From NCBI GenBank assembly GCA_021814545.1, contig JAKAID010000005.1, forward strand, positions 1 through 32,067: a stretch of 32,067 nt of DNA. Reading direction: 5' to 3'. The position numbers and the translations under genes were made by a program. This DNA is from a bacterium. Its GTDB lineage: Bacteria > Patescibacteriota > Minisyncoccia > UBA6257 > GWB1-50-10. Positions 1 through 32,067 of the stretch are shown in pieces (position 1 is the first letter of the stretch; every line of letters starts with the position of its first letter). The notes below the pieces were generated by a model. The model made no database searches. It saw only the letters and a program-made list of their open reading frames with translations, and was not told where the DNA came from.

Positions 1-2
1 TG

Positions 3-1082
3 CTTCCCTCCGATGTTACTGATGTGGCGACACTCGTGAACAAGGACCCGCGTGGCGTTCCTGGTCGCTCCGAGGGCCTCTTCGATAACAAAGACTTCCC
101 GGCGCTGAGTGATGGCATCTGGTATCTCCACGTGCGCTTCATGAATAGCAACGGTTGGGGGCCGACCGCACACTATGCGCTTCGCGTTGATACCACGCCT
201 CCGCCCGCATTCACGGTACGAGTGAACTCGGGCACTGATAACGATAATCCGACCCCGCAGATATCCTACGCGAGTGCTGACCCGCTTTCAGGTATTTCTT
301 TCTACGCCATCTTCTCCGACAACACGCTTATCGCAACGACGACCGCCGACTCTTTTTCCTTCCCGCCGCAAAAACCAGGGAAACATACGTTCCGCATCGC
401 CGCGCACGACAACGCAGAGAATGTGACCGAAGGAACGGTGGAAACAACCATTAAACCGATTGCCTCCCCCATTGCAACGCTCACAGGCGCGCAAATATTT
501 TCCGGAGAGGGCAGCCTGGGATTGAGCGGCACCTCGCTCCCGGGGACCTCCGTACAGCTCTCACTAAAAGACGCGCGCGGCAACCTCATTGCGAGCACGG
601 TAGCACGCGTAGATGCGGTGGGCGACTGGAGCAAGGTCTTCACGGAGCCCTTAAAAACGGGGGGGTATTCCGTAGAGGCGGTGGCGGTGGACGGGCGTGG
701 CGCGCAGAGCCTGCCCGCGATTATTAGCTCCATTGCGGTACAGGAACGCCCCCTCCTTACCCTTGGGGGCATTGGCATTACCAAAACCGGGCTCATTTGG
801 ATACTTGCCCTCTTCCTCTTCGGAGGCATCGGCGGGGGTATTTACCTCGGCCGTATCTCAAAAGAAGGGCGGACACGGCGCGTGCTTATCGCAAAAAGGG
901 ATGTTACAAATACGCTGGGACTTATCCGCGCCGACCTTTTGAAGGTGCTGGATGCTTTCGCGGACAAAAAACTAACCGAGGAGGAAATGGCGCGTGTAAC
1001 CTACGCCCTGCAGCACATTTTGGACACTATAAATAAAACAGAACGTTATATCGTTGAGAACATATCGGAGATAAAGGAATAG
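3..1082 (+). CDS. Ig-like-domain surface protein, C-terminal part (5' end outside window), with C-terminal TM helix and short cytoplasmic helical tail
   Basis: Frame is open to the window edge upstream of the GTG at 24 (LPSDVTDVATLVN...). Ig-like/beta-sandwich motifs (WYLHVRFMNSNGWGPTAHYALRVDTTPP), hydrophobic GLIWILALFLFGGIGGGIYLG, then a charged tail. Confidence 0.7.
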   Translation, partial: LPSDVTDVATLVNKDPRGVPGRSEGLFDNKDFPALSDGIWYLHVRFMNSNGWGPTAHYALRVDTTPPPAFTVRVNSGTDNDNPTPQISYASADPLSGISFYAIFSDNTLIATTTADSFSFPPQKPGKHTFRIAAHDNAENVTEGTVETTIKPIASPIATLTGAQIFSGEGSLGLSGTSLPGTSVQLSLKDARGNLIASTVARVDAVGDWSKVFTEPLKTGGYSVEAVAVDGRGAQSLPAIISSIAVQERPLLTLGGIGITKTGLIWILALFLFGGIGGGIYLGRISKEGRTRRVLIAKRDVTNTLGLIRADLLKVLDAFADKKLTEEEMARVTYALQHILDTINKTERYIVENISEIKE

Positions 1083-1136
1083 TATGGCGCGCGGCCGTTC
1101 CTGTGGTATAATGAACGCAACAACTGAGAAACGGCC

Positions 1137-1502
1137 ATGAAAATACTCATCGTTGAGGATGAAAGCGCGCTCGCAATAGTACTCGAAGAAAAACTTAAAA
1201 AACTCGACCACGACATCCGCATTGCAAAAGACGGCGACGCGGCACTCCCCCTCGCCCGCTCTTTTATGCCTTCTCTCATGCTTCTCGACCTTATTCTTCC
1301 AAAAAAGGATGGTTTTGCGGTTTTGAAAGAAATGAAAGCGGACCCGGAGCTCGCCGCGATTCCCGTCATTGTACTCTCAAACCTTGGCGAAGACGACAAT
1401 ATTAAAAAGGCGCTCTCGCTCGGCGCGAAAGATTATTTCGTGAAATCGCAGCACCCTATCAACGAAATCGTTGAGAAAATAGAGGCAACCCACATCGCAT
1501 AG
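1137..1502 (+). CDS. Stand-alone response regulator receiver (REC) protein
   Basis: Translation MKILIVEDESALAIVLEEKL...LMLLDLILPKKDG...VIVLSN...YFVKSQ carries the acidic pocket, phospho-Asp, Ser/Thr and Lys of REC. No output domain. Confidence 0.9.
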   Translation: MKILIVEDESALAIVLEEKLKKLDHDIRIAKDGDAALPLARSFMPSLMLLDLILPKKDGFAVLKEMKADPELAAIPVIVLSNLGEDDNIKKALSLGAKDYFVKSQHPINEIVEKIEATHIA

Positions 1503-1556
1503 CGGTACGTTTATAAGAAGGCGGCTTGTCGGCCCGGGCAGCGTATCGTTTCTCCG

Positions 1557-4500
1557 ATGACCAAACTGCGCCCATCATTTATCCTTTGGCCCACACTTAT
1601 CGCACTTTCATGCGCGGTGGGCATTTTTTCCTTTGCGTACGTGCGCATGCATATCAACGATGAGTCGCGCCTGCGGTTCGCGGATGAATCAGAGGCTGTC
1701 CGCAAGGAAATCCTTGAAGAGAGTGGCATTCTTGGATACGCACGTTCGCTCGAAAATCTTCAGGGTTTTTTTGCGGCAAGCGTGTCGGTCGAAAGGAATG
1801 AATTTGATACATTCATTGAACATGCACGATACGCGCAAACGTTCCCCGCCACGCGCGCCTTCACCTACATCCGCAGGGTGACTGCTGCGGAAAGGGGTGC
1901 ATTCGTGCGCATGGTACGCGGCGACACCTCGCTTGAACCGAGGGGGTATCCAAATTTTTCTATCACTCCAACATCGACGAGCGCCGAATCTTACGTGGTC
2001 ACATACGTAAAGCCATTCGCCAGCAATGAACAAATGCTCGGTGAAGACCTCCTCGCTGACCCCATAAAACACGCGGCGGTAGAGGAAGCGCGGGACACGG
2101 GGGCGCTCACTGCGACAAGCCTTTTTACCTACGAAGGAAAGAAATACTTCTCGATCTATCTCCCGGTGTATAAAAACGGAGCGCCCCGCGGAACAGTGGA
2201 GGACCGAAGAGCGAATATTGTGGGGCTGCTCGCGGCGACGATAGACCCCGAAGCGATGCTCGCACCAAGCTCGAATACGCCCGGCGCGGTCCCAAAAATC
2301 CACATAACGCTCATCAATGATGCAACGGGCACAACCGGAACAACAAAAAGTGTTATTTTCGAATATAACGGAGAGGCTGGGCGGAACAAAGAAGAGCCCA
2401 TCCCTTCGCGTATGGGTCTTTCTTTTACGTACCAGATCGGCAATACGAATTGGACGCTCATGCTCTCGCGGAACATCACGGAAAACCTCACTCCCCTTGA
2501 AATCTCCCTCCCCTACGTCGGCGGAGTGAGCGCGTTCATTATCATTCTACTCTTGTGCGGCATTTTCTATTCAATATTCATTTTGGTTACTAAGACATCG
2601 CGCGCCGCAGAAGAGCTCGCAGGAAAACTCCTCGAGGCAGAGCAACGGCTCGCGGAAACATCGACCGACGTCGTGCTCGACCTCGACGCCGGAGGAAAAA
2701 TAATTTCAATAAACGATTCAGCGATGCGCCTTTTGGGTTATACGCTCGAGGACGTTGCGGGCATACACATCGGTCGTACAGGAATGCTCGGCGGAAGTTC
2801 GGTGACGGACTTTATGCGTGAGCTCGAACGCGCGCTTCGGGGAGAATCCCTTCCTCCATTCGAGCTCCAGCTCGTAAAACGCGGGGGCGGCGTCCTTATT
2901 GCTGAAGCCAACCTCACCCTACTCCGCGAGAAGGATGTGGCAACCGGCGCGCGCCTTTCCCTCCACGATATCACCACGCGGAAGCAGGCAGAGCGCGCAC
3001 TCAATGAGTCTGTCACACAATTTAAGCGGTTCGCGGAGGCGGCAAACGACGCGATTTTGGTTCTTGGTAATAGCGCCGTGCTCTTCGCGAACGGACGCAA
3101 TGAGGCACTCCTTAAGTACTCCCCGAGTGAACTTGCTCCTGCTGGCTCCTTCCTCCGTGCCGCCGTCGCGCAAGAATCACGAGAAGCAATAACGAACGCC
3201 CTTGAGCGCTTGGAAAGGGGTGGGTGGGCCGCGGATACCGAATGCACACTCCTAACAAAGGACAGGAAGCGCATTTTCTCGGTGGTCTCGCTATCAAGGG
3301 TCGCTTACGAGAATAAACCCGCCACCATCGTTATCATAAAAGACATTTCCGCCCGCAAAATCGCCGAACAGCGCGCCGCAATGGAAAACGCGATCGCAAG
3401 AACCATCCGCGAATCCACGCCAGAGACCGATGCGGCGAAGCAATTACTTGGAGACATCGCGACCGTGTTCCATTGGCAATTCGGCGATATTTGGATGGAA
3501 AACCAAAAAACGAATGAAATGGAATGCTACAACACGTGGGTACAGCCCGGCTACAATCTTCTCCCCTTTGAAAGTAAAACGCGCCTCCTCGCCTTTAAGA
3601 AGGGTGCGGGCCTCCCCGGCCGAGTCTGGGAAACGGGCAAACCAAAATGGATTCCCTCTATCCTCAATGAATCAAACTTCTATCGCAAAAAAGAAGCGGA
3701 AGAATCAGGTCTTTTAACTGCATTCGCCTTCCCGCTCATCGTCGGAAAAACCACAATAGGCGTGGCGGAATTCTTTACCGATTCGAAGATGGACGAATTA
3801 AGCCAGGAATTATTCGATACGTTCCTGTCGCTGGGCTCTTCCCTCGGCCAGTTCCTCAAGCAGCGCATGGCGAACGAGGAAATCGCGCGGAACCTCGTTG
3901 ATCTGAAAAAATTCCTTCTCGCGGTCGAATGGACCGAAGACAGCGTAATCATCACCGACATCGAGGGCATCGTACAATATGCGAATAGGGCGGCCGAAAA
4001 AACAAACGGTTATTCCCGCGCGGAGATCGTGGGACAAAAAGCGGGACGCCTTTGGGGCAATCTTATGCCGCGCGAATTCTACAAAAATATGTGGGATATA
4101 ATCAAATATCAACAAAAGACCTTCACGGGAGAGATCCGCAATCGCCGCAAGAACGGAGAAGAATATCTTGCCTCGGTGAATATCTCACCCGTATTTGATG
4201 AAATGGGCATCCCCCGTTTCTTTGTGGCAACCGAGCGCGATATTACCCAAGAAAAAGCGGTTGACCGCGCAAAAACGGAGTTTGTGTCGCTCGCTTCACA
4301 TCAGCTCCGCACGCCGCTCACCGCCATTAACTGGTACTCAGAAATGTTGCTTGGTGGTGACGTTGGGTCTATCTCCGATAAACAGCGTTCATATATAGAA
4401 GAGATATACAACGGCGGCCGGCGCCTCGTTATCCTTGTGAATTCACTCCTCAATGTTTCGCGCGTTGAATTGGGCACATTCGTGGTAAATCCGGAACCGA

Positions 4501-5003
4501 CGAACGTCGCCGATGTTTGCGACGTTACGCTGAAGGAGCTCGCGCTCCTCACTAACAGCAAGCGGCTTACCCTGACACGCGACTTCGCGGCTGACATCCC
4601 TGTTATGAACATGGACAGGAGCCTTATACAAATCATCTTCCAGAACATCGTGACGAACGCAGTAGAGTATACTCCTGAAGGCGGCAGGGTGACCGTAACG
4701 TTAAGGAAAGAGGGCGAGAGCCTCCTTTTCAAGGTCTCGGATACCGGCATCGGCATCCCCGCGGCGAATCAGGGAAAGATATTCGAAAAAATGTACCGCG
4801 CGGATAATGCGCGCGACGTGAAAACCTACGGCACGGGACTTGGCCTCTACCTCGTGAAATCTATCGTTGACCAAAGTAAGGGGCGTATCTGGTTCGAGTC
4901 CAAAGAGAATATAGGCACCACCTTTTTCGTGACGCTCCCCCTTTCCGGCATGGCGAAAAAAGAGGGCACCAAGATGCTCTCCCCGATACGGGATGTGGTA
5001 TAA
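1557..5003 (+). CDS. Multi-sensor histidine kinase (CHASE-like extracellular, PAS, PAS, GAF-like, PAS, HisKA, HATPase_c)
   Basis: Two TM helices flank a CHASE-like region. PAS repeats, GAF-like segment, H-box SLASHQLRTPLTAINW, and N/G boxes (NIVTNAVEYTPEGG, DTGIGIP, GTGLGLYLVKSIV). Confidence 0.9.
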   Translation: MTKLRPSFILWPTLIALSCAVGIFSFAYVRMHINDESRLRFADESEAVRKEILEESGILGYARSLENLQGFFAASVSVERNEFDTFIEHARYAQTFPATRAFTYIRRVTAAERGAFVRMVRGDTSLEPRGYPNFSITPTSTSAESYVVTYVKPFASNEQMLGEDLLADPIKHAAVEEARDTGALTATSLFTYEGKKYFSIYLPVYKNGAPRGTVEDRRANIVGLLAATIDPEAMLAPSSNTPGAVPKIHITLINDATGTTGTTKSVIFEYNGEAGRNKEEPIPSRMGLSFTYQIGNTNWTLMLSRNITENLTPLEISLPYVGGVSAFIIILLLCGIFYSIFILVTKTSRAAEELAGKLLEAEQRLAETSTDVVLDLDAGGKIISINDSAMRLLGYTLEDVAGIHIGRTGMLGGSSVTDFMRELERALRGESLPPFELQLVKRGGGVLIAEANLTLLREKDVATGARLSLHDITTRKQAERALNESVTQFKRFAEAANDAILVLGNSAVLFANGRNEALLKYSPSELAPAGSFLRAAVAQESREAITNALERLERGGWAADTECTLLTKDRKRIFSVVSLSRVAYENKPATIVIIKDISARKIAEQRAAMENAIARTIRESTPETDAAKQLLGDIATVFHWQFGDIWMENQKTNEMECYNTWVQPGYNLLPFESKTRLLAFKKGAGLPGRVWETGKPKWIPSILNESNFYRKKEAEESGLLTAFAFPLIVGKTTIGVAEFFTDSKMDELSQELFDTFLSLGSSLGQFLKQRMANEEIARNLVDLKKFLLAVEWTEDSVIITDIEGIVQYANRAAEKTNGYSRAEIVGQKAGRLWGNLMPREFYKNMWDIIKYQQKTFTGEIRNRRKNGEEYLASVNISPVFDEMGIPRFFVATERDITQEKAVDRAKTEFVSLASHQLRTPLTAINWYSEMLLGGDVGSISDKQRSYIEEIYNGGRRLVILVNSLLNVSRVELGTFVVNPEPTNVADVCDVTLKELALLTNSKRLTLTRDFAADIPVMNMDRSLIQIIFQNIVTNAVEYTPEGGRVTVTLRKEGESLLFKVSDTGIGIPAANQGKIFEKMYRADNARDVKTYGTGLGLYLVKSIVDQSKGRIWFESKENIGTTFFVTLPLSGMAKKEGTKMLSPIRDVV

Positions 5004-5014
5004 TAAAAATACGT

Positions 5015-5401
5015 ATGGAATCCTCCGCTAAGACCGTTCTCATCATTGAAGACCACGTGCCGGTGCGCCTTGCCATTGTCGAAAAATTGAAAAAGAATGG
5101 CATTGCAACCCTTGAAGCGAAGGATGGCGAGGAGGGTTTGCAAATGGCGCTCGAAAAACATCCCGACCTCATCCTGCTCGACCTTATTATGCCGCGCATG
5201 TCGGGCATGACAATGCTGGAAAAGCTTCGCAAAACGGACGCGTGGGGCAAAAACGTCCCCGTCATTATCCTCACGAACTTGAACCCTGATGATAAAATAA
5301 TGCGCGAAGTGGTAGAAACAGAACCGGCGTATTATTTGGTGAAAGCGGATTGGAAGATCGAGGACGTCATCGCGAAAGCGATGAGCTTTCTCTCAAAGTA
5401 A
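5015..5401 (+). CDS. Stand-alone response regulator receiver (REC) protein
   Basis: MESSAKTVLIIEDHVP...LILLDLIMPRMSG...VIILTN...YLVKADW. No output domain. Confidence 0.9.
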   Translation: MESSAKTVLIIEDHVPVRLAIVEKLKKNGIATLEAKDGEEGLQMALEKHPDLILLDLIMPRMSGMTMLEKLRKTDAWGKNVPVIILTNLNPDDKIMREVVETEPAYYLVKADWKIEDVIAKAMSFLSK

Positions 5402-5434
5402 ATCAAAAACCCGCCTTGAAGGCGGGTTTTTGAT
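5402..5434. terminator. Bidirectional intrinsic terminator between convergent REC gene and argS
   Basis: Perfect 14-bp inverted repeat ATCAAAAACCCGCC-TTGAA-GGCGGGTTTTTGAT. Confidence 0.9.
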
Positions 5435-7026
5435 TACATCTCTTCTGGTGCGGTTACTCCAAGCACCCCGAGGACATTCTCCAGCACGGCCGAAGACGCA
5501 CGCACAAGCGCCATTCTCGCGCGGCCAAGCGCGGGCTCCACGCCATCCACGCGCTCCGCTTCGTAAAAATTGTGAAAAAGCTTCGCAAGCTCAAGCCCGT
5601 AGCGCGTTACATGGTGCACCGCGTAATGTGCAGCGGCATCCGCGAGTACGCTCGGAAATTCCACGAGCTTACGCACGAGGCGAATATCTTCCGGCGTATC
5701 AAGGAGAGCGAGTTCCACGCCCCCCTTCGCCACGCGCGCCTTCTTCATAATGCCTGTCGCGCGCACATGCGCATACTGCAGATAAAACACCGGGTTCTTG
5801 AGCGATCGCTCTTTTGCAAGATCAAGGTCAAAATCCATGTGAGTGTCCGGCGATATCATCTGGAAAAAGAAGCGTGCTGCATCGGGCGAAACCTCATCTA
5901 CAAGCTCCTCAAATGTCACGAATTCTCCTTTGCGCTTCGACATCTTCACCTCCTCGCCGCCGCGCACGAGCCGCACCGCCTGGGTAATAATAACGTCCGA
6001 CCGCGCAAGGTCTACGATTTTCGCCGCGGCCTGAATGCGGCTCACATAGCCGTAGTGGTCGGGACCGAGAATAACTATCTTTCCATCAAAACCTCGCTGT
6101 TTTGTTTCAAGGTAATGACCTGCATCCGCGAGGAAATAGGTGGGAAAACCGTCCTGCGTCACAAGAACACGGTCTTTATCATCGCCGAATTCGGTGGTTT
6201 TGAGCCACACGGCGCCCTCGTTCTCATAGGTAAGTCCGCGCTTCTTGAAAAGCGTGAGCGCCTTCTTTACGAATCCTTTCTCGTGGACGCTGCGCTTCTC
6301 TGACGTATAGCGATCGAAATGGATGCCTGACTTCTTCTCAATGACCCGCTTAATATCTTTTAAAAAATCTGCGGCGGCGCGCCCCCCCAACACCTCGGGC
6401 TTATTTTGGTGCCGCTTCACAAGCACCGCATGCGCGCGTGCCCACTCTTTCACGTATTCCCCTTTGTAGAACTTCTCTTCCTCGGAAATAAATCCCTGCG
6501 CAGCAAGCAGCGAATTCCCCAGCGTGCGCACCTGGTTCCCCGTATCATTCACATAATACTCACGTTCCACGGTATGCCCCGCCGCCTCGAGAAGATTCGC
6601 GAGCGCATCGCCGAGGAAGCCCCCGCGGCCATTCGCAAGCGTAAGGGGGCCGGTGGGATTCGCTGAAATGAACTCAAGCTGAATATATTTCTGCTGCGTC
6701 TTGGGAAGTTTCATCCTCCCATAGCGTTTTTTCTCCTTCGTGATGCGCTTCAACTCCCCGTACAGCGCATCGTGCGAAATCCACATATTAAGGAACCCGC
6801 TCCCCGCGACTTCGACACGAGAAAAAAGCTCGTGCCCCAAAAGCGCGCGTTTTAATTCTTCTGCAAGCACGAGGGGTGAAGCCTTACGCTCCTTCGCGAG
6901 TCGGAACGCCACATTCGTACTAAAGTGGCCGAACGTTTCCGCGTCGGGAATAGTCACCTCGACCGCGAGCGGCTCGGGAATGCTTTTTTTGAGCGCGGCG
7001 GCCACCGCCTCACGCAAACTTGCCAT
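5434..7026 (-). CDS. argS: Arginyl-tRNA synthetase
   Basis: FISANPTGPLTLANGRGGFLGDALANLLEAAGHTVEREYYVND and KMSKRKGEFVT motifs; 530 aa. Confidence 0.95.
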   Translation of the reverse strand: MASLREAVAAALKKSIPEPLAVEVTIPDAETFGHFSTNVAFRLAKERKASPLVLAEELKRALLGHELFSRVEVAGSGFLNMWISHDALYGELKRITKEKKRYGRMKLPKTQQKYIQLEFISANPTGPLTLANGRGGFLGDALANLLEAAGHTVEREYYVNDTGNQVRTLGNSLLAAQGFISEEEKFYKGEYVKEWARAHAVLVKRHQNKPEVLGGRAAADFLKDIKRVIEKKSGIHFDRYTSEKRSVHEKGFVKKALTLFKKRGLTYENEGAVWLKTTEFGDDKDRVLVTQDGFPTYFLADAGHYLETKQRGFDGKIVILGPDHYGYVSRIQAAAKIVDLARSDVIITQAVRLVRGGEEVKMSKRKGEFVTFEELVDEVSPDAARFFFQMISPDTHMDFDLDLAKERSLKNPVFYLQYAHVRATGIMKKARVAKGGVELALLDTPEDIRLVRKLVEFPSVLADAAAHYAVHHVTRYGLELAKLFHNFYEAERVDGVEPALGRARMALVRASSAVLENVLGVLGVTAPEEM

Positions 7027-7056
7027 ATCCCCTATTGTAGGGAGTCGGTTCGCAAA

Positions 7057-7094
7057 TGAAAAGCCCCGTAGTGAGAAAGTCTCTACTACGGGGC
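7057..7094 (-). terminator. Intrinsic terminator downstream of cytidine deaminase gene
   Basis: Arms GCCCCGTAGTGAGA / TCTCTACTACGGGGC with a one-base bulge; T-rich on the minus-strand 3' side (TTTTCATTT). Confidence 0.7.
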
Positions 7095-7107
7095 GTAATG
7101 CGCCTAT

Positions 7108-7602
7108 TTAGCGCATCTTGCTTCTCAGCTTCGCGAGCTCCACGACGTAGGGCTCGAGATCGCGCGGACCGAAAGAATCGGTCACCTGGAGCGCCTCCTC
7201 GAGGGTGCAGCGAACCACGAGGTTCGGCTCAGAAAGGCTCGCGCCGAGCACGATGGTCTTCGCGAGATCGTCCCTCGCCCACTCGCGGATGACCTGGAGA
7301 CAGAGCCCGCAGGGGATGCCGCCGTTCGCAGCCGCAATGGCGATGACGTTGAACTCGTGCTCGCCGCCCGCGTTCATTGCGGCGCAGGCGTTCATCTCCG
7401 CGTGAGGCGTCACGTAGATGTGGTTCTCGGTGTTCACGCCGACGTAGACGTTCCCTGCCCGCGAGACGACCGCCGCCCCCACCTTGTACTCGCTGTAGGG
7501 CGCGTACGCATGCTCGCGCACCGCGAGCGCGCGTGCCACCGCCGCCTCCTCGAAGACCGAAAGCTTCTCGCGTGCCACCTTCATGAGGTTTGCTACCTTC
7601 AT
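7108..7602 (-). CDS. cdd: Cytidine deaminase-like protein
   Basis: Zn-site motifs HAEMNA and PCGLC with CDA-type N-terminus (YAPYSEYKVGAAV). Strong SD (AGGAGG) upstream of ATG. Confidence 0.85.
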   Translation of the reverse strand: MKVANLMKVAREKLSVFEEAAVARALAVREHAYAPYSEYKVGAAVVSRAGNVYVGVNTENHIYVTPHAEMNACAAMNAGGEHEFNVIAIAAANGGIPCGLCLQVIREWARDDLAKTIVLGASLSEPNLVVRCTLEEALQVTDSFGPRDLEPYVVELAKLRSKMR

Positions 7603-7646
7603 CTGGCCCTCCTCCTTTCCATGCTGCGTGGGAAAATGCTACGCTA

Positions 7647-7676
7647 ACCATAGACAATGGAACCATACGCTGTCAA
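7647..7676 (-). promoter_or_regulatory. Sigma70-like promoter of cytidine deaminase gene, overlapping the smpB start region
   Basis: Minus strand TTGACA-N18-TATGGT, ~45 nt upstream of the ATG. Confidence 0.6.
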
Positions 7677-8094
7677 CAAAAAAGCACTCTTTAACTACGA
7701 GATACTCGAAACATTCGTGGCGGGCGTTGTGCTCTCAGGCCATGAGGCAAAATCAATAAAGTTGGGCCGTTTTGACATCTCCGGCAGCCACGTCATTGTC
7801 CGGAGCGGCGAAGCATATTTGGTCGGCGCGACCATTCACCCCTTCCAGGTGAAAAATGCGCCGGACAATTATGACCCCACTCGCTCGCGGAAACTTCTCT
7901 TGAAACGCGAAGAACTCGACTATCTTGTGGGCAAATTACAGGCAGGCTTGACATTGGTGCCTTTGAAGTCGTATAATATGCGTGGATTCGTGAAGATAGA
8001 ACTTGGTCTCGGTCGCGGCAAAAAAAAGGCAGACAAACGCGAAACGATAAAGAAACGAGAGACTGAGCGCGAAATCCAGAGAGAGTTTTCGTAA
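7657..8094 (+). CDS. smpB: SsrA-binding protein
   Basis: NKKALFNYEILETFVAGVVLSGHEAKSIKLGRFDISGSHV...; directly upstream of tmRNA. Confidence 0.95.
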   Translation: MEPYAVNKKALFNYEILETFVAGVVLSGHEAKSIKLGRFDISGSHVIVRSGEAYLVGATIHPFQVKNAPDNYDPTRSRKLLLKREELDYLVGKLQAGLTLVPLKSYNMRGFVKIELGLGRGKKKADKRETIKKRETEREIQREFS

Positions 8095-8122
8095 CTTAAT
8101 AAGTACATACGCTCTCTCATAT

Positions 8123-8464
8123 GGGGATGTTGGGCTTTGACAGAATATCCACCCGTAGATTTGCAAGCCGAGCTGAACGCCTCGTAAATCCATTCACCAA
8201 ATTTAACTGACAACACTCGTGTTGCAGCGCCTTCATTCGCCTTCGCGGCGTAATGCTGGTGTTCCCTGCCCTATTTAATACGGCAAGGCATCGGTCCTCA
8301 AGCGTTTCATAGAGGGCTGCCGGTGTAATATCTGAAACTCGCAACGGATGAGCGGTTCGTAGTCTGTTGTTAAACATGAACCATTTCGCTATCGCAAGAT
8401 AACTAAGCTTGTAGACGGTCTCTGGGAAGTATTTTGGACACCGGTTCAACTCCGGTCATCTCCA
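8123..8464 (+). ncRNA. ssrA: tmRNA; predicted tag DNTRVAAPSFAFAA (tag ORF 8209-8253)
   Basis: 5' GGGGATG pairs with 3' CATCTCC including G3-U70. T-arm ACCGG-TTCAACT-CCGGT. In-frame tag GAC AAC ACT CGT GTT GCA GCG CCT TCA TTC GCC TTC GCG GCG TAA. Adjacent to smpB. CCA not encoded. Confidence 0.92.
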
Positions 8465-8474
8465 CTCGACTCAT

Positions 8475-8501
8475 AAAAAATCTCACTTTGTGGGATTTTT
8501 T
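8475..8501 (+). terminator. Intrinsic terminator after tmRNA
   Basis: AAAAAATCTCAC-TTT-GTGGGATTTTTT. Confidence 0.85.
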
Positions 8502-8604
8502 ATTCGCTCATTGAAACAATTGCTCTTTGTTTTTGCCGCAAGGGTGCGCTACCATAACGCTTTCGGGGCAGAATGTAAGAACATACCAGATATTTCGTCA
8601 TATT

Positions 8605-9141
8605 ATGAGGTTGGGCGGCAATAACAAACGAACGGTGCACCAGAAAAAACAAGACGCCATGCTGCAAGCGTATGACGCGCATGCGCGGGAGGTGTTGCGT
8701 TACGCCACTATTAAAACGGGCGACGAGGATATCGCAAAAGACATCGTTTCAGAAACCTTTCTAAAAACCTGGAAGTATATACAGGAGAACGAGGTAAAGA
8801 ACATCCGCGCGCTTCTCTACAAGACCGCCTCGAACCTCGTGATTGATTACTACCGCGTGAAGCCGCGCAACATTCCCCTCCTCGACGATATGCCCTTTGA
8901 GGCCCTGCCAAGGCACGTCCCACTCGAGGATAGGGTGGACACCGCGATATCGTTCGAGCGCGCCCGCGCGCACCTCCAGAAGCTCCCCAAAGATTACCGC
9001 GAAGTATTCACACTCCGCTTCATCCAAGACCTGGAGCCGAAGGAGATAAGCAGGGTGACCGGTAAGAGTTTGGGCAACATCTACGTCATACTCCACAGAG
9101 GGCTCAAGGCCCTAAAAGAAGAGCTTAAGAGCCATGAATAA
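8605..9141 (+). CDS. RNA polymerase sigma factor, sigma-70 family (ECF-like)
   Basis: Region 2 (YDAHAREVLRYATIKTGDEDIAKDIVSETFLKTWKY) and region 4 (LPKDYREVFTLRFIQDLEPKEISRVTGKSLGNIYVILHRGLKAL). The ORF is open upstream to 8527, so the start is uncertain. Confidence 0.88.
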   Translation: MRLGGNNKRTVHQKKQDAMLQAYDAHAREVLRYATIKTGDEDIAKDIVSETFLKTWKYIQENEVKNIRALLYKTASNLVIDYYRVKPRNIPLLDDMPFEALPRHVPLEDRVDTAISFERARAHLQKLPKDYREVFTLRFIQDLEPKEISRVTGKSLGNIYVILHRGLKALKEELKSHE

Positions 9142-9976
9142 AAAGTCGATAGTAACATCATTCGCACAGTTCAAGCGCGTACCAATAGACGAAGAGTTCG
9201 TGGATGAATTTCGCGCGCACCTCGTGAGGGCGATGGGGGCGGACGCGACGCTCGCTGCCGCGCACACACTGGCAGCGGCACGTAACGCGCGGTTCTTTAC
9301 GGTCCGCCGCCTTATCCCCGCATTCATCGTGTTTTCTCTTGTACTCACGAGCGGCGGTACAGCATTCGCCGCACAGCACAGCCTCCCCGGTGAAACGCTC
9401 TATCCGGTAAAGCTCCTCACGGAAGAGGTGCGCGTGGCGGTCGCGCTCACGCCGGCCAAGAAGGCGGAGCTCCAGATGGCATACGCAGAAGAGCGCACGA
9501 AGGAAATAAGCGCGGTGCTCACAGAACATGCGACGAGTACTGATTTCACCGCTTCTGAAACAAAAGACATTGACCACGCACTCTTGAACCTCACAGGTAA
9601 CCTTGAGAATGCGGAGCGGCACGCGGCTGAAACGCGCGAGAAGGGCGATGAAAAGAAAGCGAAAGAACTCCACCGCAATCTTTCGGAGGCGGCACATGCA
9701 TACCGCGAGGCGCTCGAGAAAAACGCGAGCTCGACCGAGGACGAATCGGTACGCGGCGCACTCCGCGCGGCGGCAGACTCGGCCGAACACGTCCGAGAAA
9801 ACGCAAAACGCGAGGGCGAACGCGACGAAGAAGCGCTCAAGCACGCACAAGAAAAAGAAAATGAACGCGTAAAAGAAATGGGGAGCGAAGAGAAAAAGGA
9901 TGCGGGAGACACGAATGCCGCCTCGCTCGAACGCGCGACCCATAAAGACGAAGATGCGCAGCGCGACGAGCGATAG
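9134..9976 (+). CDS. DUF5667-like single-pass membrane protein, candidate anti-sigma partner
   Basis: TM helix then HSLPGETLYPVKLLTEEVRVAVALTPAKKAELQMAYAEERTKEI (DUF5667-type). Overlaps the sigma-factor gene by 8 nt. Charged C-terminus. Confidence 0.75.
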   Translation: MNKKSIVTSFAQFKRVPIDEEFVDEFRAHLVRAMGADATLAAAHTLAAARNARFFTVRRLIPAFIVFSLVLTSGGTAFAAQHSLPGETLYPVKLLTEEVRVAVALTPAKKAELQMAYAEERTKEISAVLTEHATSTDFTASETKDIDHALLNLTGNLENAERHAAETREKGDEKKAKELHRNLSEAAHAYREALEKNASSTEDESVRGALRAAADSAEHVRENAKREGERDEEALKHAQEKENERVKEMGSEEKKDAGDTNAASLERATHKDEDAQRDER

Positions 9977-9982
9977 CGCACA

Positions 9983-10011
9983 TTGACTTTTCCAATAATT
10001 TAGGGTATATT
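9983..10011 (+). promoter_or_regulatory. Sigma70-like promoter of the 10048 small ORF
   Basis: TTGACT-N17-TATATT. Confidence 0.75.
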
Positions 10012-10047
10012 GTTTCCAGTTCTTCCTCTTCCTGCACAGGAGGCAAC

Positions 10048-10251
10048 ATGAAGCACCCAGAGCAGAAAAGCGACGAGACTTTCGTTGCACACGTCACGCT
10101 CCCCGCCTTCAACGCGTGCGGTCTGAAGACCAAGCGCCTCGGCGCGCCCGTCGTGGACGGGCTCGGCGACAAACCCCTCTTCGGCGAGGAAACGGACGGC
10201 GACAACATCGTCTACCCCCTCTTCGTGAAGCGCGAGGAGGCACAGAGGTAG
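10048..10251 (+). CDS. Small hypothetical protein (67 aa)
   Basis: ATG preceded by strong SD CAGGAGGCAAC, consensus-like promoter upstream, intrinsic terminator downstream. Confidence 0.7.
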   Translation: MKHPEQKSDETFVAHVTLPAFNACGLKTKRLGAPVVDGLGDKPLFGEETDGDNIVYPLFVKREEAQR

Positions 10252-10282
10252 GAGGATACGGGACCCTCTGCCTGCCGCCCTC

Positions 10283-10315
10283 ACTCCCCATGCGCCCAGT
10301 ATGGGGAGTTTTTAT
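10283..10315 (+). terminator. Intrinsic terminator of the 10048 small ORF
   Basis: ACTCCCCAT-GCGCCCAGT-ATGGGGAGTTTTTATT. Confidence 0.85.
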
Positions 10316-10352
10316 TGCTGAAGCCCCAAATATCTGAATTGTTCTTTTTGTA

Positions 10353-10380
10353 TTTACAAATCAAAAGTTTGTGGTATCAT
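10353..10380 (+). promoter_or_regulatory. Promoter of infC
   Basis: TTTACA-N16-TATCAT, -10 preceded by TGTGG; predicted TSS at about 10387. Confidence 0.55.
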
Positions 10381-10386
10381 TCCCCC

Positions 10387-10887
10387 ATCGAGTACAGAGT
10401 AAACAACCAAATAAAAGCGCCTGAATTGAGGGTGGTGAGCGACACCGGGGAAAACCTCGGCATTCTCACACTCTCGGCCGCACTCGCTGCAGCGCGGGAA
10501 CGGGGCCTCGACCTCATTGAAATCGCGCCCGCGGCGAAACCGCCGGTCGCAAAGATCATCGGATTCGACAAATTCCGCTACCAGCAGGAGAAAGAGGAGA
10601 AGAAAAAGCGGCATGCGCAGAAGGCAAAGGAACTGAAACAGGTACGCATCACTCCCCGCGCAGCAGCGAACGACCTCATGGTGAAGGTGAGGCGCGTTGA
10701 GGAATTCCTTGCCGAAGGCCATAAAGTTGAGTTAGGATTGTTTCTCCGAGGCCGCGAAAAAGGAAACAAGGATTGGGGGTTGAAAAAGCTGAAGGAGTTC
10801 ATGGGCATGATCACGACTCCCTACCAGATAACGCTCCCGCCGAAAGCAGGAGGAAGGGGGTTCATCGCGCAAATCGCAAAGAAATAA
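10387..10887 (+). CDS. infC: Translation initiation factor IF-3, apparently starting at ATC
   Basis: (I/M)EYRVNNQIKAPELRVVSDTGENLGILTLSAALAAARERGLDLIEIAPAAKPPVAKIIGFDKFRYQQEKE...; followed by bL35 and bL20 genes. The ORF track start (ATG 10315) lies upstream of the predicted promoter. Confidence 0.9.
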   Translation: MEYRVNNQIKAPELRVVSDTGENLGILTLSAALAAARERGLDLIEIAPAAKPPVAKIIGFDKFRYQQEKEEKKKRHAQKAKELKQVRITPRAAANDLMVKVRRVEEFLAEGHKVELGLFLRGREKGNKDWGLKKLKEFMGMITTPYQITLPPKAGGRGFIAQIAKK

Positions 10888-10890
10888 TTT

Positions 10891-11061
10891 ATGAAAACAT
10901 CAAAAAAATTCTCGAAGCGCATCAGGATCACAAGGACGGGCAAGGTGGTGCGCCGTCCGATGGGTCTCGGTCATTCGCGCAGCAACAAGTCGAGCACGCA
11001 AATGGGCCGCAAAAAGCTGAACCGCACGTTGGTAAGCTCACCCTTCATCAAGAACTACTAA
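10891..11061 (+). CDS. rpmI: 50S ribosomal protein bL35 (56 aa, absent from ORF track)
   Basis: MKTSKKFSKRIRITRTGKVVRRPMGLGHSRSNKSSTQMGRKKLNRTLVSSPFIKNY between infC and rplT. Confidence 0.92.
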   Translation: MKTSKKFSKRIRITRTGKVVRRPMGLGHSRSNKSSTQMGRKKLNRTLVSSPFIKNY

Positions 11062-11065
11062 TACC

Positions 11066-11413
11066 ATGACACGCGTAAAGAGAGGAACTATTGCCCACAA
11101 GAAGCGCGAAAAGCTTCTCAAGCTCACCAAGGGCTACATGTGGGGAAGAAAAACGAAGGAGCGCGCGGCGAAAGAGGCGCTGCTCCACGGCCAAGCCCGC
11201 ATGTTCAGGGGCCGCAAAGAAAAGAAGCGCGACTTCCGTGCGCTCTGGCAGGTGCAGATAGGTGCGGCGGTGCGCACCCACGGTATGAACTACAGCACGT
11301 TCATCGGCGCATTGAAAAAGAAGGATGTGAAGCTCGACAGAAAGGTGCTTTCGGAGCTCGCCCGCACAGAACCGAATGTGTTCGCCGCAATAGTAGAACT
11401 CGCAAAGAAATAG
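11066..11413 (+). CDS. rplT: 50S ribosomal protein bL20
   Basis: MTRVKRGTIAHKKREKLLKLTKGYMWGRKTKERAAKEALLHGQARMFRGRKEKKRDFRALW... Confidence 0.95.
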   Translation: MTRVKRGTIAHKKREKLLKLTKGYMWGRKTKERAAKEALLHGQARMFRGRKEKKRDFRALWQVQIGAAVRTHGMNYSTFIGALKKKDVKLDRKVLSELARTEPNVFAAIVELAKK

Positions 11414-11420
11414 CAGGACA

Positions 11421-11450
11421 AAAAACCCCCTCTACACGAGGGGGTTTTTA
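11421..11450. terminator. Bidirectional terminator after rplT, overlapping the 3' end of the NUDIX ORF
   Basis: AAAAACCCCCTC-TACAC-GAGGGGGTTTTTA. Confidence 0.85.
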
Positions 11451-11968
11451 TTCGCGTGCGGGGGAGGGCGTTGTGGGTGCAGCGGGCGGGGCGAAGGACC
11501 TCGTTTCCGCGTTATCGCCGCATACGCTTTCCGCAAATTCAGCTTGAGCGTGGGCGAGATAAGGAGGCGGTGCGCATCGCGGTAGAGGAACCACCCATAT
11601 CCCTCGTGTTGCTCCCCTTCATGAGTGTCCGGCACGATCTTTACCTTCACCTCCTTCTGTTTCGTTTCCGCAAGGTAATACGTGACTACTTTAAATATCC
11701 TTTCCTTGTCGCGCGTGTAGGTGAACCGGTCCTCAACCTTGAACCAGCTCTTGAAGCCTAATTCGTCCTGCTTGATGCCGGTTTCCTCCTTCACCTCGCG
11801 GAGCGCTGCTTTGAAATTCGTCTCTCCCTCAAGCTTCCCCTTCGGGAAATTCCAATAGGGGCCGCCATGGTAGAGCAGAAGGAACTTCGGGCCCTCCTTC
11901 GTGCGGCGGAATATAATAATGCCAGCGGAAAACTCTCTTCTCATGTGTGGACTCTGATTCGTGTTCAT
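11432..11968 (-). CDS. NUDIX hydrolase
   Basis: Nudix box GKLEGETNFKAALREVKEETGI. Start may be MNTNQ (11968) or the downstream MRREF. Confidence 0.88.
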   Translation of the reverse strand: MNTNQSPHMRREFSAGIIIFRRTKEGPKFLLLYHGGPYWNFPKGKLEGETNFKAALREVKEETGIKQDELGFKSWFKVEDRFTYTRDKERIFKVVTYYLAETKQKEVKVKIVPDTHEGEQHEGYGWFLYRDAHRLLISPTLKLNLRKAYAAITRKRGPSPRPLHPQRPPPHANKNPLV

Positions 11969-11983
11969 ACGATAGTAGCCTAA

Positions 11984-14479
11984 TTATTGCCGCCGCGCCA
12001 CCTGCCACACGAAGTCATTATTTGTGTACGCGACCGAGAGCGTGTCGCCGCGCGCTATCTCACGCCGTAATATTTTCTCTGCGAGCGCGCTCCGCACCTT
12101 CTCTGAAACCACTTGGCGGAGTGGCCTCGCACCAAACACGGGGCTATACCCTAACACTGCGATTCTTCGCATCGCGGTCTCATCAACGTTCAAGTCTATT
12201 CCCTGCGCCTCGCGGAGCGCGCCCACCACCTCATGCACCAGGTAGGTTGCTACCGTATAGATCTCCTCTGGGGTGAGCGTGCGGAACACGATGATATCGG
12301 AAAAACGATTGATGAGCTCGGGGCGGAAGTAATCGGTGAGCTTCTTTTTGAGCTCATTAGCGACCTCCTCGCTCTTCTTCCCCGCCTCTATCTCCGCCTT
12401 AATAAGCTCCGAGTGCGCGTTCGAGGTCGCGATGATGATAGTGTTCTGGAAATCGACGGTGCGCCCAAGGCTGTCGGTGAGCCGCCCATCATCGAACACC
12501 TGGAGGAAGAGGTTCAGAATGTCGGGGTGGGCTTTCTCGAATTCGTCGAGAAGCACAAGGCTGTAGGGGTTCTTCAACACCGCGTCAGTGAGCGTGCCCG
12601 TCTTCTCGCCATCGGGCGTGCCAATGAAACGGAAGATGCTCTGCTTGTCCTGGTATTCGGACATATCGAAACGGAGCATGAAGTCCTTCGAGCCGAACTG
12701 TACGTCAGCGATTATCTTCGCAAGCTCGGTCTTCCCGACACCCGTAGGCCCCACAAAAAGGAAGGCAGCGATCGGACCCCCTTTGCGCGCGAGGCCGCTG
12801 CGGTACTCGCGGAGCGCCTGGGACACCGAGCGGACCGCCGCCTCCTGATTCACGAGGCGTTCATGGATTATCTTCTCAAGGTTCAATAGTTTCTCCGCTT
12901 CCACTTCGCGCGCCTGCCCTATCGGAATCTTGCTCTGCGCTTCAGCGATCGCAATGATGTCGTCCGCGGTAAGCACTTTCTTCTTTGCGTCTTTTGCTGC
13001 AACAAGCGCCCGCTTCACAAGGTCCTCGGCATTCCCTGGGAGAAGAGTATCGTGGAAATAACGGTGCGCAACATACACCGCTTTCTCGAGCGCGCGGAAC
13101 GTGATGAACATCTTGAATTCCTTTTCCAGAAGGAGCGAGGCGTACACGAGGTAGCGCACGGCGTCTTCCTCGCTTATTTCCTCGATGTTGATGACCTGGA
13201 ATTGCTCAAGGAAATCGGAACGCGGCTCGATGTACTGCTTATACTCACGCGGATAGGTTTCCACGATGACCGGTATCGCATTATTCCGAATAAGGGGGAA
13301 AAGGATATCGATGGCGTTCATCGCCTTCGCGCCTCCGGTGCGGAAGAGGTCGTGCGCATTCGGAATAAAAAGCACTATATTCCCCGCGCGCACGATTTCA
13401 TCCACGATGCGCTGCAACCTCCCCGCGAGCGTCTCCGCGGCAGCGTCCGACACAAGACTGCTCACCTCAAGCGACACGAGACGCTTATCAAAAAGAACCG
13501 CAGGCACGTCATCGTTCACCATACGGTATGCAAGATGCGCAATAATGGCGTTCTTCCCCGAGCCCGCTTCGCCTACCAATATCGCATTTGGCTTCCCGGG
13601 TCGCGAAACGACCTGGAGCAAACCCTCGAACTCTTTCTCGTGTCCCACAAGAAACCCCGCCGCGCCCACCCGTGCAAGATCGGTGAGGTCGGTGGCAAAC
13701 TGGTCGAGCGTAGGCGTCGGCCGGGCAGTCCACGCGCGGTTCATGAAACGCTTCTTCACGACCTGTGCGCGGGAAACGAATCCACCAAGCGCGAGCGGGA
13801 GCCCCTTCAATCCGAAGAGGGTCCTCTTCCAACGGCCGAATATAACCGCCTCGCGAAGCCCGGCGGGAGAAAGTTCGAAAAGATCGAATATTTTTGCAAC
13901 AGCGGGGTCGCCTATCTCGGAAAGCGCCACAAAGAGGTTGCGCGAATGTATGTATTGTTCCCCCGTCGTTGCGGCGTTCTCGTACGCAATGACCGCGAGA
14001 GACTCTATCGCCTTCAAAAGTTCTTCTTTTTTTGTTTTTGGCACGCTTCCTTTCAATGCCGATTCCAGTTTTTCGTGGAATGCGCGGCGGTCGACGGAAA
14101 GCCTATCGAGAAGCTCCTTGATGTCGCCGCACTCAAGCAGCTCTTGCAACAGGAGAAGATGGAAACTCTTCCCCAGCATACGCGCCTTGCGATACGAATA
14201 ATTGATGATGCGGAAGGCATTCGGCGTGCACGCGAGCGCAACATTCTTCTTTGTGCCTTTGAGTTCCGCGATGGCGCGCTCGCCGTCGCCGCGGTGTGAG
14301 AACCTGTCGAGCAAAAAAAGTGCAAGAAGTACCGCCGCGTTGTGGAGGGCGCGGGAATCAGACACAAAAAGGAATACGGTAGCAACCGTAAGGAGCGTGT
14401 ACGCGGAATACGCAGTGAGCCTGGTGACAAATTCACCGAATGCGGAGAGGAGGAGCCTTGGTTCGCGGTAGAAGAGCAT
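11984..14479 (-). CDS. Membrane-anchored Clp-like AAA+ ATPase (two AAA domains, degenerate D1)
   Basis: N-terminal hydrophobic helices, Clp-N-like segment, D1 GEAGSGKN, D2 GPTGVGKTELAK / LLDEFEKAH / TSN / GARPLRQ. ATG at 14479 lies 6 nt after the upstream stop. Confidence 0.9.
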   Translation of the reverse strand: MLFYREPRLLLSAFGEFVTRLTAYSAYTLLTVATVFLFVSDSRALHNAAVLLALFLLDRFSHRGDGERAIAELKGTKKNVALACTPNAFRIINYSYRKARMLGKSFHLLLLQELLECGDIKELLDRLSVDRRAFHEKLESALKGSVPKTKKEELLKAIESLAVIAYENAATTGEQYIHSRNLFVALSEIGDPAVAKIFDLFELSPAGLREAVIFGRWKRTLFGLKGLPLALGGFVSRAQVVKKRFMNRAWTARPTPTLDQFATDLTDLARVGAAGFLVGHEKEFEGLLQVVSRPGKPNAILVGEAGSGKNAIIAHLAYRMVNDDVPAVLFDKRLVSLEVSSLVSDAAAETLAGRLQRIVDEIVRAGNIVLFIPNAHDLFRTGGAKAMNAIDILFPLIRNNAIPVIVETYPREYKQYIEPRSDFLEQFQVINIEEISEEDAVRYLVYASLLLEKEFKMFITFRALEKAVYVAHRYFHDTLLPGNAEDLVKRALVAAKDAKKKVLTADDIIAIAEAQSKIPIGQAREVEAEKLLNLEKIIHERLVNQEAAVRSVSQALREYRSGLARKGGPIAAFLFVGPTGVGKTELAKIIADVQFGSKDFMLRFDMSEYQDKQSIFRFIGTPDGEKTGTLTDAVLKNPYSLVLLDEFEKAHPDILNLFLQVFDDGRLTDSLGRTVDFQNTIIIATSNAHSELIKAEIEAGKKSEEVANELKKKLTDYFRPELINRFSDIIVFRTLTPEEIYTVATYLVHEVVGALREAQGIDLNVDETAMRRIAVLGYSPVFGARPLRQVVSEKVRSALAEKILRREIARGDTLSVAYTNNDFVWQVARRQ

Positions 14480-14484
14480 GGGTA

Positions 14485-14820
14485 TTATGAAACTGTTTTG
14501 AACACAAGGTAGGCGGGAAATGCGAGCCAAGCGAGATACGCGGCAAGCGCCACCGCAAACACTACTGCATATACGACGCTCGCAACGATGAGACGCGCCG
14601 AGCGGAACAAAAAGCCCATCACGCGGCCCACCACCGAGTAATCGCCATAGAGGGGCTCAAAAATATTCTGTGCGGTTATCTTCCATGCGAGCGTGCGGTC
14701 CATGGCGCGCAAGACCCCGATCATAAAATCGGAGTACATAGAAGCGCTTTTTATATACCAATGCCGCAAAAAGTCGAATATTCTATAAAAAAAGCGGCTA
14801 ATAATATACGTGAAAAACAT
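14485..14820 (-). CDS. Small membrane protein of unknown function
   Basis: 111 aa, C-terminal hydrophobic region (LIVASVVYAVVFAVALAAYLAWLAFPAYLVF). Tightly packed upstream of the Clp-like gene. Confidence 0.7.
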   Translation of the reverse strand: MFFTYIISRFFYRIFDFLRHWYIKSASMYSDFMIGVLRAMDRTLAWKITAQNIFEPLYGDYSVVGRVMGFLFRSARLIVASVVYAVVFAVALAAYLAWLAFPAYLVFKTVS

Positions 14821-14836
14821 GGGGTCTCTTACCCCA

Positions 14837-15427
14837 TTATACCCCGCCCTGAAGCTCTTTGCACTTCGAAAGCGCGCGAGGGAGCTGCAAAAAACTCTTT
14901 CTGAATGTGGCCATCATCTGTGGAGAACGCAACGCAGCAGCGGGGTGGAACAAGGGGTAAATAAAATACTCCCCGACGCGGATAAGCTTTCCCTCATCTC
15001 TCGATATCTTCGCATCCGGCAGGAAATAATTCATAGAGAACCGCCCCAGTGTCACAATAACGCACGGCTTCAGAATAGCGATTTGCCGCGTGAGATATGG
15101 CTTATATGCGGCAATTTCTTCGGGGCTCGGGTCGCGGTTCTCGGGCGGACGCCGCTTCACGATGTTTGTAATATACACGTCCTCGCGCCGCATCCCGATT
15201 TCTTCAAGCATTTTGTTGAGAAGTTGTCCGGAGCGGCCCACGAAAGGGCGCACGAGCTCGTCTTCCTTCTGCCCCGGCGCCTCGCCGATAAAAAGCACAT
15301 CACAATGGAGGCTCCCCTCGCCGAATACAAGATTCGCCTCGCGGAGCGGGAGAGTGCGGTCTGCTGATATTTCATCGTGAAGCGCGCGGAGTGCCTCTGC
15401 TTTATCCATAATGTAATCAAATACCAT
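14837..15427 (-). CDS. Uracil-DNA glycosylase, family-4-like, lacking canonical Fe-S cysteines
   Basis: GEAPGQKEDELVRPFVGRSGQLLNKML, VYITNIVKRRPPENRDPSPEEI, LFHPAA. The upstream part of the listed ORF is translated tRNA sequence. Confidence 0.88.
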   Translation of the reverse strand: MVFDYIMDKAEALRALHDEISADRTLPLREANLVFGEGSLHCDVLFIGEAPGQKEDELVRPFVGRSGQLLNKMLEEIGMRREDVYITNIVKRRPPENRDPSPEEIAAYKPYLTRQIAILKPCVIVTLGRFSMNYFLPDAKISRDEGKLIRVGEYFIYPLFHPAAALRSPQMMATFRKSFLQLPRALSKCKELQGGV

Positions 15428-15431
15428 ATTG

Positions 15432-15503
15432 TGCCCTTGGCAGGAATCGAACCTGCACCTCCTCCTTCGGAGGGAGATATTGTATCCATTCAACTACAAG
15501 GGC
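15432..15503 (-). tRNA. tRNA-Arg, anticodon CCG
   Basis: Cloverleaf GCCCTTG-TA-GTTG...CAAT-A-TCTCC-CTCCGAA-GGAGG-AGGT-GCAGG-TTCGATT-CCTGC-CAAGGGC-A. CCA not encoded. Confidence 0.93.
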
Positions 15504-16792
15504 TTTGTTTCCATCTCCGACCCCATTAGTATCCCGAACGCCACCCAAAACATCAAGCGCCCGGCGTGGAGGTCCCAAGGGAAGTGGTCGACCGCGCCAA
15601 AGAGGAGCAGTGATGCGAGCATGAAAAGCGCGAACACGTCCGGCGCGGAAGAAAATCGCGTTCTCCGCATAACAAGAAAAAGAATGGCAAGAAAGAGGAG
15701 AAGCCCCGCCCCGCCAAGCTCATCGGCGATAAGAATGTAGATGTTGTGGACCGGCTGCCAAAGCCACGGCTGCGTGAGGCCCTTCCCTTGGAACAGGCCC
15801 TCCTCTGCCGCTTGAAGCACCTCATTTCCGATGCCGACGCCCTGGGGGTGCTCACGCACGAGCATGAGCCCCATCTCGTTATAGAACACACGATGGTCTA
15901 TGGAGAACTCTCCTTTTGCGAACCCCGCCCGTGCGGAAACCGCCCACCCAAGGCTGAGCGCGATGGCGGCGCTTGAAACAAGCACGACGCCAAGGAACCA
16001 ACCCGCTCTTCGGCGCAATTCGCCATTCCAAAATGCGTATGCAAGAGTCACGAGCACACTCACGCCCGCGACTATCCATCCGGAACGGGAGAAGGTGAGC
16101 ACAAGCGCAACAAGGATAAGAAATGTTGAAACCGCAACCGCGCCGTGGCGCACCGCGTGCCCGCGCGGCGCAGAAAGATAGAGATAAGCACACGCGATGA
16201 GCCCCATCACCAAAAATCCCGCAAGAATATTCGCGTGCGGCAGCGTACCATATGCGCGCAAAAATTTAACGCCGCCAATATCAACGCGGGCAATGCCGGC
16301 CGTTGTTTGTGTAATGAGAACCTCACCAAGGAACCACAACCCAATGCTTTTTTGGTAGTAGAACTGCACTATCGCAATGATTGCTTGAAAAGTAGCGGAC
16401 GCCGCGAATGCGGCAAAAAGCGCGCGCACCTCGACTATCCCCTCCCGCAACGCAACTGCAATGAACGCCGCTGCAAAGAGCGCGACCACAAAACTCGCCG
16501 CAACATACGCGGCATACGGCGCATTCAACGCAAAGAATGTTGATGCGAGCGCAAGCGCCGCAAACGCGGTGAGCCACGGTGCGAGCGGCACAGGACGAGA
16601 GCGCCGCCCAAGATACAGCGCAAGCGCAACAAGAAGTATGGCCGCGAGCACGTCAGTCGCGTAAACAAAGAACGAGGAAAACTCGCGGGAATATTCGAAA
16701 AGCTGCGGAATAAGTGCGGTAACAAATTTCTTCGTCCCGAACGGGAGTGCAAATACGAACGCCGCTATTCCATATCGCAATGCGCGCTTCAT
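15494..16792 (-). CDS. O-antigen ligase-like polytopic membrane protein
   Basis: MKRALRYGIAAFVFALPFGTKKFV...; many TM helices, Wzy/WaaL-like HNIYILIADELGGAGLLLFL. The ATG overlaps the upstream stop (TAATG). Confidence 0.8.
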   Translation of the reverse strand: MKRALRYGIAAFVFALPFGTKKFVTALIPQLFEYSREFSSFFVYATDVLAAILLVALALYLGRRSRPVPLAPWLTAFAALALASTFFALNAPYAAYVAASFVVALFAAAFIAVALREGIVEVRALFAAFAASATFQAIIAIVQFYYQKSIGLWFLGEVLITQTTAGIARVDIGGVKFLRAYGTLPHANILAGFLVMGLIACAYLYLSAPRGHAVRHGAVAVSTFLILVALVLTFSRSGWIVAGVSVLVTLAYAFWNGELRRRAGWFLGVVLVSSAAIALSLGWAVSARAGFAKGEFSIDHRVFYNEMGLMLVREHPQGVGIGNEVLQAAEEGLFQGKGLTQPWLWQPVHNIYILIADELGGAGLLLFLAILFLVMRRTRFSSAPDVFALFMLASLLLFGAVDHFPWDLHAGRLMFWVAFGILMGSEMETKPL

Positions 16793-17895
16793 TACGAAAA
16801 AATATGGACTACTTCGTACGCGATGGCAAGTGAAAAAATGAGGTAAAGCACAGGGGTCATGAACCGCAACGGATGCGCGTGGAATTTCTTTCTCCAAACA
16901 GCGACAACGTAGATGCCTTCAAGTGCGAGGAAGATACCGCCGACAAATCCGATAATCGTGAAAAAGTGGCTTGCGCCAAGCCAGTAGAGCGCGTGCGGCG
17001 CCGCGAGCACGATAAGCGCGCTCACCAGGGGTGAGGCGCGGAGGTCCCGTCGGAGTATCTCGCGCACATCAGAGCCTATCATGAAATACGATTTCCAAAG
17101 TGCCACAAGCCCCATCACGCCAAGGAGGAGATAGGCGCCATAGGGCAGCATGCCAAGGAGCGCGGTAACCGCATCCGATGAGGGTGCGGGGTTCAGTCGC
17201 AACACCCCCATCACGAACGCGTAGTAAATCGCGGCAGGAATGAGCGTGCCGAGAATTACCGCAAGAAAGAGCGGGAACGGGCGCCGCGCCGCTCTCCACT
17301 CCTCTACCACCTTAAATATCGCGGGCCGCCCGCTGAACGCAAAGAGGAGCGGCCCGAAGGGAAGCAACCCGACCGTCCAGGTGAACGCCTGCGGAGGCAA
17401 TACTGTAAGTGGATGCCCGCTTCCAAAATAAAAGACAGTCGAAACCACGCTTATAATACCGAGCACGCCCACAAGATCCGCGAACCCGAGCCACTTCAAA
17501 CTTACGAAAATGAACGCGGAGCTCACCGCCCAGAACGCGACCACGCCCAACGCGTGCGAGGAGCCGAACATAATGGAAAGAAATGAGGGAACAAGCGCAA
17601 GATATGCGGTAAGAACGAGTGTGAGTTCGGTAAGAATAGTAGCGGTAGCGAGGCGCCCCATCGCTCGCCCCAGATATTCCCCGGTAATATACGGCAACTC
17701 ATGTGCGCCGCTGCTCTCGCGCAAAATGTGCGCGAACATAAGATGCACCACGCAATATACGCCCGCAAAGAAAACAAGGTAGAGCGTACCGAGGCCCACC
17801 CCCAAGAGGCCGAACACGTATGGGAGTGAAAAAATGCCCGCGCCCATTATGGTGCCCGCGAGCATAGCAACCGCTAACAAAAAGTTTTGGTTCAT
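16792..17895 (-). CDS. Amino-acid permease-like transporter
   Basis: MNQNFLLAVAMLAGTIMGAGIFSLPYVFGLLGVGLGTLYLVFFAGV...; APC-like first helix with GAGIFSLP motif. Confidence 0.8.
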   Translation of the reverse strand: MNQNFLLAVAMLAGTIMGAGIFSLPYVFGLLGVGLGTLYLVFFAGVYCVVHLMFAHILRESSGAHELPYITGEYLGRAMGRLATATILTELTLVLTAYLALVPSFLSIMFGSSHALGVVAFWAVSSAFIFVSLKWLGFADLVGVLGIISVVSTVFYFGSGHPLTVLPPQAFTWTVGLLPFGPLLFAFSGRPAIFKVVEEWRAARRPFPLFLAVILGTLIPAAIYYAFVMGVLRLNPAPSSDAVTALLGMLPYGAYLLLGVMGLVALWKSYFMIGSDVREILRRDLRASPLVSALIVLAAPHALYWLGASHFFTIIGFVGGIFLALEGIYVVAVWRKKFHAHPLRFMTPVLYLIFSLAIAYEVVHIFS

Positions 17896-18233
17896 CGCGC
17901 CCCCTTCTCTTCGTACACGTGATCGCCCTCGCGCACCTTCTTTGCCACCTTCACTCCCACGCTCTTCCCCTTCTTCGCCGCCCTGATGGGCGCATGCTCA
18001 TACTGCATGGAAGCGATTTTCTGAACGAAGTCGGTCGTGGCGCCCGAGATACGGACGGTCGCACCCACGTTTATCGGCTTCTTGAACTTGATGATGGCGA
18101 CCTTAATGCCGCCGAAAAAATGAGTGACCGCGCCGATGGGCTTTGCTTTTTTTACTTTCACGACCACTTTCTTTGCGGCGGGCTTCTTCTTTGCGCTCAT
18201 CTTTTTCTTTTTTATCGCCTTTTTCTTTGCCAT
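17892..18233 (-). CDS. Stand-alone translation-factor domain-2-like beta-barrel protein with Lys/Ala-rich N-terminus
   Basis: IGAVTHFFGGIKVAIIKFKKPINVGATVRISGATTDFVQKIASMQYEHAPIRAAKKGKSVGVKVAKKVREGDHVY resembles EF-Tu/IF2 domain 2. Overlaps the permease start by 4 nt. Confidence 0.75.
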   Translation of the reverse strand: MAKKKAIKKKKMSAKKKPAAKKVVVKVKKAKPIGAVTHFFGGIKVAIIKFKKPINVGATVRISGATTDFVQKIASMQYEHAPIRAAKKGKSVGVKVAKKVREGDHVYEEKGAR

Positions 18234-18238
18234 GGGTA

Positions 18239-18874
18239 TTAGAATATGCGCGCGCCCGAATTGCTCTTCACCTCCTGGTCGTGGATGAGCGCGAGCACCT
18301 TGTCGACGAGTTCTGCGGGGTCGGTCGAGAATACCACATTCCCCATACCGCGGTGCGATTTCTCGAGAAGTTCGCGGATATAGTCTGCGGTGCCGCCGGT
18401 GCCTTCAAGTACGCCCATCGGCTTCTGGTCTTCGAACGCGATAGTGAATTCATTGAGCGTACCCACGCGGCCGCAGATGGTGATGACCGCATCCGAGGAA
18501 CGCGTGAGGAGGAGGTTCCTCCCCGCGTACTCGAACCCGGTGTAGATAATCATGTCGTGGTAGTCGGTCGGAAGCCGGTACGACTTCACGTGCGCAACCC
18601 TTGAGGCTGCCGGTGAAAGCCCAATGACCAGCCCGCCTGCCATTTTGGCGCCCTTCGCGGACCAGTAGGGAATGCCGGTCGTAGCCCCCGTCACGAGCAC
18701 GAGGTCGCGCTTCGCTATCTCCGCGCCTATCGCCTCCGCCTTCTCGAACGCATCCTTTGCGCAGTGGCCGGTCTCTGCGGCACCCGATACGCAAATCTTG
18801 TACTTCAGCTTATGGATGTGGGTCTCGAAATCCTTGTCGGTAACAATGCCATTGCCGTTCGTCTTTTTTCTCAT
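18239..18874 (-). CDS. LOG/SLOG-family nucleotide-binding protein
   Basis: CVSGAAETGHCAKDAFEKAEAIGAEIAKRDLVLVTGATTGIPYWSAKGAK...GRVGTLNEFTIAFEDQKPMGVL Rossmann-like pattern. Confidence 0.75.
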   Translation of the reverse strand: MRKKTNGNGIVTDKDFETHIHKLKYKICVSGAAETGHCAKDAFEKAEAIGAEIAKRDLVLVTGATTGIPYWSAKGAKMAGGLVIGLSPAASRVAHVKSYRLPTDYHDMIIYTGFEYAGRNLLLTRSSDAVITICGRVGTLNEFTIAFEDQKPMGVLEGTGGTADYIRELLEKSHRGMGNVVFSTDPAELVDKVLALIHDQEVKSNSGARIF

Positions 18875-18886
18875 AGGGTATCTCAA

Positions 18887-20239
18887 TTATAACACCACCG
18901 TACTGTTCGCCGCCGGAACCTCCGCCTCTATCGCGAGCGCGTCTATCATGCGCTGCGCGAGCGCGATCGAGCTCTCCCCCTCTCCCTGCACCACAAACAC
19001 GCGCTTCACGTGCTCGCGCATCGGCTCAAGCCATTGGAGAAGCTGGTTCTGGTCCGCGTGCGCGGAGTAACCGCTGATAGAGCGCACCTTGCACCGCACC
19101 GGCACCTCCTCGCCAAGTACGCGCACCGTTTTTGCGCCTTCCATTATCTTCCGCCCCAGGGAACCGTACGACTGGTACCCCACAAAAAGAATGGTACTCC
19201 GCGGGTCAGGAAGGTAGCGCTGCTCGTGGTGGAGAATGCGCCCGCCCTGCGACATACCTGAGCCGGCAATTACCACCTTCGGCGGTTCCACGTTGTTGAT
19301 GGCCTTCGACTGCTCAACGGTGAGCGACATGGTAAGTCCGGGGAAATTAAACATTCCCTTTTTCCTGAAGTTCACGATCGCCTCCTCGCTGAAATAGGTC
19401 GGGTCTTCCGAATACTTCTGGTAGACCGCGGTGAGTTTTATCGCGAGCGGACTGTCAACGTAGATGGGCGCGGGCGGTATCCTCCCCCCCTGGGTGAGTT
19501 CGTTCAATTCGAATAAAAGTTCCTGCGTGCGTTCGAGCGCGAAGGCGGGAATCATGAGCGTACCCCCCGCCTTCACCGTTTCTTCAATGGCGTCCTCAAG
19601 GAGCTCGGTCCGCTCCGGTATCCGCTCATGGAGGCGGTCACCGTAGGTCGATTCGATGAGCGCATAGTCGACGTCCGGTATCTGCTCGGTCGGGTGGATG
19701 AAGGGCGCGGGCGTGTTCCCAAGGTCGCCCGAGAACACGATGCGCTTCCCCTCAACCGTCACCACGATGGAAGATGAGCCGAGCACGTGGCCAGCGTCAT
19801 AGAGCTCAATGTCGAACGGGCCCACCATGACATGCTTGTGATACGGAAACCCCTCCCAGAGCTTCATCACGTGGTTTACATCGTTGATGTCGTAGAGCGG
19901 CTTCTTGTGGTGGTGCGCCGCCTCCTCGCGCATGGTGTGCTCCGCGTCCACCAGGAGCGCCTCGGCAAAATCGCGCGTGGGCTCAGTCGAAATGATGCGC
20001 CCCTCAAAGCCGTTCTTGTGGAGCTGGGGAATGCGCCCGATGTGGTCGATGTGCGCGTGCGTCACACAGACCGCCGTAATCGACTTTGGGTCGTATTCAA
20101 ATTCTTCATAATTCTTGAGCTCGCTGAAGCTCTCCCCCTGGAACAAACCGCAATCGATGAGTATCTTCGTACCATTCGATTCGAGCATATAATTCGAACC
20201 CGTAACCGACCCCGCACCTCCGTAGAACGTAAGCTTCAT
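18887..20239 (-). CDS. MBL-fold/beta-CASP metallo-hydrolase (RNA-specificity-domain type)
   Basis: MKLTFYGGAGSVTGSNYMLE, THAHIDHIGRIPQL, FSGDLGNTPAPF, GSGMSQGGRILHH, SGYSAHADQ. Confidence 0.9.
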   Translation of the reverse strand: MKLTFYGGAGSVTGSNYMLESNGTKILIDCGLFQGESFSELKNYEEFEYDPKSITAVCVTHAHIDHIGRIPQLHKNGFEGRIISTEPTRDFAEALLVDAEHTMREEAAHHHKKPLYDINDVNHVMKLWEGFPYHKHVMVGPFDIELYDAGHVLGSSSIVVTVEGKRIVFSGDLGNTPAPFIHPTEQIPDVDYALIESTYGDRLHERIPERTELLEDAIEETVKAGGTLMIPAFALERTQELLFELNELTQGGRIPPAPIYVDSPLAIKLTAVYQKYSEDPTYFSEEAIVNFRKKGMFNFPGLTMSLTVEQSKAINNVEPPKVVIAGSGMSQGGRILHHEQRYLPDPRSTILFVGYQSYGSLGRKIMEGAKTVRVLGEEVPVRCKVRSISGYSAHADQNQLLQWLEPMREHVKRVFVVQGEGESSIALAQRMIDALAIEAEVPAANSTVVL

Positions 20240-20270
20240 ATACATTCAGTATACCTCGCTTTCGCGTATC

Positions 20271-20293
20271 AAAAAACGCCCTACTTGGGGCGC
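20271..20293 (-). terminator. Intrinsic terminator overlapping the stop codon of the Mur ligase gene
   Basis: Minus strand CGCCC-CAAGTA-GGGCG-TTTTTT; the stop TAG is partly in the loop. Confidence 0.75.
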
Positions 20294-21549
20294 TTTTCTT
20301 TGAGTATCGATTCGGCGACCTCCCGCTCGTTCCACGGAATGCGTTTCCCGTACGCCACGTGTATCGAGGTCTCGCTGCCCTTCCCTGTCATCACGACCAC
20401 ATCGCCTTTCTCTGCGAGCGAAATGGCCTTCCGTATCGCTTCCTTACGGTCCGCTATCTCATGTATCTTCGCCGCGGAGAGTCCGCCCTCCACTACGCCC
20501 GCCTTGATGGCCGCCATGATGCTCTGGGGGTTCTCGTCGTACGAATCCTCATCGGTCAGCACCACTTCGGCGCAATATTCGGCCGCCACGCGCCCCATCT
20601 CTGGCCGCTTCCATTTGTCCCTTCCCCCGCCCGCGGACCCTAACACGCAGATGAGCCGCCCCGCTTCAGGCCCCATGCAAAAATCGTTACGAAGCGTTGC
20701 GTAGACCTTGCGAAGCGAATCGGGTGTGTGGGCATAGTCCACCACTACCGCAAAAGGCTTCCGCTGCACGAGCTCGAACCTCCCCGGTACGCCCTTGAAG
20801 TTCAGGAGTCCTTTTTCGATATGTTTCCACTCAACGCCGCGGGCTTCCGCAAGGCACGCCGCCGCCGCCTCATCTTCCAAGTTGAACTCGGCCAAAAGCC
20901 ACTCGCCTAATGTGTTCCGTGCCTTCTCGGTGCGAAGGTCGAAGTGACCGCCGAGCGTCTCGCGCAAGAACCGCTTCCCGCCAAAGCGCCGTATCGCATT
21001 TCCATAGTTGTGCCGCACCGCCTCCTCAAAGAGCGGCGAGGACGCATCTTCTTCGTTCACCAAAAATATCCGGTTTTTTTTGGGCGACGCCGCCACATAC
21101 CGGAAAAATGCGAGCTTCGCCTCGCGGTACGCCTCGAACGAGCCATGCGACTCGATGTGCTCGGGCGCGAGGTTCAAGAACACCGCCGCATTCCAATCAA
21201 TATATTGGTGCCGGTGCTGGAGCACGCCCTGTGAGGTCACCTCGATGAATGCGTACGTACACCCCGCGTTCGCCGCATCGAACAGGAACTTCTGGATAGC
21301 GAACCGCCCGGGCATGGTGTTCCCCGTCGTGTTCCGCTCGCGCTTTGCGCCGAGCTTCCGCGTCACCGAGCTCATCACCGCCGTCTTCTCCCCCGCCGCC
21401 TCAAAGAGCGCGCTCATAAGCTCGACGGTTGTTGATTTGCCCTTCGTGCCCGTTACGCCCACCACGTAGAGCCGCCGGCTCGGGAAGCCAAACACGATAT
21501 TGCCGACGAATGCGAAAAGCCAATGGTAGAATGATTTCAATTTTTCCAT
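20281..21549 (-). CDS. MurE-like Mur ligase lacking the usual N-terminal domain
   Basis: VGVTGTKGKSTTVELMSALFEAAG, VVDYAHTPDSLRKVY, GSAGGGRDKWKRPEMG. Starts almost directly at the ATP-binding domain. Confidence 0.88.
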   Translation of the reverse strand: MEKLKSFYHWLFAFVGNIVFGFPSRRLYVVGVTGTKGKSTTVELMSALFEAAGEKTAVMSSVTRKLGAKRERNTTGNTMPGRFAIQKFLFDAANAGCTYAFIEVTSQGVLQHRHQYIDWNAAVFLNLAPEHIESHGSFEAYREAKLAFFRYVAASPKKNRIFLVNEEDASSPLFEEAVRHNYGNAIRRFGGKRFLRETLGGHFDLRTEKARNTLGEWLLAEFNLEDEAAAACLAEARGVEWKHIEKGLLNFKGVPGRFELVQRKPFAVVVDYAHTPDSLRKVYATLRNDFCMGPEAGRLICVLGSAGGGRDKWKRPEMGRVAAEYCAEVVLTDEDSYDENPQSIMAAIKAGVVEGGLSAAKIHEIADRKEAIRKAISLAEKGDVVVMTGKGSETSIHVAYGKRIPWNEREVAESILKEKRPK

Positions 21550-21561
21550 ATTATTTCGCAA

Positions 21562-22137
21562 TTATTTCGCATGCCCCAATTTGCGGAGCGCGCTGCGCAG
21601 CCGCTCTTCTATCGGCTCCTCGCCTTTCATGTCAGAAAGGACCCTCCTTATATCATGGCGCGCATAGCCGAGGCCCGCGAGCACCTCCTCCACCTCTTGG
21701 TTCAGCGCCATGCCCTTCGTCTCGTGCCCCGCGGGAAGCTTCACCTTATTCTGAAGTTCTAAAATAATGCGCTCGGCGGTCTTCTTGCCGATGCCCGATG
21801 CATGGGTCAGCACATCGGCGCGCTTTTCCAAAATCGCCGCCATAATGTTCGGTACCCTATCGATATCGAGCACGCCAAGTGCGGTCTTGGGGCCCACGCC
21901 GCCCACAGAGTTCAGCATTTCGAACATCTTCAATTCCTCCTCGCCGTGGAAGCCGTAGAGCTCAATGCGCTCCTCGCGCACGTATAAGAAGCAGTACAGC
22001 TTCGTCTCCTGCCCTTCGGGCGGAAGCGATGAAAGGGTGCGCGTATTCGTGTGCACCAAAAACCCAAGCCCATTCCACTCGATTACGAGCGAATCATCAA
22101 ATTTTTCGGTCACCCTCCCCCGTATCGTGTGGAGCAT
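21562..22137 (-). CDS. ruvA: Holliday junction branch migration protein RuvA
   Basis: MLHTIRGRVTEKFDDSLVIEWNGLGFLVH...LNSVGGVGPKTALGVL...ASGIGKKTAERIILEL. Confidence 0.93.
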   Translation of the reverse strand: MLHTIRGRVTEKFDDSLVIEWNGLGFLVHTNTRTLSSLPPEGQETKLYCFLYVREERIELYGFHGEEELKMFEMLNSVGGVGPKTALGVLDIDRVPNIMAAILEKRADVLTHASGIGKKTAERIILELQNKVKLPAGHETKGMALNQEVEEVLAGLGYARHDIRRVLSDMKGEEPIEERLRSALRKLGHAK

Positions 22138-22190
22138 ACGTCTATATCATAACGCACAACGCACAACTCACAACTACGAATTCGATTAGA

Positions 22191-22277
22191 AAGCGAGGCC
22201 CGATGCTCTTGGCGAGAGGGTAAGACTTGGGCGTCGCCCCGGAGACACCCTCGAGCTCAAGAGTGTCGGGCGAGCTT
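22191..22277 (+). other. Candidate rod-like structured RNA or inverted-repeat element upstream of rpsT
   Basis: GCCCGATGCTCTTGG (22198-22212) pairs with TCAAGAGTGTCGGGC (22257-22271) with three + strand G-U pairs. Inner GAGGGT/ACCCTC and GGGC/GCCC; outer AAGC/GCTT. Confidence 0.45.
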
Positions 22278-22290
22278 CCCCGCATCCTTA

Positions 22291-22319
22291 TTGACTTATT
22301 CCCCCACATAGGGCATAAA
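22291..22319 (+). promoter_or_regulatory. Promoter of rpsT
   Basis: TTGACT-N17-CATAAA immediately upstream of rpsT. Confidence 0.5.
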
Positions 22320-22328
22320 TAAGGAACA

Positions 22329-22586
22329 ATGCCGAAAACGAAATCAGCCAAAAAAGCACTCCGCCAGACCGCACGCCGCCGCGAGGTAAACCTCGGCCGC
22401 GAGAAAAAGCTCAAGGCGACCATAAAGCAGTTCAAGAAATTGCTCACGGGCGCCGACAAGAAGGAGGCGCAGGTGTTCTTGAAGGAGGTCTTCTCGACCG
22501 TCGACAAGATGGCGAAGGTTGGCTTCATCAAGAAGGGCCACGCGAACCGCATAAAGTCCCGCCTCTCAAAGAAGCTCGCGAAGTAA
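22329..22586 (+). CDS. rpsT: 30S ribosomal protein bS20
   Basis: MPKTKSAKKALRQTARRREVNLGREKKLKATIKQFKKLL...GFIKKGHANRIKSRLSKKLAK. Confidence 0.93.
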   Translation: MPKTKSAKKALRQTARRREVNLGREKKLKATIKQFKKLLTGADKKEAQVFLKEVFSTVDKMAKVGFIKKGHANRIKSRLSKKLAK

Positions 22587-22589
22587 CAA

Positions 22590-22617
22590 GAAAAACCGCC
22601 GAAAGGCGGTCTTTTTA
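22590..22617. terminator. Bidirectional terminator between convergent rpsT and holA
   Basis: AAAAACCGCC-GAAA-GGCGGTCTTTTT. Confidence 0.85.
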
Positions 22618-22622
22618 TTGCG

Positions 22623-23441
22623 CTACGCAAGCACGAAGTCGAGAAGCGCCTCCTCGTACTCCGCGTTGCCGCTCTTAATCGCCACATCAAGGTCCGCCAA
22701 CCGCACCGCGTCCTCACCGCTCGCCACATACGCGACGAGGTTAAAGAGCTTCGCGGGCTCCTCACCCTGGCCCAAAAGCCACTCAAGTATCATGATTTTT
22801 TTCTTCGTGTCGCCCCTCGCGAGCAGTTTGCGCGCCGCACTGAAGGCGTCAGTCCGCGCCGTCCACTGCATCGTCTCCCGCAGCTGCTCCTCAGTAACCG
22901 CCCCCTTAAACCCGCTGAGCGAAAGTTTCTCCAACTCCCGCACCCCGCGCCACACGGCTTCCGCATCGCTCCCGATAAATTTCAAAAAGTATTCCCATGC
23001 GCCCGCCTCGAGCGCGACGCCAGTTTCCTTCGCCTGTTCTTTCAAAAACGTTTCAAGCACCTTGCCGCTCAACGCCTCGAATGCAAACGCTTTTGCGGGC
23101 TTCTCAAGGAGAAAACCGAATGCCTTCCGCGGCTTCTCCCACGAGTCGGAGATGATAATGTGCGCGTGCACATCTTCGAGATGCGCCTTGAGGCACTTCA
23201 CCCACTCCTTTTCTCCCTTCTCCTCCACCTCCCCGCTCTCACGCACCAGCATGATTTTGTCCCCCGAAAACATCGACGGTTGATTTAAAAACTCGCGCGC
23301 CGCGCGCCACCCATCCGGCGTCTCTGAAAAATCGACGGTAAAAAAATCCGCGGCGGGCGTTTTGTTGCGCGCTTCCGCCAAAAGTTCTTTTGTGTATGCT
23401 CCCCTTCTGTAAGAATCCGGTCCGTAGCAGTAGCGTATCAC
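22623..23441 (-). CDS. holA: DNA polymerase III delta subunit-like protein, GTG start
   Basis: MIRYCYGPDSYRRGAYTKELL...EWLLGQGEEPAKLFNLVAYVASG; tail-to-tail with rpsT. Confidence 0.82.
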   Translation of the reverse strand: MIRYCYGPDSYRRGAYTKELLAEARNKTPAADFFTVDFSETPDGWRAAREFLNQPSMFSGDKIMLVRESGEVEEKGEKEWVKCLKAHLEDVHAHIIISDSWEKPRKAFGFLLEKPAKAFAFEALSGKVLETFLKEQAKETGVALEAGAWEYFLKFIGSDAEAVWRGVRELEKLSLSGFKGAVTEEQLRETMQWTARTDAFSAARKLLARGDTKKKIMILEWLLGQGEEPAKLFNLVAYVASGEDAVRLADLDVAIKSGNAEYEEALLDFVLA

Positions 23442-23470
23442 GTAAAAATTATACCTTTGCTCGTGGGGAA

Positions 23471-23507
23471 ATAAAAACCGCGCATCTCGATATTTTGAGA
23501 TGCGCGG
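23471..23507 (-). terminator. Intrinsic terminator of the small lipoprotein gene
   Basis: Minus strand CCGCGCATCTC-AAAATATC-GAGATGCGCGG-TTTTTAT. Confidence 0.85.
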
Positions 23508-23543
23508 GAGCAGGAGACGGCCGGCAGGTGGCGGGGGGGGTTC

Positions 23544-23990
23544 CTACCGACCGCTCTGCTCGAGCTCGCTGCGGGAGACCTCCCAGACTTCCTGGGAACC
23601 GGAGTTCCCGGAAGAGTCGTTCGCGTAGAACACTCGTGAGCGAGTGCCAACCGTGGCACCCCTCATGTTCACGCCCCGGACCTGCAGCGTCATGCGCTGG
23701 TCCGAGAAGAGACCGGAAAACCGCACCATCGCGGCCGTGCCAGGCTCGAGGTTCGCGACCACCTGGCCGCACGAAGGCGTCCACTGGTCGAACTTCTTCA
23801 CCTCGCAGTGCGCGAGGATGCTCGTCATGGGGCACGCCACGATGACGGCGTTGCGCTGCGCCCCCGGCAGGTTCGTCTGCACGCGGGTCGAGTCCCGCAG
23901 CTCCTGGAGGAGGTCGAATCTGACCGCTCCACCGAAGCTGCAGCCCTGCATCACCGCCATCGCGGCGGCTGCCAACATGAGTCTCTTCAT
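23544..23990 (-). CDS. Small predicted lipoprotein of unknown function
   Basis: Signal peptide plus lipobox-like MKRLMLAAAAMAVMQGC. Strong SD (AGAGGAG) upstream of ATG; own promoter and terminator. Confidence 0.72.
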   Translation of the reverse strand: MKRLMLAAAAMAVMQGCSFGGAVRFDLLQELRDSTRVQTNLPGAQRNAVIVACPMTSILAHCEVKKFDQWTPSCGQVVANLEPGTAAMVRFSGLFSDQRMTLQVRGVNMRGATVGTRSRVFYANDSSGNSGSQEVWEVSRSELEQSGR

Positions 23991-24028
23991 GGTGTTCTCC
24001 TCTGCGGAAAGGGTAAGGATCTAAAGCC

Positions 24029-24057
24029 ATTAAAGCACAAAGTACATCAAATGTCAA
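24029..24057 (-). promoter_or_regulatory. Sigma70-like promoter of the lipoprotein gene
   Basis: Minus strand TTGACA-N17-TTTAAT. Confidence 0.78.
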
Positions 24058-24110
24058 ATATTCATTAGTTTTGATTGAGAGAAGCGAGAAACCGCGATAT
24101 ACTATTTACA

Positions 24111-25784
24111 ATGCTTAGCAAAAAGGACCTTGATGAACAGCTGAAGAAGTCCCGGCGCCTTGCGGAAGAAAATGACGCGAAGCGGCGCGCGGAACAGCTT
24201 GGCCTCCCCTACCTCGACCTTATTTCGGTGCGGGTGCCAACAGAGATTAAAGCACTCACGCTCGTGAAAGAAGAGGATGCGCGCAAGGCGCACCTTGCTC
24301 CCCTCCAGCTCATCCGCAAAAAGCTTCTCCTTGCGGTCTTTGACCCGCGCGAAAAAGAAGCGGCGGCCATCATCGAGGAACTGAAGAAAAAATTTGAACT
24401 TGAAATACGCATCGTCTCCCTCTCCGGCCTTGAACACGGGTGGACGTACTACCGCTTCGTAATGGAAGAAGCGAAAGAGATTACCGGCAAGGTTGATATC
24501 GACGAAACGCGCTTGAGCGAGCTCCTCCAAAAAATCAAAACGCTCGACGGCCTGAAAAAAGAATTCGAGGACTTCAAGAGCCCCCTCACCTCGCAACTCC
24601 TTGAGATCGTGCTCGGCGGTTCGATGGCGCTCAAAGCGTCCGACATCCACCTTGAGGCGCTCGAAGATGCGGGTGCCGTCCGCTACCGCATCGACGGCCT
24701 CCTCCACACCGCGTTCGACAAATTTTCACCGCACCACTACAAGTCTATCGTGATGCGCATAAAACTCCTCTCGAACCTGAAGCTCAACATTACCGACGAG
24801 CCGCAGGACGGCCGCTTCACCATCGGTTTAAAAGACCGCGATATCGAAATTCGTACCTCCATTATTCCCTCGGAATTTGGTGAGACGGTCGTAATGCGCT
24901 TGTTGGACCCGCTCGCTCTGAAGGTGAACCTCGAAGACCTCGGCTGGCGCAAGGACGACCTGGTGATAGTGAAGGCGGCTATCGACCGCCCGAACGGCCT
25001 TATCTTGAACACTGGCCCCACGGGTTCGGGTAAAACCACAACGCTCTACGCGTTTTTGAAAAATGTGACGACACCGGAACTGAAGGTCATCACGGTGGAA
25101 GACCCGGTAGAGTACCACTTGGAGGGCGTGTCGCAAACGCAGGTGAATGCGGACGCGGGCTACACGTTCGCGAGCGGTCTGCGCTCCATTTTGCGCCAGG
25201 ACCCGGACATTATTCTCATCGGCGAAATTCGCGACCAGGAAACAGCGGAGATTTCACTGAACGCCGCGCTCACGGGCCACCTGGTATTCTCGACGCTCCA
25301 CACGAATGATGCGGTGGGCGCCATCCCCCGCTTCATCGACCTCGGCGCAAAGCCGAACATCTTGGCGCCCGCACTCACGCTCGTCATCGCGCAGCGCCTC
25401 GTGCGCGTGCTCTGCAAACAGTGCAAAACGCCGGTCACACAAACGCCCGCGCAAGCGGAGGTGCTTAAAAAATTCGTCGCGGGCCTTTCCGCGCGCGTTG
25501 ATAAAACTCCGTATGAGAATATGACCGTCTTTGCATCAAAGGGGTGTGATGCGTGCGGAGGCTTAGGCTACCGCGGGCGCACCTCCATCTTCGAATTGTT
25601 CGAGGTAACAGACAAAATAAAGGAGGCGATATTCCGCAATCCGTCCGAAATGGAGTTGTTCACATTGGCAAAAGAGCAGGGAATGGTTACAATGCAAGAA
25701 GATGGCATGCTGAAAGTGATACAGGGTATCACGAGTGTGGATGAAGTAGAGAGAACGACAGGAATTGTACCTTGGCTTCATTAA
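24111..25784 (+). CDS. Type II/IV secretion/pilus assembly ATPase (PilB/GspE family)
   Basis: GPTGSGKTTTLYAFL, VEDPVEYHLEGVSQTQVN, LRSILRQDPDIILIGEIRDQETAEISLNAALTGHLVFSTLHTNDA, CxxC zinc motifs. Confidence 0.93.
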   Translation: MLSKKDLDEQLKKSRRLAEENDAKRRAEQLGLPYLDLISVRVPTEIKALTLVKEEDARKAHLAPLQLIRKKLLLAVFDPREKEAAAIIEELKKKFELEIRIVSLSGLEHGWTYYRFVMEEAKEITGKVDIDETRLSELLQKIKTLDGLKKEFEDFKSPLTSQLLEIVLGGSMALKASDIHLEALEDAGAVRYRIDGLLHTAFDKFSPHHYKSIVMRIKLLSNLKLNITDEPQDGRFTIGLKDRDIEIRTSIIPSEFGETVVMRLLDPLALKVNLEDLGWRKDDLVIVKAAIDRPNGLILNTGPTGSGKTTTLYAFLKNVTTPELKVITVEDPVEYHLEGVSQTQVNADAGYTFASGLRSILRQDPDIILIGEIRDQETAEISLNAALTGHLVFSTLHTNDAVGAIPRFIDLGAKPNILAPALTLVIAQRLVRVLCKQCKTPVTQTPAQAEVLKKFVAGLSARVDKTPYENMTVFASKGCDACGGLGYRGRTSIFELFEVTDKIKEAIFRNPSEMELFTLAKEQGMVTMQEDGMLKVIQGITSVDEVERTTGIVPWLH

Positions 25785-25837
25785 TAGGGCGGCTTCCGGA
25801 GAAATAAATGCCGTGCATTGTTTCGTCTTCGCTCGGA

Positions 25838-25866
25838 TGAAATAGAAACAAAATGTTTCCATTTCA
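25838..25866 (-). repeat. Inverted repeat between PilB-like gene and the minus-strand ncRNA
   Basis: Minus strand TGAAATGGAAAC-ATTTT-GTTTCTATTTCA, 12 bp including one G-U. Confidence 0.6.
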
Positions 25867-25880
25867 CTCCTCGCTTGCCG

Positions 25881-26069
25881 AAATAAAAAATCCCGAGCTT
25901 AGATCTGTGGGCAGAGCGCCGATAAAGGCATTTTTAAAACCTATCTTACATTGAGCGTAAGAGAGGAACGAATTTTTCCGAGGAGTTGTTCAGCCGGAGC
26001 CAAACAATCCTGAAAATCTAAGAAAGAATCCGCATGCCCACAGGTCCAAAACCAGGATTTAGTTTTACT
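25881..26069 (-). ncRNA. Candidate unassigned structured small RNA (~190 nt)
   Basis: Closing helix of 24 pairs with two 1x1 mismatches: AAAUCCUGG-U-UUUGGA-C-CUGUGGGCA with UGCCCACAG-A-UCUAAG-C-UCGGGAUUU. Four minus-strand G-U pairs, internal hairpins, promoter upstream, 3' TTTTTTATTT. Confidence 0.72.
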
Positions 26070-26075
26070 GCGCAA

Positions 26076-26104
26076 ATCCTATCACACGTGGAGGAATTTG
26101 TCAA
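26076..26104 (-). promoter_or_regulatory. Sigma70-like promoter of the minus-strand ncRNA
   Basis: Minus strand TTGACA-N17-TAGGAT; predicted TSS at about 26069. Confidence 0.75.
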
Positions 26105-26134
26105 TACCTCCTCTTTTCCAATAAAAACCGCCGT

Positions 26135-27142
26135 ATGACGAAGCGGGACACTAATAATACACAATCAGAAGAGGAGGTCAACTTCGACCTTTCCCTCCGC
26201 CCCTCCCGCTGGGAAGACTACGTGGGGCAGGAAAAGGTGAAGACGAACCTGAAGCTCATCATCGACGCTGCAAAGGGCCGCAACGAAAGCTGCGACCATA
26301 TTCTTTTTTATGGGCCGCCCGGTCTCGGAAAAACCACGCTCGCCTACCTCATCGGCAAGCAGATGGGCGCGAACATCAAATCAACCTCCGGTCCCGCGCT
26401 CGAAAAAACAGGCGACGTTGCCGCGCTCCTCACGAACCTGGAGCCGAACGAAATACTCTTCATCGACGAAGCGCACCGCGTGAACACGATGGTCGAGGAA
26501 ATCCTCTACCCCGCGATGGAGAGCCGCAAGCTGCACCTTGTGGTCGGGAAGGGCCCTTCGGCGCGCACCTTCTCGCTCGACCTTCCGCCCTTCACCATTA
26601 TTGCCGCAACGACCAAAGCGAACCTCCTCTCCGCGCCCTTGCGTTCCCGTTTCGGCGCTACGTTCCGCCTCGACTACTATACGCCCCAGGACCTTGCGGA
26701 CATCATCGCACGCTCGGCACGGCTCTTGAATGTAAAGGTGGAACCGAAGGCGCTTGAAAAACTTGCGGAGGCTGCCCGCTTCACGCCGCGTACCGCAAAT
26801 CGCTTACTGAAACGCGCGCGCGACTATGCGCAGGTGTATTTAGGAAATACTATCAACGAAGAGGCGGTCGCAAAAACGCTCGCGCTTATGGAAATCGACT
26901 CGCTCGGGCTCGATAGCACGGACCGCGAGCTCCTCCGCGCTATTATCGACAAGTTCAACGGCGGCCCGGTCGGATTAAAATCACTCGGTGCAGCGCTGAA
27001 TGAGGAACCCGGCACCATCGAAGACGTGTACGAGCCCTTCCTTATGAAACTCGGCCTCCTCCAGCGCACGCCCGCTGGCCGCGTAGCGACCGCGCTCGCC
27101 TACGAAGCGCTGGGACTTGCGAAAAAAGAGGGGCTTCTCTGA
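26135..27142 (+). CDS. ruvB: Holliday junction DNA helicase RuvB
   Basis: LRPSRWEDYVGQEKVKTNL, LFYGPPGLGKTTLAYLI, LFIDEAHRVN, PLRSRFGATFRLDYYT. Confidence 0.96.
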   Translation: MTKRDTNNTQSEEEVNFDLSLRPSRWEDYVGQEKVKTNLKLIIDAAKGRNESCDHILFYGPPGLGKTTLAYLIGKQMGANIKSTSGPALEKTGDVAALLTNLEPNEILFIDEAHRVNTMVEEILYPAMESRKLHLVVGKGPSARTFSLDLPPFTIIAATTKANLLSAPLRSRFGATFRLDYYTPQDLADIIARSARLLNVKVEPKALEKLAEAARFTPRTANRLLKRARDYAQVYLGNTINEEAVAKTLALMEIDSLGLDSTDRELLRAIIDKFNGGPVGLKSLGAALNEEPGTIEDVYEPFLMKLGLLQRTPAGRVATALAYEALGLAKKEGLL

Positions 27143-27145
27143 CCC

Positions 27146-27598
27146 ATGCCCGTAATAAAGAGCACATCGGCAGCGGAAACGAAAGAATTTGCCGCGAAAC
27201 TCGCCGCGAAACTCGCGCGCACGCCGCTCGGCAAACATGCGCGGGTGGTAACTCTTGTCGGCGACCTTGGTGCCGGCAAAACCACCTTTATCCAGGGCTT
27301 TGCCCGTGCGCTCGGCGTAAAAAGCCGCCTCACGAGCCCTACGTTCGTTATTATGAAGCGCTATGGGTTGAAAGGCGCGCGCTATAAAAACCTCTACCAC
27401 ATCGATGCCTACCGCGTGAGCTCGATGAAAGAGCTTGGCCCCCTCCGCATCGAAAAAGCGCTTACAGACCCGGAGAACATTTTTCTTATCGAGTGGGCAA
27501 ATAACCTCACCGGGGCGCGCTTTAAAAACCCCGTGCGCCTTGCCTTCCGCCACGGAAAGAAAGAACACGCGCGCACCATTTCAGTGCGCGGTATTTAG
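27146..27598 (+). CDS. tsaE: tRNA threonylcarbamoyladenosine biosynthesis ATPase TsaE
   Basis: VTLVGDLGAGKTTFIQGFARALGVKSRLTSPTFVIMKRY...LYHIDAYRV...LIEWANN. Confidence 0.93.
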   Translation: MPVIKSTSAAETKEFAAKLAAKLARTPLGKHARVVTLVGDLGAGKTTFIQGFARALGVKSRLTSPTFVIMKRYGLKGARYKNLYHIDAYRVSSMKELGPLRIEKALTDPENIFLIEWANNLTGARFKNPVRLAFRHGKKEHARTISVRGI

Positions 27599-27614
27599 GG
27601 GTAAAATAAGAGCG

Positions 27615-30059
27615 ATGAAAACGCTCCTTTTGATAGACGCACACGCCTTAATCCACCGCTCCTATCACGCGCTCCCCCCGCTCACGACCCCCGCAGGCGA
27701 ACCCATCGGCGCGATATACGGTCTTTCCCGCGCGCTCATGAAAACGCTCCGCGAGCACAAACCCGACTATATCGCGGCGGCGTTCGACCGGCCTGAACCC
27801 ACCTTCCGCAAGGAAATGTTCGAGGCGTACAAAGCCCACCGCCCGCCCGCACCCGATGAACTCATCTCGCAGCTCAAAAAGGCGCGGGAACTTTTTAAGA
27901 AATTCAACATCCCCTGCTTCGAGCTCGCAGGCTACGAGGGCGACGATATCATCGGCACGCTCGCCACGAAGTTCGGCACGAAGGATGTCCACGTGACGAT
28001 ACTCACAGGCGACATGGACACGCTCCAGCTCGTGCGGGGGAACCACATTGTGGTACGCGCGCCAAAAAAGGGCGTGAGCGAGATGCTCGAGTATGATGCA
28101 GCCGCGGTCAGGGCACGCTATGAGCTCGAACCCGAGCAAATGACGGACTATAAGGGACTGGTGGGCGACCCCTCGGACAACATTCCCGGCGTACCCGGCG
28201 TGGGCCCCAAAACCGCGGTTGCCGCACTCCACGAATTCGGCTCCATCGAACACCTCTACGGGAACATGCCGAAAGACCACAAACTCGCGAAGAAATTCCT
28301 GCCATACAAAAAAGATGCGCTCTTCTCAAAGCAGCTCTCGACCATCAACACAGAAACGCCCATCAAGGTTACGCTCGATGAATTAATGTACGAACCCGCA
28401 AACGAGGTGGACCTTAACGCGTACTTCCTCTCGCTCGGGTTCGAGAGCATGGTAGGCGGCAAGGAAAAGCCCGCGCGACAACCGAAAGAAAAACTCCCCG
28501 CACCCGCAGGTCTCCCACTCGGCGCCGCAGAAGAGATGGTGGTGGTGACGGACGCGCGCGACGCGGAGACGCAGAAAGAAAACCTCGGCGGCACGCTTCA
28601 GAAAACCGCATTCGACTGGAAACCTATCGTGAGGGCCCTCGCGAAGAAAAAGGTGGCGGTCGCTGACCCCCTCTTCGATATCCATGTCGCCGCCTGGCTC
28701 ATTGACCCCGACAACAAGGACCCCGAGCTCCGCGGGCTCGCCGAGGGCGTGGCGCATATAAACCTCCTCACGAACCCTGAGAAAGAACGTGAGGCGCTCA
28801 CCGCGCTCGCAACGACGTATGCGCACGGCCTTGAAGCGGCCGGGCTCACCCGCATATTCAAGGACATTGAAATGCCGCTCATACGAGTACTCGCGCGCAT
28901 GGAGGAGCGCGGTATTGCGGTCGGTGCCGAAGAATTGGGAAAACTCCGCAAGGAAATGGAAAGGGACCTTGCCGCGCTCGAGAAAAATATCTATGAGGCG
29001 GCGGGGGGTCCCTTCAATATCAATTCGCCGCGGGAAATAGGCGTGGTGCTGTTTGACCGCTTGAAACTCAACCACGGTGCAAAACGGAAGACCGCGACCG
29101 GCCAACGGAAAACCGGCAAGGATATCCTTCAAGAAATGGTGAATGCACATCCGGTCGTTCCCCTCATTCTCCAGTACCGTGATACGTTTAAAATTTTCTC
29201 GAGCTTCTTAGCGCCTATCACTGAGGCCTCGGCTGCGGACGGACGCGTGCACACCACCTACCTGCAGACCGGCACCGCGACCGGCCGCCTCTCCTCCGAG
29301 CGCCCGAACCTCCAAAACGTTCCCCAGGGTTCGAAGTGGGCCGAACCGCTCCGTAACGCGTTCATTCCCGCACGCGGCGCTTCTTTCCTCTCGCTCGACT
29401 ACTCACAAATAGAGCTGCGTCTTTTGGCGCACGTGAGCGGTGACGAGGCGCTCACTGAGGCGTTCAAACACCATGAAGATGTGCATACGCTCACCGCATC
29501 AAAAGTGTTCGGCGTTGCACCAAAAGAAGTGGATGCGCACCGTCGCCGCATCGGCAAAACCTTGAACTTCGGCATCATCTACGGCATGGGGCCGCGCCTC
29601 TTCTCGAAGACCACCGGCGTCACCATGGAAGAGGCAAAACGGTTCATCGCGGAATATTTCCGCGCCTTCCCCGGCGTGAAACGCTGGCAGGAAAAGGTGA
29701 AGGAGTCGGTAAAACAGAACGGATACGCGGAAAATCTCTTAGGGAGAAAGCGTTGGTTCCCGAAAGAATCCGCGCCGGGAGAGTTCGAGCGCGCGGCGGT
29801 CAATATGCCGCTCCAGGGGTTGGGCGCTGATATTATCAAAATGGCAATGATCGCGTGCGAAAAAGAACTCGCGGAAAACGACCACGCCGCACTCCTCCTC
29901 TCGATACACGACGAGCTTTTATTCGAGATACGCGATAGCGTTCTTCATGAGACCGCAAAGAAGCTGAAACATATCATGGAACACATTTTCCCTCTCTCGG
30001 TGCCGCTCGAGGTCGGCATGAAAGCGGGCAAGAAATGGGGTACAATGAAGGCGTTATGA
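27615..30059 (+). CDS. polA: DNA polymerase I (5'-3' exo and polymerase domains; 3'-5' exo apparently degenerate)
   Basis: Starts MKTLLLIDAHALIHRSYHALPP. Pol motifs LSLDYSQIELRLLAHVSGD, RRIGKTLNFGIIYGM, SIHDELLFEI. The listed ORF start (27435) is out of frame within tsaE. Confidence 0.95.
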   Translation: MKTLLLIDAHALIHRSYHALPPLTTPAGEPIGAIYGLSRALMKTLREHKPDYIAAAFDRPEPTFRKEMFEAYKAHRPPAPDELISQLKKARELFKKFNIPCFELAGYEGDDIIGTLATKFGTKDVHVTILTGDMDTLQLVRGNHIVVRAPKKGVSEMLEYDAAAVRARYELEPEQMTDYKGLVGDPSDNIPGVPGVGPKTAVAALHEFGSIEHLYGNMPKDHKLAKKFLPYKKDALFSKQLSTINTETPIKVTLDELMYEPANEVDLNAYFLSLGFESMVGGKEKPARQPKEKLPAPAGLPLGAAEEMVVVTDARDAETQKENLGGTLQKTAFDWKPIVRALAKKKVAVADPLFDIHVAAWLIDPDNKDPELRGLAEGVAHINLLTNPEKEREALTALATTYAHGLEAAGLTRIFKDIEMPLIRVLARMEERGIAVGAEELGKLRKEMERDLAALEKNIYEAAGGPFNINSPREIGVVLFDRLKLNHGAKRKTATGQRKTGKDILQEMVNAHPVVPLILQYRDTFKIFSSFLAPITEASAADGRVHTTYLQTGTATGRLSSERPNLQNVPQGSKWAEPLRNAFIPARGASFLSLDYSQIELRLLAHVSGDEALTEAFKHHEDVHTLTASKVFGVAPKEVDAHRRRIGKTLNFGIIYGMGPRLFSKTTGVTMEEAKRFIAEYFRAFPGVKRWQEKVKESVKQNGYAENLLGRKRWFPKESAPGEFERAAVNMPLQGLGADIIKMAMIACEKELAENDHAALLLSIHDELLFEIRDSVLHETAKKLKHIMEHIFPLSVPLEVGMKAGKKWGTMKAL

Positions 30060-31372
30060 TGCGCTATTGGAAAACACCGGAGATGGTCTCGCTCCTTATT
30101 ATGCTGGGGCTTATCGGCGCGCTCTTCATCGCAAACGCGTTCTTTTCTCCGCTCGTGCTCACAATAGCATCGGTAATCATCTTCCTTGGTACGGTCGTGG
30201 TGCTCGTGCGCGCCTTCCTCCATCTCGCGGAACTGACCGCGGAACAGATGCTCACAATGCGCGAACAGGGCGCACTCATCGGATTTCTGGGAGATGCGGT
30301 GGTGGTGTACGACCCTGATTTCAAAATAATCACGTTTAACAAAGCCGCAGAAAATCTCTTCCAAGTAAATGCGACCGAGGTGATGAACACGCGCATCGAC
30401 CCGGGGCTGGTAAAAAGCCCGCGGCTGCGCCTATTGGTGCAAGCGCTCTTCCCCTCCCTTGCGCCCTCGATGAATCAGCTCTCCGAGTCGGGTGTTTGGC
30501 CGCAAGTAGTGGACCTCGTGCTTGATAATCCGCACCTTGAGCTCCACACCACACTGAACCAATTGAAAGGCGAGGGTGGTGAAGTGGTTGGATTCATAAA
30601 AATCATCCGTGACACCACGCGCGAGAAAGGCCTCCTTCAGGCGAAGTCAGACTTCATCAGCGTTGCCGCGCACCAGCTCCGCACGCCGCTCACCGCACTT
30701 CACTGGGCGCTTGAGAATATTGCGAAGTTCGGCGCGAACGATAAAAACATCGGCCCTATCGCGACTGAAGCGCTCGGCGTTTCGGAACGCTCCCTAAAAA
30801 TCACGAACGACCTTCTCGATGTTTCAAAAATAGAAGAAGGAAAATTCGGCTACACACTGAAAGAAACGGACCTCCTCGCGTTCGTCTCGAATATCGTGAA
30901 AGAAATGAAGACGCTTGCGGACCAATACGGCATCACCCTTGAGGTATTCGCACCGCAAGAAGCGCTCCCCCGCGTTACCATAGATGAGAACCGCATCGGC
31001 GCGGTGCTCTTTAATCTCATCGACAATGCTATCCGCTACAACACGAAGAACGGCAAGGTGTCGGTGGCGCTCGAGCGTGACGCGATAAAACCATATGTGC
31101 GCATCTCAGTAATCGATACCGGCGTGGGCATTTCGCCCGAGGACCTAAAAAGGCTTTTCCAAAAGCTCTACCGCGGCTCGAATGTGGTACAGATGGAGCC
31201 GAATGGGAGCGGCCTCGGCCTCTATATCGCAAAAAATATCGTGAAGCGCCATGGCGGCGAAATAGGCGTCTCTTCTGAACTGAATCGCGGCTCCACATTC
31301 TGGTTCACGCTCCCCACCGACAAAAACCTCATCCCTCAACGGGAGATTGCGTTCGAGACTGCTTCGATGTAA
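30056..31372 (+). CDS. Membrane PAS-domain histidine kinase
   Basis: Two TM helices, PAS-like GDAVVVYDPDFKIITFNKAAENLF, H-box SVAAHQLRTPLTALHW, N/G boxes. The ATG overlaps the polA stop (ATGA). Confidence 0.9.
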   Translation: MMRYWKTPEMVSLLIMLGLIGALFIANAFFSPLVLTIASVIIFLGTVVVLVRAFLHLAELTAEQMLTMREQGALIGFLGDAVVVYDPDFKIITFNKAAENLFQVNATEVMNTRIDPGLVKSPRLRLLVQALFPSLAPSMNQLSESGVWPQVVDLVLDNPHLELHTTLNQLKGEGGEVVGFIKIIRDTTREKGLLQAKSDFISVAAHQLRTPLTALHWALENIAKFGANDKNIGPIATEALGVSERSLKITNDLLDVSKIEEGKFGYTLKETDLLAFVSNIVKEMKTLADQYGITLEVFAPQEALPRVTIDENRIGAVLFNLIDNAIRYNTKNGKVSVALERDAIKPYVRISVIDTGVGISPEDLKRLFQKLYRGSNVVQMEPNGSGLGLYIAKNIVKRHGGEIGVSSELNRGSTFWFTLPTDKNLIPQREIAFETASM

Positions 31373-31381
31373 AAAGGTGGT

Positions 31382-31927
31382 ATGGCAGGACACAGCCACT
31401 GGAAACAGATCAAGCACCACAAAGGTGCTGCGGATATAAAACGCGGTATCCTTTTTTCTAAACTCCTCGCGGCGGTCTCTGCGGCGGCAAAAATAGAATC
31501 GAATCCCGACTTCAATCCCCGCCTCCGGACGACGATAGAGAAGGCGCGTGCCGCAAGCGTTCCCCAGGAAAATATCGAACGTGCCATTTCAAAAGCGACA
31601 AGCGGCGAAGTGGTGACCGAAGAAGCGGTTTTTGAGGCGTATGGTCCGGGCGGCACCGCACTCCTTATCGAGGCTATCACCGACAGCGTGAACCGCACGG
31701 TGGCGGAAATAAAACTTATTCTCCGCGACCACAACGGGAAGTGGGCGGAACCCGGCAGTGTTACCTGGGCGTTCGAACCGCGCACGGAAGAAAACACACC
31801 AATGTGGGCCGCAAAATTCCCGCTTGAAATCTCAGAAGAGGATAACAAAAAACTTCAAGAACTTATTCCGCTTCTTGAGGAGCAACAAGACGTGCAGCGC
31901 GTCTATACGAACGCGCGCCCCATATGA
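31382..31927 (+). CDS. yebC: YebC/PmpR-family protein, short form (181 aa)
   Basis: MAGHSHWKQIKHHKGAADIKRGILFSKLLAAVSAAAKIESNPDFNPRLRTTIEKARAASVPQENIERAI. Confidence 0.93.
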   Translation: MAGHSHWKQIKHHKGAADIKRGILFSKLLAAVSAAAKIESNPDFNPRLRTTIEKARAASVPQENIERAISKATSGEVVTEEAVFEAYGPGGTALLIEAITDSVNRTVAEIKLILRDHNGKWAEPGSVTWAFEPRTEENTPMWAAKFPLEISEEDNKKLQELIPLLEEQQDVQRVYTNARPI

Positions 31928-32067
31928 CCATACTGGGAATAGACCCCGGCACCACCCGCATCGGTTTTGGCGTTATCGAAACACGCGGGGGCGAGTTGGC
32001 CCACATAAAGAGCGGCCTCCTTCCCGTCCCGCCCGCTTCAGGGAACGCGCACCTCATGCACATTGCA
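31924..32067 (+). CDS. ruvC: RuvC, 5' end only (runs off window)
   Basis: MTILGIDPGTTRIGFGVIETRGGELAHIKSGLLPVPPASGNAHLMHIA. ATG overlaps the yebC stop (ATGA). Not in the ORF track. Confidence 0.88.
   Translation, partial: MTILGIDPGTTRIGFGVIETRGGELAHIKSGLLPVPPASGNAHLMHIA

Follow-up and report, generated by a model that had tools for sequence, protein, structure and literature searches.

Which mode of action is left to a Clp/Hsp100-like ATPase that is predicted to be anchored in the membrane and has lost the motifs by which its relatives grip polypeptides? The accepted explanation of how Clp/Hsp100 motors work is the pore-loop, hand-over-hand model, and the gene analyzed here, located in a patescibacterial stretch of 32,067 nucleotides (the whole of which is called the window), raises this question directly. 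A preliminary description, made from the DNA letters, had read its product either as a membrane AAA+ remodeler acting without a canonical grip or as a scaffold. We examined these readings through the homologs of the ATPase, a structural model, and the gene that accompanies it.

Gene, domain layout, and predicted membrane anchor

The features of the locus are reported in Table 1. The start of the ATPase gene was set at the ATG at position 14479 because homologs align from a sequence resembling MLFYREP; a mechanical open reading frame of 848 aa, which starts too early, was rejected as the true frame. The closest sequence relatives in the PDB are ClpC, ClpB, and ClpA, the alignment spanning both D1 and D2, with an identity to ClpC of 29-40%. 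The Pfam matches listed included the Clp D2 domain AAA_2 (PF07724, E 8e-52) and ClpB_D2-small (PF10431, E 3e-17); among the same matches, those to D1 were weak only, and neither a Clp_N nor a protease domain was found. A ClpX, ClpA, or ClpB membership according to NCBIfam was rejected, the scores for ClpB, ClpA, ClpK, and ClpG all being far below their cut-offs (472 against 1232 for ClpB).

The AlphaFold model, obtained with 66 homologs in the alignment and having a mean pLDDT of 85.7, comprises two transmembrane (TM) helices, a helical N-domain, a poorly predicted linker at about residues 238-247, and then D1 and D2. The N-terminal TM helices of the preliminary description are thus predicted also by this model; the hydropathy peak of the window protein is modest, at 1.72, against a stronger 1.88 to 2.75 in its relatives. 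The structural alignment with full-length ClpC chains covered 800+ columns with a high overall rmsd, and Foldseek matched the D1-D2 part of the model to subunits of ClpC hexamers at about 3-4 A rmsd.

As in class I of Clp/Hsp100, the ATPase has two Clp-type AAA+ domains and a C-terminal D2-small. D1 and D2 together measure 576 residues (256-831), which is about the size of ClpA, and no middle domain of the ClpB/Hsp104 type (about 120 residues) is found in D1, the two domains being too short for such an insert.

Table 1. Position of the ATPase gene, its domains and motifs, and the partner gene in the window.
Feature	Position	Strand	Description	Basis
Membrane-anchored Clp/Hsp100-like ATPase	11984..14479	-	831 aa; stop codon 11984-11986	Best PDB and NCBIfam matches ClpC, ClpB, ClpA
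Two predicted TM helices	14297..14443	-	Residues 13-39 and 43-61	AlphaFold secondary structure, hydropathy
N-domain	13814..14224	-	Residues 86-222; predicted all-helical, at the position of the Clp N-domain	AlphaFold
D1 AAA+ domain	12920..13714	-	Residues 256-520; degenerate	Alignment to Clp proteins, family motif counts
D1 Walker A	13550..13573	-	GEAGSGKN; P-loop Gly and Lys kept, Thr lost	Alignment
D1 pore loop	13421..13447	-	DAAAETLAG replacing AKYRGEFE	Alignment
D1 Walker B	13346..13372	-	LFIPNAHDL replacing LFIDE.H	Alignment
D1 sensor-1 region	13253..13267	-	IVETY	Alignment
D1 Arg-finger region	13190..13213	-	FLEQFQVI replacing ALERRFQ	Alignment
D2 AAA+ and D2-small	12011..12907	-	Residues 525-823; catalytic set intact	PF07724, PF10431, family counts
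D2 pore loop	12596..12619	-	TPDGEKTG replacing PPGYVGYEEGG; 4 residues shorter, no aromatic	Alignment
Place of the canonical [LIV]GF ClpP-docking loop	12335..12409	-	Deleted here	Comparison with ClpC controls L185-L196
Partner gene, P0002 family	14485..14820	-	111-aa membrane protein; ends 5 nt before the ATPase start	

Motif states in the family and in canonical ClpC

A pattern-limited scan of one genome per species (85,462 species) retrieved 131 relatives, the best 80 of which were taken. According to their titles, these 80 derive from Patescibacteria or from bins with no lineage in the title, except for one Spirochaetia bin and one Nanoarchaeota bin, which we take to be misbinned. The frame is open through the match in all 80 loci, although contig ends truncate two of them (L058 and L070). 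The motif losses recur in the closest relative, L002, with which the identity is 79%, and a sequencing or assembly error was therefore rejected. Adding further patescibacterial genomes to the scan relatives gave an alignment of 153 members. On these data, the family appears to be confined to Patescibacteria, the space outside the phylum being covered by the pattern-limited scan. No published description of the family was found in the open-access literature, and it may have been described elsewhere. It may be present, unnamed, among the 106 protein families, most of them unannotated, that a 2019 survey gives as enriched in CPR (PMC6744442); the main text of a transposon study on Saccharibacteria makes no mention of Clp (PMC10633639).

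The position of each motif was set by alignment to ClpA and ClpB from E. coli and to ClpC from S. aureus and B. subtilis. All the D1 changes listed in the preliminary description (Walker A, pore loop, Walker B, sensor-1, and Arg finger) are found in the translation, each at its canonical position, so that the idea of canonical motifs hidden at shifted positions was rejected. Within the 153 members, the D1 P-loop Lys is retained in 136 and is Arg in 12, and the residue that follows it is T in 40, E in 31, S in 18, and K in 18. The D position of Walker B is occupied by P in 55, D in 41, E in 19, and N in 17 members, and the E position by N in 66, D in 49, and E in 23; Walker A and B are both complete in 13/153. 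No member has an aromatic residue at the column of the KYRG pore-loop Tyr (0/153), nor the RR pair of the Arg finger (0/153). Since the P-loop Lys is kept, Walker B is mostly lost, and the Arg finger is gone, D1 can probably still bind nucleotide at the P-loop but would not hydrolyze it.

D2 had been described as retaining Walker A and B, the sensors, and NRF. Its translation contains GPTGVGKT, LLDEFEK, ATSNA, NRF, and GARP, and seven catalytic positions (K and T of Walker A, D and E of Walker B, N of sensor-1, R of the Arg finger, and R of sensor-2) are each identical in 153/153 members, which makes the idea of a scaffold instead of a motor unlikely. Mean conservation is highest in D2 (0.62), followed by D1 (0.47) and by the N-terminal parts (about 0.30), and D2 would be the sole motor ring. 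The replacement of PPGYVGYEEGG by the shorter TPDGEKTG lies at the canonical position, and the Tyr of the GYVG pore loop is kept in two of the 153 members. In the whole family, the aligned segment of this loop has anything from 1 to 14 residues, with a sequence that is just as freely variable; its PDG turn, in the first 79 aligned members, has P in 66, D in 58, and G in 63. The preliminary description had also seen no ClpP-binding [LIV]G[FL] loop, and this loop is indeed missing from the ATPase and from the membrane-type members compared, the whole segment being deleted with respect to ClpC from the same order. Because of this deletion, the ATPase should not feed ClpP.

Most genomes of the order to which the window belongs encode a second Clp protein, usually longer. 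We used 12 canonical ClpC sequences of this order as a control (L185-L196), nine of them from genomes whose membrane-type protein was also read. All 12 keep GKT, FIDE.H, RRF/RRL, [FY]RGEFE, and PPGYV/PPGYI, and their docking loop, located before the Arg finger, is [LIV]GF in 11 cases and FGF in one; they are ordinary soluble ClpC proteins, and none of the 12 has a membrane-length helix. Since ClpC keeps all the motifs in the same order and in the same genomes, the losses belong to the membrane family and not to the lineage, and a lineage-wide drift of Clp proteins was rejected.

The preliminary description had pointed to clpP as informative. ClpP is present in 57/61 genomes of the order, and this presence is not decisive for the role of the ATPase because most of the genomes also carry a separate canonical ClpC with its docking loop. 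There are genomes with a canonical ClpC and no membrane-type gene (e.g., G392, G422, and G423) and genomes with the membrane-type gene apparently lacking a canonical ClpC (G402 and G416, read at L200 and L201). In the window's genome no second Clp protein was seen, an absence that is uncertain as the assembly is 94% complete and in 16 contigs; its sole ClpP match is a fragment of 56 aa at a contig edge (G000:C5:5-163, at L001), probably cut by the assembly.

Two further observations concern Clp proteins of other loci. The canonical soluble ClpC-like proteins of L182 and L184 have SHRG, and not K[YF]RG, in the D1 loop. Moreover, one genome of the order, G396, harbors two adjacent ClpX-sized genes and two neighboring ClpP genes (G396:C3:343815-345518 and G396:C3:511385-512682), ClpX-sized matches being otherwise uncommon in the order.

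The partner gene and the probable order of the losses

The gene preceding that of the ATPase, its distribution throughout the phylum, and its fusions to the ATPase were not part of the preliminary description. The encoded protein carries the motif RHWY...PLYxDYSxxGxxLGFxFR and is modeled with a pLDDT of 96 as two long helices joined by a short link (helices at residues 2-44, 46-51, and 63-110), of which the second long helix alone is clearly hydrophobic enough to span the membrane. The window partner matched no Pfam family, the other members gave scattered weak matches only, and the model had no significant fold match in the PDB.

Of the 78 loci for which upstream DNA was available, 76 have a homolog of the partner upstream of the ATPase gene and in the same orientation, and in a larger set this arrangement recurs in 135 loci with a median distance of 1 nt. 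A count of the family throughout the phylum through the E-value of an ATPase profile was dropped, because canonical ClpC proteins (L176, L182, and L184) can score as high as the members; the partner profile, used in its place, matched at least 165 genomes in a phylum sample of 380. In about 40 of these genomes, the match is part of an 800-920 aa open frame, and the sequences read (L095-L108, L213, and L214) are Clp-like proteins whose own N-terminus consists of the partner. Among the 61 genomes of the order, 49 have both genes, 11 have neither, one (G405) has only the ATPase, and none has only the partner, the absence of the ATPase being scored from PF10431 matches and read directly in G381, G392, G422, and G423; the two genes are on different contigs in G419, and the region is cut by contig ends in G385 and G434. 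By sequence, the ATPase is near-obligately paired with, or fused to, the partner across Patescibacteria.

Apart from the partner, the neighboring genes differ from locus to locus and do not name a substrate. A gene for an MFS-type protein of about 222 aa is found directly downstream of the module in 39 loci (e.g., L044:8294-8962), and one for a glycosyltransferase-4 (WecA/MraY-like) in 28 loci, mostly of distant lineages (e.g., L072:3275-4342). As both recur in subsets only, the neighboring genes were rejected as a functional clue; a link of the module to the envelope is possible.

In the tree of D1-D2, all the members form one clade (support 100) with respect to ClpA and ClpB from E. coli and patescibacterial ClpC, and they do so also when the motif columns are left out. 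The loss of the D1 RR pair maps to one change at the base of the family, and the D1 Walker state and the D2 GYxG loop require at least five and at least three changes, respectively, these counts being soft because branch support within the clade is uneven. Of the 13 members with D1 Walker motifs, L113 lies beside the partner and the others are fused to it. Four of the fused proteins (L103, L104, L105, and L106) combine D1 Walker motifs with a long, PPG-like D2 loop, and L104 still has PPPGYPGYEEGG; these four are possible living intermediates. Because such members remain in the clade, anchoring and the partner, together with the loss of the D1 Arg finger, the D1 aromatic, and the ClpP loop, likely came first, and the D2 grip and the motifs for hydrolysis in D1 were likely lost later, more than once.

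Known systems and possible mode of action

The ATPase shares with ClpC, ClpB, and ClpA the order N-domain, D1, D2, and D2-small and the full D2 catalytic set. It differs from them in its predicted TM anchor and near-obligate membrane partner, in lacking the D1 Arg finger, the pore aromatics, and the [LIV]GF loop, and in having mostly lost the D1 Walker B; from ClpB it differs also in lacking a middle domain of that size. By the features tested here, it is not ClpC, ClpB, or ClpA. In FtsH, N-terminal TM segments are followed by a cytoplasmic AAA+ ring, a layout that the ATPase resembles, whereas its AAA domains are of the Clp type, the pore aromatic is absent, and no protease domain is among the Pfam matches listed.

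Torsins have one AAA domain. They are related to Clp/Hsp100, are membrane-associated, lack the pore-loop consensus, and work with a membrane partner, LAP1 or LULL1 (PMC4999309, PMC5425593). They have no Arg finger of their own and are activated by this partner, which has an AAA fold. The ATPase is not a Torsin because it has two AAA domains and its own D2 Arg finger (153/153), and because the membrane protein it is paired with is all-helical and lacks an AAA fold. Among known systems, Torsin is the closest precedent of a Clp relative that works without pore loops and with a membrane partner. A second likeness is that with Bcs1, a transmembrane AAA-ATPase that does not thread hand over hand (PMC10567702); however, Bcs1 belongs to a different AAA clade and has one AAA ring, which is a heptamer.

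According to the reading that we prefer, to which we assign a probability of about 0.6, the ATPase is a ClpP-independent, membrane-embedded, two-subunit Hsp100 remodeler with D2 as its single motor ring and without aromatic-loop threading. It would derive from ClpC/ClpB-type Hsp100 proteins and would be held in the membrane by the N-terminal helical hairpin; as basic residues are found on either side of this hairpin, the N-domain and the two AAA+ domains would probably lie in the cytoplasm. It would form a hexamer and work in complex with the small membrane protein of the preceding gene. Hydrolysis would be confined to the D2 ring, and D1, with nucleotide bound and not hydrolyzed, would serve for assembly or coupling. 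No protease would be fed, and polypeptides would probably not be threaded in the standard way; instead, D2 would drive ring movements that are transmitted by D1 and the N-domain and that rearrange or extract the membrane partner or other membrane proteins. That the ATPase acts on the partner itself, or on membrane proteins reached through it, is a first guess. As for the remodeler without a canonical grip of the preliminary description, the aromatic loops, the D1 set, and the ClpP loop are indeed lost family-wide, whereas its non-threading action is something that we infer.

What emerges is a large natural family with an intact D2 motor that has lost both grips together with the D1 motor and the protease dock. 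Since living intermediates survive, the role of an Hsp100 ring without threading can be asked directly. The family also provides a widespread and concrete membrane system in Patescibacteria, a phylum in which little is known of the biology of the envelope, and it offers a small membrane protein of no known family a role that can be tested. A bolder proposal is advanced tentatively, at somewhat less than even odds: a phylum-wide, two-subunit membrane machine specific to Patescibacteria, in which an Hsp100 protein gave up threading and proteolysis and acts by D2-driven ring motion on the membrane or on its proteins, as a bacterial functional counterpart of Torsin or Bcs1. If this is true, the intermediates record the conversion of a threading into a non-threading motor.

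Standard hand-over-hand threading appears unlikely in view of the lack of an aromatic grip in both rings and of a D2 loop that is freely variable. Missing aromatics do not in themselves exclude pulling, since some AAA+ rings without them are parts of threading machines and the D1 ring of Cdc48 deviates from the typical aromatic pore (PMC5511170). The ATPase might therefore still thread, as a membrane unfoldase or extractor in which D2 pulls by its non-aromatic S/TPDG loop and D1 is a passive guide. We regard this as unlikely, though deserving serious attention: the fully kept D2 catalytic set, the PDG turn conserved in the first 79 aligned members, and the long GYxG-like D2 loops of early members agree with it, whereas a loop varying freely in length and sequence family-wide does not behave as a gripping element, and aromatics are absent from both rings, a feature shared with Torsin and for which threading by Torsin was considered unlikely in the studies on it (PMC4999309, PMC5425593).

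A membrane translocase for folded cargo, in which the ring and the partner helices form a vestibule as in Bcs1, seems improbable. Bcs1 moves a folded protein by a concerted motion (PMC10567702), its general layout is similar (TM helices at the N-terminus, then an AAA+ ring), and the partner together with the TM hairpin would supply several helices per subunit; however, no candidate cargo was found among the neighboring genes, and the other clade and heptameric state of Bcs1 weaken the parallel. Very improbable, finally, is the view that the ATPase is a scaffold or a regulatory subunit, either mixing with canonical ClpC or supplying ClpP at the membrane: canonical ClpC and ClpP do occur in most genomes of the order, and the canonical and membrane-type genes are about 3-4 kb apart in L182 and L184, but the ClpP loop is deleted in the members compared, the D2 active site is invariant, unlike that of a passive scaffold, and the occurrence of the membrane-type gene is not tied to that of ClpC (G392, G422, and G423 as against G402 and G416).
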